NCBI RefSeq assembly: GCF_000812185.1
Contig: NZ_CP007026.1
Coordinates: forward strand, 1,059,107 to 1,123,106
DNA: 64,000 bases
Direction of reading: 5' to 3'
Source: Candidatus Nitrosopelagicus brevis
GTDB lineage: Archaea > Thermoproteota > Nitrososphaeria > Nitrososphaerales > Nitrosopumilaceae
Under the pieces are notes generated by a model. That model did not search any database. It was not told where the DNA came from and saw only the letters and a program-made list of their open reading frames with translations. The position numbers and the translations under genes were made by a program. The number at the start of each line of letters is the position of its first letter. Position 1 is the stretch's first letter. Shown in pieces: positions 1 to 64,000 of the stretch.

Positions 1-2
1 TG

Positions 3-635
3 ATTGATGTAGGTGATGCTATGGGTGCAAATGTAACTAATACTATGTGTGAAACTGTTGCACCATTAATTGAAAAATTAACAGGTGGAAAAACATTATT
101 GAGAATACTTTCAAATTATTCTACCAAACGAATGGTAACAGCAACTGCAACATTTGATAAAGATGCAGTTGGTGGAGAACAAGTCGTTAATGACATGATC
201 TCTGCATTTGATTTTGCTGATAATGATGTTTATCGTGCAGTTACTCATAACAAAGGTGTCATGAACGGTGCAATTTCTGTTGCAAATGCTACAGGACAAG
301 ACAGTCGTGCAATTGAAGCAGCTGCACATGCATATGCATCTCACACTGGACGATATCGCTCGTTAACGCAATGGTCAAAAGATAATGACGGACATCTTGT
401 TGGAAAATTTGAAATTCCTCTTTCAGTTGGAATTGTTGGAGGAGTTACTAATAATCACCCAATTGCAAAACTTTGTACTAAAATACTTAATCTAAAAAAT
501 GTCCAAGAATTATCATGTATTATTGCTTCAACCGGATTGGCACAAAATTTTGCTGCTATGCGTGCCTTAGCAACAGAAGGAATTCAGAAAGGTCACATGA
601 AATTACACGCTCGAAAAGAGGCAAGTAATTCCTAA
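3..635 (+). CDS. hmgA: HMG-CoA reductase, C-terminal part (5' end outside window)
   Basis: This is the C-terminal 210 residues of 3-hydroxy-3-methylglutaryl-CoA reductase, which makes mevalonate for archaeal isoprenoid lipids. The frame is open from base 3 and begins inside the cofactor/substrate motif IDVGDAMGAN. Further motifs are ILSNYSTKR, VGIVGGVTNNHPIAK and, close to the C-terminus, GHMKLHAR, which carries the catalytic histidine. The last two motifs resemble class II (bacterial-type) reductases rather than the class I enzymes of many archaea. The apparent ATG at 21 is internal, so it is not the real start. The gene ends about 70 bases before the his operon and on the same strand. The family call is firm; the class assignment is an inference from motifs. 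Confidence 0.93.
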   Translation: MDVGDAMGANVTNTMCETVAPLIEKLTGGKTLLRILSNYSTKRMVTATATFDKDAVGGEQVVNDMISAFDFADNDVYRAVTHNKGVMNGAISVANATGQDSRAIEAAAHAYASHTGRYRSLTQWSKDNDGHLVGKFEIPLSVGIVGGVTNNHPIAKLCTKILNLKNVQELSCIIASTGLAQNFAAMRALATEGIQKGHMKLHARKEASNS

Positions 636-677
636 CAAAATACCTAAAGAAAATTTTCTACTTGTTTTAACCATCCA

Positions 678-685
678 TTATATTA
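678..685 (+). promoter_or_regulatory. TATA-like box of the his operon
   Basis: The sequence TTATATTA is centred about 25 bases before the hisG ATG at 707. Archaeal TATA boxes lie about 25-30 bases upstream of the transcription start, so the his mRNA would start at or next to the start codon and be leaderless. Inferred from sequence and spacing only. Confidence 0.45.
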
Positions 686-706
686 CGTATAGTTGTTCGT
701 ATAGAA

Positions 707-1684
707 ATGTCCAAAGTAAAATTTGCAATCCCAAAAGGCAGTCTAGAAGAGGCTACATTCAAGCTTCTTGAAAGCTCATGGACTAGAGTTAGTAGAAAAA
801 GTAGAACGTATCGTGTTTTTTTAGATGATCCTGAAATTATGGTAAAAATGTTAAGACCTCAGGAAATTCCTAATCTGGTTTCAGATGGATTGTATGATGT
901 TGGAATTACAGGAAAAGATTGGATTAATGAAACCAAATCTGATGTTGATCCTTTACTTGATTTAGAATATGGAAAAATAAAATTAGTAATTGCAATTCCT
1001 GACACATTAAAATTCAAAAATTTTGATCAAATGATTGCAGAATATGCTAAAAAGAAAAAGATTCTCCGCCTATCTTCAGAATATCTCACAAATGCTTCAA
1101 AGTTTATCAAAAGTTGTAAATCATACAAAAAAGCATTTGGAAATAAGGATCCAATGATTATTACTCCTTGGATGAGAGTTGGAACAAACAAGAATGTTCA
1201 AATTCACTTATCATTTGGTGCAACTGAAGCAAAGCCTCCAGAAGATGTTGATGCAATAATGGATGTTACAGAAACTGGAACAACTTTAAAACAAAATGGA
1301 CTGAAAATTATAGATACTGTAATGAAATCCAGTGCACATCTAATTGCAAATAAACAATCTCTAAAAGATAAGAACAAACGTGAAAAAATATTTGATATTG
1401 TAACTTTAATGAGTGGTGCAGTTCAAGGAAAAAAATACTTACACTTGTATCTTAACATCAAAGAAAATAATTTGAAAAAGCTTCTCAAAGAACTTCCTTC
1501 ATTAAAGAAACCAACTGTTAGCCCATTAAGTGAAAAAGGTTGGGTAGGTGTAAACACTGTAATCTTAAAAACTGATTTCCACAAACTAATACCTAAACTT
1601 CGAAAGATTGCTCAAGGAATAGTTGTACATGAACCACGACAAATTCTTCAGTTAGAGGAGATAAAGCGTGACGAAGAAAATTGA
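707..1684 (+). CDS. hisG: ATP phosphoribosyltransferase, long form
   Basis: It catalyses the first and feedback-regulated step of histidine synthesis, ATP + PRPP to phosphoribosyl-ATP. The N-terminus (VKFAIPKGSLEEAT) and the PRPP-binding motif DVTETGTTLKQNGL near residue 185 identify HisG. At 325 aa it has the extra C-terminal domain of the long-form enzyme, so no HisZ partner should be needed. It is the first gene of an eight-gene cluster in which nearly all neighbours overlap or abut. Its stop codon overlaps the TTG start of hisD. Histidine inhibition through the C-terminal domain is expected from the family. Confidence 0.95.
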   Translation: MSKVKFAIPKGSLEEATFKLLESSWTRVSRKSRTYRVFLDDPEIMVKMLRPQEIPNLVSDGLYDVGITGKDWINETKSDVDPLLDLEYGKIKLVIAIPDTLKFKNFDQMIAEYAKKKKILRLSSEYLTNASKFIKSCKSYKKAFGNKDPMIITPWMRVGTNKNVQIHLSFGATEAKPPEDVDAIMDVTETGTTLKQNGLKIIDTVMKSSAHLIANKQSLKDKNKREKIFDIVTLMSGAVQGKKYLHLYLNIKENNLKKLLKELPSLKKPTVSPLSEKGWVGVNTVILKTDFHKLIPKLRKIAQGIVVHEPRQILQLEEIKRDEEN

Positions 1685-2934
1685 TCAAGATATTACAGGT
1701 TAGTAATGTTGACAGTTTTGTAGAAGCCAGACGTCAAAAAACCTCACAAAAAGATAGAAAAATTGTACAATCAATCTTAGATGATGTAAGAAAGAATGGT
1801 GATTCTGCTGTCAAAAAATACGAACAAAAATTCAATGGAAGAAAAACAACTCAATTACGTGTAAGTAAACAAGAAGCAAAAAATGCAAAGATTACTGATG
1901 CAGAATTTACTGCATTACAGTTATCCGCAATACGACTATCTAAATCACAAAGAATTCTAAACAAAAGTTTGATTCAATCTGTCAAGAAAATCTCTGATAT
2001 TTCATTTGTTCCTGTTCCAAGTGTTGGTTGTTACATACCTGGAGGTCAAGCCCGATATCCAAGTTCAGCAATTATGTCTGTAATTACTGCTGCTGAGGCT
2101 GGGGTAAAGAAAATTGTAGTTGTTTCTCCTCCAAATTCTGATGGAAAAATAGATCCTATGACAATTACTGTTGCTCAAAATTGTGGTGCAGAAATCTACA
2201 AAGTAGGTGGTGCACAAGCAATAGCTGCACTTGCATATGGAACAAAATCTATACCAAAAGTCGATAAAATTGTTGGGCCTGGAGGAAAGTTCGTTAGTAT
2301 TGCTAAATCAATTGTAAGTGAAGAAACCTCAATTGATATGATTGCAGGACCCACTGAACTTGGAATTATAGTTGATTCAACTGCCGATCCTGAATTGGTT
2401 GCATATGATCTTATTTCTCAAGCAGAGCACAGCAATGATACAATGTGTTTTGTTATTACGACATCAAAATCAAAGGCAACTCAAATTCAAAAATCACTCA
2501 AAAAAATAATTCCAAATATAGAGAGAAGTTCTATCGTAAAACAGAGTATCTCAAAGAATGGATTCATTGCAGTTTGTAAAAATCAAAAAGATGTAATTGA
2601 ATTAGCAAATAAAATTGCACCAGAACACATGGAATTAATGGTGAAAGGTGCTAAAGTACTATCCAAAAAAATCACTGGTCCTGGTTTAGTCTTAATTGGA
2701 AAAAATACTCCATCTTCTGCAAGTGATTATCTTTTAGGTACTAATCACATACTTCCAACTAATGGATTTGGTAGAACTAGAGGAGGATTATCTGTATTGG
2801 ATTTCTTAAAATTACAAACTACACTGGAAACAAAGAAGTCAGAACTTAGTAAAATTTCTGATAAATTAAAAATACTTACTGATGCAGAAGGATTACCAAA
2901 TCACTACAAAGCTGTGGAGAAGAGATTAAAATGA
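1681..2934 (+). CDS. hisD: Histidinol dehydrogenase
   Basis: It oxidises L-histidinol to L-histidine in two NAD-dependent steps using a zinc ion. Family signatures are VPSVGCYIPGGQ, GPTELGI, AEHS (near residue 247) and PEHMEL (near residue 313), which hold the zinc-site and catalytic residues. The length of 417 aa is normal. The start is a TTG overlapping the hisG stop by 4 bases: an in-frame TGA at 1669-1671 excludes a longer protein, and no ATG or GTG lies between. Expression is likely by translational coupling to hisG. Confidence 0.95.
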   Translation: MIKILQVSNVDSFVEARRQKTSQKDRKIVQSILDDVRKNGDSAVKKYEQKFNGRKTTQLRVSKQEAKNAKITDAEFTALQLSAIRLSKSQRILNKSLIQSVKKISDISFVPVPSVGCYIPGGQARYPSSAIMSVITAAEAGVKKIVVVSPPNSDGKIDPMTITVAQNCGAEIYKVGGAQAIAALAYGTKSIPKVDKIVGPGGKFVSIAKSIVSEETSIDMIAGPTELGIIVDSTADPELVAYDLISQAEHSNDTMCFVITTSKSKATQIQKSLKKIIPNIERSSIVKQSISKNGFIAVCKNQKDVIELANKIAPEHMELMVKGAKVLSKKITGPGLVLIGKNTPSSASDYLLGTNHILPTNGFGRTRGGLSVLDFLKLQTTLETKKSELSKISDKLKILTDAEGLPNHYKAVEKRLK

Positions 2935-3998
2935 ATAAGAAATTCCAAAAAAGATTAAATGAATTAGGAAATCTTTCTGGATATCAAAAACCAACTAAAG
3001 TTGATGATGTACTAAAACTAGACTCAAACGAAAATCTTGCAATTAAAAAAGAATTCCAAACTGAATTAATTCGTGAAGCTCAAAAACGTTCAGACATTAG
3101 AACATATCCCCTTGGCGGAGTTGAAAATTTAATCAGTTCTCTTGCAAAATATTTGAAAGTACCAAAAAATATGATTTCAGTTGGAAATGGTTCTGATCAA
3201 ATACTTGATTTAATTCTAGCAAATTTTTGTACAAAATTAACAAAAATCCTAACATCTGATCCTACATTTGGATTCTTTGAAGAAAGATGCAAACTTTACT
3301 CTATAAAACAAGTTACAATTCCATTTTCAAAAAATATGGATTTACGCATTGAAGATTTTATTAAAAAAGCAAAATCTGTAGATATGATTTATCTTGATTC
3401 TCCAAACAATCCAACTGGATTCCAATTTTCTAATAAAGACTTGGAAAAATTAATCAAATCTTTCTCTGGACCTATAATAATTGATGAAGCATATGGCGAA
3501 TTCTCAAATTCTTCTGTTCTTAGTCTAGTTAAAAAATACCCCAACGTGATTTTAGTAAAAACTTTGTCTAAAGCATTCGGATTGGCTGGATTACGTATAG
3601 GGTATATGATTGCCGACAAAAAATTTACTGAAGTTTTCTCAAATGTTATTCAATATCCATATCCACTAAATACACTCGCTATTGAATGTGGAATTTTGGC
3701 TATAGAAAAATCAAAACAAATTATATCTATTTTTGAAATCATCAAAAAACAGAGAGCGAGAATAATAAAAAATTTAAAAAAATATGATGCTTTTGATGTT
3801 TTTGATTCTAATGCAAATTTTGTATTATTTGATGCAAAAGGTGCTGATACACGAGTATACAATGCATTAATTGAACAAGGAATTTCTATTAGAAAACTTG
3901 GAAAATTGGCTTCACACAAAGGATGTTTGCGTGTAACAATTGGTACTCCTGATATGAACTCTAAATTTTTACTTGCAATACGTGATCTTATAGAATGA
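2931..3998 (+). CDS. hisC: Histidinol-phosphate aminotransferase
   Basis: This PLP enzyme converts imidazole-acetol phosphate and glutamate into histidinol phosphate. It is a fold-type I class II aminotransferase with LDSNEN near the N-terminus, LDSPNNPTG, and the PLP-lysine motif TLSKAFGLAGLRIG (Lys near residue 213). It overlaps hisD by 4 bases and the following HAD gene by 4 bases. The related enzyme CobD is encoded at 20564-21661; position inside the his operon makes HisC the right call here. Confidence 0.94.
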   Translation: MNKKFQKRLNELGNLSGYQKPTKVDDVLKLDSNENLAIKKEFQTELIREAQKRSDIRTYPLGGVENLISSLAKYLKVPKNMISVGNGSDQILDLILANFCTKLTKILTSDPTFGFFEERCKLYSIKQVTIPFSKNMDLRIEDFIKKAKSVDMIYLDSPNNPTGFQFSNKDLEKLIKSFSGPIIIDEAYGEFSNSSVLSLVKKYPNVILVKTLSKAFGLAGLRIGYMIADKKFTEVFSNVIQYPYPLNTLAIECGILAIEKSKQIISIFEIIKKQRARIIKNLKKYDAFDVFDSNANFVLFDAKGADTRVYNALIEQGISIRKLGKLASHKGCLRVTIGTPDMNSKFLLAIRDLIE

Positions 3999-4957
3999 CC
4001 AAAGAAATTTTCATTTCTAATGATATATCTCAGAAAATCCAGAAATTTGATTCAATAATATTTGATTGTGATGGAGTCTTAGTTGATATTAGAAATTCAT
4101 ATGATCATGCAATCAATAAAACAATTTCTGCAATAATGAAAGAATTGTTTAATGATGAAATAGGTGATGTCGTAACATCAAAAATTCACTTTGGTTTAAA
4201 ATCTGTTGGAGGATTTAATGATGAAGTTGCAGTAGTGTATGCTATAGTCATGACATTGGCTGCTTCCAAAAAGTCTGAAATTGAATTTGAAAAATTAATT
4301 GTTGATGTAATTAGTAACGCTAATGAATCTGGCATTAATTCTATTGATGATTATTTCAAAGACCGAAATATAGATCTTATAGAAATTAAATCAAAATTAG
4401 ATTATGAAAATTCTCGTAAAGTGAGTTATATACACAAAATTTTCAATCAATTGTTTTATGGACCAAAATTATATGAAGAAATTTCTAATGAAAAATCTCA
4501 ATTCTATGATGAACCCTTAATTGATCTAGATGATATAGTCTTAGATGACAATCTTATGCTTAAATTAAAAAATAGATTTGGTACTAAAATCTCTACTGTA
4601 ACTGGAAGAGGAAAATTTGCGTTTTCATATTCAATGAAAAAATTTTTAGATAATTTTGATATGGAAAACTCAGTATTTCTAGAAGATCGTCCATTGAACC
4701 TGGCAAAACCAAATCCCGAATCTCTAATAGAATCAATTTCTAAAATTAATTCGAAATGTTCTCTATACATTGGCGATTCAATGGAGGATCTTTTGATGGT
4801 TCAAAAATGTCAGGAACAAGGTTATGATGTATCATTTTGTGGTATTTATGGTTCTAGTGATGAACCGAAATTAAAATATGAATTATTTCAAAAGAATGAC
4901 GCACCATTTATTCTTGAATCAATACAAGAACTTCCGAAGGCATTAAATCTGGTATGA
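3995..4957 (+). CDS. HAD-superfamily phosphatase, likely histidinol-phosphatase
   Basis: This 320-aa HAD hydrolase carries the nucleophile motif DCDGVLVD at residues 24-31, a second motif TVTGRGK, and the metal-binding motif YIGDSMEDLLM. A large helical insert lies between motifs I and II and probably forms a cap domain that selects the substrate. The gene lies between hisC and hisB with a 4-base overlap upstream. No other histidinol-phosphatase (PHP-type HisK or HisB-N-type HAD) is present in the cluster. Removal of phosphate from histidinol phosphate, the step between HisC and HisD, is therefore the best guess. The fold is certain; the substrate is inferred from context. Confidence 0.8.
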   Translation: MTKEIFISNDISQKIQKFDSIIFDCDGVLVDIRNSYDHAINKTISAIMKELFNDEIGDVVTSKIHFGLKSVGGFNDEVAVVYAIVMTLAASKKSEIEFEKLIVDVISNANESGINSIDDYFKDRNIDLIEIKSKLDYENSRKVSYIHKIFNQLFYGPKLYEEISNEKSQFYDEPLIDLDDIVLDDNLMLKLKNRFGTKISTVTGRGKFAFSYSMKKFLDNFDMENSVFLEDRPLNLAKPNPESLIESISKINSKCSLYIGDSMEDLLMVQKCQEQGYDVSFCGIYGSSDEPKLKYELFQKNDAPFILESIQELPKALNLV

Positions 4958-4976
4958 TGGAAACTAAACAAGTATT

Positions 4977-5564
4977 ATGAAACCTAGAAAAACAAGCATC
5001 AAACGAGAAACCAAAGAAACCAGTGTTTCAATAACCATTAATCTGGATGGAACTGGCAAAACCACAATCAATACAGGTATAAAATTCCTAGATCACTTGA
5101 TTGGTTCTTTTGGTAAGCACTCGATGATGGATTTGGTTGTTAAGGCAAAATCAAGAGATGGAATTGAACACCACTTGATTGAAGATACAGGCATAACTAT
5201 TGGAAGTGCAATTGATAAGGCGTTAGGAAATAGAAGTGGAATTACAAGATTCAGTTTCTCATCTGTACCTATGGATGAAGCTCTAGCTGAAACATCACTT
5301 GATTTAGTAAAAAGACAATATCACAAAATAACTCTCTCAACCAAAAGAACAAAGATTGAGGGTATATCCAAAGAAGATCTAGAACACTTTTTCTTCTCTC
5401 TTGCGCAAAATCTGAATTGTTGTATTCATGTTACTGTAAAGTATGGAGATAATGATCACCACAAAGTTGAAGCTGCCATAAAATCAATGGCAGTAGCAAT
5501 ACGTAATGCAGCATCAAATGATCCTAAACAAAAAGGTATACCAAGTACTAAAGGCGCAATGTAA
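4977..5564 (+). CDS. hisB: Imidazoleglycerol-phosphate dehydratase
   Basis: It dehydrates imidazoleglycerol phosphate to imidazole-acetol phosphate. It is a stand-alone 195-aa dehydratase without the N-terminal phosphatase domain of enterobacterial HisB. Metal-binding histidine motifs are HHLIEDTGI near residue 64 and [12 protein letters not shown] near residue 158, plus an early [12 protein letters not shown] segment. The TAA stop shares bases with the ATG of hisH, so the two are translationally coupled. Confidence 0.95.
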
Positions 5565-6172
5565 TGGTAAGTGTAGCAATATTTGATTATGGAGCAGGAA
5601 ATATCTTTAGTCTAAAGACTTCACTTGAAAAAAATGGTGCCAGTGTTGATATTATTACCAGTTTTGATCAATCAAAAAAATATGATGGTTTATTGTTGCC
5701 TGGTGTAGGAAATTTTGATCCTGCAATTAGAAGCATTAGAGATTATTCTGCATTGGGATTCCATGATTTTGTAAAAGAAAAAATTCCAGTTCTTGGAATA
5801 TGTCTAGGAATGGAGATGTTTTTCAAGCAAAGTCAAGAAGGAAAGGAAAAAGGTCTAGATGTAATGAATGGCGAAGTTGTATTACTTCCAAATGATATGA
5901 AAATTCCACATATGGGTTGGAATAGTTTAGAAATTACAAAAGATAGTAAAATTCTTGAAGGAGTAGAGAATAATTCATGGGTTTACTTCGTTCATTCCTA
6001 TAGGGCCAAGCCTGATAATTCAGATATTATTGTGGCTAATGCAGATTATGGAATAAAAGTTCCTGCTGTTGTAGAAGATAATTTATTTTTCGGAACTCAA
6101 TTTCATCCTGAAAAATCAGGTAAAATTGGATCATTAATGATTCAAAACTTTCTTAGAGTGTGCAGTAAATGA
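5564..6172 (+). CDS. hisH: Imidazole glycerol phosphate synthase, glutaminase subunit
   Basis: This class I glutamine amidotransferase supplies ammonia to HisF. The N-terminus AIFDYGAGNIFSL, the nucleophile elbow GICLGM (Cys near residue 79) and FHPEKSG near residue 180 give the complete Cys-His-Glu triad. Length 202 aa is typical. It overlaps hisA by 4 bases. HisH works only in complex with HisF, which is encoded two genes downstream. Confidence 0.95.
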   Translation: MVSVAIFDYGAGNIFSLKTSLEKNGASVDIITSFDQSKKYDGLLLPGVGNFDPAIRSIRDYSALGFHDFVKEKIPVLGICLGMEMFFKQSQEGKEKGLDVMNGEVVLLPNDMKIPHMGWNSLEITKDSKILEGVENNSWVYFVHSYRAKPDNSDIIVANADYGIKVPAVVEDNLFFGTQFHPEKSGKIGSLMIQNFLRVCSK

Positions 6173-6897
6173 AAATAATCCCTGCAATTGATTTGATGGA
6201 CGGTAAAGTTGTCCGCTTGTATAAAGGTGATCCTAAAAACAAAATAATTTACAGTAACAATCCTGTAGAAATTGCAAAAAAATGGGAATCACTTGGAGGT
6301 GATATCTTACATATTGTTGATTTAGATGCAACCTTAGGCAGTGGTGAGAATTCTAAAATTATTAAAGAAATTTCTGAAAACACATCAATTCCGTTGCAGG
6401 TTGCAGGTGGCCTACGAACTGAAGAAAAAATTTCTGAAGTTCTAGATTTTGCTTCCCGTGCCGTAATTGGAACAATTGCAATGCAACTTAAAGAAAGTGA
6501 GCAAGATAATATTCTAAGTGATTTTATCCAAACATTTGGTTCTGAACGAATTGTAATTTCCATTGATCATGTGGATGGAAAAATTGTTACTCATGGATGG
6601 CAAAATAACACTGGTATTGATCTATATGATGCAACAAATGAGTTTGTCAACTATGGGTTTACCGAATTTTTAACCACAAATGTTTCAAAGGATGGGACCT
6701 TGGAAGGACCTGATATTGAATCACTAAAAAAAATATGCCAAATAAAAAAGTGTAATGCAATTGCCAGTGGTGGAATATCTAAAATGCAAGATATTCAAGA
6801 TGTTAATGAAATTGATCCATTTGGAGTAATTCTAGGAAAGGCACTTTATGAAGGGCTAGTTTCAATAGAGGAGGCAAAGAAAATTGGTTCTAACTAA
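6169..6897 (+). CDS. hisA: ProFAR isomerase (phosphoribosylformimino-AICAR-phosphate isomerase)
   Basis: This (beta/alpha)8-barrel enzyme performs an Amadori rearrangement of ProFAR to PRFAR. Diagnostic segments are IIPAIDLMDGKVVRL at the N-terminus, VAGGLRTEE in the first half and the phosphate-binding loops TTNVSKDGTLEGPD and ASGGISKMQDI in the second half. At 242 aa it is full length. It overlaps hisH by 4 bases and hisF by 14 bases. Confidence 0.95.
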   Translation: MKIIPAIDLMDGKVVRLYKGDPKNKIIYSNNPVEIAKKWESLGGDILHIVDLDATLGSGENSKIIKEISENTSIPLQVAGGLRTEEKISEVLDFASRAVIGTIAMQLKESEQDNILSDFIQTFGSERIVISIDHVDGKIVTHGWQNNTGIDLYDATNEFVNYGFTEFLTTNVSKDGTLEGPDIESLKKICQIKKCNAIASGGISKMQDIQDVNEIDPFGVILGKALYEGLVSIEEAKKIGSN

Positions 6898-7687
6898 GCG
6901 TATAATTCCGTGTTTGGATGTTGCAAATGGACGAGTTGTAAAAGGATTAAATTTTGAATCAATAAAAGATGCAGGTGATCCTGTACAATTAGCTGAAAAA
7001 TATTCTAATGAAGGCGCAGATGAACTAGTTTTTCTAGATATTACTGCCTCATCTGAACAACGTGAAACCATAAAATCACTAGTTAAAAAAATTGCAGAAG
7101 TAATTGACATTCCATTTACGGTTGGCGGTGGAGTTAAATCATTACAACATGCAAGAGATATTTTGCTTAATGGTGCTGATAAAGTTGCAATTAACACTGG
7201 AGCTGTAAAAAATCCTGAAGTCATTACTGAACTAATGGAATTATTTGGCAAACAATGTGTTGTAGTTGCAATAGATTCTAGAAGAAATTATAATTTAGAG
7301 AAAGGAAAAAATATTTTTTCAGAAAATGGAAAACAATTTTGGTTTGAAGTATTCATTTATGGCGGAAAAAAGGGTACTGGATTAGATGTTATTGATTGGT
7401 CTAAAAAAATAGAAGAATTAGGTGCAGGTGAAATACTACTTACAAGTATTGATAGAGATGGTACAAAAGATGGATATGATACTTTATTAACAAATGAAAT
7501 TGTTCATGCAGTTGGAATTCCTGTTATTGCATCTGGTGGATGTGGGAAACCTGAAGATATGATTGACATTTTTAAAAATACTGAAGTTAATGCTGCATTA
7601 GCTGCATCAATTTTTCACTATGAAACACATTCTGTTAATCGTGTAAAAGAAATGATTAAAGAAAATGGAATTGATGTTAGATACTGA
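6884..7687 (+). CDS. hisF: Imidazole glycerol phosphate synthase, cyclase subunit
   Basis: It uses HisH-derived ammonia to turn PRFAR into imidazoleglycerol phosphate and AICAR. Signatures are RIIPCLDVANGRVVKG, FTVGGGVKS, VVAIDSRR, LLTSIDRDGTKDGYD and ASGGCGKPEDM, including both catalytic aspartates. The start is TTG at 6884 with a GAGG ribosome-binding sequence about 10 bases upstream, inside the end of hisA. The 267-aa length is normal. It is the last gene of the operon, since the next gene is convergent with one base between the stops; no hisE or hisI follows. Confidence 0.95.
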   Translation: MVLTKRIIPCLDVANGRVVKGLNFESIKDAGDPVQLAEKYSNEGADELVFLDITASSEQRETIKSLVKKIAEVIDIPFTVGGGVKSLQHARDILLNGADKVAINTGAVKNPEVITELMELFGKQCVVVAIDSRRNYNLEKGKNIFSENGKQFWFEVFIYGGKKGTGLDVIDWSKKIEELGAGEILLTSIDRDGTKDGYDTLLTNEIVHAVGIPVIASGGCGKPEDMIDIFKNTEVNAALAASIFHYETHSVNRVKEMIKENGIDVRY

Positions 7688-7688
7688 A

Positions 7689-8279
7689 TTATGGATCAGG
7701 GTCGGTTCCTGGAGTTGATCCTGGAAACTTTTGACTTGCTGGCATTTCACCAGGTAATGTAGGATCAAGTTCATATGCTACTGAACATTCTACAAAATAG
7801 CTTTCATGGTTAGGTAAAATATCCGGAAGCATTTCAAAATAGATTTTAGACATTTCATATCCTCTAAACATAACTGTCCATTCTCCAACTAGTTGTTCTT
7901 TTTCACATAAATTTTTTGATAGTAATAATTGTGGTTTAAAATATTTTTTATGAAAATCTCTAACGTCACCATTAAATGCAATTGTATCGTATAACTTTCC
8001 TTCTGGAGTGTAAAAATCAACATGTCCTTTGTCTTGTGGTCTAAGATCTTTTATAACCACGTACACATGTTCGCCTAAAAGATATTTGTCTTTGTTAATT
8101 TGTAACGGACCTAAAATTTGTGGGTTATCTGGATAAACAACACTTGCCACTTTTCCTCCTTTTTCATAATACTCTTCAACAGAAACTTGTTGCCACATTG
8201 TTTCGTTTACTTGAAAAACTATTACTCCAAGAATTACTGCAATTCCTATTCCTGTAGCAATACCTACATTTCGATTCAT
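7689..8279 (-). CDS. Membrane-anchored protein of unknown function
   Basis: Not recognised as a named family. From the ATG at 8279 the protein has 196 residues: a short basic start, one hydrophobic segment at about residues 5-23 (VGIATGIGIAVILGVIVF), then a probably extracellular domain with a proline-rich tail (LPGEMPASQ, GSTPGTDPDP). The outer part contains the segment HVYVVIKDLRPQDKGHVDFY, which looks like a beta-sandwich of the kind common in thaumarchaeal surface proteins. A TTG 42 bases upstream (8321) would add 14 residues, but the ATG places the membrane segment at the N-terminus. It is convergent with hisF. Confidence 0.7.
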   Translation of the reverse strand: MNRNVGIATGIGIAVILGVIVFQVNETMWQQVSVEEYYEKGGKVASVVYPDNPQILGPLQINKDKYLLGEHVYVVIKDLRPQDKGHVDFYTPEGKLYDTIAFNGDVRDFHKKYFKPQLLLSKNLCEKEQLVGEWTVMFRGYEMSKIYFEMLPDILPNHESYFVECSVAYELDPTLPGEMPASQKFPGSTPGTDPDP

Positions 8280-8513
8280 AAATCTCTCCAATTTTTTAAT
8301 TCTATAAAACTTTCTTATCAAAAATCTTTACTGATTTTTTTATTTTTTTATAGAAATTATCTTATCCTCTCTCTAAAAATGAATTTTTTTCTTCTTTTTT
8401 AATAAAATTGGAAATTTATAATCAGATATCATTCTAATTTTAGACAATAAAATTAAGTAATACTTAATCTAATATTAGGATATTTTATGAACTAATTAGA
8501 ATCTGATCTGAAT

Positions 8514-9728
8514 ATGGGTAAAAATCACCTTCAATGTAGAGAATGTAAAAAAGAGTATGAACCTACTTTCAAGTATATTTGTGATGAATGTTTTGGTCCA
8601 TTAGATGTCAAGTATGATTTTCCATCTGTGAATAAAGATACCTTTAGAGATAGAGAAAAGACATACTGGCGTTATTTTGAATTATTACCAATTATAGATA
8701 AAAAAAATATTGTAAGCATAGAGGCAGGAATGACTCCATTAGTTAAGGCAGAAAAACTTGGTAAAGAATTAGGACTAAACAATCTTTACATCAAAAATGA
8801 TTCAGTTAATCCAACATTTTCATTCAAAGATAGACCTGCAGGTGTTGCAATTTCTAAAGCTAAGGAATTTGGTTTAGAATCTGTTGGATGTGCATCAACT
8901 GGTAATTTAGCATCTGCAACTGCTGCACATGCAGCAAAAGCAAACATGCCATGTTATATCTTTGCACCAAGTAATATTGAAACTGCAAAAATTGCTCAAG
9001 CATTATCATATGGTGCAGAATACATCTCTGTTGACGGTACATATGATGAGGCAAACAGAATTGCAGCACAAATTGGTGATAGAAAAGGAGTTGGTGTGGT
9101 AAATATCAATATGCGTTCTTACTATGTTGAAGGATCCAAAACTTTAGCTTATGAAGTTGCAGAACAACTAGACTGGAATGTTCCAAATCATCTTATAGTT
9201 CCTACAGGAAGTGGTGCTATGTTAAATGCAATATGTAAAGGATTTGAAGAATTACAATCTGTCTCTTTACTTGATGATCTATCATCAATGCACATGCATT
9301 GTGCACAACCACAGGGATGTGCTCCAATAGTTGATGCATTTGATAAGAATGTTGATAAAGTAACTGCTGTTGAACAACCAAATACTGTTGCAAAAAGTTT
9401 AGCAATTGGTGATCCTGGTGACGGTCGTTATGTTCTAAAAAGATTAAAACAATACAATGGAGTTGCAAAACAAACAAATGATAAAGAAATTTTAGATGCA
9501 ATCTTACTCTTAGCAAAAACAGAGGGAATCTTTACTGAACCTGCAGGTGGTGTTTCTGTTTCTGTTTTGAAAAAAATGGTTGAAGAAGGAAAAATTGACA
9601 AAGATGAACCTACTGTATGTTATGTAACTGGTAATGGTTTGAAAGCTACCGAATCAATTATGACTGTACTCAAAAAACCACAAGTAATGCAAGCTGATGT
9701 TGCAAAAATCTCAGCAGTGATAGGGTGA
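8514..9728 (+). CDS. thrC: Threonine synthase
   Basis: It converts O-phosphohomoserine to threonine using PLP. An N-terminal zinc-ribbon-like part (CRECKKEY near residue 7, then CDEC) is followed by the fold-type II core with the PLP-lysine motif SFKDRPAG (Lys near residue 104). The phosphate-binding segments TGNLASATAAHAAKA and PTGSGAML are also present. Length 404 aa is as expected. Aspartate-semialdehyde dehydrogenase, earlier in the same pathway, is at 21741. The next gene follows with no gap, so the two are probably cotranscribed. Confidence 0.93.
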   Translation: MGKNHLQCRECKKEYEPTFKYICDECFGPLDVKYDFPSVNKDTFRDREKTYWRYFELLPIIDKKNIVSIEAGMTPLVKAEKLGKELGLNNLYIKNDSVNPTFSFKDRPAGVAISKAKEFGLESVGCASTGNLASATAAHAAKANMPCYIFAPSNIETAKIAQALSYGAEYISVDGTYDEANRIAAQIGDRKGVGVVNINMRSYYVEGSKTLAYEVAEQLDWNVPNHLIVPTGSGAMLNAICKGFEELQSVSLLDDLSSMHMHCAQPQGCAPIVDAFDKNVDKVTAVEQPNTVAKSLAIGDPGDGRYVLKRLKQYNGVAKQTNDKEILDAILLLAKTEGIFTEPAGGVSVSVLKKMVEEGKIDKDEPTVCYVTGNGLKATESIMTVLKKPQVMQADVAKISAVIG

Positions 9729-9736
9729 ATCATATA

Positions 9737-11068
9737 ATGACTAAAGTTACTTTTACAATTCCTTCAGTCTTGAATGCAGGTGGTGGTGAAAAGAAAACTG
9801 AACTTGAAGCCTCAACCCTTAAGGAATCATTTGAAAAAATCTCTGAAATTATGGGTGATGACTTTAAGAGAAAAGTTCTAGAAGCAGACGGTTCACCACG
9901 TTCTCTAATTAACATTTACATCAATGGAAAAAATGCTGCATTTGATAATGGTCTTGATACTCCGTTGAATGAAAATGATGAAGTATACATTTTACCTGCA
10001 GTAGCAGGCGGTTCTGATCTGTCAGAAAAAGAATTGGATAGATTCTCACGTCAAGTAATGTTAGAACAAATTGGGTATGATGGTCAATTAAAATTAAAAA
10101 ATTCTAAAGTTTGTGTTGTTGGTGTTGGTGGTTTAGGAAATCCAATTACAACTAGACTTGCAACAATGGGAGTTGGTAAATTACGAATTGTTGATAGAGA
10201 TGTTATAGAATTATCAAACTTACATAGACAAACAATGTTTGATGAAGATGATGTCGGTCAAGTAAAAGTAGAAGTTGCACAAAAGAAACTAAAAAAATTA
10301 AATCCTGAAGTAGAAATAGAAGCTTTACCAATTTCTATTAATGATTATAATGCATCTGATGTTATTGATGGATGTGATGTTGTAATTGATGCTCTTGATA
10401 GCGTTAATGCACGTTATGCATTAAACAAAGCATGTGTAGAAAAAAATATTCCATTTGTAACTGGTGCTGCAGTTGGTGTTACAGGACAAGTCTTTACAGT
10501 TTTACCAAAAGAAACTGCATGTTATCATTGTATGTTTCCTACATTGGATGAAGATGCAATGCCAACTTGTAGTATTCAAGGTGTACATCCTCCAATACTT
10601 TCTATTGTTGGTGGAATAGAAGTGTATGAAGCTGTTGACGTTTTAATTGGTAAGAAACCAAAGTCTTCTGAAAAATTCATATCAATTGATTTAGAAAATT
10701 TAGAATTTTCATCTGTAAGAACCTTCAAACAAGATGCATGTTCTGTTTGTGGTTCAGGTAAAAAAATTGAAACACCAAAACAGGAATTAATTTTAGAAGA
10801 ATTATGTGGACGTAACATGGGAAAGAGAACATTCTCAATTACACCAACATACGAAGTCAATCTTGATGTAGCCGATGTCACTGCATTGGCTCAAGAAAAG
10901 GGATTCAAAGTTGAAAATCAGGGAGACTTAGGATTATCTATGCGAACAAATGATCTTTCTGTCAATTTTATGAAGAAAGGTTCTGCAGTAGTTGTTGGTC
11001 CTGATAATGAAGAAGAAGCAATCACTCTTTTCAAGAGCCTTCTAGGCACAAAATCTATTAGTGTATAA
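9737..11068 (+). CDS. MoaD/ThiS-like ubiquitin-fold domain fused to an E1-like adenylyltransferase
   Basis: Residues 1-90 are a beta-grasp MoaD/ThiS-like domain ending in PAVAGG, the usual C-terminal di-glycine of sulfur carriers and SAMP proteins. Residues from about 100 are a ThiF/MoeB/UbaA-type E1 with the nucleotide-binding motif GVGGLGNP (about residue 128), DALDSVNARYALN, and zinc cysteine pairs CYHC (about 260) and CSVC (about 334). A further C-terminal domain of about 80 residues follows. E1 enzymes of this family adenylate the C-terminal glycine of the carrier for thiolation or protein conjugation. Here carrier and E1 are one chain. ATG 9737 with GGGTGA 8 bases upstream is preferred over the GTG at 9725. 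Confidence 0.85.
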   Translation: MTKVTFTIPSVLNAGGGEKKTELEASTLKESFEKISEIMGDDFKRKVLEADGSPRSLINIYINGKNAAFDNGLDTPLNENDEVYILPAVAGGSDLSEKELDRFSRQVMLEQIGYDGQLKLKNSKVCVVGVGGLGNPITTRLATMGVGKLRIVDRDVIELSNLHRQTMFDEDDVGQVKVEVAQKKLKKLNPEVEIEALPISINDYNASDVIDGCDVVIDALDSVNARYALNKACVEKNIPFVTGAAVGVTGQVFTVLPKETACYHCMFPTLDEDAMPTCSIQGVHPPILSIVGGIEVYEAVDVLIGKKPKSSEKFISIDLENLEFSSVRTFKQDACSVCGSGKKIETPKQELILEELCGRNMGKRTFSITPTYEVNLDVADVTALAQEKGFKVENQGDLGLSMRTNDLSVNFMKKGSAVVVGPDNEEEAITLFKSLLGTKSISV

Positions 11069-11135
11069 CCAAAATTAGAAATTTTCATTCTAAACGTTTG
11101 TAATAATTACATTTTTCTGTACTTTTTTTACAATA

Positions 11136-11161
11136 TTACATAGATTACATAGACTATGTAG
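11136..11161. repeat. ACATAG-type repeats upstream of the first S-layer gene
   Basis: Two direct copies of TTACATAG (11136-11143 and 11145-11152) are followed by the inverted copy CTATGTAG (11154-11161). Matching copies lie upstream of the second S-layer gene at 13234-13289, so these are probable operator elements shared by the two genes. Confidence 0.55.
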
Positions 11162-11240
11162 TTAATTATTACAATAAATTTATTATTTTTACGAATATTT
11201 TTGAGAAAATAGATCAAAAATGTGTAATTCGTTCATTAAG

Positions 11241-11249
11241 GTTAAATAC
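11241..11249 (+). promoter_or_regulatory. TATA box of the first S-layer gene
   Basis: GTTAAATAC lies about 30 bases before the ATG at 11276 and is the downstream end of a block of about 42 bases (around 11208-11249). That block is repeated almost exactly, in mirror orientation, before the second copy. Conservation of the block while flanking bases differ supports a functional core promoter. Confidence 0.55.
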
Positions 11250-11275
11250 TTAATTTTAAAAATTATGCTAATAAC

Positions 11276-12211
11276 ATGAATAAAGAATTAGGACGAAAAA
11301 TAACTAGTCTAACCTTAATGACTATTATGCTCACTTGGTCAGCAGCCATGGGCTTTTCTGGCTCATTTATGCCAGAAGCTGAGGCAGCTAACCAATACTT
11401 GTGGGTATCAGTCGAAGACGCCGGACAAGGAAACTTTTACGGCGGTCAGGTCTTAGAAATCGTAGTTACTGATCCAGCTATTAACAGACTGGATGAGGCA
11501 TACGGTATGCCTGACGTTACAATTGACGGTAAGAAAGTTATCATGGCACAAGGTGTTGACGGTTCTTGGTATGCATACATTGCTGATGGCAGTTTTGCAA
11601 CCTCAATCGACAGCAACTATGCAGAAGTTGAAGATGGAAAAGGCGCAGACTATGGTCGTGTTTGTAAGAACAATACTCCTCTAGAGTATGGTCCAAACAA
11701 CAACGCTGTAGCAACATTGATTCCTTCAGAATCAAGAGGTGTTTTCCTTCCATTCCAATTAGGTAACGGTACATCAGCAGCAGCAAACACTGGTGAAGAA
11801 TATGCAAATCATGCAGGTGTCTTCACAAATATTGGTGCTGCATCTCAAAGTAGTTACACCCAAGGAGAAGGAATTACCACAGAATGTGGTAGTTCAATCA
11901 GTACAGGCGGTGTACCATTTGAGTATTTGAACGCAACCTCAAAGGTTCACGTTTCTGGTTTACCAACCATGAGTAATGCAACAGGATCTCAAGTACAAAG
12001 TGGTTCAGCAACAGGTGTAAACGCATCTGATCAAGCTATTAACAACGTTGTCAGAGAAGCCAGAGCATTATCAAACGGAACAACTACTGATTACTATGGT
12101 AACATTGCCTTAGGCCCAAATATGTGGCCTTTCATACAACTCTACGACTTTACTAGATATCAATCATATGACTTAGTTTACGAAAGAGGCGGAGCTCCGC
12201 CTCTTTCGTAA
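11276..12211 (+). CDS. S-layer protein, N-terminal fragment (copy 1)
   Basis: The sequence matches the start of the major Nitrosopumilus S-layer (cell-surface lattice) protein as I recall it. It has a signal peptide with a conserved GRKITSLTLMTIMLTW segment ending near AEA (residue 37), then beta-rich repeats starting NQYLWVSVEDAG. Known S-layer proteins of this group are several times longer than the 311 codons here. The reading frame ends only because the sequence folds back on itself at 12194/12195: the last six codons (from about 12195) are the reverse complement of the preceding ones. The real gene is therefore almost certainly longer and cut by the junction. The conserved upstream region contains a TATA box and ACATAG repeats. 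Confidence 0.8.
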   Translation: MNKELGRKITSLTLMTIMLTWSAAMGFSGSFMPEAEAANQYLWVSVEDAGQGNFYGGQVLEIVVTDPAINRLDEAYGMPDVTIDGKKVIMAQGVDGSWYAYIADGSFATSIDSNYAEVEDGKGADYGRVCKNNTPLEYGPNNNAVATLIPSESRGVFLPFQLGNGTSAAANTGEEYANHAGVFTNIGAASQSSYTQGEGITTECGSSISTGGVPFEYLNATSKVHVSGLPTMSNATGSQVQSGSATGVNASDQAINNVVREARALSNGTTTDYYGNIALGPNMWPFIQLYDFTRYQSYDLVYERGGAPPLS

Positions 12212-13113
12212 ACTAAGTCATATGATTGATATCTAGTAAAGTCGTAGAGTTGTATGAAAGGCCACATATTTGGGCCTAAGGCAATGTTACCATAGTAATC
12301 AGTAGTTGTTCCGTTTGATAATGCTCTGGCTTCTCTGACAACGTTGTTAATAGCTTGATCAGATGCGTTTACACCTGTTGCTGAACCACTTTGTACTTGA
12401 GATCCTGTTGCATTACTCATGGTTGGTAAACCAGAAACGTGAACCTTTGAGGTTGCGTTCAAATACTCAAATGGTACACCACCTGTACTGATTGAACTAC
12501 CACATTCTGTGGTAATACCAGTTCCTTGGGTGTAACTACTTTGAGATGCAGCACCAATATTTGTGAAGACACCTGCATGATTTGCATATTCTTCACCAGT
12601 GTTTGCTGCTGCTGATGTACCGTTACCTAATTGGAATGGAAGGAAAACACCTCTTGATTCTGAAGGAATCAATGATGCTACAGCGTTGTTGTTTGGACCA
12701 TACTCTAGAGGAGTATTGTTCTTACAAACACGACCATAGTCTGCGCCTCTTCCGTCTTCTACTTCTGCATAGTTTTTGTCGATTGTGGTTGCTTTCTTGC
12801 CATCAGCAATGTATGCATACCAAGAACCGTCAACACCTTGTGCCATGATAACTTTCTTACCGTCAATTGTAACGTCAGGCATACCGTATGCCTCATCCAG
12901 TCTGTTAATAGCTGGATCAGTAACTACGATTTCTAATACCTGACCGCCGTAGAATTTACTTCCACCGGCGTCTTCGACTGATACCCACAAGTATTGGTTA
13001 GCTGCCTCAGCTTCTGGCATGAATGTCATGCTGAAGCCCATGGCTGCTGTCCAAGTGAGCATAATAGTCATTAAGGTTAGACTAGTTATTTTTCGTCCTA
13101 ATTCTTTATTCAT
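12178..13113 (-). CDS. S-layer protein, N-terminal fragment (copy 2)
   Basis: Inverted near-copy of the gene at 11276. It is identical in protein sequence over about the last third but differs at scattered positions in the first two thirds, for example GFSMTF instead of GFSGSF, GGSKFYGG instead of GQGNFYGG, and ADGKKATTIDKN instead of ADGSFATSIDSN. These are systematic in-frame changes, so it is a true paralogue or strain variant rather than sequencing noise. The gene is cut at the 12194/12195 fold-back. Its own promoter (13131-13172 region) is conserved with copy 1. Expected product: a signal-peptide-bearing surface-lattice protein. Confidence 0.78.
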   Translation of the reverse strand: MNKELGRKITSLTLMTIMLTWTAAMGFSMTFMPEAEAANQYLWVSVEDAGGSKFYGGQVLEIVVTDPAINRLDEAYGMPDVTIDGKKVIMAQGVDGSWYAYIADGKKATTIDKNYAEVEDGRGADYGRVCKNNTPLEYGPNNNAVASLIPSESRGVFLPFQLGNGTSAAANTGEEYANHAGVFTNIGAASQSSYTQGTGITTECGSSISTGGVPFEYLNATSKVHVSGLPTMSNATGSQVQSGSATGVNASDQAINNVVREARALSNGTTTDYYGNIALGPNMWPFIQLYDFTRYQSYDLVYERGGAPPLS

Positions 13114-13143
13114 GTTATTACAATTTTGTCAAAATTTTGGTAT

Positions 13144-13152
13144 TTAACCTTA
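13144..13152 (-). promoter_or_regulatory. TATA box of the second S-layer gene
   Basis: Read on the minus strand, the mirror copy of the GTTAAATAC element lies about 30 bases upstream of the ATG at 13113. The block of about 42 bases shared with copy 1 extends to about 13184. Between the TATA box and the ATG the two copies differ. Confidence 0.5.
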
Positions 13153-13233
13153 ATGAACGAATTACACATTTTTGATCTATTTCTTCAAAAAAATAGAATA
13201 TTCTAAGTTTATTGAACTAATTATTACAAAAAA

Positions 13234-13289
13234 CTATGTAAATTATGTAGTTTATTTTTTAACTATGTAATTTACTAAAAACTACATAG
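13234..13289. repeat. ACATAG-type repeats upstream of the second S-layer gene
   Basis: CTATGTAA (13234), TTATGTAG (13243), CTATGTAA (13263) and CTACATAG (13282) form a cluster. The 9-base step between the first two matches the 9-base step at 11136/11145 upstream of the other copy. This is probably a shared regulator-binding array. Confidence 0.55.
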
Positions 13290-13508
13290 TTTCTTGTGAC
13301 TATCAGGTAAATCAAATGCAAGAAAATCAAAGAAAAAATGGACAATGGATAAGTCCTCAGCGGATCTTATATCCAAAAATCACTCAAACTAACCATGAAG
13401 AGCGGTTCGAATAGCAAACTACAAAATTTTTGCCGTCATAGCCAACCTTACAAGAAAATGTCATTTGTATGTAGGATTTTTTATTGCTAGAACCGCTTTT
13501 TCAAAAGT
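13290..13508. other. Gene-free spacer with imperfect inverted repeats
   Basis: Together with the S-layer promoter this makes a stretch of about 395 bases without a convincing gene. It contains an imperfect inverted repeat (GAGCGGTTCGAATAGCAA near 13396 against TTGCTAGAACCGCTTT near 13487) with about 70 bases between the arms. A shorter one (GGATAAG near 13347 against CTTATATCC near 13367) is also present. The T-loop-like GGTTCGAAT is not part of a foldable tRNA. An untranslated RNA or a terminator region for the thermosome gene is possible but unproven. Confidence 0.3.
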
Positions 13509-15140
13509 CTATCCCATTGGAGGCATTCCAGGAGGCATACCGCCGCCTGAGCCGCCTGAAATAGCAATTACATCATCGATTCTGAGAATCATTGATGCAG
13601 CCTCTGTCGCAGATTTGATAATTTGTTCTTTAACTACAACTGGTTCAACAATATTTTGAGTTAGCATATCAGCTACTCTTCCTTCTTTTGCATTAATTCC
13701 GCTCCATTTCTTCCCTTCACTTTGTCTTGCACGTAACTTAACCATAGTATCAATTGGATCCATACCTGCATTTTCTGCAATTGTTAATGGAATAATTTCT
13801 AATGCTTCTGCAAACTTGTTAATTGCTAACTGCTGTCTTCCTTCAAATCGTTCTGACCAGTCTTTCAAAAATGATGCAAGTAATGCTTCTGGTGCTCCAC
13901 CACCTGCAACAATTTCTGGTTTTTCAATTACATCTTTAACAACCATTAATGAGTCATGTATTGAGCGGTCTACTTCATCAACTACACGTTGAGAACCACC
14001 GCGAATTAGTAATGTTACAGACTGTGGGTTTTTACATCCTTCAATGAAAACCCATTTATCAGATTCAACTTTCTTTTGTTGTACCAAGTTTGCACCACCT
14101 AAATCTTTTTCAGAAATATCTTCAATGTTAGAAGTAATACGTCCACCTGTTGCCTTTGCAAGTTTTGTCATGTCACTTTCTTTTACACGTCTAACAGCTA
14201 AGATTCCATGTTTTGATAAGAAATGTTGTGCCATGTCATCAATTCCTTTTTGGCAGATGACAACGTTTGCACCAATTGAATGAATTTTATCGACCATTGT
14301 TTTGATCATTCTATTTTCTTCTTCAAGAAACATTTGCATTTGTGTTGGATCATTAATTCTAATTTCTGCACTCATCTCTGTTTTTTCAACTTCCATTGCA
14401 GTGTTAAGTAAAGCAATTTTTGCTTGTTGAATTTTTGTTGGCATGCCAGAGTGTACAACTTCTTTATCCAAAACAATTCCTTTAATCAATGCAGTATCTT
14501 GAATTGAACCACCAGCCTTTTTCTCAACTTTAAGATTATCAAGATCAATAGATGCTTTGTTATCTCTTGTTTCAGTTATGCTCATGATTGAATCAACAAC
14601 AATTTTTGATAGAGGTTCACTATCTTCAGAAATTAATTTTGATTCCATACTTGTACTTGCAATTTTTAATAATGTCTCTCTATCATCTGCGGTAACTTTT
14701 TTAGAAATTTCTGCTAAAACTTCTAATGCTTTTTCAGATGCAGCTTGAAATCCTTCAATGATAACTGAAGAGTGCACATCTTTTTTTAGTAATTCTTCTG
14801 CTTTTGCCAATAATGTTCCAGCAAAAATAACAGATGATGTTGTTCCATCACCAACTTCAGTATCAATAGTTTTTGAAATTTCAATCATCATTTTAGCAGC
14901 TGGATGTTGTGCATCAATTTCTTTTAGAATTGTTGCACCATCATTTGTAATTGTAACGTCACCTAGAGAATCAACAAGCATTTTGTCAAGTCCACGAGGA
15001 CCTAAACTTGATTTAACAATATCTGCAACCATTTTTGCAGCCATGATATTGTTTTTCTGAGCGTCTTTACCTTTTTCCTGTAAAGCGCTTTCTTTTAGGA
15101 CTAAAACAGGTCCATTTGGTGTTTGTTGTATTGAGGCCAC
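13509..15140 (-). CDS. ths: Thermosome (group II chaperonin) subunit
   Basis: Subunit of the double-ring ATP-driven chaperonin that folds cytosolic proteins in archaea. The family signatures [28 protein letters not shown] and [17 protein letters not shown] (ATP site) lie in the N-terminal equatorial domain. GGGAPEALL is in the C-terminal equatorial domain. The C-terminus ends in the usual glycine/methionine-rich tail ([15 protein letters not shown]) that lines the ring cavity. Length 543 aa is typical. It stands alone, with a 25-base gap to the adenine deaminase gene behind it on the same strand. Confidence 0.96.
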
Positions 15141-15165
15141 GGATATTTTTCCTTGAATTCCCTTT

Positions 15166-16938
15166 TTATAGTTTAGTTTGGATCGTGGGGATGAATTGTC
15201 TGGATTTTACATCTACTATGCCACTGTACAGAATTCGGATATCTGGTAATGCCAAGAAAGGTAGGAATAATGGCATTAGGTGAGGTTTCTTGAATTTACA
15301 ACCAGAATCAACTAAAACATCATTAATTTTTGTAAAGTTTTTTGTCACCTTATCAATCGGATCAGTTGAGAGTATTCCTCCTAATTGAAATGGCAGAGAT
15401 GCTAATGTTTTTCCATCTTTTACAACGATTAAACCTCCTTGTGATTTAGTAAGCTTGTTACATGCATCAGCCATGTCACTTTCATTTGAACCAATAACTA
15501 TCATATCATTTTCATGAAAACTCCATGTAGATGCAAATGCACCAATATCAGCACCAAAATTTTCTAAAAATCCAACAGTCTTAGTTTTGCTTCCAAATGT
15601 TCTATCCAATGCAGCAACCTTCCAAATATCTTTGTCATATGAAGCAGTAACATTCGAGTTTGTAACATCCAAGTCGGCTGAACTTTTTTTTGTAACAATT
15701 TCAGTTCTCATTAAAATTATATTCACAGTTTCAACATTGTTTTTCGAAGTAACATTGAAACTTTTTGGTTGTAGTTTTGGAATCTTGACTGTTTTTTTCA
15801 TCCAAGTTGGTACTTTAGGTGTATGAATTTTTGCAACAATTTTTCCATTAGAAACAACAATTTTTCCACCTAGAATTACTTTGTTAATTTTTATTTTTTT
15901 GTAATCATCTAAAATTAAAATGTCTGCAACTTTTCCAGGACCGATTCCACCAAAATCACTTCCCATTTTATAATAATCAAAACAGTTTCTTGATGCTATA
16001 GAAATAGCATCAATTGGATTCATTCCAAGTTTTATAGATTCTCTAACACAATGATCAATATGACCTATGTTAGATATATCAAAAGGATCTACACCGTCAG
16101 AACAAAACATCAATCTATTGTTGTATATTTTTTTAGATAATACAAGTGGAACAATTTCTTTCAAGTCTCTACGAATTGAACCTTCTCTAATCATTACCCA
16201 CATTCCAAGACGTAGTCGTTCTAACACTTGATCATAGTTTATTGGTTCATGACACGAAAAAATTCCTGATGCAATGTACGAATTTAATTTTTTCCCACTT
16301 GCACCAGCGGTATGACCATTAATTATGCAATTATTTTCATGCATTTGTTTTAATGACTTGATTGTTTTAGGATCTCGCTTTGTAACTTTTGTCCAAGAAA
16401 ACACTTCTCCTAATCCAACAACAGACCGCAAATCAATTGCTTGTTTTTCTTCTTTAATACTGAGAGTTTTTCCATGACTGAATTTTCTGTCAACAGGTAA
16501 GCCACCAGGAATAGTATGAAAAAATCTCATTGGTAGATTTTCTGTTTGTCGTAAAAATTCCTTAAAACCACGATATCCACAGACGCTCACAATGTCAATA
16601 GAATCTGGGAAAAGTGAAGTTACGCCATGTAGTAATGATTTTTTTACAAATTCTGCAGGAGTTACAAAATGATCAATGTGTATGTGAGGATCTACAAAAC
16701 TTGGACAAACATGTTTATTTTTTACATCTAGAACTTTGGTCTTTGGACCAAGTGTGTGAGATGCATCTTCACCAACAAATGCAATTCTATCGTTTTTGAT
16801 AGATATCTGAATTTTTTCCTGAATTTCATTTGTATAGACATTGATTAGTGAGCAATTTTGCAAAATTAGATCTGCATAATCATCACCCACAGACACAGAA
16901 TTAATTTCAGATAATGTTGAAGAAAGTTTTGTGTGCAT
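15166..16938 (-). CDS. ade: Adenine deaminase
   Basis: This amidohydrolase-superfamily enzyme converts adenine to hypoxanthine and ammonia in purine salvage. The metal-binding motif FVDPHIHIDH is followed by INGHTAGASG, FSCHEP and a catalytic FCSDGVDPFDI aspartate segment. A long C-terminal region (after about residue 330) typical of Ade-type enzymes contains LPFQLGGILSTDP and LALPDIRILYSG. At 590 aa it matches the family. It is divergent from rpl44e, with a promoter region of about 70 bases between them, and probably reads through into the thermosome gene. Confidence 0.9.
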   Translation of the reverse strand: MHTKLSSTLSEINSVSVGDDYADLILQNCSLINVYTNEIQEKIQISIKNDRIAFVGEDASHTLGPKTKVLDVKNKHVCPSFVDPHIHIDHFVTPAEFVKKSLLHGVTSLFPDSIDIVSVCGYRGFKEFLRQTENLPMRFFHTIPGGLPVDRKFSHGKTLSIKEEKQAIDLRSVVGLGEVFSWTKVTKRDPKTIKSLKQMHENNCIINGHTAGASGKKLNSYIASGIFSCHEPINYDQVLERLRLGMWVMIREGSIRRDLKEIVPLVLSKKIYNNRLMFCSDGVDPFDISNIGHIDHCVRESIKLGMNPIDAISIASRNCFDYYKMGSDFGGIGPGKVADILILDDYKKIKINKVILGGKIVVSNGKIVAKIHTPKVPTWMKKTVKIPKLQPKSFNVTSKNNVETVNIILMRTEIVTKKSSADLDVTNSNVTASYDKDIWKVAALDRTFGSKTKTVGFLENFGADIGAFASTWSFHENDMIVIGSNESDMADACNKLTKSQGGLIVVKDGKTLASLPFQLGGILSTDPIDKVTKNFTKINDVLVDSGCKFKKPHLMPLFLPFLALPDIRILYSGIVDVKSRQFIPTIQTKL

Positions 16939-17011
16939 ATCTCAATGCTAGCCTCAGATATTATTATACGTTGAAGCGATGTTTAAATTACGGTCACCGA
17001 GGCACAATACT

Positions 17012-17293
17012 ATGAATTTACCAAAAGAGACTAGATCCTATTGTCCAAAATGTAAAAGTCATCAAACAATGAAGGTCTCTATTTACAAAGCTGGAAAAAG
17101 AAGAGGTTCAGCAGCAGGTGAAAGAAGACATGCTTTAAGAAAGAAAGGTTATGGCGGACAGAAATTCCCAAAACTTGCAAAACCTGCAAAAACTACTAAA
17201 AAAGTTACACTAATTGAAACATGTACAACATGTAAAAAGAAAATGATGAATAAAGGAATTAGAATTAGAAAGTTCGAGTTGATAGCAGCATGA
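17012..17293 (+). CDS. rpl44e: Large ribosomal subunit protein L44e
   Basis: Small zinc-ribbon protein of the large ribosomal subunit (93 aa), located near the tRNA exit site in archaeal and eukaryotic ribosomes. The start at 17012 gives the conserved N-terminus MNLPKETRSYCPKCKSH. The longer frame from 16979 would add 11 residues with no family match. Two zinc cysteine pairs are visible, CPKC and CTTCKKK, separated by the basic segment AGKRRGSAAGERRHALR. The TGA overlaps the ATG of S27e, the usual archaeal gene pair. Confidence 0.96.
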   Translation: MNLPKETRSYCPKCKSHQTMKVSIYKAGKRRGSAAGERRHALRKKGYGGQKFPKLAKPAKTTKKVTLIETCTTCKKKMMNKGIRIRKFELIAA

Positions 17294-17487
17294 AGAAAGA
17301 TCACGTTTTGGTTCCAGAACCAAGTAGTAAATTTAACAAAGTAAAATGTCATGAATGTGAATCAGAACAAATTGTTTATTCACATAGTTCTACGCAAGTA
17401 ATTTGTAATTCATGTGGAAATGTCTTATCAAAAGCAACAGGCTCAATTGCTCAGATAAATGGTAAAGTTTTAGAGGCTGCCGAGTAA
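17290..17487 (+). CDS. rps27e: Small ribosomal subunit protein S27e
   Basis: Zinc-finger protein of the small ribosomal subunit, 65 aa. The zinc motif is CHECESEQ followed about 20 residues later by CNSCGNVL. It overlaps rpl44e by 4 bases. The pair is often followed by eIF2-alpha and Nop10 in archaea, but here the next gene is the convergent cobY, whose 3' end overlaps the rps27e 3' end by 18 bases. Confidence 0.95.
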   Translation: MKKDHVLVPEPSSKFNKVKCHECESEQIVYSHSSTQVICNSCGNVLSKATGSIAQINGKVLEAAE

Positions 17488-18054
17488 TTCAAAATCAGTT
17501 TTTGTATTTATATTCAAACATACACGTTTATCATTAATTATTAGATAATCTTCTTCTACAGAATCAAAATTTTTAATTTGAGTTGCATTTACAACAGAAA
17601 TACCAGTGTGCACATGTTCTTCTTCATTTAGTGAGATAAGACATTCGGGTTCCAGATTTAGAGATGATTGAAATGATTTTGTGGTAACAACACTAGTCCA
17701 TATTTTCTTTGGATTTGAAGCAGAAACTATCTGTTTCACTATATTTTCATCTAAAAGAGGCAAATCACCAGATGTGACAAATACATAATCATCTAATTTT
17801 TTCAAGATAGAATTGAGATCTGTTACAAAGTTATCTCCCAAAGTTTCAATAATTTTTACATCATTCTCTATGAGAATTTTTTGTGTTTGAGGAGAATTTG
17901 GACTAGTAACAGCAATAATTTTTTCAAAACAATTTGAATTTTTCAATGCATCAACAACATGTAAAACAAGTGGTTTTTTGTATTCTAGTAATAATTTTTC
18001 TTTATCGCTTTGCATTCTGGTTCCTTTTCCACCAGCCATGACAAGACCAATCAT
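17470..18054 (-). CDS. cobY: Adenosylcobinamide-phosphate guanylyltransferase
   Basis: It activates adenosylcobinamide phosphate with GTP for nucleotide-loop assembly of cobalamin, the archaeal non-orthologous replacement of bacterial CobU. It has a MobA-like nucleotidyltransferase fold with the N-terminal signature GLVMAGGKGTRM and the metal-binding segment FVTSGDLPLLD. At 194 aa it fits CobY. It is the last gene of the overlapping run cobD-cobQ-cbiB-cobS-cobY, and that context separates it from MobA proteins. Confidence 0.88.
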   Translation of the reverse strand: MIGLVMAGGKGTRMQSDKEKLLLEYKKPLVLHVVDALKNSNCFEKIIAVTSPNSPQTQKILIENDVKIIETLGDNFVTDLNSILKKLDDYVFVTSGDLPLLDENIVKQIVSASNPKKIWTSVVTTKSFQSSLNLEPECLISLNEEEHVHTGISVVNATQIKNFDSVEEDYLIINDKRVCLNINTKTDFELLGSL

Positions 18055-18776
18055 AATGAAACAAAAATTAGTAATGATGATAGTCTTGTTAATTCATTAC
18101 TTGCACCCATCACATCACCAGTAATTCCACCAAAACTTTTCGTAGATAATCCAACTAGAAACATTGTAAGAACAATTCCTGATGCAAAAACTATGAAGCC
18201 ATTCATTTCGCCAAGTATGATGAAAGGGATAATCGTGATAATACCGGCTACCAATAACCGTTTTTTGTCTTTCATAGAATCCATGAATGGAGAGTTTGAA
18301 CCTATTGATGCAGAATTTCCCAATCCGGCCATCAAAACCATTGAAAATTTTGCCATTATTTCACTAAGTAATATGATTTTGAATAGCTCCATTCCGCTAC
18401 TAAGTGATAATGCAATGATTACGCCTATCGCATACAACACTATTGAGAATATTCCAGCAGATCCTACCGAAAGGTCCTTCATTGCTTTGCGTTTTTTTTC
18501 TTTTGTTCCTTTAGTCATTAAACCGTCTGCAAAATCAGCAAGACCATCAGTATGATGGATTCCAGTAATTACTGCAAGGGATGCAACAACAACCAAAGAT
18601 ACGACAAGTGGTTCTAAGTATAATGATAATCCATAACCTAAACTTCCAATGACAAGTCCAATTACAATTCCAACAATTGGAAAAAGATACATGTTTTTTG
18701 CAATTGAATTAAGATCAGAATTAGACGTTGGTATGATTGTCAAAAATGAAAAAACAGAACCGATTTGTTTAAGCAA
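18051..18776 (-). CDS. cobS: Adenosylcobinamide-GDP ribazoletransferase (cobalamin synthase)
   Basis: This integral membrane enzyme joins alpha-ribazole (phosphate) to adenosylcobinamide-GDP, completing cobalamin. The family signature TGIHHTDGLADFADGLMT with metal-binding aspartates is followed by several hydrophobic segments and GMELFKIILLSEIMAKF. At 241 aa it is typical. It overlaps cobY by 4 bases and cbiB by 8 bases, so the two membrane steps and the GTP activation are coexpressed. Confidence 0.93.
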   Translation of the reverse strand: MLKQIGSVFSFLTIIPTSNSDLNSIAKNMYLFPIVGIVIGLVIGSLGYGLSLYLEPLVVSLVVVASLAVITGIHHTDGLADFADGLMTKGTKEKKRKAMKDLSVGSAGIFSIVLYAIGVIIALSLSSGMELFKIILLSEIMAKFSMVLMAGLGNSASIGSNSPFMDSMKDKKRLLVAGIITIIPFIILGEMNGFIVFASGIVLTMFLVGLSTKSFGGITGDVMGASNELTRLSSLLIFVSL

Positions 18777-19740
18777 ATAAAATCAACTCCACAAATGAAA
18801 TTAACAGGATAATAGGAATAGATACAATTCCAAAGAAGAGCAGTGATGTAACCTTCATTAAAGAAATTGCATCCTTGACTTTTTTTGAAGTGATTTCATA
18901 TTCACCAGTTCCCAATGAATAGTGTTCAAGTTTTTCAAATTTTGTACCTAGCGCACCTGCAAAAGCAGCCATAGGGTATCCCGCATTAGGACTATCAGTT
19001 TTTTTGCCATCACGTTTGAAAATTTCATAACAATTTTTCCAATCATGACCCAATAACATAGAGCCAAGTACAATTGTTAAACCAGTTAATCTTGAAGGTA
19101 TGTAGTTTAAGACATTATCACAGTTTGCACCAAACCAACCTAGATTCTTAAACATTTGAGTTTTGTAACCAACCATAGAATCGACGGTATTTACAATTCT
19201 GTATACAAATGCTCCAGGTAGACCAAATATTGCAAAGTAAAACATCGGACCAGTTATTCCATCAACAATATTTTCACTTAGACTCTCTAATGTTCCTGAT
19301 AGTATGTGATTTTTATCTAAATTTTTTGTATTTCTCTTCACAATCATTGAAAGATTTGTTCTTGCTTGAGTTAGATCATTTTTTTGAATGGAATCTAATA
19401 CAGCTAAAGCATGTCTTTCCATTCCTTTTATTGCGATGGTCATTTTGAATAACACTATTCCAGTGATGATAGAAATCAAAATAGACAAAGATTCAACACT
19501 AATTAGATCAATACTATAGTCCAAACCCGATAGAACAACAATAGATATGCAGACAGGGATTAAAACAATAAAAATTCCCCCAAGTTTTTCTAGATTATGA
19601 TTTTCATTTTTCATTCGAGTTGTAATATTTCCTATCAAAATACCAATCCAAGCAGTAGGGTGAAAACGATTTTTTGGATCACCAAAAAGAAGGTCTAGTA
19701 AAATTGCAAATCCAATTACAAGAATAGATTCGAGAATCAT
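18769..19740 (-). CDS. cbiB: Adenosylcobinamide-phosphate synthase
   Basis: Membrane enzyme that attaches aminopropanol (phosphate) to adenosylcobyric acid. Characteristic segments are LLDLLFGDPKNRFHPTAWIG at the N-terminus, LSENIVDGITGPMFYFA, VNTVDSMVGYKT and SPNAGYPMAAFAGALG near the C-terminus. There are several hydrophobic helices and the length is 323 aa, as in the family. It overlaps cobQ by 4 bases and cobS by 8 bases. The aminopropanol phosphate is presumably supplied by CobD, encoded two genes upstream. Confidence 0.93.
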   Translation of the reverse strand: MILESILVIGFAILLDLLFGDPKNRFHPTAWIGILIGNITTRMKNENHNLEKLGGIFIVLIPVCISIVVLSGLDYSIDLISVESLSILISIITGIVLFKMTIAIKGMERHALAVLDSIQKNDLTQARTNLSMIVKRNTKNLDKNHILSGTLESLSENIVDGITGPMFYFAIFGLPGAFVYRIVNTVDSMVGYKTQMFKNLGWFGANCDNVLNYIPSRLTGLTIVLGSMLLGHDWKNCYEIFKRDGKKTDSPNAGYPMAAFAGALGTKFEKLEHYSLGTGEYEITSKKVKDAISLMKVTSLLFFGIVSIPIILLISFVELILFA

Positions 19741-20579
19741 TTCAAAAGTTTCTCCACTTGACGGATATTAAGACTTGACTTTACAACTTTGGAAATTTTA
19801 TTAATTTCAGAGTCTAATTTTTTCAAATTTGAAGAATTCCAGTTCAATTTTTTGGGCGAATTTCCAATAGAATCTTCATCAGGTATTGTAAAATCAGTCA
19901 TAGGTATTGTACCTAAAACAGGTAATCCCGTTTTTTGTTTTAATTTTCTATATCCAGGTTTTAAAATTTCAATGTCACCTCGAAATTTGTTTATGATAAA
20001 TCCTTCAACTAGTTTTTGATATTTTTTTTCGATTAATTCCATTGTTCCTACGATACTTGCAAATGCTCCACCTCTTTCAATGTCAGTAACTAACAATACA
20101 GGTGATTTTGTTTTTTGAGCAATTTTCATATTAGTAATATCAAATTTCTGCAAATTAATTTCAGCAGGGGAACCTGCGCCTTCAAGGAAAACAATTTCAT
20201 GTGATTCTGAAAGTTTGTTAAAAGAATTCATTGAGGTTTTTAGGCCTGTCTTAAGAGCAAAATTTTCGTAATAATCACTAGCATGCATTTTTTTAAAGAA
20301 TTTTCCATTCACAAATATGGAACTACGATAATTTCCTAACGGTTTTAGCAATATTGGGTTTTGATCAGGAGTAATATCGGTACGTGCAGCAACTGCCTGT
20401 ATTGCCTGTGCTCTAGAAATTTCAAAATTTTTCTCAATATATGAGAAATTAGACATGTTTTGTGACTTGAATGGGGATACAGTATATCCTAAATCTGAAA
20501 AAATTCTACAAAGAGCAGTAACAAGAATTGTTTTACCAGCACCAGAAGATGTGCCCTGTATCATTAATGATTTGGCCAT
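19737..20579 (-). CDS. cobQ: Cobyric acid synthase, synthetase domain only
   Basis: It amidates four side chains of the corrin ring using ATP. The N-terminal MinD/dethiobiotin-synthetase-like ATPase domain is clear: P-loop GTSSGAGKT (residues 9-17), PFKSQNMSNFS, QAIQAVAARTDITPDQNPIL, EGAGSPAEIN and TDIERGGAFAS. The family is normally close to 500 residues, with a C-terminal glutamine-amidotransferase domain carrying a Cys-His pair. This protein stops at 280 residues and that domain is missing, since the next gene (cbiB) overlaps its stop. It may use a separate glutaminase or free ammonia. Confidence 0.85.
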   Translation of the reverse strand: MAKSLMIQGTSSGAGKTILVTALCRIFSDLGYTVSPFKSQNMSNFSYIEKNFEISRAQAIQAVAARTDITPDQNPILLKPLGNYRSSIFVNGKFFKKMHASDYYENFALKTGLKTSMNSFNKLSESHEIVFLEGAGSPAEINLQKFDITNMKIAQKTKSPVLLVTDIERGGAFASIVGTMELIEKKYQKLVEGFIINKFRGDIEILKPGYRKLKQKTGLPVLGTIPMTDFTIPDEDSIGNSPKKLNWNSSNLKKLDSEINKISKVVKSSLNIRQVEKLLK

Positions 20580-21661
20580 TTTATTTCTCCAAGTGCTTCT
20601 AGTAGTAATTTATTTTGAATTCTATTTTTTACGGCGATTCGAATATAATTTTCATCAAGACCACAAAATGTACTACAATCTCTAACAAGAATATTTTTCT
20701 TAAGTAATTTTTTTTGGAGTTTTTTTGAATTAATTTTTGTTTTAATTAAAATGAAATTTGTAGAAGAAGGATAATATGATAACCAATCAATTTTTGATAA
20801 AGCGTTGATTAAAAATGAATATTCTTTTTTGATGTTTTGTTGAGATTTTTCTAGAAAATCAGAGTAACATAATGCAGCACTTGCTGCCATTTGTGCAATA
20901 TAATTAACATTCCAAGGAATTTTTACTCTTTGTAAAACTTCAATTATTTTTTTACTTCCAAGTCCATACCCAATTCTTAATCCAGCTAATCCAAAAGATT
21001 TTGTAAAAGAACGTAAAATGAATAAATTTTCATATGATTTCAGAGTCTTTACTAATGATGGATTAGAATCTGGGACAAGTTCAATGAATGTTTCATCAAC
21101 AAATACTAGACTAGATTTTTTTTCAGCAGTTTTTACAATTTTTTCCATATTTTTCTTTGATAAAATTTCACCAGTAGGATTATTTGGGTTGCAGATGAAA
21201 ACAACTCCTTTTGTAGGTATTTTTGTTAAAAACTTTGAAAAATCTACATTGAGATTTAGTGTTTTGAATGAAATTACCTTACCACCAGAAAATTCTACTG
21301 CTTTTTCATATTCAGAAAATGTTGGACATGGAATCAAAACTTTAGTTTTTTTATTAACAAATGCACTACAAAAATTATAAATTAATTCAGTCGCTCCATT
21401 TCCAATAAGAATTTGTGATGTATTTAATCCGGTAAACCATTTTAGATTTGAACGTAAACGTGTTGATTCAGAATCAGGATAAACATGGATTTGATTTAGT
21501 TGTTTTTTTAGGTATTTTTTTACACCGGGATGACAACCTAATGGATTAACATTAGAACTAAAATCAATAATTTTTTCATCTGGATTTTTAATCGAAAATA
21601 TACCTCCATGAGCGGCAGGTACATGTTTGACCGTATTAGGATTCGGGGTTATTTTCAACAT
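20564..21661 (-). CDS. cobD: L-threonine-O-3-phosphate decarboxylase-like aminotransferase
   Basis: PLP-dependent fold-type I protein of 365 aa, related to HisC. It has PAAHGGIFS near the N-terminus, ICNPNNPTGEILS, and the PLP-lysine motif SFTKSFGLAGLRIGYG. The CobD/HisC-like opening and its position as first gene of the cobalamin operon, overlapping cobQ by 16 bases, point to decarboxylation of threonine phosphate to aminopropanol phosphate. A second histidinol-phosphate aminotransferase is the alternative, but hisC is already present at 2931. The promoter region is shared with the divergent asd gene. Confidence 0.85.
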   Translation of the reverse strand: MLKITPNPNTVKHVPAAHGGIFSIKNPDEKIIDFSSNVNPLGCHPGVKKYLKKQLNQIHVYPDSESTRLRSNLKWFTGLNTSQILIGNGATELIYNFCSAFVNKKTKVLIPCPTFSEYEKAVEFSGGKVISFKTLNLNVDFSKFLTKIPTKGVVFICNPNNPTGEILSKKNMEKIVKTAEKKSSLVFVDETFIELVPDSNPSLVKTLKSYENLFILRSFTKSFGLAGLRIGYGLGSKKIIEVLQRVKIPWNVNYIAQMAASAALCYSDFLEKSQQNIKKEYSFLINALSKIDWLSYYPSSTNFILIKTKINSKKLQKKLLKKNILVRDCSTFCGLDENYIRIAVKNRIQNKLLLEALGEIKWPNH

Positions 21662-21740
21662 TTGAAATAAAGTAATTCAGTATAGTATTCTTTTGGTTTT
21701 GTCTAAAGGAATATTAACTGAAAATTACCAAATTTGATCG

Positions 21741-22814
21741 ATGAAAAAGAGAGTTGCCATAATAGGTGTGACAGGTTCTGTAGGTCAAGAATTTGTACAA
21801 TCACTTGATAACCATCCATGGTTCGAAGTAACCCAAATTGCCGCATCAGAACGTTCAGCAGGAAAAATGTATCTTGATGCAATCAGAGATGCCAGCGGTA
21901 TTATTGCATGGGATGTTGGCGGACAAATTCCAGAGTATATCAAAAATATGAAAGTTCTAAAGGTAGAAGAAATTAACGTGCAAGAATTAGATTTGATTTT
22001 CTCAGCAGTTGAATCTGAAGCTGCAAGAGATATAGAAACAAAATTTGCAAAAGATTTACCAGTAATTTCTACATCTTCAGCTTATAGATATGAAGAAGAT
22101 GTACCAATTTTAATTCCAGGAATCAATGATGAACAAGCAGAATTATTAGAAGTTCAAAAGAAAAATAGAGATTGGAAAGGATGGGTTGCACCACTACCAA
22201 ACTGCACAACCACAGGTTTAGTAATTACATTAAAACCATTAGTTGAGAAATATGGTGCTAAGAAAGTTATGATGACTTCAATGCAAGCAATTTCAGGTGG
22301 TGGAAAGTCAGGAGTTTCAGCAATGGGCATTACTGACAATATTTTACCATATATTCCTAAAGAAGAAGGTAAAGTAAGAATTGAAACAAAAAAAATTCTT
22401 GGAAAACTAAAAGATGGTAAAATTGAAGATGCAGACATTAAAGTTAGTTGTACATGTACAAGAGTTCCGGTAATTGATGGTCATACAGAATCAGTATTTG
22501 TTGAGACTGAAAAAGAAATTGATCCTAGTCTAGCTAAAGATACATTCAACGATTACAATAAAGATATTTCAGTAACAGGATTACCTTCTGCACCAGAAAA
22601 ATACTATGCATTCCACGATGATCCAACAAGACCACAACCTAGAATGGAAAGAGAAGTAGGAGATGGTATGACAACTTCAATTGGGAGAGTTGAAAAAGAA
22701 GAACTTTTTGATAATGGATTAAAGTACATGCTATTCTCACATAATAAAAAAATGGGTTCTGCAAAAGGTGCAGTCTTATTAGCAGAAATGCTACACAAGA
22801 AAGAGAAGATTTAG
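21741..22814 (+). CDS. asd: Aspartate-semialdehyde dehydrogenase
   Basis: NADP-dependent reduction of aspartyl phosphate to aspartate semialdehyde, the branch point to threonine, methionine and lysine. The Rossmann motif AIIGVTGSVGQEF is at the N-terminus and the catalytic cysteine lies in PLPNCTTTGLVI. SMQAISGGGKSG and RVPVIDGHTESV follow. The 357-aa length and the sequence around the cysteine are of the archaeal/fungal subtype. It is divergent from cobD with a 79-base gap. Confidence 0.94.
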   Translation: MKKRVAIIGVTGSVGQEFVQSLDNHPWFEVTQIAASERSAGKMYLDAIRDASGIIAWDVGGQIPEYIKNMKVLKVEEINVQELDLIFSAVESEAARDIETKFAKDLPVISTSSAYRYEEDVPILIPGINDEQAELLEVQKKNRDWKGWVAPLPNCTTTGLVITLKPLVEKYGAKKVMMTSMQAISGGGKSGVSAMGITDNILPYIPKEEGKVRIETKKILGKLKDGKIEDADIKVSCTCTRVPVIDGHTESVFVETEKEIDPSLAKDTFNDYNKDISVTGLPSAPEKYYAFHDDPTRPQPRMEREVGDGMTTSIGRVEKEELFDNGLKYMLFSHNKKMGSAKGAVLLAEMLHKKEKI

Positions 22815-22885
22815 TTAAAAATTTTATAAATTTTCCATTAATATCTTTATTAAAGGTAGTAATTTCTATAGAGCCGGTGAATTAA

Positions 22886-23341
22886 ATGGCGAAAATAGAT
22901 GAACTTGATTTAAAAATTTTATCAGAATTGAGTAATGATGCATCAATATCAGTTCCAAAATTATCTGAAAAAATTAACATCAATTCATCAGTAGTGTATA
23001 GTAGAATTAAACGACTTTTGAAACAAAAATTAATTCAGAGATATACAATAGATGTTAATGACAAAGAATTAGGTTATTCAGTCAAATCAGTTACCGGAAT
23101 TAATATGGATTCTAAAAGACGAGATGCCATAATTGATAATTTATTCGAGATTGATGGGGTAAGAGAAATTTCAGAGGTAACTGGAAGATTTGATATTATG
23201 GTTACAATGTACGCAAAATCATTAAACGATATGCATAAAGTGGTTTCAGAGAAAATTGGCAAAATAGAGGGAATTTTGGGTTCTGAGAGCTTCATAGAGA
23301 TGAAAAGAAGGACAAAACCAATGCCTTACATGCCAGAGTAA
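22886..23341 (+). CDS. Lrp/AsnC-family transcriptional regulator
   Basis: This 151-aa protein has an N-terminal winged helix-turn-helix (LDLKILSELSNDASISVPKL, then VVYSRIKRLLK) and a C-terminal RAM domain (GVREISEVTGRFDIMVTMYA) that binds amino acids and forms dimers or octamers. It is a feast/famine regulator of the archaeal type. Its position just after asd suggests, but does not show, control of amino-acid synthesis genes. It has its own AT-rich leader of about 70 bases. Confidence 0.92.
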   Translation: MAKIDELDLKILSELSNDASISVPKLSEKININSSVVYSRIKRLLKQKLIQRYTIDVNDKELGYSVKSVTGINMDSKRRDAIIDNLFEIDGVREISEVTGRFDIMVTMYAKSLNDMHKVVSEKIGKIEGILGSESFIEMKRRTKPMPYMPE

Positions 23342-23380
23342 ACGAGTGATATTTATTTTTCTGAGAATGTGAGTGATTAG

Positions 23381-24310
23381 ATGCAAGAAACTACTACCAA
23401 AATCAAAATAAAAACATACTATGAACTAACCAAACCAAAAATTTGGTATTTGTTAGTTTTTACCGCATTTGGTACCGCTATCACAGCATCAAATATCTAC
23501 AATATTGAGATCTCAATTGCAACTTGGGCCTTGATGCTTTTTGGAGTAGCAGCAGGTTCTGCATCAGCAAACACCTTGACAAATTATCATGATAGAGATA
23601 TTGACGAAGTGATGGAAAGAACAAAAGGAAGACCAATTCCAAGTAAAAGAATTTTTCCAGCTGAAAAAGCAAGAGACTTTGGATTAGTTTTGGCAGGAAT
23701 TTCAATTGCGTGTGCATTTGGAATTGCATTTACTACTTCATTTTGGAATGGAATGTGGTGTGGCATATTCATGGTATTTGGTTTAGCAGATAATATTTTG
23801 ATTTACAGTCATGCATTGAAAAGAAAAAGTCAGCTTAACATCATACTAGGAGGTTTTTCGGGAGGTGCACCTGCAATGATTGGTTATGCTGCAGTAACAC
23901 TAACTGGATTATGGGACTTTGGATTAATTATGGCAGGACTAGTATTCATTTGGATTCCAATGCATATTTGGGCATTAACATTACACTTTAGAGATGATTA
24001 TCAAAAAGTAAAAGTTCCAATGTTGACTGCAGTATTATCTGAAAAAACATCTGCAAGAGTGATTGCTGCAACTACAGTAATGATGGTAGTATTCAGTATT
24101 GTTCCATTCTTTTTGACAACAGATACTGGTGAACCGGTAATGAGTGAAGTCTACCTATACACAGCAATAGCATCAGGTGTTTTGATGGTAGCACTTAGCG
24201 CATGGGTTGTATCAAAACCAACTGAAAAAGCATCATGGGTTTTGTTCAAATTTTCAAGTCCATATCTTGCAGTATTGTTCATTGCATTAATGGTTGATTC
24301 TGCACTGTAA
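23381..24310 (+). CDS. ctaB: Protoheme IX farnesyltransferase (heme O synthase)
   Basis: Membrane prenyltransferase of the UbiA family that farnesylates heme b to heme O for terminal oxidases. The first aspartate-rich motif is NYHDRDIDEVMERTKGRPIP and the second region contains YSHALKRKSQLNIILGG. Eight to nine hydrophobic segments are visible over 309 aa. Heme O or A is needed by the heme-copper oxidase of aerobic ammonia oxidisers. The stop lies 44 bases upstream of the following DUF1059 gene. Confidence 0.92.
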   Translation: MQETTTKIKIKTYYELTKPKIWYLLVFTAFGTAITASNIYNIEISIATWALMLFGVAAGSASANTLTNYHDRDIDEVMERTKGRPIPSKRIFPAEKARDFGLVLAGISIACAFGIAFTTSFWNGMWCGIFMVFGLADNILIYSHALKRKSQLNIILGGFSGGAPAMIGYAAVTLTGLWDFGLIMAGLVFIWIPMHIWALTLHFRDDYQKVKVPMLTAVLSEKTSARVIAATTVMMVVFSIVPFFLTTDTGEPVMSEVYLYTAIASGVLMVALSAWVVSKPTEKASWVLFKFSSPYLAVLFIALMVDSAL

Positions 24311-24353
24311 GGATTACCGAATCACTTTTTTAGCCCACATCTATGAAAAAACT

Positions 24354-24530
24354 ATGACTTTTGAGCTAGCCTGCAGAGATTATGGGTATGATTGTGATTT
24401 TGTTGCAAGAGGCGAGGATAGTGAATATGTCATGAGAGAATTTGGAAAACATGTAGATGAAGAGCATGGTTTGTGGTATTCAGATGAATCACTAAAACAA
24501 ATTTTCCAAAATAAATATAATAAAAAATAA
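24354..24530 (+). CDS. Small DUF1059-type protein
   Basis: 58-aa protein starting MTFELACRDYGYDCDF, the typical opening of the DUF1059 family, with the later segment FGKHVDEEHG. Two cysteines and several histidines could bind a metal, but the function is unknown. The frame is open further upstream to 24294 and would overlap ctaB. The internal ATG at 24354 matches the family start and is preferred. It is convergent with the MDR reductase gene, with a 2-base gap. Confidence 0.8.
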   Translation: MTFELACRDYGYDCDFVARGEDSEYVMREFGKHVDEEHGLWYSDESLKQIFQNKYNKK

Positions 24531-24532
24531 GA

Positions 24533-25606
24533 TTATTCAGGTTTGAGAATTATCTTTCCAACTAGTCCTTTTCCATTAAGCATTTTATTGTGAGCATCAA
24601 CAGCATTCTCAAATGTGAAAATAGAGTCAATTATGACCTTGATTTTTCCTTGACCCATCCAATAAAATCCCTCTTCTAATTCAGCACGAGTTCCTTGCGT
24701 TGAACCTAAAATGTTGATTCCTTTGAAAAATATTTGTCGTAAATCAGCAGGAACATCATAACCAGTCGTAGCACCAGTCGTTACCATCGTTGCGCCATAT
24801 TTCAAAAGTGTCAATTCTTTGTTAAAATGTGAGCCACCGATATGCTCGAAAATTACATCAATTCCAGGTGCTTCACCTTTTTCCTTTGCGAGTTCTTTTG
24901 ATATTTTGAAAACTTCTTTGTGCCAGTCTTCTTTTCTATGATCTACTGCATAATCAGCACCAAGTTCCTTTAATTGGTCTAGTTTTTCTGGACTTGCAGT
25001 TGCAATTACAGTGCAACCATACAATTTTGCAATTTGAATACCAAAAATACCAACACCAGAACTACCTCCCATTACAAGAACAATTTGTCCTGGTTTGATC
25101 TTAGCTCTTCCAACCAACATATGCCATGACGTCAAAAGCGTCATGGAAGTAGCAGCTGCTTCTTCATAAGAAATTGAATCTGGAATTTTTAAGACATTGA
25201 TTTCAGGTAGATGTGCAATTTCACAGTATCCACCCCAAAGAGGTCCTGTTTGAAATCCCCAAATTATTCTTTTTTTACAATCAAATTCTCTTCCAGAAGT
25301 ACATCTGGAACAAACACGACAAGACATGTTTCCATGTGAAACAACTCTATCTCCAACTTTGATACTTTTTACATCTTCACCAACTGCAATTACTTCACCA
25401 GCTGCATCAGTGCCAGAGATATGTGGTAAAGGAACTGCAAGAGGTTTGCCTCGCATTCCCCATATGTCATCATAGTTTAATGCAGCAGCTTTCACACGAA
25501 ATAATACTTCATTTGATTTTGGAACAGGGTCAGGAACTTCTTTTAGTTGTAAGATTGATTCAAAATCATTATTTTCTGCATATTTTTCATAAACTAAAGC
25601 TTTCAT
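24533..25606 (-). CDS. Medium-chain dehydrogenase/reductase, CCR/acryloyl-CoA-reductase-like (copy A)
   Basis: 357-aa MDR-superfamily NAD(P)H oxidoreductase. The structural zinc lobe is intact (SCRVCSRCTSGREFDC: four cysteines) and the cofactor motif GGSSGVGIFGIQIAK is clear. The usual catalytic-zinc residues are not seen: the GHE motif reads SGTDAAGE and the early cysteine is replaced (NYDDIWGMRG). That pattern resembles crotonyl-CoA carboxylase/reductase and acryloyl-CoA reductases rather than zinc alcohol dehydrogenases. A role in the 3-hydroxypropionate/4-hydroxybutyrate carbon-fixation cycle of this group is possible. A close paralogue is at 38456-39532. Confidence 0.82.
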   Translation of the reverse strand: MKALVYEKYAENNDFESILQLKEVPDPVPKSNEVLFRVKAAALNYDDIWGMRGKPLAVPLPHISGTDAAGEVIAVGEDVKSIKVGDRVVSHGNMSCRVCSRCTSGREFDCKKRIIWGFQTGPLWGGYCEIAHLPEINVLKIPDSISYEEAAATSMTLLTSWHMLVGRAKIKPGQIVLVMGGSSGVGIFGIQIAKLYGCTVIATASPEKLDQLKELGADYAVDHRKEDWHKEVFKISKELAKEKGEAPGIDVIFEHIGGSHFNKELTLLKYGATMVTTGATTGYDVPADLRQIFFKGINILGSTQGTRAELEEGFYWMGQGKIKVIIDSIFTFENAVDAHNKMLNGKGLVGKIILKPE

Positions 25607-25610
25607 TTTA

Positions 25611-26939
25611 TTAGTAATTGTCTAGAGAGATTTTATCAAGTTTTGGAATTTTTGCGATTTCAAATCCTTCTTTTCTCTTGTCAAGGGGTCTTGTTGCATC
25701 AATTCCAAGTTTAGCAGTTTTGAGTTTTTTCTGATTACTGGAAGGATCCAAACTAGAACCACGCACATTTTTTATTAATACCATATCTTTGTCAGCCTGA
25801 AATCGTGTTGCCATTGCGTATTCAACCTGTTCAGAGTTTGAAGGTTCAATATCATCATCCACTATAGTAACCATTTTCAAAGAGCGGTGAGATGCAAAAA
25901 TTTCATTAATTATTTTTTTAACATTAGTTGAAGGTTTTTTTGAAATTTGTGCTACAGCATGAAGCCAGTGCGAACCTCCATTAGATAGTACCACTTGGTT
26001 AGTTGAAGGATATTTTTTCTTTATTATTCCATTAAGTTTTGACTCTATTGGCATTCCCATTAACAAGTGATGTTCGCCATATCCAGAAAGTATATCATGA
26101 AAAATTGGATTATTCCTATAATACATTTTTTCTAATTCAAAGAGTGGTTGGTCTCTAGGATGATCATATGTACGCAACATTTCAACCATCCATTCTTTGT
26201 CAGTCTTATCTTGGAGAATTTTACCTTCCATAACAATTTCTGTTCCAGAAGGAACATGCATTCCAGTGTATGGACATTTCGTTAATGTCAATTTGTTTCC
26301 CAATAAGGAATTGGCGATATGTAATTCGTCTTTTCCCCAATCAGCTTGATAAGCACCTGCAATTGATATGGCAGGATGAACCCCAACAGTAATTGCAACC
26401 TTAAGATCTTCACCATGTTCTTTTGCATTCATGAAATTTCGATGGGAATGGCGTCCTTCAACCATTCTAATCGAGAAATGTGTTTTATCAACAGGCATCA
26501 ATCTGTGAAATGCAGAATTCTGTGTTTTGAATTCATGGTTTTGTGAATAAACTATGGCAGACGTAATGAATGGTCCAGATTCTTTTTCAAAATGTGTTAC
26601 AATAGGAAGCTCAGATAGATTTTTTGAGGTATTTTCAAAGAATTTACCTTTGGGCGTTATTTTTGGTTTTTTTGCTTTTTTGATTGAGGAATAAATGGAT
26701 TCATGAATTTTATTTTCTTTAGAGTTTACTGCTAATGCAAATCGCTTTCGTGTACCAACTAGATTACTAACTAGATTGAAATTATTTTGTTTGATATTTT
26801 CAAAGAGTAAAGCAGAGGTGCCATCTGCTTTTGCTGTAATTCCAGCAATCTCAAATTTTGTTGAAACCTTTTTTTTGATAATCTTAATTTCTTTAGATTT
26901 TTTTAATTTTGATATGTATTCACGTAGGTCTGCAGTCAT
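25611..26939 (-). CDS. UbiD-family decarboxylase
   Basis: 442-aa prenylated-FMN-dependent decarboxylase fold. Recognisable segments are ENTSKNLSELPIVTHFEKE, MVEGRHSHRNFMNAK, CPYTGMHVPSGTEIVMEG, SGYGEHHLLMG, DDDIEPSN and MATRFQADKDM, with the conserved acidic E...D cluster of the active site. In archaea one UbiD member decarboxylates trans-anhydromevalonate phosphate in the archaeal mevalonate pathway; this gene may be that enzyme, although a quinone-pathway decarboxylase cannot be excluded. It lies 4 bases from the MDR gene and overlaps a small gene upstream by 4 bases. Confidence 0.85.
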   Translation of the reverse strand: MTADLREYISKLKKSKEIKIIKKKVSTKFEIAGITAKADGTSALLFENIKQNNFNLVSNLVGTRKRFALAVNSKENKIHESIYSSIKKAKKPKITPKGKFFENTSKNLSELPIVTHFEKESGPFITSAIVYSQNHEFKTQNSAFHRLMPVDKTHFSIRMVEGRHSHRNFMNAKEHGEDLKVAITVGVHPAISIAGAYQADWGKDELHIANSLLGNKLTLTKCPYTGMHVPSGTEIVMEGKILQDKTDKEWMVEMLRTYDHPRDQPLFELEKMYYRNNPIFHDILSGYGEHHLLMGMPIESKLNGIIKKKYPSTNQVVLSNGGSHWLHAVAQISKKPSTNVKKIINEIFASHRSLKMVTIVDDDIEPSNSEQVEYAMATRFQADKDMVLIKNVRGSSLDPSSNQKKLKTAKLGIDATRPLDKRKEGFEIAKIPKLDKISLDNY

Positions 26940-27268
26940 TGTTTAATTTCTCCAACTATTTCATGCATTAATTGTTTTGTGGTTTCATTATCTAATGGTT
27001 TTTCAAAATTTCCTGTAACAATGCATATTCCTTTTAAAAAAGAGGATATTTTTTCAGATAATAATTTGAGAAAAAGTTCTTCGGATTTTGCAGGAATTAT
27101 AACAGATGTAGAAGGTACAGGCCCAGAGCTAATAGAAATTAGCATTGGGCCAATTTTTAGAGAATTCTCAGAAATAGAAATTATCATACCATTTTCAAAA
27201 TTTAGCATGTTCACTAGGAAAGTACGATTCTCGTAAGCAATTGTCTTCGTATTACAACCGGGTTCCAC
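26936..27268 (-). CDS. Small protein of unknown function upstream of ubiD
   Basis: 110-aa protein, not recognised. It alternates beta-strand-like segments (MIISISENSLKIGPMLISIS) with a C-terminal helical part (LFLKLLSEKISSFL and TTKQLMHEIVGEIK), somewhat like small proteasome-assembly-chaperone folds, but the similarity is too weak to name it. The start is a GTG at 27268; a later start such as MLNFENG is possible. It overlaps ubiD by 4 bases and follows the zinc-finger gene on the same strand, so the three probably form one transcript. Confidence 0.6.
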   Translation of the reverse strand: MEPGCNTKTIAYENRTFLVNMLNFENGMIISISENSLKIGPMLISISSGPVPSTSVIIPAKSEELFLKLLSEKISSFLKGICIVTGNFEKPLDNETTKQLMHEIVGEIKQ

Positions 27269-27284
27269 AACAAGACTTTTTCAA

Positions 27285-27737
27285 TTATGCCTTTATTGCT
27301 ATCGGTTCAGACTTTGCCTCAAATGCTTCTTTGACTAGATCTCTTGCTTTTTTGATGGTTATACGTTCTTCAGATTTTCTGAGTTCTTCAACGGTCTTTG
27401 TTTTTGTCCATCCTTCAGAGACAGCAGTTTCTAATGTTGTTTTTACAAAATCAGATGATACTCCTGCTTCTGCCCCAGTTCCTGCTGCAACTAGTGGTGC
27501 TTCAACAGTTTGGGCTTTTAGAGATGCTGCGTCGGCCTCTACTCTTGCTCTGAGTTTAGCCTTGTACTTCAAGTTACGTGGTTTAGTTCTTAAACGGTAA
27601 CCGCAACATGGGCACCAAAGTCCTTCCCAATTAATGAAGATTTCACAGATCTGACATCGTCTTTGACCAGATGCATAACGTCCAGTTCCGACTGGTTTTT
27701 GTGCTTTGTATCTAGAACAGATTCCTTTACATGTCAT
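27285..27737 (-). CDS. Zinc-finger protein of a thaumarchaeal type
   Basis: 150-aa protein with an N-terminal cysteine-rich module (CKGIC, CQIC, then CPCCGYRLRTKP) that should bind one or two zinc ions. It is followed by a basic stretch and an alanine-rich acidic C-terminal half. I know similar N-termini (MTCKGICSRYKAQKP) from Nitrosopumilus-type genomes, without assigned function. The cysteine pattern and basic region suggest nucleic-acid binding; that is an inference. An AT-rich intergenic of about 170 bases upstream (27738-27906) holds the probable promoter and nothing else visible. Confidence 0.7.
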   Translation of the reverse strand: MTCKGICSRYKAQKPVGTGRYASGQRRCQICEIFINWEGLWCPCCGYRLRTKPRNLKYKAKLRARVEADAASLKAQTVEAPLVAAGTGAEAGVSSDFVKTTLETAVSEGWTKTKTVEELRKSEERITIKKARDLVKEAFEAKSEPIAIKA

Positions 27738-27906
27738 TTTGTTTGCATATATTATAGAAATTACAACTATATAAAACGGATCTAGTGATTTTTTACAAAA
27801 AAATGTGTTTTTTATGTAAAATTTTTATTGATTTATATTTAAAAACTGATCAATTTCAAAAAAAACCAAATTAAATATAAATATCTTTGTGTTTTCGGAC
27901 TTTGTA

Positions 27907-28551
27907 CTAACCGGTAATGGAAAGTGGCAAAATAGATTTTGAGTTTCCAGTTCTTTGTGAAATAAATTGTGCAGATAACATGTCTCTTTTTCCACGTTGA
28001 TTATGATTTTTAATTTTTAATGTGGTACTTGATTCATCAACAAACTCAATTTCAAATTTTGAACAAAATTGTAAATTTAACATTTGAAGAATTTTGTTAG
28101 CTGTTTTCATATCACCATTTCCAATTTTTACAATTTTTCTAGCAGCAGGTAATTCTGCTAAAATAGAAATCAAATAAGGAATTAATTTGTCAAGAGAAAC
28201 GAAAAATGCTCTTGCAATTTCATTTTCCAGATATGTTACAGAAACACCAATTCTTTGACCAGGATCTATTCCTAATACCAACTTACTGGAGTTGGTTGTA
28301 GAATTGAGCATTTTTGTTATAATCCCTTTTACAACAATTGGATCTTTGCTAATAATTTCGTCAAACAACATTGGCATCGAGATTTGTTTTGGAGCCTCTT
28401 TTTCAGTAGTAACAACTAGATCGCCGTCAAAATCATCAATTTCACTAGGCAATATGGAATCAAATGGAATTGCTAATTCCTTGAAAATTTTGGATAATTT
28501 GAAATAGGGTTTTCCATACTCGGTGGCGATTCCAATTTTTGCATTTTCTAT
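27907..28551 (-). CDS. RNase H/RuvC-fold protein of unknown function; no standard start codon
   Basis: The C-terminal two thirds contain LGIDPGQRIGVSV, the first strand and catalytic-type aspartate of the RuvC/YqgF RNase H fold, and RGKRDMLSAQFISQRTG near the end. A TTG at 28452 gives 181 aa, but the same frame continues upstream with protein-like sequence (KIGIATEYGKPYFKLSKIF) for 33 codons to 28551, with no ATG, GTG or TTG before the in-frame TGA at about 28588. The codon at 28551-28549 is ATA, in the context ATA-GAA-AAT. Either a rare start codon is used or the upstream start has been lost. Possible roles are a resolvase- or nuclease-like activity. Confidence 0.6.
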   Translation of the reverse strand: MENAKIGIATEYGKPYFKLSKIFKELAIPFDSILPSEIDDFDGDLVVTTEKEAPKQISMPMLFDEIISKDPIVVKGIITKMLNSTTNSSKLVLGIDPGQRIGVSVTYLENEIARAFFVSLDKLIPYLISILAELPAARKIVKIGNGDMKTANKILQMLNLQFCSKFEIEFVDESSTTLKIKNHNQRGKRDMLSAQFISQRTGNSKSILPLSITG

Positions 28552-28670
28552 ACGAGTGATACCTTGTGTACTGTTTCTTCAAATTTAGTACTTTTGGGCG
28601 TAAAATTGCTACATAAATTGTCAAAAATGACTGTAAAACAGATAACTCTTTGATTAAGTAAACTGGAAAT

Positions 28671-28994
28671 TTAGGATTTTAGGATTGTAGAAACTGCATT
28701 ATCTACTGCAGAATCAAATGTGGAATCAATTTTTTGCTGAATTTCGGCAACTTTTGATTCACCATCTTGAGTGATTTTTTGAGATTCGGATTCTGCTTTA
28801 GATTTAGACTCTGAAATCATGGATTCTGCCTCAGAAGTAGCCATTTTTCGTGTCTGTTCTAGAAGAGATTCAATCTCTTTATTGGCAATGGAATTTAGTG
28901 ATTTTTTCATATCAGCCAAACTAAGATTTACAGAATCAATTTCAGATTCTAGTTCAGATAATGAATTGATTATTCCATCGACTTTTTGACTCAT
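28671..28994 (-). CDS. Coiled-coil protein
   Basis: 107-aa almost entirely helical protein with heptad-like patterns and many Ser, Glu and Lys residues (LLEQTRKMATSEAESMISES; KAESESQKITQDGESKVAEI). Composition and length resemble peripheral-stalk subunits of A/V-type ATPases (subunit H/G), but no ATPase gene is nearby, so this is only a possibility. It precedes the RNase H-fold gene by about 120 bases on the same strand and lies 35 bases after the NAC gene. Confidence 0.6.
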   Translation of the reverse strand: MSQKVDGIINSLSELESEIDSVNLSLADMKKSLNSIANKEIESLLEQTRKMATSEAESMISESKSKAESESQKITQDGESKVAEIQQKIDSTFDSAVDNAVSTILKS

Positions 28995-29029
28995 TTTGAT
29001 TTAAACCTCTCACTCCATTATTAAAATCT

Positions 29030-29383
29030 TCAATTTGTGGTAAGCAGTAAGATCGCTCTGGCTAGATCGCCATCACATTCTTGGAGGGCGTTTTTGGCCG
29101 CTTCCTCATCCACATTAGCCTGTTGACATATCAGTGAAATATCCTCGTCGCTGAAAATTTGAACCTCTAATTCCTTTTCTTCATAAGAATCAGCCACTAC
29201 CTGAAAAATACTTGAATCTTTTGTCTTCATTTCAGTAACTGCTGGTTTACTAATTATGATCTCTTTTTTGTCAGTCTTAATTATGACTTCTTGGACATTA
29301 TTGACCTCTTCCATGTCCATGCCCATCTTATCCATCATTCTTCGCATTTGACGATTTCCGCCACGTCCGCCACCACCCATCAT
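29030..29383 (-). CDS. nac: Nascent polypeptide-associated complex protein
   Basis: 117-aa archaeal NAC, a ribosome-bound chaperone that meets new chains. The Gly/Met/Arg-rich start (MMGGGGRGGNRQMRRMMDKM) and the NAC beta-domain (EVIIKTDKKEIIISKPAV) are followed by a C-terminal UBA domain (DISLICQQANVDEEAAKNAL, then CDGDLARAILLL). Its start codon overlaps the stop of the PUA gene upstream, so the two are translationally coupled. Placement among translation genes supports the call. Confidence 0.93.
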   Translation of the reverse strand: MMGGGGRGGNRQMRRMMDKMGMDMEEVNNVQEVIIKTDKKEIIISKPAVTEMKTKDSSIFQVVADSYEEKELEVQIFSDEDISLICQQANVDEEAAKNALQECDGDLARAILLLTTN

Positions 29384-29859
29384 TATGATTGATCTCCATC
29401 AGTCTGAGATTTTAAACTATCTCGAACTCTTATCGCCATACCTCTAGATTGGGTCTTAATCATATTTGAAGAAAGGATTGATTTTCCCACAGCAATTATC
29501 TGTTTTTTGAAAAATATAGGCACGTCTGAGCCAATTTCTATCTTAGAGCCACACCGTTTCACATGTTGACAGAAAACTGACTTTCCCTGTTCTACAAATG
29601 GCTTTGAATCAGCATCAACTTCTATGCAATAGTCATTGATGAATTTCTTATTTTTTGAAAACAGTTCTGCACAATAAATCGACATTGCAATTCCACCATC
29701 TGTCCTTGGAGTAAATAACAACAAACCGTTATGGTAAACGGCTCTAATTCTGCCGGTCTTTTTTGACATTTTGAAATCAATATCCTTTGGAATATTCTTT
29801 GATACTCCGGTTCCAAATAATGTATCAACTGAATGTGAAATTTTTTCAAATGGGTCCAT
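29383..29859 (-). CDS. PUA-domain RNA-binding protein
   Basis: 158-aa protein with an N-terminal region similar to archaeal pre-PUA domains (RIRAVYHNGLLLFTPRTDGG) and a C-terminal PUA domain (VDADSKPFVEQGKSVFCQHV; VPIFFKKQIIAVGKSIL; GMAIRVRDSL). PUA domains bind structured RNA in tRNA- and rRNA-modification enzymes and in translation factors. It lacks a catalytic domain, so it is probably an adaptor or a stand-alone RNA binder. It is coupled to nac. Confidence 0.82.
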   Translation of the reverse strand: MDPFEKISHSVDTLFGTGVSKNIPKDIDFKMSKKTGRIRAVYHNGLLLFTPRTDGGIAMSIYCAELFSKNKKFINDYCIEVDADSKPFVEQGKSVFCQHVKRCGSKIEIGSDVPIFFKKQIIAVGKSILSSNMIKTQSRGMAIRVRDSLKSQTDGDQS

Positions 29860-30013
29860 GGCTCTTGAAAATTATTTCGTAAATATTAGTCTGAGTGAAA
29901 AATGATACAAAAAGTATGAAGTTAGGCACAAAAAATGACTCAAAATGATACTATTTTCTCTGATGCTCAAAAGATTAGATTTTTGGGAAAACACATAGAT
30001 CGCCTAAAAAACC

Positions 30014-30022
30014 ATATATTTA
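30014..30022 (+). promoter_or_regulatory. TATA box of the PhoU-like gene
   Basis: ATATATTTA is centred about 30 bases before the ATG at 30048, in an AT-rich upstream region. The same spacer (29899-29960) carries a direct repeat AAAATGATAC of unknown meaning. Confidence 0.4.
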
Positions 30023-30047
30023 TTAATTCTATATAGTAAGCCGGATT

Positions 30048-31091
30048 ATGGCAGATAGAGACCAAATTAGAAAAATCCAGTTTACAGGAAAATCATCTTA
30101 CATCGTATCATTGCCAAAAGATTGGATTAAAGATCAAGGTCTAAAACAAGGAGACCAGGTTACAGTTGGAAGAAATGGAAGTACCATATTAGAAGTCAAA
30201 CCTGTTAGTTTTGGAAAAACTTCAGTAGACGAATCTTCAAATCTAATAATTTCTCCAGAGGATGAAAAATCTACAATAGTTAGAAAACTAATAGCACTAT
30301 ACTTTTTGAACTCAAAAACAATCAATGTAAAACCAAAAACAGGTACACGAATTTCTCCAACTCATAGAATTGCAATTAGAAATGCTGTCAAAAAAGTTCT
30401 GATGGGAACTGAGATTACAGCAGATTCTACAGATGGAATTACTGTCCAGGTATTGATCAATTTAGTGGAATTGTCAGTTGATGGCGCTTTCAAAAGAATG
30501 CTATCCATGGCAAAATCCATGCAGACAGACGCTCTATTATCATTAAAAGAAGGTAATGATGAACTGGCACAAGAAGTAATCAATTCAGATGATGATGTAG
30601 ATAGATTTGGTTTTTACATTATTAGACAATTAACAATAGCCATTGAAAATCAACACATGCTTGAAGAGATGGGATTTAAAAATTCCAGAGATTGTTTAGG
30701 ATATCGAGTCATTGTAAAAAATATAGAAAGAATTGGAGATCACGCAGTTACCCTAGCCCAAGATGCCATTGATATCAAAAAACCAATCAAAGGTAAGATA
30801 ATGACCAACATTGAAAAAATGAATGATTTTGCACTAACAGCCATAGACAATACATGTTTGGCATTGTTCAAAAATGACTATCTAGAGGCCGAAAATGCAA
30901 TCAAAGAATCTAACAATATCAAAAAATATGAAGATGATGTTCTAAAAGCCTTAGAGCAATCAAAGAATTCTGCAGAGATTTTCAGAGTTAGAAGAATTGC
31001 CGAAAATATACGAAGAATTGCTGAATATGCAAGCGATATTGGCGAAATTGTTGTAAACATGAATATTGAGAAAGTTACCAAAAAGAACTAG
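30048..31091 (+). CDS. AbrB/SpoVT-PhoU regulator
   Basis: 347-aa protein with an N-terminal swapped-hairpin AbrB/SpoVT DNA-binding domain ([32 protein letters not shown]). It is followed by two PhoU helical bundles with the metal-binding patterns [13 protein letters not shown] and [15 protein letters not shown]. Proteins of this layout in archaea are linked to phosphate-dependent regulation. No phosphate transporter is adjacent; the next gene is hflX, 8 bases downstream. Confidence 0.88.
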
Positions 31092-31099
31092 AGATAATT

Positions 31100-32170
31100 T
31101 TGAAATCGTGCATTTTAATCACAAATGTGAATGAAAATATCAGTTTAGAGGCAAAATCACTATGTGAGGCAGCCCAATACAATGTACTTTACACGATAAA
31201 AGTCGACGATTTACAAAAAAGAAAATATGGAATTACCGAATCAAAGGTTGAAGAATTAGAAGAAAAACTTGAGAAATTAAAGCCAGATGTTATAGTATTT
31301 GATGAACTTTTGAAGCCAAATCAAAATTACAGCCTTGCTGCAAAATTAAAGATAGAAATTGTCGATAGAGAGTCCTTAATTTTAGAAATTTTTGAAAATA
31401 GAGCAAGCAGTGCAGAATCTAAACTGCAGGTAAAGTTAGCACAATTAAGATATGAAAGAGCAAGAGCCAAAGAACGAGTTAGATTAGCAAAAGGTGGAGA
31501 ACAACCTGGTTTCATGGGAATTGGAAAGTATGACATTGACGCATACTATGATGATATTAAAAATAGAGGTACCGTGATTAAAAAGAAATTAGAAAAAGCT
31601 GGAAAACAAAGAGCGTTACACAGACAAGGAAGAGACAGATTAGGATTCAAGACAATTTCATTAGCAGGATATACATCAGCAGGAAAAACTACTCTATTCA
31701 ATAATTTAACAGGTGAGACAAAAGAGAAGAGTGCAGAATTATTTACAACACTAACAACTACAACAAGAAGATTAAAGCTTGGAAGAGAGATTTCACTAAT
31801 TACAGATACAGTAGGTTTTATCAGTAAATTACCAGCATACATGATAGAGGCATTCAAATCAACACTAGAAGAATTAATTTTTACAGATATTATCTTATTA
31901 GTAATAGATTCACTAGACGACGATGAGTTAATGAAAAAGAAATTTTCTACTTGTTATAAAACACTAGTTGAGTTAGGTGTTGAAAGAAAAAATATGATTT
32001 TTCTATTTAATAAATCAGAATCAATAGATGATAAGAAATTTTTACATGTAATGAATAATTTGAAAATTGACGAAGTTGAAAACTGTTTAGATGTATCAGC
32101 TCTAACTGGAAAAAATTTAACAGATCTAAAACAGATATTGCAAAAAAGATTTTATGGAAAAACTGAGTAA
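31100..32170 (+). CDS. hflX: GTPase HflX
   Basis: 356-aa ribosome-associated GTPase that can split or rescue stalled ribosomes. The N-terminal HflX domain includes [10 protein letters not shown], and a glycine-rich linker [15 protein letters not shown] precedes the G domain: G1 [18 protein letters not shown]3 TDTVGF, G4 FNKSE. The start is a TTG at 31100, shortly after the previous stop; no ATG fits. It is followed by trm56, which starts one base after the hflX stop. Confidence 0.92.
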
Positions 32171-32171
32171 A

Positions 32172-32690
32172 ATGAAAATTGAAGTTTTAAGAATTGGACA
32201 GCGAGTTATACGTGATGATAGAGTAACAACACACGTTGCACTAGTAGCAAGGGCATTTGGAGCATCAAAAATTTACATGAATGAAGTAGATCCTGAGATT
32301 GAAAATACGATTAAAAGAATGAACAAAACTTGGGGAGGAGAGTTTGAAGTGGAATTTTTTGAGGATTGGAAAAAGGTCCTAAAATCAAAAATTGAAGAAT
32401 ACAAAATTGTTCATTTGACAATGTATGGAGAGAAAATTGATGATGTTGCAAAAGAGATTAGAAAAAATCAAAATATCTTAATTGTTGTAGGAGCTGAAAA
32501 GGTGCCTAGAACAATTTATGAAAAATCTGACTATAACGTATCAGTTTCAAACCAACCACACTCAGAAATTAGTGCATTAGCTATAGTTCTGGATAGGCTT
32601 CACAAAGGAAAACAGTTTGATATGAAATTTGATAATTCTGATAGAACAATAATTCCTACAAAAAAAGGGAAAAAAGTAGTTTCAAAGTAA
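32172..32690 (+). CDS. trm56: tRNA (cytidine-56-2'-O)-methyltransferase
   Basis: Archaea-specific SPOUT methyltransferase that methylates the ribose of C56 in the T-loop of tRNA. The start MKIEVLRIGQRVIRDDRVTT, RAFGASKIYM and the knot segment ILIVVGAEKVPRTIYE match aTrm56. The true start is probably ATG 32172 (172 aa); the frame open from 32154 overlaps hflX. The C-terminal SVSNQPHSEISALAIVLDRL completes the SAM-binding knot. Confidence 0.92.
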   Translation: MKIEVLRIGQRVIRDDRVTTHVALVARAFGASKIYMNEVDPEIENTIKRMNKTWGGEFEVEFFEDWKKVLKSKIEEYKIVHLTMYGEKIDDVAKEIRKNQNILIVVGAEKVPRTIYEKSDYNVSVSNQPHSEISALAIVLDRLHKGKQFDMKFDNSDRTIIPTKKGKKVVSK

Positions 32691-32716
32691 AAATAGAGGA
32701 GAGAATGTGAGAGAAT

Positions 32717-33241
32717 ATGGTTGACAAGTATGAAGACCCTTTTGTAAAAATTTCAGCAATGATTGGAGGAGATGAATATCTCAAAGTTGCTCGATCTTTG
32801 TTAAAAACCGAAGATGCAACAGACGAAGAAATTGCTTCTTCAACAGGTCTTAGAATTAACATGGTTAGAAGAGTGTTGTATGATTTGTTTGGAAAAGGTT
32901 TGATTACAGGAGTTCGTGTTAAAGATGAAAGAAAAGGTTGGTTTGTTTACAGATGGCGTTCAAGAAGAGATGAAGTTGAGAATTTCATTGAAAACCAAAA
33001 GAAGAAAATTCTCGATAGATTACAAAAAAGACTAGATTACGAAAATTCTTCTGACTTTTACCATTGTGGAAATGAAGATTGTTCAAGAGAAACATTTGAA
33101 AATTCATTGGAATTATTTTTCAAATGTCCATCATGTGGTCAAGTTCTAAAACGTGACGACACAGATATTAGAAAACATGAAAAAACGAGAAAAAGTTTTT
33201 CAAAGAAAATTGATCAGATTAAAGGCGACATGAGAGTTTAA
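32717..33241 (+). CDS. tfe: Transcription factor E, alpha subunit
   Basis: 174-aa basal transcription factor that helps RNA polymerase open the promoter. It has an N-terminal winged helix (ATDEEIASSTGLRINMVRRV, VLYDLFGKGLITGVRVKDE) and a C-terminal zinc ribbon (HCGNEDCSRE, then CPSCGQVL). The last residues are basic. It is separated from trm56 by 26 bases and overlaps the convergent arfC by 4 bases at the 3' end. Confidence 0.94.
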   Translation: MVDKYEDPFVKISAMIGGDEYLKVARSLLKTEDATDEEIASSTGLRINMVRRVLYDLFGKGLITGVRVKDERKGWFVYRWRSRRDEVENFIENQKKKILDRLQKRLDYENSSDFYHCGNEDCSRETFENSLELFFKCPSCGQVLKRDDTDIRKHEKTRKSFSKKIDQIKGDMRV

Positions 33242-33909
33242 ATTTTATAATTTAAAATAATTTCATTACCACTTTTTTGAACATTTTTTAATTTTAGAGG
33301 CAATTTTGTTTTTAGCTCTGGAAAAGACATTCCTTCAAACAAACTAACAGTATTTTTTGAACCTAAAACATAAGGAGTTAATGCAATAATCATTTCATCA
33401 ATTAGATTTTTTTTTAAAAAAGAACGATTTAGTGTTCCTCCACCTTCTAATAGTACAGTCTTAATTCCCTTTTTTGATAAGATGGATAGCAGTTTTGTTA
33501 TGTTCACTTGAGTTTTTCCACATACAATTACATCAATAGGTAATTTTTGTAAGCGATTTAGATTTGGTTTTGATATAATTTCAGATGTTACAATTATTGT
33601 TGGAACACGTTTACATGTTTTAATTATTTTTGAATTATTCTTGATTGTTCCATGGGAATCAAGAATTATTCGAATTGGATTTTTTCCTTTAGCATATCTG
33701 ACTGTTAAGAGCGGATCATCTTGCTCTACAGTATTTTTACCAACAAGTATGGCATCAGATTTTGAACGAAGTTTATGGACTCGTATTTTATCAGTTTTTG
33801 AGGACAAAACAATTTGTTTATTCTTTTGGCCAATTTTTCCGTCAAGAGTTATGGCAGCACTAAGAGTAACTTTTGGTTTAGAGTTTGCCACTAACAATTT
33901 CACCTCCAA
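33238..33909 (-). CDS. arfC: 2,5-diamino-6-ribosylamino-pyrimidinone phosphate reductase
   Basis: RibD C-terminal (DHFR-like) domain protein of 223 aa that reduces the ribosyl side chain with NAD(P)H in archaeal riboflavin synthesis. KPKVTLSAAITLDGKIG at the start, KSDAILVGKNTVEQDDPLL and LLEGGGTLNRSFLKKNLIDE are diagnostic. The N-terminal deaminase domain of bacterial RibD is missing, as usual in archaea. It overlaps the amidohydrolase gene by 32 bases, tying both to the same transcript. Confidence 0.92.
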   Translation of the reverse strand: MEVKLLVANSKPKVTLSAAITLDGKIGQKNKQIVLSSKTDKIRVHKLRSKSDAILVGKNTVEQDDPLLTVRYAKGKNPIRIILDSHGTIKNNSKIIKTCKRVPTIIVTSEIISKPNLNRLQKLPIDVIVCGKTQVNITKLLSILSKKGIKTVLLEGGGTLNRSFLKKNLIDEMIIALTPYVLGSKNTVSLFEGMSFPELKTKLPLKLKNVQKSGNEIILNYKI

Positions 33910-35062
33910 TCATTACAGCTTTAATTGATTTTTCAGAAGCGCGATGAACTATAGATGCATGTACATTATTCATTGGTTCCAAATCAAGTGAATTTTTGTC
34001 TATAAAAATACAATCTGCAAGATAATTTTCTTTGATACAGCCAATTTTCTGATTTAGCATTTTACCTGCGTTTACAGTAGCCATTTTCAATATCTCTTTT
34101 GGATTAAATCTAGCTTGAGAAATACCCATTGTCACTTTCCATAGATAATCCATTTCTCGAAAAATATCTGGAGAATTAATCATTACATTATCTGTTCCAA
34201 TTGTAAGGTTACAACCAAACTTTTGCATTAATGAAATGTTAGGAATTCCTTCAGATAACGCAGAATTTGCGCGAGGACAAACAACAATTCCACGTGTATT
34301 TTTTGCTGCAAGTTTCAAATCATTGTTTGTTGCAAAAGTCATGTGAATTAGAAATGATGGATTAAGAAGCATGGCTCTTTGAACCTCTGTTTTTCCAGTT
34401 ATTTTTTTAGAGGTATTTACACTATCTTGTGTCTCAGCTGCATGAATTGCACGAATTTTTTTTGTTTTTGAATATGATTTTAGGTTTGAACTAGCATTTT
34501 CATTTGTTCCACTGATTCCAATTCCGTCACAGTTTTTCAATAATTGAGTTAATTTTTTGGTATTTTCATTAGGGAAAGAAAGATTTTGTTTGATTTCATT
34601 TTTTGTATTGTAATAATCAATTCTTCCTAAAATTACACAACGGATAGGAATATTATCTAAAGCAGATTTTAGTAGTAATACACCGTCTAAACCACCTTCT
34701 CTAAAATCAATAAATGTTGTAATTCCTTTTTTGATCATTGATTTTGCAGATTTTTTTATATATTTTGATAATGACGATTTAGGAGTTTCTTTGAGTAACT
34801 TTTGTTTTAATCCAAACATTGGATGAATTTTTGAATTGACATCTGCATTAATTGACAAATCTTTTCCAATTGAATCTGCAATATGTGTATGAGAATTTAC
34901 GAAGCCAGGAATTAATAATAAATTTGAACAATCAATAGATTTTTCTTTTGAAGAAATGTTTTTTGAAATCTTTTGAAATTTTTCATTTTTAATCTGTACA
35001 CTAGTAGATTCTATTAATTTTAATTCATTTCCATAAAGTATGCTAATATTTTTTAGAATCAA
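33878..35062 (-). CDS. Deaminase-type amidohydrolase in the riboflavin operon
   Basis: 394-aa amidohydrolase-superfamily protein of the cytosine/guanine/SAH-deaminase branch. Metal and catalytic residues can be read in order: H58 and H60 (FVNSHTHIADS), H207 and E210 (IRAIHAAETQD), H240 (FLIHMTFAT), D291 (LTIGTDNV). The HxxE glutamate is the one that protonates the ring in aminohydrolase deaminases. It overlaps arfA by 4 bases upstream and arfC by 32 bases downstream, inside a riboflavin operon. The archaeal pathway needs a deaminase acting on the ArfC product, and no gene for it was established as far as I know. It is a strong candidate, but an unrelated purine or pyrimidine deaminase cannot be excluded. 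Confidence 0.8.
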   Translation of the reverse strand: MILKNISILYGNELKLIESTSVQIKNEKFQKISKNISSKEKSIDCSNLLLIPGFVNSHTHIADSIGKDLSINADVNSKIHPMFGLKQKLLKETPKSSLSKYIKKSAKSMIKKGITTFIDFREGGLDGVLLLKSALDNIPIRCVILGRIDYYNTKNEIKQNLSFPNENTKKLTQLLKNCDGIGISGTNENASSNLKSYSKTKKIRAIHAAETQDSVNTSKKITGKTEVQRAMLLNPSFLIHMTFATNNDLKLAAKNTRGIVVCPRANSALSEGIPNISLMQKFGCNLTIGTDNVMINSPDIFREMDYLWKVTMGISQARFNPKEILKMATVNAGKMLNQKIGCIKENYLADCIFIDKNSLDLEPMNNVHASIVHRASEKSIKAVMIGGEIVSGKL

Positions 35063-35811
35063 TTTAATTCATAGATTTCAGGTTTTTCTTTTCCTGCATC
35101 TCTAATTTCTCTTATTGTATCTAGGGATTCTGTTGCAAGTTTTACTGCATCTCTAGAAGTTGATGCAGTACCTATTCCACAGTTTAGTTCAATTTGAAAT
35201 TCATCTTTACATATTTGAATGAAATCTTTTGCAAAAGTTTTGAATTCAGAGTTTGTTACAACCATGAAATTATCACCACCCATGAAAAATGTAAGTGAAT
35301 TTTTTGATAGAAAATATTCCGACATTCTTGAATAAATTTTGAACATTAATGATGAAGTATCATATGGAGACATGCTCTTTTTTCTTATAGATGTTATATC
35401 ATCGACATCCAAGTGCATTACAGTAACAGAATGTTCTGAATGTCCATTTAGTGTTCCAAAAATAGAATATTGTTCATTTAGGAATTTTTGAGATTTTTTT
35501 GCTTCATATGCATCTAAATTTGCATCGTATGGATTTTCTCCATAGCCAATTGACATTGAAAGTTTGATATCAAAAGATGACTCTAATTCTTTTTGTATTG
35601 CTACATGATCATCAAGTGAAAGACCATTTGTGACTGCAAAGTATTCATCAGAACGATTGAGAAATACTAGACAATTTTTCTTTGAGAATAATTCTTGAAG
35701 TTTATTGTATAATTTTGATTGTAACATTTGTAATTCATGTTCACGGTCAAATCCTAAAGTTAGTGTCCATGGGCCATATCCTGTAATTTTCATTATTGTT
35801 AGTTGAATCAT
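35059..35811 (-). CDS. arfA: GTP cyclohydrolase III (IIa)
   Basis: It opens the guanine ring of GTP, giving the formylated pyrimidine intermediate that starts riboflavin (and F420) synthesis in archaea. The 250-aa chain has two palm-like halves, with GYGPWTLTLGFDREHELQ at the N-terminus, VMHLDVDDIT (metal-binding aspartates) and FFMGGDNFMV. The first codon overlaps the ribH stop by 4 bases; starting at the second ATG (MKITGYGPW) is also possible. The formyl-removing enzyme ArfB is not recognised in this cluster. Confidence 0.92.
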   Translation of the reverse strand: MIQLTIMKITGYGPWTLTLGFDREHELQMLQSKLYNKLQELFSKKNCLVFLNRSDEYFAVTNGLSLDDHVAIQKELESSFDIKLSMSIGYGENPYDANLDAYEAKKSQKFLNEQYSIFGTLNGHSEHSVTVMHLDVDDITSIRKKSMSPYDTSSLMFKIYSRMSEYFLSKNSLTFFMGGDNFMVVTNSEFKTFAKDFIQICKDEFQIELNCGIGTASTSRDAVKLATESLDTIREIRDAGKEKPEIYELN

Positions 35812-36224
35812 TTTTCTATTTCCTTAATTTCATTGTGAACTTTAAAGACTGCATTGACTGCATTTTCAGAAACAGGTCTAATTCTTGCATATGCTTGTCT
35901 TACTTGCATTCCAGGACCTGAAATTCCAAGGGATACAGGTTTTTGGTGTTTAACTGATAATTTAGCAATGTTTCTTGCAGTTGAATGTGCAATAACTTCA
36001 TCATGTTTTGTTTGACCTTTGATTACCGCACCTAAAGTTACTACCGCATCAACATCACTTCTTTGCAATAACTTGTCAATGACTAACGGCATATCAAAAA
36101 TTCCAGGTACATTACTGGTATGAATTACATCAAGATTGAGTTTCTTTGCAGTTTCTAATGCTACATCATACATACGCGACGTGATTTTTTGGTTAAATTC
36201 TGCTACCACTATTGCAATTTTCAA
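35808..36224 (-). CDS. ribH: 6,7-dimethyl-8-ribityllumazine synthase
   Basis: 138-aa enzyme that condenses 5-amino-6-ribitylaminouracil with dihydroxybutanone phosphate and forms icosahedral or pentameric shells. Characteristic motifs are VAEFNQKITSRM, NVPGIFDMPLVIDKL, TLGAVIKGQTKHDEVI (substrate-binding histidine) and PVSLGISGPGMQ. It lies 2 bases after ribB and overlaps arfA by 4 bases. Confidence 0.95.
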   Translation of the reverse strand: MKIAIVVAEFNQKITSRMYDVALETAKKLNLDVIHTSNVPGIFDMPLVIDKLLQRSDVDAVVTLGAVIKGQTKHDEVIAHSTARNIAKLSVKHQKPVSLGISGPGMQVRQAYARIRPVSENAVNAVFKVHNEIKEIEK

Positions 36225-36226
36225 AA

Positions 36227-36901
36227 TTAATTCACCTTTGAAAATTCAAGTAATTCCTTGCCATCAATGAAAGGAATTGCATTTTCTTTTGCATATTTTT
36301 CTGCTTTATCAACTGACAATGCAGAATATGTTTCTGAGTCCATCATTTCACATATGGCAGTAATTGGAGAAAGATTTGCTAACTGTGCAAGATAAACGGA
36401 CATTTCAGTATGACCGGTTCTAGAAGAAAGAAGGCCATTTGATGCAATCAATAATGGAACATGTCCTGGAGTTTTAAAAGTAGAATTGAAGTATTGTTTT
36501 GGATTTTCATTTTTGTATAAGGTGGACATTTCTTTGATAGTTAATGCTCTATCTCTATCTGTAATTCCGGTATAGGTTTGTTTATGATTAATACTAATTG
36601 AAAATGTTGGATGATCACCATATGGTGCAGTCCCCATAATCATTTTTTTGGATTCTTCATCAAGTTCATTTGATGCAGATAACATGTTATGCATGTATTT
36701 TAGCTGTAATTTTTCTGCAAGAGAATTATCAATTGCAAGACAAAGTAAACCACCAGCATGTTTTCTCATTCGAACTATATGTTCAGGTGTGACAAACTCT
36801 GCTGCAACGACCATATCAATTTCATTTTCACGGCCATCAGAATCATGAATCATTACAAATTCACCTTGTTTCAGTGATGAAAGGGCAGAATCAAATGTCA
36901 T
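36227..36901 (-). CDS. ribB: 3,4-dihydroxy-2-butanone-4-phosphate synthase
   Basis: It forms the four-carbon unit of riboflavin from ribulose 5-phosphate. The metal-binding signature HDSDGRENEIDMVVAAE, MRKHAGGLLCLAID and KTPGHVPLLIAS with RTGHTEMSVYL are all present. The frame is open further upstream to 36958, but the ATG at 36901 (MTFDSALSSLKQGEFV) is the normal start and gives 224 aa. It is a stand-alone RibB without the GTP cyclohydrolase II domain, as expected when ArfA is present. Confidence 0.95.
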   Translation of the reverse strand: MTFDSALSSLKQGEFVMIHDSDGRENEIDMVVAAEFVTPEHIVRMRKHAGGLLCLAIDNSLAEKLQLKYMHNMLSASNELDEESKKMIMGTAPYGDHPTFSISINHKQTYTGITDRDRALTIKEMSTLYKNENPKQYFNSTFKTPGHVPLLIASNGLLSSRTGHTEMSVYLAQLANLSPITAICEMMDSETYSALSVDKAEKYAKENAIPFIDGKELLEFSKVN

Positions 36902-36976
36902 GAAAAAAAATGGATTTTTTGTTATTATAAAGTTTACTAGATTTATTGTTATTACCAATAAATTGGTAGTTAGTAT

Positions 36977-37561
36977 TTATTTTAAGATGTATTTTCCTAG
37001 TACGTCAGTCTCAATGTTTAGTTTATCATCAATGTTTTTTGTTTTGAAGTTTGTAATTTCAATTGTATGAGGAATAAGACATACAGATGCTAGATCATTT
37101 TTTACATCAACTACAGTTAAACTAATTCCATCTAAAGCAATTGAGCCTTTTTGAACAACATATTTTTTTAAATTCTTTGGAATTTTAAACCAAATTTTTA
37201 CTTCTTTTGGTTTTTTCTCTATTTTTTTAATTTGAGCAACACCATCTACATGACCTAAAACAAAATGACCTTCTAGTCTTTCACCAACTTTTAAACTTCT
37301 TTCTACGTTAACTAAACTTCCAACTTTTAGATTTCCTAGATCTGTTTTTTTCATTGTTTCATCAATCATTTCAAATGTGCAAGTGTTTTTTGCAATTTTA
37401 GTTGCACTAAGACAAACACCATTCAGTGCAACACTTTGACCAATTTTCAATCCTTTAGAATCTTTACCAAGATCAACTGATACCTTAATTGCACTACGAT
37501 TTTTTGTATTTTGTTCAATTTTTTTAATTTTTCCAGTACTAGTAATTATTCCAGTGAACAT
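36977..37561 (-). CDS. ribC: Riboflavin synthase, alpha-type
   Basis: It dismutates two molecules of dimethylribityllumazine into riboflavin plus the pyrimidine. The typical N-terminus MFTGIITSTGKI decides the start at 37561. Two similar lumazine-binding halves follow, with VALNGVCLS and ALDGISLTVV, and GHFVLGHVDGVA marks the middle. The 194-aa length matches the two-domain bacterial-type enzyme, not the lumazine-synthase-like riboflavin synthase of methanogens. This gene probably heads the riboflavin operon. Confidence 0.93.
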   Translation of the reverse strand: MFTGIITSTGKIKKIEQNTKNRSAIKVSVDLGKDSKGLKIGQSVALNGVCLSATKIAKNTCTFEMIDETMKKTDLGNLKVGSLVNVERSLKVGERLEGHFVLGHVDGVAQIKKIEKKPKEVKIWFKIPKNLKKYVVQKGSIALDGISLTVVDVKNDLASVCLIPHTIEITNFKTKNIDDKLNIETDVLGKYILK

Positions 37562-37593
37562 GATCATTGTGATATTATGTGTATAAATAATGT

Positions 37594-38448
37594 TTAGATT
37601 ATTTCAAGCAGCGCTTTTGCTCGTTTGTAATGAACTTCATCAATCATTTTTCCATCAACTACAATTGCGCCTCTTCCTTTCTTTGTTGATTTTTCATATT
37701 CTTTTACTACCAATTTTGACCAAGTAATTTCTGATGAATTTGGATGAAATATTTTATGAGTTGTTTCAATTTGGTCAGGATGAATTATACTTTTGCCAGA
37801 ATATCCTAATTCTTTTCCAAGTTTGCAATCTTGTTCTAAACCTTTTTTGTCTTTAATTTCTTGCCAAATTCCATCTATTGCAGGTATTCCTGCTGCAGCT
37901 GCTGCAACAGGCACTCTGTATCTGGAATATTTTCCACCAACTGGATTTCCTTTTGTATATTCAATCTGCATGTCATTAAGTAAATCAAAAATTCCAAATA
38001 CAATAGCATCAATTCTTTTACTTGCAGAAGCAATTTCATAACAATTAATCACGCCCAAAGCAGACTCTATAGAAGGAATTATACGTATTGTTTTTAATTT
38101 TCTTTTCTTTTCCAAGCTTGAGATGATTTTTTCAATTTTTTTGAGTTCTTTTGCTGAGTCAACTTTAGGAATTACTATACCATCAAGCCCCTTCTGAACA
38201 ATTTTTTCTAAATCACTAGGAACTTTTCCAGATTGTGGAGAATTAGTTCGAGCAAAAACAGATGCTTTGAAATCTTTGCGTTCTTTTAATTTTTTTGCGA
38301 TTAAAGTTCTGGCATTTTGTTTTTCTTTATCAGGTACAGAATCTTCTAAATCAAAACAGACAATATCACCAGAAAGTGATTTTGCCTTTTCTAAGAATCG
38401 TGGATTATTTCCTGGTACAAAAACTAGACTTCGAAAAAGATTTGTCAT
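37594..38448 (-). CDS. HpcH/HpaI-family lyase (CitE-like)
   Basis: 284-aa TIM-barrel lyase of the CitE / malyl-CoA lyase group. It has FRSLVFVPGNNPRFLEKA at the start, IVCFDLEDSVPD, the metal-ligand segment IIPSIESALGV (Glu) and VFGIFDLLNDM (Asp), and SIIHPDQI. Members cleave CoA thioesters such as (S)-citramalyl-CoA or malyl-CoA. The exact substrate cannot be read from sequence. It lies 7 bases after the MDR reductase copy B and 32 bases before ribC on the same strand. Confidence 0.85.
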   Translation of the reverse strand: MTNLFRSLVFVPGNNPRFLEKAKSLSGDIVCFDLEDSVPDKEKQNARTLIAKKLKERKDFKASVFARTNSPQSGKVPSDLEKIVQKGLDGIVIPKVDSAKELKKIEKIISSLEKKRKLKTIRIIPSIESALGVINCYEIASASKRIDAIVFGIFDLLNDMQIEYTKGNPVGGKYSRYRVPVAAAAAGIPAIDGIWQEIKDKKGLEQDCKLGKELGYSGKSIIHPDQIETTHKIFHPNSSEITWSKLVVKEYEKSTKKGRGAIVVDGKMIDEVHYKRAKALLEII

Positions 38449-38455
38449 TAAATGA

Positions 38456-39532
38456 CTATGCGCCTTCAGGCTTCAAAAGGATTTTGCCGAAGAACTTACC
38501 AGATAGCATTTTTGTGTGAGCCTCTGCTGCTTGCTCAAATGTATAAACTGAGTCAACTGCGGCTTTAATTTTTCCTTGACCCATCCAGTATAGACCTTCA
38601 TCAAGTTCAGCCTTTGTTCCTTGTGTTGAACCTAGAACATTAATTCCCTTAAAGAATATGTGTCTAAGATCGATTTTGGCATCATAGCCTGTTGTTGCGC
38701 CACATGAAACTAGAGTTGCACCGTATTTGAGCAATTGTAGTTGCTTGTTAAAGTGAGTTTCACCAATATGATCAAATGATAAATCAATTCCTGGTGCTTG
38801 ACCTTTTGTTTTAGCAATTTCTTTTGAAATTTTGAAGACTTGTTTACTCCAGTCTTCTTGTCTATGATCTACTGCATGATCTGCACCTAATTCAAGACAT
38901 TTATCAAGTTTGTCAGGACTAGCAGTTGCAATAACATCACAGTTGTATAATTTAGCAATTTGAATTGCAAAACTTCCGACACCAGAACCGCCACCCATAA
39001 CAAGTACGGTTTGACCTGGAGTAATTTTTGCTCTTCCAACTAACATGTGCCATGAGGTTAAAATTGTCATGGATGCTGCTGCTGCATCTTCATATGATAC
39101 TCCTTCTGGAATATGTGAAACATTAACTTCTGGTAGATGAACTTCTTCACTGTATGCACCCCATAGCGGACCGGTTTGGAACCCCCAAACTTGTCTTCGG
39201 GTACAATCAAATTCTCTTCCGCTTGTACAAGCACTACAAACTCTGCATGCTAGATTAGAATGAGAAACAACTCTATCGCCAACTTTGAAACCTTTTACAT
39301 CTTCACCAACTGCAATAACATCTCCTGCAACATCGGAACCTGAAACGTGTGGTAGAGGAATTGCAATTGGAACACCTCTCATTCCCCAAATATCATTATA
39401 GTTTAGAGCAGATGCTTTATTTGTAAAAACTACCTCATCTGGTTTTGGTTTTGGTGAATCAATGTCTTCAACCTTGAGGATTTTTGCATAATTATCATCA
39501 GGGGCATATTCACGATACACAACTGCTTTCAT
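38456..39532 (-). CDS. Medium-chain dehydrogenase/reductase, CCR/acryloyl-CoA-reductase-like (copy B)
   Basis: 358-aa close paralogue of the gene at 24533. It has the same structural zinc cluster (CRVCSACTSGREFDC), cofactor loop GGGSGVGSFAIQIAK, and the same replacement of catalytic zinc ligands (NYNDIWGMRG, SGSDVAGD). The two copies are collinear and similar along their whole length. Proximity to a CoA-ester lyase gene fits a reductase of an unsaturated acyl-CoA, for example in the 3-hydroxypropionate/4-hydroxybutyrate cycle. Reaction and substrate are inferred. Confidence 0.82.
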   Translation of the reverse strand: MKAVVYREYAPDDNYAKILKVEDIDSPKPKPDEVVFTNKASALNYNDIWGMRGVPIAIPLPHVSGSDVAGDVIAVGEDVKGFKVGDRVVSHSNLACRVCSACTSGREFDCTRRQVWGFQTGPLWGAYSEEVHLPEVNVSHIPEGVSYEDAAAASMTILTSWHMLVGRAKITPGQTVLVMGGGSGVGSFAIQIAKLYNCDVIATASPDKLDKCLELGADHAVDHRQEDWSKQVFKISKEIAKTKGQAPGIDLSFDHIGETHFNKQLQLLKYGATLVSCGATTGYDAKIDLRHIFFKGINVLGSTQGTKAELDEGLYWMGQGKIKAAVDSVYTFEQAAEAHTKMLSGKFFGKILLKPEGA

Positions 39533-39572
39533 AATTTCGACCCAGTTTACCCCTAATTATATTTTTTTGAGA

Positions 39573-39860
39573 TCAGATTCTATTGATTTTGAAATCTTTT
39601 TTTGGTTGTTGAGCAGATAATAGGATTTGTTTTAGTTGATCGTCGGTTATTTGACTAGGAGATCGACCCTGACTGGCAAGACCTAACAAATAATTTTCAA
39701 CCATGTTTGCCAGATCAGGCTTTACCATTTTGACATTATTTAGTCTCAATCGGGCTTCAGAGCTAAGAAGTTGTTTTAGCAACATGTCTTTTTGTGCATT
39801 AATTTGATCCTCATTTGGTTGATCGTTTACATCAGGTGCGGGGTCGCTCATTTCTAACAC
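39573..39860 (-). CDS. PDCD5-family DNA-binding protein
   Basis: 95-aa protein of the archaeal/eukaryotic PDCD5 (TFAR19) family: a helical core with QLLSSEARLRLNNVKMVKPD and the following helix ANMVENYLLGLASQG, and a basic tail. In archaea it is commonly found next to ribosomal protein S19e, as here (the S19e stop overlaps its start). A role in chromatin or ribosome biology is suspected for the family but unproven. Confidence 0.9.
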   Translation of the reverse strand: MLEMSDPAPDVNDQPNEDQINAQKDMLLKQLLSSEARLRLNNVKMVKPDLANMVENYLLGLASQGRSPSQITDDQLKQILLSAQQPKKDFKINRI

Positions 39861-40315
39861 TAAGAATAAATTTTTAGTTTTGGAGTTGTTTGAATTAGTT
39901 CTCCTAGAATTTCAGTTGCAAGTTTATCTAATTTCTGCATTCCTTGACGACTAACAACTCGTCCTTTCTTTTCTACTTGTTCAAGATAGCCTAATTTTTC
40001 TAATCCATGGATTGCATTTCTAATAATTGCACCACTTGCATCTCTATGATGACGTGCACCATAGTACATTTTGCGTTTACCATCACCATAAATTGTTCTA
40101 AGATCATTTACGGTGAGAGGACCATGAAGGTAAATTTTTCTCATTATAGATGCACAGCGGGTATACCACCAATCAGGTTGTTGTGGAGGTTTATCAGCAT
40201 GCGATCCTGTTTTGACAAAAGATGCCCAAACTGGTGCAGGGATATCTTCATTTTTCAATATCTCAGTAAGTCTTGAGATGAATTCCTGTTGAGGTACATC
40301 GTAAACTTTTGCCAT
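39860..40315 (-). CDS. rps19e: Small ribosomal subunit protein S19e
   Basis: 151-aa protein of the small subunit needed for late rRNA processing in archaea and eukaryotes. It is identified by MAKVYDVPQQEFISRL (start at 40315), WASFVKTGSHADKPPQQPDW, YTRCASIMRKIYLHGPLTV, GARHHRDASGAIIRNAIHGL and GRVVSRQGMQKLD. It is followed directly by the PDCD5 gene. Confidence 0.95.
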   Translation of the reverse strand: MAKVYDVPQQEFISRLTEILKNEDIPAPVWASFVKTGSHADKPPQQPDWWYTRCASIMRKIYLHGPLTVNDLRTIYGDGKRKMYYGARHHRDASGAIIRNAIHGLEKLGYLEQVEKKGRVVSRQGMQKLDKLATEILGELIQTTPKLKIYS

Positions 40316-40475
40316 TGTCAAAAATCTTGATAATCGTCTTATAAATCATTGAGCCATAAAAAATTAAGAAATATGAAAAATAACGACGTATAATATATTA
40401 TCAAGAATTTTTTCATATAGAAAAAACTTCAAAATGTTTTATTGAAAGGATGATATGAGATAATAATTAGAAAAA

Positions 40476-41528
40476 ATGAATACAATGGAAAATCAACTAC
40501 TTGATACGCTTGTCAATGATCAAAAAAATGTTCCAGAAATTTACAAACCAAGTCAATATTGGCAGAAAAAAGCACTATCTGCAATAAGAGAAATCAAAAA
40601 GAATGGTTTGAACAATCTACGTTCTTCAATAGATATCAATTCTGCTGCATCTGCATATGGTGATAACACAATAACAGATGCACGTACAATTTTAGAAACT
40701 ACATCATTAAAAAATAGATTAGGTTTAGCAATTTTAAATCATACATCATTAAAGAAATTATTTGATTTTCAAGTCGCTACTACCAAAAATTTGTTAAAAA
40801 CTGTTCTTGAACTTGAAAAAAATAAATTAGCATTATCGAATCCTGAAAGATTAAATCATTTAGTTGAAAACTATAAAATTGAAAATTCTATAAATTTTGG
40901 TTGTGACAGAATATCAACTTTTAGAAATAAAGATTATTCAACTTATTATTTACAAATTTTAGATCTATTAGATTTGGTGGAAAGTAAAAGATCTCTAAAT
41001 AAATTACAATCATTTCTTGAAGTTGGTCCAGGTTTTGGGGTCAACATACATCTAATCGAACAAAATTTTTCTAATTTCAAAAAATTCATTGTTATTGATA
41101 TTGTTCCGAATGTTTGGGTTGTAACAGAATATTTAAGAAAATTGTATGGAGAAAGTGTGAATGATTATTTAGTTACCAAGAATATGAAAGAAATAAAATT
41201 TAAAGATGATACAAGTCTTGAGATATTCGTTATACCGCCATGGGAAATTGAAAAAATCTCATCTCCTATTGATTGTTTTTGGAATTCAAACTCATTTGTT
41301 GAAATGTCACCAGAAATTGTAAAAAATTATGCAAAGAGATTTTTAGAAATAGGAACAAAAGAGTCGGTTTATAATTTTATAACCTATGACAGATTTGATC
41401 CTAAAACTACATTTCAACCAGATCAAATTCAAGAATTATTTTCGAATGTAGAATTTGAAAAAATAGTACATCCCATATTAGAAAATTCAGAACGTGAAAG
41501 CTACTTCTACATAGGAAAATCAAAATAA
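40476..41528 (+). CDS. Putative sugar O-methyltransferase
   Basis: 350-aa protein with a SAM-binding Rossmann segment near the middle (FLEVGPGFGVNIHLIEQ, then FIVIDIVPNVW) and a C-terminal region rich in aromatic residues. The layout matches the family annotated as putative sugar O-methyltransferase, known from cell-surface glycan clusters. It stands alone between translation genes, without glycosyltransferases nearby, and its upstream region (40322-40475) is AT-rich with no other feature visible. A role in decorating S-layer glycans is a reasonable guess. Confidence 0.72.
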   Translation: MNTMENQLLDTLVNDQKNVPEIYKPSQYWQKKALSAIREIKKNGLNNLRSSIDINSAASAYGDNTITDARTILETTSLKNRLGLAILNHTSLKKLFDFQVATTKNLLKTVLELEKNKLALSNPERLNHLVENYKIENSINFGCDRISTFRNKDYSTYYLQILDLLDLVESKRSLNKLQSFLEVGPGFGVNIHLIEQNFSNFKKFIVIDIVPNVWVVTEYLRKLYGESVNDYLVTKNMKEIKFKDDTSLEIFVIPPWEIEKISSPIDCFWNSNSFVEMSPEIVKNYAKRFLEIGTKESVYNFITYDRFDPKTTFQPDQIQELFSNVEFEKIVHPILENSERESYFYIGKSK

Positions 41529-41530
41529 AT

Positions 41531-41833
41531 TTAATTTTTTATTATTTTTCTATAAACATGATTACAAAAACTACAAGTTATAGAAATTGATTTTGAATTT
41601 CCTTGTCCAAGTCTAACTCTAGATGAAATATTCGGTACAATAAATTTTTTACATTTTTTACAAAAACTAGAACGAATTTCTGGGGGTATTGCGATTTTGA
41701 ATTTCATACTGATTCCTTTTATTAGTAGGGCTTGTTTTTGAGCCAGTTCAGGATTATTTCTTGCATTTAATAATGCATTATTGAAAAGAATTTCCATACG
41801 TTTTCTTGCAATTTCTTTCTTAGAGTTTTTCAT
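41531..41833 (-). CDS. rnp4: Ribonuclease P protein component 4
   Basis: 100-aa Rpr2/Rpp21-type zinc-ribbon subunit of archaeal RNase P, which removes tRNA leader sequences. MKNSKKEIARKRMEILFN at 41833 is the preferred start. The zinc ribbon is CKKCKKFIVP followed by CSFCNHVYRK, with SSRVRLG between. It lies just 38 bases from a tRNA gene on the same strand, and the stop is convergent with the sugar methyltransferase gene. Confidence 0.9.
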   Translation of the reverse strand: MKNSKKEIARKRMEILFNNALLNARNNPELAQKQALLIKGISMKFKIAIPPEIRSSFCKKCKKFIVPNISSRVRLGQGNSKSISITCSFCNHVYRKIIKN

Positions 41834-41870
41834 GTTGGTATAGATCATTAATTAAAAATAAATGATTAGA

Positions 41871-41944
41871 TGCAGTCAGCGGGATTCGAACCCGCGTCAC
41901 AGGGTTGGAAACCCCGAATACTAACCAGGCTATACTATGACTGC
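41871..41944 (-). tRNA. tRNA-Gly (anticodon UCC)
   Basis: A 74-nt cloverleaf folds on the minus strand. The acceptor stem is GCAGTCA/TGACTGC with discriminator A. The D-arm has GTAT/GTAT with two G-U pairs and the loop AGCCTGGTTA. The anticodon arm is CGGGG-TTTCCAA-CCCTG with TCC at positions 34-36, and the T-arm is GCGGG-TTCGAAT-CCCGC. CCA is not encoded and no intron is present. UCC reads GGA and, by wobble, other glycine codons. Confidence 0.95.
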
Positions 41945-41966
41945 ATAAGGTCTAAAAAAAATTCAC

Positions 41967-42635
41967 CTAAATAAAAATGGTTTTTTCGTATTCATAAACA
42001 AGTCTACTTGCCACAAGATGTGCTTCTAAAGAAGAATCATGTATTGAAAATGATGTTTCAATAATTTTTTCAGTTTCTTTGTTAAAATGTCCTTTTTGAA
42101 ATCCACCTATCAAAATACATGAATTTTCTTTGATTTGATGAGTTAATTTTTCAAAAGTAGTTTTTTGGCCTTGTGTTGTTAACCCAATAATTTCATCTGG
42201 GTTTATTTTTGATATTAATTTAGACAACGAGGAATTTTCCATTTGTATTAAAATTTCTGATTCAGACTCAATTTTTTTGGTAAGAAATAGTTTTTCCATC
42301 AATCCTTGAAATCGATGATATGACTTTGGTAAACGTGTATTATTGTTTATGGAAATGATTTCATCATTTATCGTATGAACAAATACTTGAATTTTATTTT
42401 GATAAAATGCAGGAGATGTACAAATGGACAATAATGTCAAATGAACGATATCGGGTCTTCCACGTTTGATTTCATTTTCTAATCCTTTCATAGCACCAAA
42501 ATGCCAAGAATTATCAAGTAACGTATTTGATATATTTTTTTTAAATTTTTTTGAATATGCTAAAACTGATTGGTGATTGGATAATTCTGTAGGGATTAGT
42601 TCAAGTGAAGATTCTACTAGAATTATAGTAAACAT
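41967..42635 (-). CDS. nep1: Ribosome biogenesis protein Nep1 (Emg1), 16S rRNA pseudouridine N1-methyltransferase
   Basis: SPOUT methyltransferase that methylates a pseudouridine in the small-subunit rRNA. It is identified by FTIILVESSLELIP, LLDNSWHFGAMKGLE, RGRPDIVHLTLLSICTSPAF, NTRLPKSYHRFQGLMEKLFL and the knot sequence ILIGGFQKGHF. The start at 42635 gives 222 aa and leaves 4 bases to the upstream gene; the longer open frame to 42701 would overlap it. Clustering with S19e, RNase P and a tRNA makes a small translation locus. Confidence 0.9.
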   Translation of the reverse strand: MFTIILVESSLELIPTELSNHQSVLAYSKKFKKNISNTLLDNSWHFGAMKGLENEIKRGRPDIVHLTLLSICTSPAFYQNKIQVFVHTINDEIISINNNTRLPKSYHRFQGLMEKLFLTKKIESESEILIQMENSSLSKLISKINPDEIIGLTTQGQKTTFEKLTHQIKENSCILIGGFQKGHFNKETEKIIETSFSIHDSSLEAHLVASRLVYEYEKTIFI

Positions 42636-42639
42636 TTGA

Positions 42640-43764
42640 TCATTGAGTGATGTTTGATTTGAATTGCATCCATGCAGGTTTTGCATTTTCATTTGTATCA
42701 ATTAAACCAGAATTACAAACATATTCATCCACTCGTTCAAGACGAAATGAGTTAGAAGCAAAACCAGAACCTCCTATAGATTCAATTTCCTGAGAAGCAC
42801 AACTTCCTTTTGGTTTGTCAAATAATCTCGATATTGTAAAGAATTCTATTTTTGATTCATTTTCCTCAAAGAAGTTTAAACTTGATTTTATGAATTCTGC
42901 TTGATCATTATCATTTCCATTCACAAAATCTGATGTGCTCCAACTAATTTCAAAAAATGCCAATTGTTGAGAAGGGAATATTTCAAGAGACTGTTCTAGA
43001 TTAGCGAGTGCTTCTTGCGGTGTTCTATCAATATCACCAACAACATCAGTAGGTTTGTATGAAAGAGCTATGAAATCACCCATCTCTAATTTAGGAGTTA
43101 ATTCAAATGAACCACCAGGTCCCATTCCTTTGTTTATGACATTTTCAAGTGATATGCTGTTGCCAATTTTTACATCATGATGTTTTGATTTTATTTCTGC
43201 ATAGACATCATCAAAAAAGTTAACATATGTTGGTATAGAACCACTTGCTCTTTGAAAGTGGTAATCAATGTCACCTGAAAATATTACATAATCTATGTTT
43301 TCATATCTAGAAAGAATTGAATCCAATACACGGATTGTTTCGTCTTCTAATGTTTCTCCTAATGCTTGATTGCCCATCCATAATGGAAATGGACCTAATC
43401 GGTCAGCGTTAATGACTGAAAAGAAAAGAGTTGTTTTAAGATTATATTTTTCATTTAATTTCATCATAATGTCAGTAACACGCCAATCAAAATTTCCTTT
43501 TTCAGGTTCAAGGTCACTCCAGTATACATACAGATTTGTTCTTCCAACCCCAGATGTTGATGCAATTTTGTATGATTCCTCTAAATCATCTATGCTTTTT
43601 GGAGGATTAATTGTGTTAATGACTAGACTAATTTTTTCATTTTGAGAAATTGGTTGATTTGAAAAAGAGTTTGTTTCAACGGGATCATTTTTTGTTATGA
43701 AATATGCAGATGCGCCACCTATTGCAACAACTAAGATTATGATTCCAATTATTTTGGTATTCAA
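42640..43764 (-). CDS. Membrane-anchored TIM-barrel (glycoside-hydrolase-like) protein
   Basis: 374-aa protein with an N-terminal hydrophobic anchor (residues about 5-23, IIGIIILVVAIGGASAYF), a short linker and a barrel-like domain. The segment YVYWSDLEPEKGNFDW resembles the opening strand of GH10/GH39/GH42-type barrels, and FFEISWSTSDF near the C-terminal side could hold a catalytic glutamate (E in FEISW). The region QRASGSIPTYVNFFDDVYAE also fits this fold. Substrate and activity are unknown; glycan trimming at the cell surface is a possibility. It probably shares a transcript with nep1. Confidence 0.62.
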   Translation of the reverse strand: MNTKIIGIIILVVAIGGASAYFITKNDPVETNSFSNQPISQNEKISLVINTINPPKSIDDLEESYKIASTSGVGRTNLYVYWSDLEPEKGNFDWRVTDIMMKLNEKYNLKTTLFFSVINADRLGPFPLWMGNQALGETLEDETIRVLDSILSRYENIDYVIFSGDIDYHFQRASGSIPTYVNFFDDVYAEIKSKHHDVKIGNSISLENVINKGMGPGGSFELTPKLEMGDFIALSYKPTDVVGDIDRTPQEALANLEQSLEIFPSQQLAFFEISWSTSDFVNGNDNDQAEFIKSSLNFFEENESKIEFFTISRLFDKPKGSCASQEIESIGGSGFASNSFRLERVDEYVCNSGLIDTNENAKPAWMQFKSNITQ

Positions 43765-43807
43765 TATGTGTTGAGACGGGTTTGTATTCTAAAATGTTGT
43801 TATTTTA

Positions 43808-46462
43808 TTATCCAGAGGTACAACCACTGTATCCACATTCGATGCAAATGTGACATCCTTCTGTTAAAACAAGAGTGTTTTTACATGTTGGGCATAGTTT
43901 TTCTTCGATTTCAGGCTCTGCTGCAACATGATCTTGGCGAGGAAGTTCTTGTGGAACTACTACTTTTAGTGCTTCGTTGATTTGTTTTAGGATGTATGGG
44001 TTTTTGATATTATTTGTGATATAATCATGTAGATAATCAGTTGCTGTAACCTCAAAAGTTTTTTGAGAATTTTCACCAGTCATATGAAGAACCTGTTTGT
44101 GTCTTGAACCGTCACGATATACCGTAATTCCCTTCAGACCTAACTCATGAGCAAGCAAATATGCTGCTTTAACATCTTCTGCAGAAACATCATTTGGCAT
44201 ATTGATAGTTTTTGCAATTGCATTTCCAATCCAATCTTGCCATACTGCTTGAGCCATCAAATGATCAGTCCAGTGAATATCCATTGCAGTGACAAAGATG
44301 TTTTGAATCCATTCTGGAATTTCATCAATTCCTTTAACTGAGCCATAGTTATCAGCAACTTTGGCTAGTAATTCTTCACTGTAAAGACCGTTTTCTCTTA
44401 AAACCTCTTCAAATATTTTATTTGTATAAAAGAATCTTCCAACAGTAACACGTTTTTCAAATACAAGAGCAAATGTTGGTTCCATTCCATTTGAACAATC
44501 TGCCAACATGGATAATGTTCCAGTTGGTGCAACAGTGGTTGTAAGAACATGTCTAACACCATGTTTCTGGATTTTTGCGATTAAGGCATCCCAATCGTAA
44601 TAATGTCGTTGTTTTGGTTTTTCATAGTATCCAGCAATTGGAATCTTACCTTCAGGATATTCTGTCTTTGAACAAAGTGGGAAAGCACCTCGAGATTGTG
44701 CTAAAGCAACACTTTCTTCCATTGAATAATATGATAATGCTTCAGATAGTTTGCCCATAAACTCATAGCCTTCTTTGGAGTTGTATGGAATTCTTAATTT
44801 GTACAATAGATCTGCAACGCCCATTACACCAAGACCAATTCTTCGAGATTCTTTTGATGCGACATTGATCTCTGGAACTGGATAGTGATTTACGTCAATT
44901 ACATTGTCTAGGAATCGAGTTGTTTTTCTAACAATTTCTTCATATTTTTGCCAATCAAATTCATACTGACCATCTGCGGTTCTTTTTGTAAGATTTGCTA
45001 AGTTAATTGATCCTAAATTACAAGATTCGTAAGGATACAAACTTTGTTCTCCACATGGATTTGTTGCACGAAGTGGACCACCACGTGCTTTTGCAAATAC
45101 ATTATACTTGTTAATTAGATCAAAGAAAATTAAACCAGGTTCTGCACTTTTCCATGCAGATGTTGCAATAAGATCAATTAGATGATGTGCATTAATTTCA
45201 CGTACAGGACTACCATCTCGTGTACTTCGTAATGTGTATGCACCATCTTCACTATCTACTAGTGCATTCCAAAAGTCACCCCAAACACCTACGCTAACAT
45301 TAAAGTTCTCTAAAACGCCAGGCTCGGTTTTGTTAGTAATGAATTTTTCAATATCTGGATGGGATACATCCATAATTCCCATATTTGCACCTCTTCTCTT
45401 TCCTCCCTGTTTGATAACATCAGTTACTGTATTGATAATATTCATGAATGATACAGGTCCAGATGCAACACCAGATGTAGATGCAACAATGTCACCTTCT
45501 TCTCTTAATTCTGAATAGTTTATTCCTACGCCACCACCAGATTTGAAAATTAGTGCTGCATCAGAAGTTGTTTTCATAATTTTTCCCATATCATCAGGCA
45601 TTCCTAATACAAAACATGCAGACAATTGTCCAAGACGTCCACCAGCATTCATCATGGTTGGTGAGTTTGGTAAGAAGACTTGATTTACCATTAGATCATA
45701 ATATTCTGTAATTCTTGCACCATAATCAGTAAATTCTTTTGCTGCAATCTTTGTTAGTAGTTCTTTAAAGCTAATTTTTGCTTGTCCTTTTTGTGCAAGA
45801 TCAATGTATCCGTTTACTAAACCTCTAAAATGATATTGGTTTAGATAATATTCATCAATTTTAAATTTATAATCAAACTGATCTAGTTTTGTCAGATATT
45901 CTTTTGCTTCTTCAATATTTTGTGGTGTGGTTCCTGCTGCATTGAATACAGAAGAATCATGTAAAAGATCACCAATTCCAATTAAAATTGAAACTCTTTC
46001 AAATAATTGAGTTGGAGTTTCGGTAATCTCATTTTTCTTATTTCTAAATAGATATCGAGATGCCAAAACTCTAAGACAATTAAGATCAAATTCTTTTGAG
46101 ACAGGATCAAGAACTTTGGTGTTGAGAACCTTCATCTTCTCATCACGTATTTTTCGTCTCTCGTGTCTATACAATATGTATGACTTTGCGATTTCGCTAT
46201 GTCCTTGTTCTATCAGGGTTGATTCTACCATATCTTGAATATCTTCAACAGATGGTGGGTTTTCAGTGCCAAATCCTTGAGATGATAATTTGTTAAGAAC
46301 TCCATTTGTTAGGCTTTGTGCAAGATCACGATCACCCTCACTAGTTGCAAGTAGTGCTTTATAGATCGCATTTGTAATTTTATCTTGATCAAACTTTGTT
46401 GTATCACCATTTCGCTTTCGAATTTCCGCGAAAGATGACTCTATCTGTGAATTTTCAACCAA
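43808..46462 (-). CDS. nrdJ: Adenosylcobalamin-dependent (class II) ribonucleotide reductase
   Basis: 884-aa enzyme that makes deoxyribonucleotides from ribonucleoside di- or triphosphates with an AdoCbl radical. An N-terminal ATP-cone (KRNGDTTKFDQDKITNAIYK and the following helices, residues about 14-105) provides allosteric control. The catalytic barrel has LSACFVLGMPDDM, GGGVGINYSELRE, ATNPCGEQSLYPYESCNLGS and VAPTGTLSMLADCSNGMEP. A C-terminal cysteine-rich tail (CPTCKNT, CHICIECGYSGC) serves redox relay. The start is TTG at 46462, directly after an in-frame TAA. The cobalamin genes at 17.5-21.7 kb supply its cofactor. Confidence 0.94.
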   Translation of the reverse strand: MVENSQIESSFAEIRKRNGDTTKFDQDKITNAIYKALLATSEGDRDLAQSLTNGVLNKLSSQGFGTENPPSVEDIQDMVESTLIEQGHSEIAKSYILYRHERRKIRDEKMKVLNTKVLDPVSKEFDLNCLRVLASRYLFRNKKNEITETPTQLFERVSILIGIGDLLHDSSVFNAAGTTPQNIEEAKEYLTKLDQFDYKFKIDEYYLNQYHFRGLVNGYIDLAQKGQAKISFKELLTKIAAKEFTDYGARITEYYDLMVNQVFLPNSPTMMNAGGRLGQLSACFVLGMPDDMGKIMKTTSDAALIFKSGGGVGINYSELREEGDIVASTSGVASGPVSFMNIINTVTDVIKQGGKRRGANMGIMDVSHPDIEKFITNKTEPGVLENFNVSVGVWGDFWNALVDSEDGAYTLRSTRDGSPVREINAHHLIDLIATSAWKSAEPGLIFFDLINKYNVFAKARGGPLRATNPCGEQSLYPYESCNLGSINLANLTKRTADGQYEFDWQKYEEIVRKTTRFLDNVIDVNHYPVPEINVASKESRRIGLGVMGVADLLYKLRIPYNSKEGYEFMGKLSEALSYYSMEESVALAQSRGAFPLCSKTEYPEGKIPIAGYYEKPKQRHYYDWDALIAKIQKHGVRHVLTTTVAPTGTLSMLADCSNGMEPTFALVFEKRVTVGRFFYTNKIFEEVLRENGLYSEELLAKVADNYGSVKGIDEIPEWIQNIFVTAMDIHWTDHLMAQAVWQDWIGNAIAKTINMPNDVSAEDVKAAYLLAHELGLKGITVYRDGSRHKQVLHMTGENSQKTFEVTATDYLHDYITNNIKNPYILKQINEALKVVVPQELPRQDHVAAEPEIEEKLCPTCKNTLVLTEGCHICIECGYSGCTSG

Positions 46463-46553
46463 TTATAATCCCCAAGTACATGTTAAACTGATGAGCTAAA
46501 AAACTCTTTGGCAATTATTTTTCTAACAATGGGTAAATAAAATTCACAACGGT

Positions 46554-46567
46554 ACGAAAAACTTCGT
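46554..46567. promoter_or_regulatory. Inverted repeat ACGAA-N4-TTCGT upstream of nrdJ
   Basis: Perfect 5-base arms separated by AAAC lie about 90 bases upstream of the nrdJ TTG. A related palindrome occurs at 46632-46646. This is a candidate operator; regulator unknown. Confidence 0.4.
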
Positions 46568-46631
46568 TTTGCTTTTTTTGATAGTGCTAACCTTGAAAAA
46601 AATAATACTATGTAAGATCAGTAAATGATCG

Positions 46632-46646
46632 AAACGAATTTCGTTT
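46632..46646. promoter_or_regulatory. Palindrome AAACGAA-T-TTCGTTT between the nrdD-like regulator and nrdJ
   Basis: Perfect 7-base arms flank a single T. It shares the ACGAA/TTCGT half-site with the element at 46554. It lies in the 248-base gap between the HTH/ATP-cone gene and nrdJ, which holds no other visible gene. It could be an operator or part of a 3' end structure. Confidence 0.4.
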
Positions 46647-46710
46647 TAAAATTAGTACGTTAATCAAAACTCTAAAAAAAATCCAGTTATTATCTGCACA
46701 AAATTAGAAA

Positions 46711-48789
46711 TTATTTAATTTGATTTGGCTTGAATGACGAAATTAGTGAAGATGCTTTCTCAATTGCCTTCTTGATGTCAGATTCTTTTGCCTTTGCATC
46801 AAATGGTAATTTAACAAGTACACCACCGTCCAATATCTTTGAGATCTTATTACAATCAGATATTGACTCGCTTTTAGCAGTTAATTTATCAAGTTCGCCA
46901 GGGTTTAATTCTAATCCTTGAGAATAAGAATCTCCTTCTAATACATCCATAATAGAATTTTTACCATACTTTTCACTGTCAAGTGTGACAAATCTTGTTA
47001 GATCGTTGCTGTCCACCATAGAAATAGATACATCAATTCCCATTTCTTGACCTTTTTTATGAGCAATATCAACTGCGGTTTGTAAAACTTTGTTTAAGAT
47101 TTCTTTTCCTTCTTTGTCATCTTTATGTCCAAGTATTTTATGGACTGCTTCTTTTACTCCAACAAAATTTAGAATTATAGAAGAATTATTTTTTTGCATG
47201 AATTGAGTTTTTTCTGCTAAAATTGGATTTACGCCACGTCGTATTAGATCAGATACATCTTTTTTACGAGTTGCCATTGCAGCGATCGCAGGTTTCATTA
47301 ATAATACAAGTCTGGCTCTAAAGTAAGTCTCATCTTTACTAGATTCAAGTGCCAAACGTGGAAGATTGATAGTTAACGATCCAAGTTTAATTGATGGTTC
47401 AGAAGTTTTACTAGAATTTTTAATTGCGTTAGTTGAACATGCGCCTTTTGAGAATGTTACATTACCACCAAGAGACACAGTTTGTGCAAGAATTTCAGAA
47501 TGATCTGCAACTTTTCCTTTTTCATAATCAACAACTAATCCAATTTTTGGTGAAGGTGTGGATTTAACAAAAGTATTGTAAGCAGAGAAAATTGCGTTGA
47601 TTAATTTTTTATCAGCGGAAAGTGGTATTCTAAAGGATAGTACGGTTGGCGATTTATCTAAACTTGTAGAGGTAGATGACATTGTAAAAACATCTACTAA
47701 CATTTTTTCAATATCATCTGTATTTTTTGAGAATTTTCCAAGTACTGCAGGTAGATCATCAACTACTATTTCTTGTGATGATTCTTTAGATATTAAATTA
47801 AATATCATTGGCAATAATTTTTTTAGATCGTCAAGTGTTTTTGCTGCAGAAATTCGTGCAACGCTAGGACATTTTCCCTTTAATTCAATTCCATCTTCTA
47901 TAAGCTCTTTGAGACTTAGAAATATTGTATCAGGAATTAGTGACCACAAACCCAAGTTGGAAATGTGTAATTCTCCAGATAGATGAGAATCTGCTATATC
48001 CTTAGGCAGCGTATTTGTGAGTAAATATTCAGCTAGAGTGTTTTTCCCGCTAGTGAATAGTATATCCTCAACGCCATTTTGGATATTTTCAACGTTTGTG
48101 AACATTTCTTGCACCTCAAATACAGGCATACCAAGTCTTGCGAGTTTATTTCGATATTCTTCATGGCCATGCTCTAATAGAACATTATTTACCATTTCAC
48201 GGATTAATGAGCCAGTAAGATATGTTGTTTGGAATTTATAGATTCTATTTTCTACTTCTTCTGTAATTTTTTGTGATAATTCAAGTGGAAGACTTCCTTC
48301 TCTAACTAGCGATTGAATAATTTTGTCAGAGTTGAATTCTTCTATGGAATCATGTGATGTACGAACATACATTTTTCCACTTTCTATTATGGATCGTTCT
48401 TCAATTTGTCTTGCTAAACTTAGAACTAGTTTTCCAAGATTTGTTATAGTATAACGTCTTTCAGATTTGTTTAATGCTACAAGTGATTGTCTAAGGAGTT
48501 TTCTCAGATGATAAGCAAATTTTCCACTTTCTTTTTTTGATTTAAAGCCAGCTAGAGATTTTAGCTCAGAATATGTCAAAGGGCCTTTAGAGTTTAGGAT
48601 TCTCAAAATATCGATTCTGTTTGGACTAGCCATAACAGAGAAGATCATTCTAACTCGTTTTGATGTAGATTGTAAACGTCCATCACCTTGAGAATCATCA
48701 TCCATGTCAATATCTAGATCGTCGTCATCTGCGGCGACATCGACATCCATATCTAATTCTTCTTCAAAATCTTCTTCCTGCTTCCCCAT
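46711..48789 (-). CDS. HTH-ATP-cone-NrdD-like pseudoenzyme, putative nucleotide-sensing regulator
   Basis: 692-aa protein in four parts. Residues 1-38 are a very acidic tail. Residues about 46-130 form an ArsR-like winged helix (SVMASPNRIDILRIL, LTYSELKSLAGF, FAYHLRKLLRQSL). Residues about 138-222 are an ATP-cone (VRTSHDSIEEFNSDKIIQSL; TGSLIREMVNNVLLEHGHEE). Residues about 225-692 resemble the class III reductase NrdD (SGELHISNLGLW, SLTINLPRLALES, LDGGVLVKLPF). NrdD normally ends with four zinc cysteines and a glycyl-radical loop; here the chain stops before both, and only three cysteines remain (C307, C451, C646). It is therefore likely not a reductase but a dNTP/ATP-responsive regulator, encoded just upstream of nrdJ on the same strand. 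Confidence 0.8.
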   Translation of the reverse strand: MGKQEEDFEEELDMDVDVAADDDDLDIDMDDDSQGDGRLQSTSKRVRMIFSVMASPNRIDILRILNSKGPLTYSELKSLAGFKSKKESGKFAYHLRKLLRQSLVALNKSERRYTITNLGKLVLSLARQIEERSIIESGKMYVRTSHDSIEEFNSDKIIQSLVREGSLPLELSQKITEEVENRIYKFQTTYLTGSLIREMVNNVLLEHGHEEYRNKLARLGMPVFEVQEMFTNVENIQNGVEDILFTSGKNTLAEYLLTNTLPKDIADSHLSGELHISNLGLWSLIPDTIFLSLKELIEDGIELKGKCPSVARISAAKTLDDLKKLLPMIFNLISKESSQEIVVDDLPAVLGKFSKNTDDIEKMLVDVFTMSSTSTSLDKSPTVLSFRIPLSADKKLINAIFSAYNTFVKSTPSPKIGLVVDYEKGKVADHSEILAQTVSLGGNVTFSKGACSTNAIKNSSKTSEPSIKLGSLTINLPRLALESSKDETYFRARLVLLMKPAIAAMATRKKDVSDLIRRGVNPILAEKTQFMQKNNSSIILNFVGVKEAVHKILGHKDDKEGKEILNKVLQTAVDIAHKKGQEMGIDVSISMVDSNDLTRFVTLDSEKYGKNSIMDVLEGDSYSQGLELNPGELDKLTAKSESISDCNKISKILDGGVLVKLPFDAKAKESDIKKAIEKASSLISSFKPNQIK

Positions 48790-48851
48790 TGAAATAATAA
48801 ATAGAAATTAGGTATTAAGGCTTGTTGTCACTAGTACATCAATGAAAAATA

Positions 48852-49013
48852 TTATTTTTCTTCAACATCTAAAGAAAATTCTGATGTTGACAGGGTTTGA
48901 TTGCATGATGGACACTTATTGTTATAATGTTTTAGAACATCCTTTACAGATTTCAGCATTTTCATAGTGGAAATTTTTTCGCCACATTTTCCACAAACAA
49001 TTTCTACAGACAT
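48852..49013 (-). CDS. Small zinc-ribbon protein
   Basis: 53-aa protein, MSVEIVCGKCGEKIST at the start, with two CxxC pairs (CGKC and CPSC) 25 residues apart and an acidic end. It is translated from the minus strand and is too short for usual gene-finding cut-offs. Small two-knuckle proteins of this kind often bind nucleic acids or protein partners. It lies between the DUF35 gene and the HTH/ATP-cone gene, all on the same strand. The pattern and clean start support a real gene. Confidence 0.7.
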   Translation of the reverse strand: MSVEIVCGKCGEKISTMKMLKSVKDVLKHYNNKCPSCNQTLSTSEFSLDVEEK

Positions 49014-49082
49014 AATAGATCAATTTTTCTAAGACAGTTAAAAATTGTGAAAATTTTTTTTAATAAATGCAATAAAATTGAT

Positions 49083-49457
49083 TTACAGTTTTTCTAAGAC
49101 GATTCCACGTTCATCAAATCCTGTAACTTTTACAGGAGTTCCAATAGGTAGATCTTCAGGAGTTGATATTTTAGCCAAAAAGCCAGATACTCTAATTCCA
49201 GAATCATCTAATTCCATCACAACCCAAGCATATGGAGCCAAATCCTCAAATCCTGCAGGAGGAACTGTCATTATCGTATATGTAACAACTTTTCCGGCTC
49301 CTTTTAGAATAGTATCTCCAAATTCTTTGCTTCCACATGATTTACAATAATAGACAGTTGCCAGAAGAATCTCACCACATTTTGCACATTTTCTAGCTAA
49401 AATATTTCCAGACTTTGCTGCGTCTATGAATTCAGGTTTTGCAGACAATTTACACAC
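49083..49457 (-). CDS. DUF35 OB-fold zinc protein, thiolase partner
   Basis: About 124-aa protein with an N-terminal zinc rubredoxin-like part (CAKCGEILLATVYYCKSCGS) and an OB-fold part (GKVVTYTIMTVPPAGFEDLA; IGTPVKVTGFDERGIVLEKL). In archaea such proteins bind acetoacetyl-CoA thiolase and HMG-CoA synthase and help channel acetoacetyl-CoA. The start is uncertain: GTG 49457 or TTG 49448. The frame is open further but overlaps the thiolase gene. It is paired with the thiolase at 49450. Confidence 0.85.
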   Translation of the reverse strand: MCKLSAKPEFIDAAKSGNILARKCAKCGEILLATVYYCKSCGSKEFGDTILKGAGKVVTYTIMTVPPAGFEDLAPYAWVVMELDDSGIRVSGFLAKISTPEDLPIGTPVKVTGFDERGIVLEKL

Positions 49458-50610
49458 TTTCGAATATGTGAACTGCACAACTGGCACCTGTAGCGCCAAA
49501 GTTTTGTGTCAATCCAATTTTTGCGTCGTTAACGGTTCGTTCACCAGATTTTCCTGTTAATTGTTCAAATGCTTCAACAACTTGACCAACACCTGTTGCG
49601 CCAATTGGATGTCCTTTTGATTTTAGACCGCCTGAAGGATTAATAGAAATTGAACCGTTTAATTTTGTATCACCATTTCTTGCAGCTGTTGCGCCAGTAC
49701 CTTTTTCAAAGAAACCCAAGTCTTCACTGTCAACTACTTCTGCAACAGTAAAACAATCATGAACTTCAGCAAAATCAACATCTTTTGCGGTAATTCCAGC
49801 CATTTTGTATGCAGCTTCTGCTGCAATTCTAGTACTTGGAATTGTAGTTAATTGTTCACGTCCTTGCAGTGCTGCAGGGGAACCACCACGTCCAGAACCA
49901 ATTACTTTAACATAATCTTTTGAATGTTCTTTAGCAAATTTTTCATTACATAAAATAACAGAACTTGCTCCATCAGAAAATGGACAGCAATCATATAATT
50001 TTAAAGGACTTGCAACTACTGCAGAATCCATAACATCATCAATACTAATTTTTTTTCTCAAGTGTGCTTTTGGATTCAATACACCATTCTCATGATTTTT
50101 TACTGCAACACTTGCAAGATCTTCTTCAGTTGCATCAAATTCGTGTAGATATGCACGAGCCATTGATGCAAATAAACCAGGAAATGATGCGCCTGCTTGA
50201 CCTTCATAAAAGAAATCAGAACAATAAGAAAAGTAAGTTGTAGTCCAGTCGGTTCCGGTATGTGTAACTTTTTCAGTACCGGTAACTAATACTGCATCAT
50301 AAAATCCTGCAGCAACATTTGCAAATGCTTCTCTAAATGAAACAGATCCACTACCACATGCAGATTCTATAGAAAGTGAAGGACATTCTGAAATTCCGAG
50401 ATTACTCATGACTACAGGTCCCAAGTGAACTTGTTTATCAGCTACACCAAATACATTAGAAATGTAACCTGCTTCAATTTCTTTAGGTTCAATTCCTGCA
50501 CTTTCAATTGCACCAACAGATGCTTGTAAAGTAATATCAGAGATACTATCATCTAGTTTGCCATATTTTGTACTTCCGCCACCTAAAACACAAACACTTT
50601 CTCTTTCCAC
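49450..50610 (-). CDS. Thiolase (acetyl-CoA acetyltransferase, SCP-x-like archaeal type)
   Basis: 386-aa thiolase, with the nucleophilic cysteine in SIESACGSGSVSFREA, the histidine in AEVHDCFTVAE and the C-terminal GGLKSKGHPIGATGVGQVVE. The family condenses two acetyl-CoA to acetoacetyl-CoA with a DUF35 partner; in this group it may serve the mevalonate pathway or thiolysis in the 3-hydroxypropionate/4-hydroxybutyrate cycle. The direction cannot be read from sequence. The stop overlaps the start region of the DUF35 gene. Confidence 0.9.
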   Translation of the reverse strand: MERESVCVLGGGSTKYGKLDDSISDITLQASVGAIESAGIEPKEIEAGYISNVFGVADKQVHLGPVVMSNLGISECPSLSIESACGSGSVSFREAFANVAAGFYDAVLVTGTEKVTHTGTDWTTTYFSYCSDFFYEGQAGASFPGLFASMARAYLHEFDATEEDLASVAVKNHENGVLNPKAHLRKKISIDDVMDSAVVASPLKLYDCCPFSDGASSVILCNEKFAKEHSKDYVKVIGSGRGGSPAALQGREQLTTIPSTRIAAEAAYKMAGITAKDVDFAEVHDCFTVAEVVDSEDLGFFEKGTGATAARNGDTKLNGSISINPSGGLKSKGHPIGATGVGQVVEAFEQLTGKSGERTVNDAKIGLTQNFGATGASCAVHIFESV

Positions 50611-50682
50611 GAAAATTTGCTGACCTAGTCCCTATAAAAATTGATCAAGTAATTTCATAAACTTGAATCAGTATCAACCAGT

Positions 50683-51123
50683 ATGAGAAAAAAGATCCAA
50701 ATTTCTGTTGTAAAATCAAAAAAACGAAATGTAACAAAGTCTACCAAAAAAATTATAGATAATTTTAAGATAGAAATTGATCAATACTATGATGAAAATG
50801 GATTTGTTTCATTTTCTGCAAAAAATAAAAAATATACAATTTTAGGAACAAATTCTCCAAAAGAAGGAATTTGCGAATGTCCAGAATGCCATAAGGGACA
50901 ATTATCGGTAATAAAATCAATTACAACCAAAAAACGATTCATTGGATGCACAAATTATCAAAATGGATGTAAAGCCTCAGCACCTCTTTTACAAAAGGCA
51001 ATGCTAAAGGTTCTAAAAACTAAATGTCCAGAATGTCAATGGCCTACTGTAATTTTCAGATATTCAAGAAAACAGGAATGGAAAAGACAATGTGCCAACA
51101 TGAAATGTAAAACTAGATCTTAA
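50683..51123 (+). CDS. Topoisomerase-type C4 zinc-finger protein
   Basis: 146-aa protein with a basic N-terminal half and two C4 zinc fingers of the kind found at the C-terminus of type IA topoisomerases (CECPECHKGQLSVI, FIGCTNYQNGC; CPECQWPTVIFR, CANMKC). It has no topoisomerase catalytic domain. It probably binds single-stranded nucleic acid. It is divergent from the thiolase gene and overlaps the convergent amidase gene by 11 bases. Confidence 0.82.
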   Translation: MRKKIQISVVKSKKRNVTKSTKKIIDNFKIEIDQYYDENGFVSFSAKNKKYTILGTNSPKEGICECPECHKGQLSVIKSITTKKRFIGCTNYQNGCKASAPLLQKAMLKVLKTKCPECQWPTVIFRYSRKQEWKRQCANMKCKTRS

Positions 51124-51922
51124 AATCAGAATAGATATCAGTCCTTCGGTTTTTTAATAATGGAAGTTTTTTTCTAATTTCATGAACTTTATCTAAAGAT
51201 ATGTTAACATAACCAATTCCTTGCCGTTTTTTCATATCTAGTAAGATGCGACCGTAAGGATCAACTGCTAAACTTCTTCCAGAGTATACGTGACCTAAAT
51301 GATCAGGTGCTATAACATAACAACCATTTTCAATTGCACGAGATTTGTTTAACGTTAGCCAATGTTCTTCTTTCATAGGACCATTAACCCATGCAGATGG
51401 TACAACTAGGATTTCTGTACCAGATGATGCCAATGTTCGTGACATTTCAGGAAATCGTAGATCATAACAGATTAGCATACCCATTTTTCCAACAGAAGTT
51501 TTTGTTGGTAATGGTATCTCTGTGCCAGATGACATTTTGTTAGATTCTTTGAAGCCAAGTGCGTCGTAGAGATGAATTTTTCTGTATTTTCCTGTTACTT
51601 CTCCTTTTTTATTTACAATAAATGAGGTATCATACACACGATCTTTTTTCCTACTCTTTTCATACATTGTACCCACTATACCAATGGAATTATCCTTTGC
51701 AGATTGTGCAACAGCAGAAACAAATTCTCCATTGATAGTTTCAGCCTCCTGTGCAACTTGTTTTGCTGTTTGTGTTGATGGAGTGTAAAACATCATGTAT
51801 TCAGGAAATGTAACCATATCAGCATTGTTCTTTGCAGCCTGTTTTATGTAGCCTAAAATTTTTGGTAGATTTTTTTCTTTTTCAGTTGACGCTTTGAATT
51901 GAACTAATGCAATCTTTGACAT
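51113..51922 (-). CDS. Nitrilase-superfamily amidase (carbon-nitrogen hydrolase)
   Basis: 269 aa from the ATG at 51922 (MSKIALVQFKAS); the open frame continues upstream to 52027 but that part looks non-coding. The catalytic triad is visible as Glu (TFPEYMMFY), Lys (KYRKIHLYD) and Cys (MLICYDLRFPEM). The pattern fits the Nit1/Nit2 branch, which includes omega-amidase and deaminated-glutathione amidase; the substrate is undetermined. It may work on metabolite repair or nitrogen recovery. Confidence 0.88.
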   Translation of the reverse strand: MSKIALVQFKASTEKEKNLPKILGYIKQAAKNNADMVTFPEYMMFYTPSTQTAKQVAQEAETINGEFVSAVAQSAKDNSIGIVGTMYEKSRKKDRVYDTSFIVNKKGEVTGKYRKIHLYDALGFKESNKMSSGTEIPLPTKTSVGKMGMLICYDLRFPEMSRTLASSGTEILVVPSAWVNGPMKEEHWLTLNKSRAIENGCYVIAPDHLGHVYSGRSLAVDPYGRILLDMKKRQGIGYVNISLDKVHEIRKKLPLLKNRRTDIYSDFKI

Positions 51923-52082
51923 GATTAATCTAAAGATTGTGAAAATAAAAAGATACCATACATTAAGAGACGTAATGTAACTGCCGTTAAGACCATGAAA
52001 TATTTTCTTTAAAAACATTTGTACCATAGAACCATAAAAACAGGATACATTCTTTAAAAACTAAAAAGAAATGCTATGACTC

Positions 52083-52181
52083 ATGCATGAGGGAAAACTC
52101 CGAGTAGACCATAGAGAACGTACTATTCTCTTTCTAGGATTTTTGGTGATTGTGGGTGCAAGTGTATTTTCGCTCCCATAA
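52083..52181 (+). CDS. Small single-pass membrane protein
   Basis: 32-aa open frame: a charged N-terminus (MHEGKLRVDHRERT) followed by one hydrophobic helix (ILFLGFLVIVGASVF). A TATA-like TTTAAAAAC lies about 25 bases upstream and a strong T-run follows the stop. Position, promoter and charge layout suggest a real small gene. It cannot be assigned to a family. Confidence 0.5.
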   Translation: MHEGKLRVDHRERTILFLGFLVIVGASVFSLP

Positions 52182-52182
52182 T

Positions 52183-52193
52183 CTTTTTTTTTT
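52183..52193 (+). terminator. T-run terminator
   Basis: CTTTTTTTTTT lies directly after the small membrane protein gene. Oligo-T stretches in the non-template strand end transcription in archaea without a hairpin. Confidence 0.6.
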
Positions 52194-52206
52194 AATTTCC
52201 TAAATA

Positions 52207-53037
52207 CTATCCGTATGATTCGTATTTTACTTCGTAACTACCATCTTCTCTTTTGTTTCGTTCTGTTACAAACTCATTGTTTCCAAGATAATCCAAAGTA
52301 CCATCAATTGTTCCTTGCCATCCACAAATGTAAAACATGGTATTGTCTTTTGTAATTTTTTCACCAACTAATTCTTCTAATGGAGATACTCTTCCAGGTC
52401 TTGCTCTTAGAAATTGTTCTACACGTCCAATTTGACCAGTCCAAGAACGATTTAGCCATTCTTGCGGTCTACTAATTGCAGCTCGATATTTGAAATTCCA
52501 TTTGTCAGTACCTCTATCAACACTCTCTAACTCTAAATCTGTCAAACGTTCTCTATAGCTTAATTCATCAACGTAACTTGCTCCGTGTAAAACAACAAGT
52601 TCACGTTTATCTCCAATGTCATGAAGATGCTGAGCAAAACTAACAAACGGTGCAAGACCGGTACCACCACCAATACAGACAATTCGTCTTTCATCAGGCT
52701 CACCATTTGGTAATTTGTCATTAATTGTTAGAGTACCGTTAGCTTTTCTCCATTGAATTGGGTCACCTTCTTTTAGATTGAACATTGCAGTAGTCAATCT
52801 TCCAGGATATGGTTTTCTTACCCATCGAATGACAAACTCAAAATATTTTTTATTTTCTGGATGAGAAGCAATTGAATATGCACGATTGATTACACGATTA
52901 TTTTCACTTTTTACAGGTAGCCCCAAAGTTAGAAACTGACCTGCCTTGTATTCAGGAAAAGGACCTTCAGGAACAACTCGGAATATAGCTAAATCTTCTC
53001 TTAGTAATTGAACATAACTGACAGTTGCGTTTTCCAA
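52207..53037 (-). CDS. Ferredoxin/flavodoxin-NADP reductase family flavoprotein
   Basis: 276-aa FAD-dependent reductase of the ferredoxin-NADP(+) oxidoreductase family. The FAD-binding motif is RAYSIASHP, the isoalloxazine-side segment is GRLTTAMFNLKEGDP, the nicotinamide-binding loop is VCIGGGTGLAPFVSF, and MFYICGWQGTIDGTL is the late C-terminal part. It should pass electrons between NAD(P)H and a ferredoxin or similar carrier. It is followed upstream on the same strand by an unknown gene with a 3-base gap. Confidence 0.88.
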   Translation of the reverse strand: MENATVSYVQLLREDLAIFRVVPEGPFPEYKAGQFLTLGLPVKSENNRVINRAYSIASHPENKKYFEFVIRWVRKPYPGRLTTAMFNLKEGDPIQWRKANGTLTINDKLPNGEPDERRIVCIGGGTGLAPFVSFAQHLHDIGDKRELVVLHGASYVDELSYRERLTDLELESVDRGTDKWNFKYRAAISRPQEWLNRSWTGQIGRVEQFLRARPGRVSPLEELVGEKITKDNTMFYICGWQGTIDGTLDYLGNNEFVTERNKREDGSYEVKYESYG

Positions 53038-53040
53038 AGA

Positions 53041-53481
53041 TTAAATCTCCCATGGAGGAATGGTAGCAATAATTGATTGCACCACATCATGATAATGCAC
53101 TGTTGGTTGAGTGCTGATTAGTAACAGATTTTCCTGATAAGGAATTGAGATTAAAGTGACATTTTCATATTCAGTTAGTGTGAGTTTTTCATTTCCTAAT
53201 CTGAATGAAAGATTTTGTGCTTTTCTCCATCGTTCTAAAGAATAATTTATTGAAATTCTTATTTCATCTTCATCCAAAAGAGGATCTAAATCTTTTTTTT
53301 GTGTGCTGTATAATAAATCAGATTTATTATTTACGACACCTACAAAACGAACGCTTTCATGTGAAAAAAGTATATCTGAACATAATTTTTCATGAGTCTG
53401 AGTTGTAACTACTTCTTTAGCCAATCCCACTCTGGTCTCTCTTCTGATTCGTCGTCGTCCATATAATACATAATAAATCAA
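53041..53481 (-). CDS. Thaumarchaeal roadblock-like small protein
   Basis: 146 aa. After a basic start (YYVLYGRRRIRRETRVGLAK) the body (EKLCSDILFSHESVRFVGVV; LERWRKAQNLSFRLGNEKLT; NVTLISIPYQENLLLISTQP) has the alternating pattern of a roadblock/LC7 or profilin-like fold. It belongs to a group I associate with Nitrosopumilus-type genomes, some annotated as DUF6659. Function is unknown. The start is uncertain: codons downstream of 53481 could also serve. It precedes the flavin reductase with 3 bases between. Confidence 0.55.
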   Translation of the reverse strand: MIYYVLYGRRRIRRETRVGLAKEVVTTQTHEKLCSDILFSHESVRFVGVVNNKSDLLYSTQKKDLDPLLDEDEIRISINYSLERWRKAQNLSFRLGNEKLTLTEYENVTLISIPYQENLLLISTQPTVHYHDVVQSIIATIPPWEI

Positions 53482-53487
53482 AAATTA

Positions 53488-54762
53488 TTATTTTTCTTTT
53501 GATTGCTTTTGCAAGTAATCATCAGGAGTCAATCTAAACTCTTCTTCATCAGCATATGCGGCTTCACCATGTTCAGCTAGATCAAGACCCATATCTTCCA
53601 CCTCTGGATCAACACGTATTCCGATAGTACGTTTCATGACTTGTAGAATCAACCATGTTCCTCCAAAGCCCAATACTGCTGCAACTCCAATACCGACTGC
53701 TTGAATCCAGAGTTGATCAGGATTACCGTAAAGCCATCCATCAACACCGCCGATTGCAGCACTGGCAAAAATACCTATGGCAAGAGCACCAACAATACCT
53801 GCGATGCCGTGCACAGAACTGACATCGAGGGCATCATCGATTTTTAATTTATCTCGAATTAGTACAACTCCGCCATAAGAGAATATGCCTATTGCTATTG
53901 CAATTACAAATGCATGTTCAACGCTGACAAAACCAGAGGCAGGGGTAATTCCGGCAAGTCCAGCAATTGCGCCATTAATTCCAGCTACTATGGATGGCTT
54001 TCCGGTTCTCATCCATGAGAAGCCTACCCAAATCAATGCAGAAACAGATGAAGCTAGATGAGTAACAAGTGCGATGTTTGCAGGAAGAGCGCCGGAAGTT
54101 AAGGCACTACCAGCATTGAGTCCAAACCATCCTAACCAAAGTAATGAAGCGCCTAGTACGGCAATAGGTATGCTATGAGGGATGTTTATTGCCGGACCAA
54201 ATCCACGTCTTTGCCCAAGTACTATTGCTGCTGCAAGTGCAGCCATACCTACACTAGTGTGAATAACAATACCACCTGCAAAGTCAACAACTCCTAATTC
54301 TGCTAACCATCCACCGCCCCAAATCCAGTGGACTAGTGGATAGTAAATGAGAGCAGACCATACAGAGATGAATATAATAAAAGATTTGAATTTCATTCTT
54401 TCGGCAATTGTACCGGAAAGTAAGAGAGGAGTAATACATGCAAACATCATTTGGAACTTTACAAACAGTACACCAGGTATAGTCATTCCTTCAAGAGGTT
54501 CGTCCCACGGAATACCTTTTATGAATGCATTATCTAAGTTACCAATCATACCGTCTTGTGATGGACCAAACGATAGACTATATCCAAAAACAAACCACAT
54601 TACACTAAGTAATGCTAAACCAAAGATAATTTGTGAAAGAATTGAAACCACATTTTTCTTTCGTAATAGACCTGATTCAAATAGACCAAGTGCAGGGATC
54701 ATTAACAAAACAAGCATACCTGCTACAAGCATCCATGCTGTATCACCAGTATCTATAAGCAT
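53488..54762 (-). CDS. amt: Ammonium transporter
   Basis: 424-aa Amt/Rh-family channel with 11 expected membrane helices. Diagnostic segments are GDTAWMLVAGMLVLLMIPAL, WFVFGYSLSFG, GTIAERMKF, DFAGGIVIHTSVG (histidine of the pore pair) and VSSVHGIAGIVGALAIG (second pore histidine). The C-terminal tail DPEVEDMGLDLAEHGEAAY is the regulatory stretch that P-II proteins contact. The divergent gene at 54876 encodes such a protein, 113 bases away. It supplies ammonium to an ammonia oxidiser. Confidence 0.94.
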   Translation of the reverse strand: MLIDTGDTAWMLVAGMLVLLMIPALGLFESGLLRKKNVVSILSQIIFGLALLSVMWFVFGYSLSFGPSQDGMIGNLDNAFIKGIPWDEPLEGMTIPGVLFVKFQMMFACITPLLLSGTIAERMKFKSFIIFISVWSALIYYPLVHWIWGGGWLAELGVVDFAGGIVIHTSVGMAALAAAIVLGQRRGFGPAINIPHSIPIAVLGASLLWLGWFGLNAGSALTSGALPANIALVTHLASSVSALIWVGFSWMRTGKPSIVAGINGAIAGLAGITPASGFVSVEHAFVIAIAIGIFSYGGVVLIRDKLKIDDALDVSSVHGIAGIVGALAIGIFASAAIGGVDGWLYGNPDQLWIQAVGIGVAAVLGFGGTWLILQVMKRTIGIRVDPEVEDMGLDLAEHGEAAYADEEEFRLTPDDYLQKQSKEK

Positions 54763-54875
54763 ATGAAATTTTAATTTGTTTTTTCATTTAACGTTTATCA
54801 AAGTTGGTTAACATTGATAATCAAATGACTTTCATTTTTTAAAATATTATTTACTTTGGATGCATCACTTTATTC

Positions 54876-55205
54876 ATGCTAAAATTAGAAATAATACTTT
54901 CTGAGAATGACGTGATGTCAATCAGTGAAGGTTTTAAACAAATTGACATTGGTGGTTTAACAATTACTAAGGTTAGAGGAAGAGGTGAAAAAACTGCACC
55001 AGAAATTCTCGTGCACAAAGGTTCAGAAGTATTTGTACCACATTTTGGTGACAAATATAGAATAATGGTAGTTATTCCTGAATCCAAAGAAGAAAAAGCT
55101 GTCAACATCATAAAGAACAACTCACGAGGTGGCAAAATTTTCATTTCACAATTGCTACGTGCAATCGATATAAAGACGGGAAATGAAGGGGAAGAAATTA
55201 TCTAG
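54876..55205 (+). CDS. glnK: P-II family signalling protein (GlnK-like, divergent)
   Basis: 109-aa P-II-fold protein: KLEIILSENDVMSISEGF in the first ferredoxin-like half, T-loop region with RGRGEKTAPE, then KYRIMVVIPESKEEKAV and GGKIFISQLLRAIDIKTGNE in the nucleotide-binding second half. The T-loop lacks the uridylylation-type tyrosine context of enterobacterial GlnB, and the arginine pair of canonical IRIRTGE reads IDIKTGN. Standing opposite amt, it most likely senses 2-oxoglutarate/ATP and gates the transporter. Confidence 0.85.
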   Translation: MLKLEIILSENDVMSISEGFKQIDIGGLTITKVRGRGEKTAPEILVHKGSEVFVPHFGDKYRIMVVIPESKEEKAVNIIKNNSRGGKIFISQLLRAIDIKTGNEGEEII

Positions 55206-55337
55206 ATGAAACTTTCTCTACCAAAAAACAACATCAAAATTTCAAATTTAACCAGGGCCGATTATATGAAACTCGTAGTTATTGGCGGAATAGTTGTCGT
55301 ACCACCAGTTGCATTAGCAATAATAGGAGGAATCTAA
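55206..55337 (+). CDS. Small membrane protein 1 of the P-II cassette
   Basis: 43-aa protein, MKLSLPKNNIKISNLTRADY at the N-terminus (basic), then one hydrophobic helix (MKLVVIGGIVVVPPVALAII). It starts on the base after the glnK stop, which implies translational coupling. No family recognised. It shares size and layout with the 39-aa protein at 55605. Confidence 0.65.
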   Translation: MKLSLPKNNIKISNLTRADYMKLVVIGGIVVVPPVALAIIGGI

Positions 55338-55341
55338 ATTG

Positions 55342-55605
55342 ATGACAGCAGTTTCTAGAAGACGAGGTACATTAAGACAAATAATTGCTCATGAAGGCGC
55401 AAACTGGGCAGGTAACAAATTCAAAGAATTTCAAACTAATAGAACAATCAAGATAATCGCACAAAAAAGCCGACCAACCACTCTATCTACAAATAGAGGT
55501 ACGACACAAACAATTCTAGAATCATCAATCATATCTGAGACTAAAATTTCTCAGGTATACATTGCCATAAATAGAGGCACAAAACGCAGACTTTTGAAGC
55601 TATAA
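55342..55605 (+). CDS. Basic protein between the two small membrane proteins
   Basis: 87 aa from the ATG at 55342 (a TTG three bases earlier is also possible). It is rich in Arg, Lys, Thr and Ser (VSRRRGTLRQIIAHEGANWA; NRTIKIIAQKSRPTTLSTNR). No cysteines or membrane segment. Its stop overlaps the start of the next small gene (TAATG). No family recognised; a nucleic-acid- or protein-binding adaptor is a guess. Confidence 0.6.
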   Translation: MTAVSRRRGTLRQIIAHEGANWAGNKFKEFQTNRTIKIIAQKSRPTTLSTNRGTTQTILESSIISETKISQVYIAINRGTKRRLLKL

Positions 55606-55724
55606 TGAAACTCCAAAAAATGCCATTTAGTCTAAGTAAATCTAAGATTCGAGTAGCAAAAATAGGCATGGCTGCCGTAGGAATTGCGTTTCTTAGTTTG
55701 TATTTAGTTGCAGATTATATCTAA
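55605..55724 (+). CDS. Small membrane protein 2 of the P-II cassette
   Basis: 39-aa protein with a basic start (MKLQKMPFSLSKSKIRVAK) and one hydrophobic helix (IGMAAVGIAFLSLYLVADYI). The start overlaps the stop of the 87-aa gene by one base; its own 3' end overlaps the convergent P-II-like gene by 4 bases. No family recognised. Confidence 0.65.
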   Translation: MKLQKMPFSLSKSKIRVAKIGMAAVGIAFLSLYLVADYI

Positions 55725-56290
55725 AAATTATCTTCGTATAGAATTGTAGGATTATCAAGTTGTTTTTGCATTGATGGAAGTTGTTTCATAATACAATAGT
55801 TAACAAAATCTGCAAAGGATTTGATTCTGTAATCAGTTTCTAAAATTTCAGCATTATTATCATACATTTCTTCTAATTTGTATAGAGTGCGTTTTTGGAG
55901 AGGGACCAGTCTGTTTCGTTTTGTAACAAATCTTCGTGGAGATTTAGAATGTTCAATCTCCATGTCTGCTTGACCTTCAAGAGTAGAGCCATCAACCATT
56001 TCATTCATGTCAAAAACAAAGATTTTTTGAGGCATGTTTGGAGGAAGTCCAGAAAGTTTTGATATCATCTCAAGCACAGCACGAGCATCTTTATCCTGCA
56101 TAGCAAGTTCGATCTTTGCAAGCATTGTAGAACGTACACCAGTTCCACCTGCACGAGAACCAGTAGATTTTGTAATGAATTTACTATCTTCTAAATTTCG
56201 TTTATCAATAATTTCTATTCCTAATACATCTAATTCTGTACGAATCATAGGATAGTTTTTTCTGTTGATAATAGCCTCAATCTTCTTCAT
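55721..56290 (-). CDS. P-II-like protein with a C-terminal extension
   Basis: 189 aa. Residues 1-115 follow the P-II plan: MKKIEAIINRKNYPMIRTEL, the short loop RNLEDSKFITKSTGSRAGGT, TMLAKIELAMQDKDARAVLE, and KIFVFDMNEMVDGSTLEG. About 70 extra residues follow, with VPLQKRTLYKLEEMYDNN and a helix SFADFVNYCIMKQLPSMQ that resembles a ribbon-helix-helix type DNA- or protein-binding element. The gene converges on the glnK-small-protein cassette. A P-II-like sensor with an added output domain is a plausible reading, not proven. Confidence 0.68.
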   Translation of the reverse strand: MKKIEAIINRKNYPMIRTELDVLGIEIIDKRNLEDSKFITKSTGSRAGGTGVRSTMLAKIELAMQDKDARAVLEMISKLSGLPPNMPQKIFVFDMNEMVDGSTLEGQADMEIEHSKSPRRFVTKRNRLVPLQKRTLYKLEEMYDNNAEILETDYRIKSFADFVNYCIMKQLPSMQKQLDNPTILYEDNF

Positions 56291-56353
56291 ATTTTTTATC
56301 GAAAAAATCTATTATTATACTGTTACAGTTATTCCAAATTTATGCATTCAATG

Positions 56354-56380
56354 TATATCAAATGATTATCATTGTATACC
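56354..56380. promoter_or_regulatory. Palindromic site with AATGAT-T-ATCATT core
   Basis: The core AATGAT-T-ATCATT (56361-56373) is flanked by GTATA and TATAC, together a near-palindrome. It resembles metal-regulator (Fur/DtxR-like) boxes and lies about 70 bases upstream of the P-II-like gene (start 56290) and about 100 bases from the small gene at 56474. Confidence 0.35.
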
Positions 56381-56473
56381 ATTTTGAGTCACAGTTTAAT
56401 CAAAATGCATGTGTAGTATCCGTTATGAGAAATACATCAAGTAAAACAATGCAATTTGAGGTTTGAAGAGGAA

Positions 56474-56581
56474 ATGAACTATAAAACAATATTACAAATG
56501 TTAGAAGAAATCAAAGTAATGTTTCCTGAAGATTATAAAAAAATTCTCAGAGATTTAGAATTGAATAAGAAATCTGACTAA
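56474..56581 (+). CDS. Very small helical protein (possible)
   Basis: 35-aa open frame (MNYKTILQMLEEIKVMFPED, then YKKILRDLELNKKSD) with a purine-rich GAAGAGGA a few bases upstream that could act as ribosome-binding site. It is helical and charged, with no family recognised. It sits alone in an intergenic region and may be real or fortuitous. Confidence 0.4.
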   Translation: MNYKTILQMLEEIKVMFPEDYKKILRDLELNKKSD

Positions 56582-56625
56582 TTTGCTTGTATTTTATCCA
56601 AAATAGTCAAAATAAAAAGAATAGT

Positions 56626-56802
56626 TTAGAGTTGATCTCCTGCAAGAAACCAGTTCTCTTTTGGGTTTTCATCAAAGACTACAATCACATGTTCTTTCTT
56701 TGTTTTTAGGATTTCAACTGCAGAATCAGTGACAGCCTTTGCAAATTCCTGCTTTTGTTCTTCAGAACGTCCAGGATATAGTGATACGTGTACGTATGGC
56801 AT
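56626..56802 (-). CDS. 4-oxalocrotonate tautomerase-family protein
   Basis: 58-aa protein beginning MPYVHVSLYPGRSEEQKQEF with the catalytic Pro directly after Met, which becomes the N-terminal base after Met removal. The rest (FAKAVTDSAVEILKTKKEHV, VIVVFDENPKENWFLAG) is the usual beta-alpha-beta unit that assembles into hexamers. It is read from the minus strand and is below common size cut-offs. Substrate unknown; members include tautomerases and dehalogenases. Confidence 0.85.
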   Translation of the reverse strand: MPYVHVSLYPGRSEEQKQEFAKAVTDSAVEILKTKKEHVIVVFDENPKENWFLAGDQL

Positions 56803-56839
56803 AATTGTAATTATAACTATGATAATTTAATTGATTGAA

Positions 56840-57610
56840 TTATCTAAAATCATCTCTATATCCATACCTAGAGCCATAGGTATAATCAGATCTGTTTGTT
56901 TTCTTGTAGAAATATCCAACACCCAATCCTAAAAAGAAACCACCGATGTGTGCCAAAAATGCTACACCGCCACCTGCAACACCAAAACCTCCTATGAAAA
57001 ATGGTAATAGATTTTGAAAGATTAACCAGAACGGTAAGAAGAATTTTGCAGGAATGTGCATCATACGCCAGAAAAATCCTAACATGACAAACGTCATGAC
57101 CTTAGCTCGTGGGAACATTACTAGGTAAGCGCCTAAGATTCCAGCAATCGCACCAGATGCACCAACTGCAGGAATTCCACTTCCTGCATCACCATAGATG
57201 TGAATTAAACCTGCACCAACACCCCACATTAAATAAATTCCAATGTACTTTACTCTACCAAATTTTGCTTCAATGTTATCACCAAAGATCCACAAGAACA
57301 GCATGTTACCTCCAAGATGCATTATACCTCCATGCATGAACGTTGAAGTAATCAAAGTCAGTTCGGGTATGGCAGGACAGTTAACGATTCCCATTCCTGT
57401 GTTTACACCATCAATCTGACCTGTAACGCATCCAGGAACTGCACCCCATGTTAGAAACATGTTCATTGCTTCACGATTTGAAAACTCAATGAACTGACCA
57501 GTTATTGCAACCTCAATTCCAAATACTATCACATTCATAATGATTAGTGCAATTGTTAGTTTTGGTTTGAATCCTGGTGGATGTGGATTTTCATCTCTTA
57601 ATGGAAGCAT
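56840..57610 (-). CDS. Rhomboid-family intramembrane serine protease
   Basis: 256-aa membrane protein with about six helices and an active-site motif VGASGAIAGILGAYL (catalytic Ser) and LAHIGGFFLGLGVGYF (catalytic His). The helix-1/loop segment HGGIMHLGGNMLFLWIFGDN is also typical of rhomboids. The C-terminal tail is basic and Tyr-rich. It cleaves membrane-spanning substrates; targets are not known. Its position beside many secreted proteins allows a role in surface-protein processing. Confidence 0.9.
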   Translation of the reverse strand: MLPLRDENPHPPGFKPKLTIALIIMNVIVFGIEVAITGQFIEFSNREAMNMFLTWGAVPGCVTGQIDGVNTGMGIVNCPAIPELTLITSTFMHGGIMHLGGNMLFLWIFGDNIEAKFGRVKYIGIYLMWGVGAGLIHIYGDAGSGIPAVGASGAIAGILGAYLVMFPRAKVMTFVMLGFFWRMMHIPAKFFLPFWLIFQNLLPFFIGGFGVAGGGVAFLAHIGGFFLGLGVGYFYKKTNRSDYTYGSRYGYRDDFR

Positions 57611-57657
57611 GAATCAATCAAAGTTTGTTTGGTTTGTATAAGAATTTTCAGGTAGAT

Positions 57658-59313
57658 CTAAACTGAGATAATTCCTTCTTTAACTAAAAATTGAATTCCA
57701 GATGCAAAGGTATTGTCATCAATTTGACCGTCTGCCCACCATGCAGCGTTATTTCTAACCCAATCAGGAATGGTTGCATTATCATTTTGTGCACCACTAG
57801 ATGTGGTTGGTACTGAAATAATTCCTTCTTTTATCATAAATTCAATTCCAGAAGCAAAGGTATTGTCATCAATTTCACCATTTGACCACCACTTTGCATT
57901 GTTCTTTACCCAATTAGGAATGTTAACAGATTGTTCTGCAGATGGAATTGGATTAAATGAGCTTGTAGTAGATACGCCTACTTCAAACATTTGAGATGAT
58001 TGGAAAAATTCATCATAGTTAGAAAATCCCTCACCAGTTAGTACTAAATTCAAAGTGTACATTCCATCATCAGGAATGGTTATGAAATGAGTGGCAATTC
58101 CCTCTACTGATTTTGTACCTACAAACTCTTCAGGAGTATCACCTGTAACTAAATTGAATTGTTCACCTTGTGGACTAACTAAACCAAATGCATAGATTAC
58201 ATCTTTTACTATACCGCCATTGTTATCAAAGAATGAAAACTCAAATGGAATTTCATCTCCTGCACCATATGCAGAGTCCCAAGCAATGAGTGCCTTGTAT
58301 CCATTATCAAATGGCATATCAAACGAATTTTTCTCAACAGTTCCTTCTGGAACTAGTTCAAAGCTCATTGTTTTAGATGAATAGTGAGATTCTCCTAAGA
58401 GTTCATTAATTCTTTGTAATTCAGTTCCTGTAACTAAAAAGTGAACAATGTTTTCAGTCTCAGATGAATATGGATCCATTACTAGAACTCTTTGATCAAC
58501 TTCTACACCATCTACATAACCCTTGAATGATGTTTCAGGATTGTATGGGTCAAATGATTTTGGAACACGAATTTCTTCATGAACCATTTGAACTAGTTCA
58601 ATATATTCAGGATCCCAATCAAATGGCATGTCAAATGAAATGGCATTATTACCTTGATTATATGTGAAATTTTCTACATCATCATAGTATGTTTTTACTG
58701 TAACAGGAACTTCTGCAGCTTCTGCAGTTTTAATGAAAAAGCTTTGATCTTGTGCAACACTAACAAATGTATCAAAGTTTAGTGGTTGTGCAACTAATGA
58801 ACGAGGACTGGTAGCACCTTCAATTGAGACTTTAACATTATACAATCCGCCTTTTTCAAAGATTGGTCCATCAATGAGTGGTCGTCCCTCACCTCGTGCA
58901 AACAATCCACCTGCGGTTCCATGTACCTCACCATAATATTCGGTACACTTCCAAGGCTTTTCTTCATAGCAATCTGCTTTTGGTCGAACCTCAACGTTTA
59001 GTGTTCCATCATCATCATAGAAATAATTTCTAGCTAAAAGATCACCGCTTCGCCAGACCTCAACACGATAAGTAACCTGGTTTAAGTTTTCATCAGTTAA
59101 CATATCAAAGAAACGAATTGAAATGTTTGCTGAATCAACTTCACCTGCAGTCATATCAGCAGGATCTAGTTGTGTGAAAATTGTAACTTCCATACCTTCA
59201 AAACTAATTGGAGGAGCAGCGTCACCACCTAAACCATGACCAAAAGCACTTTCACTTAGAAATGGTAAGGTCACACAGACAGCTGCAATAATTAAGAAAC
59301 TTTTGTAGTACAA
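57658..59313 (-). CDS. Large secreted protein with C-terminal W-rich repeats
   Basis: 551 aa. An N-terminal signal peptide ends SESAFG, so the mature chain would begin with His (HGLGGDAAPP). Several beta-sandwich-like domains follow. Near the C-terminus are two copies of a repeat of about 35-40 residues: IPNWVKNNAKWWSNGEIDDN and IPDWVRNNAAWWADGQIDDN, each with TFASGI and KEGIISV. I know this repeat from thaumarchaeal surface proteins; its role is unknown. The start is TTG at 59313 with an in-frame TAA just upstream. It is probably attached to the cell surface. Confidence 0.72.
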   Translation of the reverse strand: MYYKSFLIIAAVCVTLPFLSESAFGHGLGGDAAPPISFEGMEVTIFTQLDPADMTAGEVDSANISIRFFDMLTDENLNQVTYRVEVWRSGDLLARNYFYDDDGTLNVEVRPKADCYEEKPWKCTEYYGEVHGTAGGLFARGEGRPLIDGPIFEKGGLYNVKVSIEGATSPRSLVAQPLNFDTFVSVAQDQSFFIKTAEAAEVPVTVKTYYDDVENFTYNQGNNAISFDMPFDWDPEYIELVQMVHEEIRVPKSFDPYNPETSFKGYVDGVEVDQRVLVMDPYSSETENIVHFLVTGTELQRINELLGESHYSSKTMSFELVPEGTVEKNSFDMPFDNGYKALIAWDSAYGAGDEIPFEFSFFDNNGGIVKDVIYAFGLVSPQGEQFNLVTGDTPEEFVGTKSVEGIATHFITIPDDGMYTLNLVLTGEGFSNYDEFFQSSQMFEVGVSTTSSFNPIPSAEQSVNIPNWVKNNAKWWSNGEIDDNTFASGIEFMIKEGIISVPTTSSGAQNDNATIPDWVRNNAAWWADGQIDDNTFASGIQFLVKEGIISV

Positions 59314-59408
59314 TTACCATTTTTTCCCATAAATCACCTATTAATGATTCGATGGATTTCCATAGTTATTACAAGATCATTTTTATTATATTCAGATGAA
59401 TTTTCACT

Positions 59409-60233
59409 ATGAAATACCTTCTTGGGCTAATGTTACTTCCGTTATTGCTAAGTCCAGCCTTTGCAGAAAGTCCAGAAGATTATGAACAGGTGTTACCATC
59501 AGAAAATGGAACATTAGACATTGGATTAACAGTTGATCCACCAGCAAAAGTAAATGAAGTTTCTAAATTACACATTGGATGGATAAAACCAGGATTCAAC
59601 AAAATTCAAGAGCACATAGATTATAGAATTACAGTTATCAAAGATGGCCAAAATATCTTTGGTCCAATTCCTCTAACACATACATCTGTAGGCACAGTAA
59701 AAATTCCTGTAGAATTTACATCAAACGGCGAACACCAAATTAAAGTAGAGATGGAGGGAATTTTGTTCCAGCCAATTCCATTAGAAATAACATATTTTAC
59801 AATTAATGTAGGAGAAGGGCAAACATCACAGCCATCACAAGAAAATAACAATGAAGGTGGCGGTTGTCTAATTGCAACTGCAGCATTTGGTTCTGAAATG
59901 GCACCACAAGTTCAATTCTTGAGAGAAATTCGAGATAACACTGTAATGAACACACAATCAGGTACAACATTCATGACAGGATTCAACCAATTTTACTATT
60001 CATTCTCGCCATATGTAGCAGACTATGAAAGAGAAAACCCAGTCTTCAAAGAAGTAGTCAAGGTAACACTAACACCAATGCTAACATCACTAACACTACT
60101 CAACTATGTACAAGTTGATACTGAAGAAGAAATGCTAGGTTATGGTATTGGAATTATTCTTCTAAACATTGGAATGTACTTTGTAGCACCAGCTGCTGCA
60201 ATTATTGCAATAAAGAACAGACTTAGAAAATAA
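59409..60233 (+). CDS. Surface protein with CFI-box C-terminal domain
   Basis: 274 aa with a signal peptide (ending SPAFA), a beta-sandwich-like domain (residues about 30-135) and, after a Gly-rich linker, the CFI-box motif GGGCLIATAAFGSEMAPQVQ (about residues 150-170). A conserved helical tail (FNQFYYSFSPYVADYERENP) and a hydrophobic C-terminal segment follow. CFI-box domains are typical C-terminal sorting or anchoring units of thaumarchaeal extracellular proteins. The cysteine may be lipid-modified, which is an inference. It is divergent from the 57658 gene and convergent with the next. Confidence 0.75.
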   Translation: MKYLLGLMLLPLLLSPAFAESPEDYEQVLPSENGTLDIGLTVDPPAKVNEVSKLHIGWIKPGFNKIQEHIDYRITVIKDGQNIFGPIPLTHTSVGTVKIPVEFTSNGEHQIKVEMEGILFQPIPLEITYFTINVGEGQTSQPSQENNNEGGGCLIATAAFGSEMAPQVQFLREIRDNTVMNTQSGTTFMTGFNQFYYSFSPYVADYERENPVFKEVVKVTLTPMLTSLTLLNYVQVDTEEEMLGYGIGIILLNIGMYFVAPAAAIIAIKNRLRK

Positions 60234-60235
60234 AA

Positions 60236-60889
60236 TTATTTTTTCTTTGCAAGAGATATTGCACCTAGAACAATTCCTGCAATACCTAACCCAATAGCTC
60301 CGATTATCATTCCGCTCATTCCATTATCATCTTCAGGTTCTTCTTTTAACTCATTAATTGTTTCTTGTAATTCTCTAATATCACCACGTAAATCATTTAC
60401 TTCACGTTCAAAGTCACCGGATTCAACAACAGATGACTCAACTGGAGGAAATTGTAAAACTTCTTGTTCCTGTACCTTTAGTGGATGTAATGCTAGATTC
60501 ACATTTTGTTCGTTAATTTTTCCAAGAAAATTTAGTTGTGACCAACCAGAAAATGTAGGAGTGATTGCTGACTCGTATTTTCCTGGAATATCAGTTGGTT
60601 GTAATGGAAGAGTGATGAATTTTTCTTCAACAACTAGTTTTATTTTCAAAGTTTTTTTCAAGCCTTCTATTCCTTTATCAGGATTAAATGGTTGGTCTGC
60701 AGCTTCTTTGGTTTTATCCATTACACTGACATAAACAATAATTGCATTTGATTCACCAGTTACAATTGGTTTGTTTTTCCAGTCAATTTCAATTCTGTAA
60801 TCTCCAACAGAATCTGATTGGTGAGCAAAAGCAGAATTAAGCATTAATGGTGAGATCAAAAATAAAGCGATTAGGTATGTTTTTTTCAT
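60236..60889 (-). CDS. Secreted/membrane protein with N-terminal His, related to the gene at 61901
   Basis: 217 aa: signal peptide (cut predicted after SAFA, mature N-terminus HQSDSVGDYR), an Ig-like beta-domain (residues about 28-130), the motif LQFPPVES, a coiled-coil stretch (VNDLRGDIRELQETINEL) and a C-terminal membrane helix (MIIGAIGLGIAGIVLGAISL). The mature histidine and the beta-domain recall copper-binding CopC/YtkA-like proteins. A similar protein is encoded at 61901-62551. Function is inferred only from context with a cupredoxin and a CopC-CopD gene. Confidence 0.62.
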   Translation of the reverse strand: MKKTYLIALFLISPLMLNSAFAHQSDSVGDYRIEIDWKNKPIVTGESNAIIVYVSVMDKTKEAADQPFNPDKGIEGLKKTLKIKLVVEEKFITLPLQPTDIPGKYESAITPTFSGWSQLNFLGKINEQNVNLALHPLKVQEQEVLQFPPVESSVVESGDFEREVNDLRGDIRELQETINELKEEPEDDNGMSGMIIGAIGLGIAGIVLGAISLAKKK

Positions 60890-60996
60890 ATTTTATGAGA
60901 ATAATGGTTTGAATAAAAGTCAAAGTAGTACAATTTTCTATCATTTAGGCTCAAAATTGGAGATCATTTTTATTATCAAAGTTCAAAATTTACCTA

Positions 60997-61875
60997 ATGA
61001 ATAACAAGACTGTAAGTTCCTTATTCGTTCTTTTTGCAATTGTTTCAATCGGAATGACTGCAGCACCTGGTGCATTTGCTGAACACAGCATGAATGCAAC
61101 AGTAGAGAACGCAATGGGTTCTTCAACACCGGGATGTGAACCAGATTGTTTCATCCCAGCAACAGTTACTATTGGTGTTGGTGGAATGGTCACATTCGCT
61201 AACAATGATTCAGCAGCACATACCTCTACAGCTGGTACTCCAGCTGATGGACCAAGTGGTGTATGGGACAGTTCATTAGTTATGATGGGCGCAGCATACA
61301 CAACTCCAGCACTAGAGGCAGGTGAATATCCTTACTTCTGTATGGTACATCCATGGATGGAAGGATTAGTAATTGTTGAAGAAGAAAGTCACGATGATCA
61401 CGGTCATGATGAAACAAAAGAAGATCATGATGACCATGGAGACATGGAAATGAAAATGCAAACATTAACTGCAGCAGATATCGCAATTGATATCGCAGAT
61501 GGTGCAAAAGCAGGTGAAAGAGTATCAATTGATGTCACAATTGGCGGTGAACACGTTAACTATGACATTGTTGCAACTCATGGTGGTGAAACAATCCTAA
61601 GTGAGAGTAATGTTCACTCACATACAGGAGAAGGTAACCACGTTACATCAGCACTCGCAGCAGATGCATCTGATGATTTGCCAATTGACGTCACTGTAAC
61701 ATTCCAAGGATTTGGTATACCAGGTGAAGAATTCACTGGCCCAATTGGATTAACCAGTAATGCTCAAGCAGTTCCAGAGTTTGGTACAATAGCAGCATTG
61801 ATTCTTGTAGTAGCAATTGGTTCAATAATTGCAGTATCTGCAAAATCAAGACTTAGCTTTATGCCAAAAATCTAG
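60997..61875 (+). CDS. Plastocyanin-like cupredoxin with PEFG-CTERM anchor
   Basis: 292 aa. The signal peptide ends PGAFA. Residues about 30-127 form a type 1 copper domain with ligands H75 (AAHTST), C115, H118 and M121 (FCMVHPWM). A histidine/aspartate-rich linker (HDDHGHDETKEDHDDHG) may bind metal. A second beta-domain follows, then the PEFG-CTERM signal (VPEFGTIAALILVVAIGSII) with a basic end. This is a membrane-anchored, outward-facing copper electron carrier, a hallmark of archaeal ammonia oxidisers whose electron transport is copper-based. Confidence 0.88.
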   Translation: MNNKTVSSLFVLFAIVSIGMTAAPGAFAEHSMNATVENAMGSSTPGCEPDCFIPATVTIGVGGMVTFANNDSAAHTSTAGTPADGPSGVWDSSLVMMGAAYTTPALEAGEYPYFCMVHPWMEGLVIVEEESHDDHGHDETKEDHDDHGDMEMKMQTLTAADIAIDIADGAKAGERVSIDVTIGGEHVNYDIVATHGGETILSESNVHSHTGEGNHVTSALAADASDDLPIDVTVTFQGFGIPGEEFTGPIGLTSNAQAVPEFGTIAALILVVAIGSIIAVSAKSRLSFMPKI

Positions 61876-61881
61876 AAAGAC

Positions 61882-61903
61882 TTTTTTTCTCTTTTTCTTT
61901 TTA
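61882..61903 (+). terminator. Pyrimidine-rich terminator between convergent genes
   Basis: Repeated T-runs (TTTTTTTCTCTTTTTCTTTT) follow the cupredoxin stop and end at the stop of the convergent gene at 61901. This fits an archaeal oligo-T terminator. Confidence 0.5.
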
Positions 61904-62551
61904 TTTTCTTCGAAGCATTGCTATAATTGCTAGAATAACACCAGCAGCACCTAATGACAAACCAAATACAGCAAAGTTGTAAGCGTTTTGAATGTCAACC
62001 CCACCTGCGGTAAGACTTACGTCACCAACATTTGATTTGATGTTAGAGACATCTTTTTGTAATGATGATAATGCATTTTTCACTGCGCCAATTTCACCTG
62101 CAGAAGATGAACCACTAACTGGTGGAAATGCAATAATTGATTGACTTTCAACATCTTCAATAGGAATCACAACATCAACGGGCAAACCATTTAGTTCACC
62201 AACCAATTTTACAGACATTGAACCTGTTTTAGTTGGGAATATTTTTGCATAGTAATGACCAGGGCGAGGATCAGAATTAATATCCAATTCTTTAGTTGCA
62301 CCACCTGCCATCAAAGTTGCAGTCATGCTTTTGAAAGCGCTATTCACTCCAATTCGTAATCCTTCTTTTTCACCAGATTCTGCTACCTCAATTACAATTT
62401 TGTTAGGCAAATTAACAACTGGAGGTTCATCACCCCAGCCTGCTTCAATTTCATATTGTTCAAGGTAGATAGTCGTGTGTCCATATGCTGAAGACATACC
62501 AAAGCCAGAAATTAAAAGAACACTAAGAAAGAGAAAAGATTTTTTCAACAA
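61901..62551 (-). CDS. Secreted/membrane protein with N-terminal His, paralogue of the gene at 60236
   Basis: 216 aa, with the same plan: signal peptide (ending SSAYG, mature start HTTIYLEQYE), a beta-domain, IIAFPPVSGS, a short coiled coil and a C-terminal membrane helix (FAVFGLSLGAAGVILAIIAM). The start is TTG at 62551 (the next codon is also TTG). It is divergent from the CopC-CopD gene, with about 90 bases between. A role in copper handling is inferred from this placement and the mature N-terminal histidine. Confidence 0.62.
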   Translation of the reverse strand: MLKKSFLFLSVLLISGFGMSSAYGHTTIYLEQYEIEAGWGDEPPVVNLPNKIVIEVAESGEKEGLRIGVNSAFKSMTATLMAGGATKELDINSDPRPGHYYAKIFPTKTGSMSVKLVGELNGLPVDVVIPIEDVESQSIIAFPPVSGSSSAGEIGAVKNALSSLQKDVSNIKSNVGDVSLTAGGVDIQNAYNFAVFGLSLGAAGVILAIIAMLRRK

Positions 62552-62645
62552 ATATCATTTTCTTCATTACATTATTATCTTTACTAAGATAGTACAATTT
62601 TCAGAGAGCATTTCTTTAAATTATAAGTAAACAAAATTGATACAA

Positions 62646-64000
62646 TTGAAAAAAATTTGGATTTTACCTGTGCTAGTATTCTTTTTAGGATTCCCTTTAG
62701 CTAGCGCACACCCATTTTTGTTAGATTCCGAACCAGGACAAGGTCAAAATGCACCAGCAGGAACTACACAAATAATTACAAATTATTCTGAAGCAGTTGA
62801 GATTGGTTTTTCTGAATTAAGGGTATATGATGCAAATGGAAATCAAATTGACAACAAAGATACAGCGTACAATGGTGGAGAAACATCACTAATAGTTACT
62901 ACACCACCACTTGAAGATGGAGTTTATACAATTACTAGTAAAGTTCTATCAAAAATCGATGGTCATCTAGTACAAGCAGCCATAGTGTTTGGAGTTGGAG
63001 ATGTAAAAATTGATTCATCATTATTAGAAAAACAAGAAAATTCAGAAACGACATTCATTCCAGAATCAATTGCAAGATTTCCGGGATTAGTTGGTCAGAC
63101 AATAGTTCTAGGAGGAGTAATAGTTTCAATTACAATTTGGTCATCACAACAAACTAGATTTAGAGAAGTTTTTGCTGACATTAATGAACAATTTAAGATA
63201 AAATTCTCAAAGATTATTGGAATTGGAGTAATTGCAACTTTTGCATCAAATTTCATAATGCTAGGAGTTCAGACATGGAGATTAGAAACGTCTCCATTAG
63301 ATGTTATCGGAACAACATTTGGAACAACCTGGCTAATTCGAATGATCATAACAATAATCATAATTGGACTTTGGTTCTGGATGGAAAAGAAAAATGAAAT
63401 TACAATTAAAGGACAAATTCCATTATTAATTGCATCATTAATTTTGATTGCAACTACGACAATGATGGGGCACGGCGCATCAACTGAATTAGAAGCTCCG
63501 TGGATTTTAGATTATTCACATAATTTGTTATCTTCCATATGGATTGGAGGAGTAATATTTTTTGCATTTGTTGCATTACCAACTATCACAAAGACAGAGA
63601 ATTCAATAAAAGAGAAAATTACACTAAGTTTGATTCCAAGATTTTCAGGGTTATTCATTATCGCAATTGGAATTTTAATCATAACAGGTCCAACTTTACT
63701 ATGGTTCTTAGATGATAATGTAGCATCACTTACTGATTCTACGTATGGAAAATTGATTTTAATAAAAATCGCAATTGCTGCTGCAATGATTGGATTTGGA
63801 GGAATGTATCAAATTAAATTCCTAAAAAATATGAGCGATCTTGAAAAACTAAACATTTCAAGAAAAATTAGTAAACCACTAAAATTTGAAGCTGGATTAG
63901 GAATTGCGTTACTTGCAGTTGTTGCACTTTTGGTAAATTCTTCGCTTCCAGCAGGAGAAATTCAATCAGCAGATGCTATACAAGGAACATTTGGTTATGA
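62646..64000 (+). CDS. CopC-CopD fusion, putative copper uptake protein (3' end outside window)
   Basis: The frame is open from TTG 62646 (or TTG 62637) to the window end. The signal peptide ends PLASA and the mature CopC-like domain starts HPFLLDSEPGQ, with the second histidine in DGHLVQAAIV: these are the known copper ligands of CopC. From about residue 145 there are many membrane helices of a CopD domain (for example VVSLVGQTIVL-type helices, MGHGASTELEAPW, SSIWIGGVIFFAFVALP). Bacterial CopC and CopD together move copper inward. The fusion suits a copper-hungry ammonia oxidiser. At least 450 codons are visible; the C-terminus is missing. Confidence 0.85.
   Translation, partial: MKKIWILPVLVFFLGFPLASAHPFLLDSEPGQGQNAPAGTTQIITNYSEAVEIGFSELRVYDANGNQIDNKDTAYNGGETSLIVTTPPLEDGVYTITSKVLSKIDGHLVQAAIVFGVGDVKIDSSLLEKQENSETTFIPESIARFPGLVGQTIVLGGVIVSITIWSSQQTRFREVFADINEQFKIKFSKIIGIGVIATFASNFIMLGVQTWRLETSPLDVIGTTFGTTWLIRMIITIIIIGLWFWMEKKNEITIKGQIPLLIASLILIATTTMMGHGASTELEAPWILDYSHNLLSSIWIGGVIFFAFVALPTITKTENSIKEKITLSLIPRFSGLFIIAIGILIITGPTLLWFLDDNVASLTDSTYGKLILIKIAIAAAMIGFGGMYQIKFLKNMSDLEKLNISRKISKPLKFEAGLGIALLAVVALLVNSSLPAGEIQSADAIQGTFGY

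Follow-up and report, generated by a model that had tools for sequence, protein, structure and literature searches.

A perfect palindrome between two truncated S-layer genes of Candidatus Nitrosopelagicus brevis is very probably one of two matched false joins bounding a reversed 27.5-kb block

The spacer-free palindrome at which two S-layer reading frames meet in the 64,000-nucleotide window (the whole stretch of DNA that was analysed, C1:1059107-1123106 of a single 1,232,128-bp contig, 99.5% complete) is, judging from sequence comparison with relatives, very probably a misassembly, being one of two matched false joins that bound a 27.5-kb block placed backward, and not a real cruciform locus. 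The contig appears to be the reference assembly for an archaeon that oxidizes ammonia and is very abundant in the sea and, as assembled, it carries no complete S-layer copy and has four truncated pieces instead of two proteins of ~1,780 aa, together with what would be a false 27.5-kb inversion. Proteomic, glycosylation, structural and synteny studies using this contig would overlook ~1,075 residues in each of two genes for a major surface protein, and might deduce a rearrangement that did not take place.

Positions 11909-12194 and 12195-12480 of the window are perfect reverse complements, with arms of 286 bp, no spacer and a first mismatch at offset 287 from the centre (12194/12195, which is C1:1071300/1071301). 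The palindrome is thus present as the earlier note had claimed, although the repeat enclosing it is larger than stated there. Arms of 831 nt, 97% complementary and with 0 nt between them, were found around the centre, and an outer arm pair (161 nt, 91%) extends the inverted repeat to 11195 and 13194, past both start codons; the whole 11195..13194 repeat holds the 5' parts and upstream regions of both S-layer genes, 91-97% alike outside the perfect core. The runner-up spacer-free palindrome within the 64-kb window had arms of only 8 nt and the longest one in 958 kb of other sequence compared had arms of 12 nt, and arms of 286 nt would be expected about 10^-154 times in the window, so chance is excluded. 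When the complete 201-bp junction was searched in 31 genomes of the genus, the genome itself was the sole match, relatives matching one half only, and the 26-bp core of the junction was absent from the viral contigs searched, which contained just 68-73% relatives of the C-terminal part of the S-layer protein.

The two ORFs facing each other, 11276-12211 (+) and 12178-13113 (-), have 311 aa each and share the terminal peptide ...YERGGAPPLS, which is produced by the fold-back. At the same protein position relatives read ...YERGG(A/T/N)DET... and reach a total length of ~1,780-1,790 aa (one is cut by a contig end), in agreement with the claim of the earlier note that both frames end only through the fold-back. 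Copy A (ThiF side, 11276..12194, + strand) and copy B (thermosome side, 12195..13113, - strand) each consist of the N-terminal ~306 codons, apparently truncated at a false join; both align to residues 1-303 of full-length relatives and diverge at the join, where relatives have GGCGGAGCAGACGAA and the window has GGCGGAGCTCCGCC.

A full-length relative, L003, matched PDB 8c8k_A (the N. maritimus S-layer protein) over residues 264-1789 with E = 0, and the halves found in the window were 81-85% identical to L003. Pfam gave no family for the N-terminal half, the C-terminal half or the full-length relative, so the identification rests on the PDB match, according to which the protein is the S-layer subunit (NmSLP family). 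An S-layer match was found in 61/61 family genomes searched, and each of the 20 others among them that consist of one contig has an S-layer ORF whose length is 1,535 aa or more (in G040 a TGA was flagged). A strain with no intact S-layer copy would be exceptional. The genome studied here has no full-length ORF (~1,500-1,800 aa), only the 311-aa ORFs of the window and C-terminal pieces of ~410 aa elsewhere, and these short ORFs are attributed to the misjoin. The G040 match (G040:C1:717465-720491) carries one in-frame TGA, which may represent a sequencing error or a broken gene. A separate protein of ~400 aa (C1:243520-244602 in this genome, with similar ORFs in most family genomes searched) resembles S-layer residues ~1417-1788 at ~38-50% identity and is predicted to be a paralogue in which the C-terminal domains stand alone.

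A search of the genome with residues ~301-1790 of L003 revealed the C-terminal ~409 codons of the S-layer gene in two back-to-back copies, C1:1042525-1043751 (-) and C1:1043748-1044974 (+), outside the window on the same contig. They lie in a second palindrome, centred 27.55 kb to the left of that of the window, which is also perfect and spacer-free (2 x 1,297 bp, C1:1042452-1045046, L021:5953-8547, centre C1:1043749/1043750) and whose arms run ~67 bp beyond the S-layer stop codons. Its neighbours are the p331 and subtilase genes to the left and ROK and guaA to the right. At this junction relatives have AGAGGTGAACTC and the contig has GAGTTCATGAACTC. All four halves are collinear with full-length relatives as far as their own junction and then diverge. 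The second palindrome would likewise be an assembly error of this contig that needs correction.

S-layer residues ~304-1381 were found nowhere in the single-contig genome (99.5% complete), a loss of ~3.2 kb (~1,075 residues) per gene. This upholds the suggestion of the earlier note that an assembly artefact involving two partly identical long S-layer genes had left kilobases missing. The two copies read identical over the 286 bp that precede the first junction and over the 1,297 bp that follow the second one, and this identity could itself be partly a collapsed consensus. We infer that the missing middles are near-identical in both copies; if they are identical too, the repeat would measure ~4.8 kb, too long for short reads.

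The gene neighbourhoods of relatives place the two copies at different loci. In the window, thrC (8514..9728, +), which lies near copy A in relatives, and a ThiF-type gene (9725..11068, +), the immediate upstream neighbour of copy A in relatives, are located on one side, and the thermosome subunit gene (13509..15140, -), the immediate upstream neighbour of copy B in relatives, followed by an amidohydrolase (adenine-deaminase-like) gene (15166..16938, -), on the other. The order in L003 and L005 was amidohydrolase, thermosome, S-layer (1,790 and 1,791 aa, respectively), ROK and guaA, and in L006 (genome G015) it was thrC, ThiF, S-layer (1,779 aa), p331 and subtilase, this order being found also in G017, G012 and G010. 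Full-length S-layer genes of relatives are codirectional at two loci, and each relative contig crossing either locus agrees with this. The arm of copy B has the variant GSKFYGGQ, common to L003, L005 and L007 at the same locus, and the arm of copy A has NFYGGQ, as in L004 and L006, also at the same locus; this match with same-locus relatives suggests that both flanks are genuine and that a fold-back of a single copy is unlikely.

Both loci are carried in one orientation by an 87-kb contig of a relative (L037, L038 and L006; G004 = G015), in the order thermosome, S-layer remnant, ROK, guaA ... thrC, ThiF, full S-layer, p331, subtilase. The two S-layer positions are separated by ~25 kb. Copy B is reduced there to its last ~41-51 codons; this remnant and the 3' region lie between thermosome and ROK (L037:11092-11495, G015:C9 ~27269-27392), and it would be accounted for if one copy was truly deleted or if the assembly collapsed here too. 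No relative with both S-layer genes intact on one contig was found among those searched. At least nine genus assemblies (G006, G009, G016, G018, G020, G023, G025, G028 and G034) have a contig that starts or ends inside the S-layer gene, as expected of an unresolved repeat. In G016, the ends of contigs C62 (L078) and C17 (L079) both stop inside S-layer C-termini that are 90.7% identical to each other; L079 does not adjoin ROK and guaA, so that a relocation of copy B in this lineage is possible.

When the contig was aligned to this 87-kb contig, C1:1036500-1043749 and 1072437-1084998 matched on the minus strand, and C1:1044863-1066801 and 1066870-1071299 on the plus strand, showing that the block runs in the opposite direction to the flank on either side. 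The breakpoints of this inversion (1043749/50 and 1071299-1071302) are the palindrome centres, which bound the 27.5-kb block C1:1043750-1071300; its right-hand part is window 1..12194, and the rest, with the second palindrome, lies to the left of the window. Four S-layer ends are present, namely C-terminal A on the left flank, C-terminal B and N-terminal A on the left and right of the block, and N-terminal B on the right flank, and the only order that pairs N-terminal with C-terminal halves is the one in which the block is flipped between its flanks. Flipping it restores both ThiF-S-layer-p331-subtilase and thermosome-S-layer-ROK-guaA, the middles of the genes still being missing.

The following course of events would explain these observations. 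The organism would possess two full-length codirectional S-layer genes ~25 kb apart and near-identical over much of their length. The assembly may have stalled at this long direct repeat, so that both copies were cut off by contig ends at one and the same position of the gene, and the intervening 27.5-kb piece would then have been joined in reverse, setting N-terminal A against N-terminal B at window 12194/12195 and C-terminal A against C-terminal B at C1:1043749/1043750, while the middle ~3.2 kb of both genes was dropped. The overlap at both joins is at most a few bases, which counts against this account, as does the failure to find a relative with both copies intact on one contig; a chimeric read could have supplied the joining sequence. 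In the literature searched, no report of this misjoin was found.

It is very unlikely that both palindromes (572 and 2,594 bp) are real, that is, that the 27.5-kb block is inverted in the strain and both genes lost their middles, leaving no full-length copy. The deposited contig does read so, and its gross completeness is 99.5%. Nevertheless, recombination between codirectional repeats leads to deletion and between inverted repeats to inversion with whole repeats kept, so neither would yield N-N plus C-C joins, and a natural inversion by recombination was ruled out by this geometry of the joins. The absence of a spacer at both joins means that the two gene copies were broken at identical positions, twice; such a coincidence is readily understood if contigs ended at a position common to both repeats, but is improbable if the DNA broke in the cell. 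Moreover, a long S-layer gene is kept in all the other single-contig family genomes, the junction was unmatched in 30 genus relatives and in the viral contigs, and perfect palindromes of great length are known to be sites of breakage (PMC7999016).

The earlier note had favoured two long convergent S-layer genes, arranged tail to tail and collapsed at this one spot with several kilobases missing. Genuine convergent S-layer pairs do exist, since the closed genome G036 contains two of them (L131 and L132, G036:C1 ~133500-143600 and ~2024360-2034040). The 3' ends of these pairs face each other 0.7-1.3 kb apart (spacers of 725 and 1,311 bp) with ~88% identity near the centre, whereas the junction studied here joins 5' parts with no spacer and perfect arms. 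In addition, the C-terminal halves are located 27.5 kb away beside their own downstream neighbours, and in all relatives the genes are codirectional at two loci, ~25 kb apart and with different neighbours. The claim was not borne out, the convergent layout being ruled out by synteny with the G036 pairs as a control, and we consider such an arrangement extremely improbable.

Just as improbable is a fold-back chimera of one locus, generated by MDA amplification or by a hairpin adapter and built into the contig. Such chemistry does give palindromic and inverted-chimeric reads (PMC13265396), but in a fold-back both arms derive from a single copy. Here the arms come from two loci that are ~3% different, with distinct neighbours and locus-specific variants, and one block has a separate palindrome at each end; a simple fold-back was thus ruled out and the folding by amplification suggested in the earlier note is not favoured.

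The misassembly preferred here may be compared with known systems. Natural long perfect palindromes and cruciform-prone sites also have perfect arms without a spacer; however, the arms found here belong to the coding regions of two different genes, both interrupted at one and the same codon, there is a matching palindrome elsewhere, and the structure is absent from relatives, with the junction in 0/30 of them. The sap locus of Campylobacter fetus is an invertible S-layer locus. Loci of this type resemble the present one in that an apparently inverted block has an S-layer homologue at either end, but they recombine at inverted repeats and keep whole genes, with terminal inverted repeats and at least one intact expressed gene, whereas here no intact copy exists in the genome and the repeats of relatives are codirectional. 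As in repeat-induced misjoins and inverted contig placements, a contig with long near-identical repeat copies at its two ends would have been set in the wrong orientation, the interior of the repeat is missing and the break positions coincide in both copies; in contrast, such relocations usually result in a gap or in a single chimeric repeat, and here both putative false joins are perfect spacer-free palindromes.

N. maritimus has two close S-layer paralogues, Nmar_1547 and Nmar_1201, which are 91% identical (PMC11153153), and the presence of two close paralogues in one organism is likewise suggested here. In comparison with NmSLP (Nmar_1547; PDB 8C8K, 1,734 aa), the window contains only ~306 residues from the start of each copy, where conservation is lowest, and the remainder is missing or 27.5 kb away. 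Two S-layer paralogues with a locus-specific N-terminus but an identical-reading C-terminus resemble the N. maritimus pair and deserve a long-read assembly.

Follow-up and report, generated by a model that had tools for sequence, protein, structure and literature searches.

A winged helix joined to an inactive class III ribonucleotide reductase as a likely transcription factor for nrdJ in ammonia-oxidising archaea

A protein in which a winged helix and an ATP-cone precede an inactive class III ribonucleotide reductase (NrdD-like) barrel is predicted to be a transcription factor for nrdJ, the gene of the class II (B12-dependent) ribonucleotide reductase (RNR), and, in many lineages, for its own gene; the probability of this reading is put at roughly 0.7. 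The protein is encoded in a 64,000-nucleotide stretch of Candidatus Nitrosopelagicus brevis (the window), by an open reading frame of 692 amino acids with the exact limits 46711..48789 on the minus strand. The reading as an RNR transcription factor builds on features of the sequences: the domain architecture, the dead active site, a tree consistent with one origin, the near-universal presence, the position of the gene and a shared promoter dyad. Ammonia-oxidising archaea are among the most abundant cells on Earth, and almost all genomes of the order to which the marine and soil ammonia oxidisers belong carry the gene. No description was found of the control of DNA precursors in archaea without NrdR, and the family is a direct candidate for this role, with a predicted operator. 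It offers, moreover, a clear example of an essential enzyme that has probably been recruited to regulate another enzyme of its own pathway. In addition, an anaerobic reductase annotated in these aerobic archaea from this gene would be a misannotation.

The sequence-only reading had recognized a helix-turn-helix (HTH), an ATP-cone and an NrdD barrel in one protein, and Pfam profiles bear this out with matches above their cut-offs. The winged helix-turn-helix (48421..48645, minus strand, residues 49-123) is matched by HTH_20 at residues 53-105 (E 9e-8, 32.4 bits against a cut-off of 27) and by DUF7347 at residues 49-123 (E 3e-10, above the curated cut-off). It is followed by the ATP-cone PF03477 (48154..48372, minus strand, residues 140-212; E 2e-10, 41.5 bits against 25.8). 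The barrel spans about residues 250-683 (46741..48042, minus strand), and the profile search of this part gave NRDD, PF13597, at residues 451-664 (46798-47439, minus strand; E 6e-21, 75.1 bits against 26.2). With the NCBIfam profiles, NrdD (TIGR02487) reaches a sub-threshold 62.9 bits where 326.35 are needed, and NrdR (TIGR00244) does not match the protein. Alignment within the Nitrosopumilaceae shows that the winged helix is nearly invariant and the most conserved part, while the remainder varies. The acidic stretch, which had been taken for a gained tail, turned out to be an N-terminal extension (48682..48789, minus strand, residues 1-36) that differs among relatives in sequence and alignments and is not a family feature. 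The ATP-cone has VRTS at the classical KRDG place; this place also deviates in some true archaeal NrdDs in the same alignment, and nucleotide binding by the protein is plausible. Two ATP-cones only are present in the closed 1.23-Mb assembly of the window genome, one in NrdJ and one in this protein.

The catalytic residues were compared in an alignment with true NrdDs of the same phylum as the reference. The finger-loop QCC pair and the first active-site cysteine, which are present in the true NrdDs aligned alongside, have no counterpart in any aligned member of the family. Also, no glycyl-radical motif of the RVTGY type was found in the window protein or in any aligned homologue, and the true NrdDs of the set carry RVTGY or RITGY. 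The asparagine of INLPR (TINLPR) has been retained, so both the loss of the glycyl-radical end and the survival of TINLPR are as they had been described from the letters. Judged from the aligned residues, reductase catalysis is dead, since the cysteines at both active-site positions and the glycine that carries the radical are lost. The PF13597 match, the NrdD fold and the zinc ribbons of most relatives would fit an active class III reductase or another glycyl-radical enzyme in which the HTH is incidental, but this explanation has almost no probability left: the glycyl motif and both cysteine sites are gone throughout the family, the score lies far under that of NrdD, and the loss of these sites refutes the known radical mechanism. 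An active class III reductase was rejected on the same ground, all catalytic elements being gone.

The structure was predicted from 56 Nitrosopumilaceae sequences, which are close relatives only, with a mean pLDDT of 66.7. The barrel is mostly at pLDDT 70-90, and the HTH and ATP-cone parts are of low confidence because the shallow alignment of close relatives hardly varies over this stretch. The best 35 PDB matches to the model are all class III RNRs, with Thermotoga maritima NrdD (4col, E 2.9e-15) at the top, and the prediction thus agrees with the barrel proposed from the sequence. The zinc cysteines had been described as lost; this is correct for the window protein, but not for the family, in which nearly all relatives keep the C-terminal zinc ribbon (CxxC-CxxC). 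The loss is restricted to the window's own Nitrosopelagicus subclade. Since the ribbon is kept nearly family-wide, its loss is a late, local event, and zinc loss as a part of the turn into a regulator was rejected.

The family has been found in 126 of 130 good genomes of the order. A pseudogene or decaying relic of a single genome was rejected in view of this presence and of the strong conservation of the winged helix. A fusion artefact of assembly was likewise rejected, as the identical architecture occurs in hundreds of independent genomes (at least 567 confirmed stretches). In a sample of the phylum Thermoproteota, 92 of 136 genomes gave matches, some of the weak ones being true NrdDs. In a maximum-likelihood tree, 32 members of the family are split from nine true NrdDs by one 100/100 branch, which is consistent with a single origin. 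A diverged group (L099, L108, L110 and L111) has proteins of about 575-595 amino acids with the HTH present; the two that were aligned have no recognisable VRTS cone motif and most of their NrdD motifs are eroded. This group may represent more advanced decay or another kind of sensor. A typical Nitrosopumilaceae copy was also observed on a contig labelled Phycisphaerales bacterium (L136), most likely by contamination of a metagenome-assembled genome or by mislabelling.

The predicted target nrdJ (43808..46462, minus strand), whose product has its own ATP-cone, lies on the same strand as the putative regulator gene, which is upstream of it at a distance of 248 bp, as the sequence-only reading had noted. 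A link to RNR genes is also found in related genomes: in 54 of 55 Nitrososphaeria loci with enough sequence, the gene is directly upstream of nrdJ and co-oriented with it (L052 is the exception; three more loci end at contig borders and are outside this count). In some distant Thermoproteota a true nrdD lies downstream of it (L076-L080 and L107; G099 and G127 by coordinates). Most distant lineages have unrelated neighbours, for example ATCase/OTCase, NAC and thiolase. Canonical NrdR (TIGR00244) has no match in the window genome or among the listed members of the window's family, and none of these listed members has a true NrdD over the cut-off. The strict genetic linkage, and the fact that NrdJ is a homologous barrel with an ATP-cone of its own, could also point to action mainly at the protein level, in which the dead reductase would bind NrdJ, or elsewhere the true NrdD, as a regulatory partner and the HTH would be secondary. 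This is improbable, given that the winged helix is the best conserved part within the Nitrosopumilaceae, that a dyad is conserved at both promoters and that the gene is away from RNR genes in many distant genomes.

Several other proteins were observed near RNR genes. Directly upstream of the putative regulator gene, at 48852-49013 (minus strand), a protein of 53 amino acids with two CxxC pairs (MSVEIVCGKCGEK...CPSCNQTLSTSEFSLDVEEK) is encoded, and its place there is conserved across the Nitrosopumilaceae. Seven genomes of family f18 (G041, G106, G120, G134, G152, G170 and G188) have a canonical NrdR over the cut-off, adjoining a true nrdD by coordinates; the same genomes hold the dead-NrdD protein elsewhere, so that two RNR-type regulators occur together. 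In two f40 genomes, a short open reading frame with a CxxC redoxin-like start (YTTSGCTRCDMLKKW; L076:7486-7791) lies between the gene and a true nrdD, which suggests a regulator-redoxin-nrdD cluster.

Dyads of 5+5 nucleotides were enumerated, with no prior pattern, in nrdJ promoters from 14 families of the order, and GTNAA-N6-TTNAC was ranked at the top. With spacers of 5-7 it is present in 6 of these 14 promoters (0.32 in shuffles, at most 2 in 300). An independent test with the same spacers found it in 6 of 15 upstream regions (150 bp) of the putative regulator's own gene, against 0.17 in shuffles. Among the other upstream regions it was found in 12 of 332, about eight of the 12 belonging to nrdJ genes. 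Seventy fresh loci were fetched afterwards; many are from one family (f10) and thus not all are independent. They have the dyad in 30 of 50 nrdJ promoters (expected 0.8, maximum 3) and in 29 of 67 upstream regions of the putative regulator gene (expected 0.5, maximum 3). Families f4, f12 and f14 also have it at both promoters; in f7 and f13 it occurs at nrdJ. Of the spacers, 59 are N6 and two are N5, and no other length occurs among those tried (3-9). The closed genome G033 has three strict sites in all, and the putative regulator gene is flanked by two of them; in G214, of the same genus, it is absent at this gene.

In family f8 the dyad is in none of eight nrdJ promoters, though the recognition region is alike, and with one mismatch allowed it is found in 3 of 9 against 3.1 expected, which means that no operator was found there. 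An operator common to the nrdD promoters of distant lineages was rejected, the dyad being present in none of 29 genomes with and 11 without the protein. Therefore, the operator claim is limited to Nitrososphaeria outside f8. These same absences would be expected if the protein were a transcription factor for other genes, for example those of replication or stress, and the dyad belonged to another regulator. This is unlikely, as in many families the dyad is placed exactly at this gene and at nrdJ, other promoters of the same loci rarely match it, and two of the three strict sites in G033 are at the gene. The co-location, the self-promoter sites and the conservation of the winged helix argue for tying the dyad to the protein encoded beside it.

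In the window, the predicted operator of nrdJ is GTGAATTTTATTTAC (46533..46547, minus strand), 85 nt upstream of the nrdJ start, with the spacing GTNAA-N5-TTNAC that is the form found in the Nitrosopumilaceae. The AT-rich window genome holds 19 sites of the N5 form against 56 of a reversed control; this form is not rare there and thus not specific by itself. The operator is adjoined by the genus-conserved palindrome ACGAAGTTTTTCGT (46554..46567, minus strand). At the corresponding place Nitrosopumilus has TATGAANTTCATA, whose arms are constant and whose centre varies, and other matches to TATGAANTTCATA in Nitrosopumilus genomes are mostly within genes. A further palindrome, AACGAAATTCGTT (46633..46645, minus strand), is the sole exact match in the genome to AACGAANTTCGTT, and its core is kept in the genus. 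Palindromes of the GAA..TTC type occur in 66% of 124 promoters, compared with 21% in shuffles. In the area of 46533-46645, Nitrosopumilaceae nrdJ promoters combine the dyad with the family-specific palindromes AACGAANTTCGTT, ACGAAN4TTCGT and TATGAANTTCATA, and a CGKTGTNAA stretch is conserved too; in L004, L014 and L015 the second palindrome has moved by about 5 bp. The case for CGAA/TTCG palindromes alone as the operator was weakened, as they are confined to the Nitrosopumilaceae in the unbiased search, unlike GTNAA-N6-TTNAC. They may be a second, family-specific element.

According to the mechanism proposed here, the family would go back to a single fusion of a winged helix with an ATP-cone-bearing class III reductase (NrdD), which would have lost catalysis afterwards. 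The protein would bind the dyad as a dimer, probably via the old reductase dimer interface. The ATP-cone suggests nucleotide sensing, and together with it the old allosteric site of the barrel could possibly read the nucleotide pool. At plentiful dATP or dNTPs, transcription of nrdJ would be lowered, as by bacterial NrdR. In several deep lineages the self-promoter dyad overlaps a TATA-like stretch (GTTAAATAC..TTGAC) at -17 to -33, and at these promoters simple autorepression by blocking TBP is likely.

Archaeal activators usually bind upstream of the TATA box. In Nitrosopumilaceae nrdJ promoters, the dyad and palindromes precede the nrdJ start by about 85-180 nt and apparently precede the TATA box too, an arrangement no less compatible with activation than with repression. 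It is therefore possible, though considerably less probable than not, that the protein activates nrdJ when dNTPs are scarce. The self-promoter sites on TATA-like stretches fit repression instead, and the functional analogue NrdR is a repressor (PMC9110341). A more far-reaching and tentative form of the main reading is that the whole allosteric machine of the reductase has been kept as a sensor: the cone would read ATP versus dATP, the old specificity site and the dead substrate pocket would read the balance of the other nucleotides, and the full dNTP state would set nrdJ transcription. Ammonia-oxidising archaea would then control RNR chiefly through this protein, which would be an ancient RNR regulator in Thermoproteota.

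Among known systems, bacterial NrdR is the closest in role: it carries an ATP-cone, represses RNR genes and often represses its own gene as well (PMC9110341). The putative regulator shares with it the ATP-cone, the linkage to RNR genes, the predicted twofold promoter sites and the predicted control of RNR genes and itself. However, DNA would be bound by a winged helix and not by an N-terminal zinc ribbon before the ATP-cone; the zinc ribbon of the relatives sits at the C-terminus; the protein is about 700 amino acids long with an entire dead NrdD barrel; and its predicted site is GTNAA-N6-TTNAC and not an NrdR box. The accessible parts of the literature describe NrdR in some archaea, with haloarchaeal examples, and hold nothing like a winged helix with a dead reductase. 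A full-text search that covered few subscription papers also gave no description of the family. On this literature, a fusion of winged helix and dead reductase that acts in the manner of NrdR would be new. The proposal of a reductase-gene regulator made from a dead NrdD independently of NrdR has gained support from the RNR linkage and the dyad at both promoters. Neither of the two findings named beforehand as counter-evidence was made: the aligned homologues have no intact glycyl-radical motif, and the association with reductase genes holds in related genomes.

True NrdD (PF13597, TIGR02487) has in common with the protein the fold, the ATP-cone, INLPR and, in most relatives, the C-terminal zinc ribbon. 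It differs by the finger-loop cysteines, the first active-site cysteine and the glycyl-radical glycine, which the putative regulator lacks along with most of the score needed for NrdD, and by the absence of the extra winged helix at the front. In PurR of Bacillus subtilis and GfcR of haloarchaea, a winged helix or HTH is combined with a phosphoribosyltransferase-type domain. They follow the same design, in that the domain joined to the HTH derives from an enzyme and senses a metabolite from the pathway under control, but the enzyme fold and the pathway are others and no sequence relation is expected. ArsR-like winged-helix regulators (HTH_20, DUF7347) resemble the protein in its DNA-binding domain, which matches them above the cut-off. 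These are usually small sensors of metals or ligands, whereas the predicted sensor part here is an ATP-cone together with a dead reductase.
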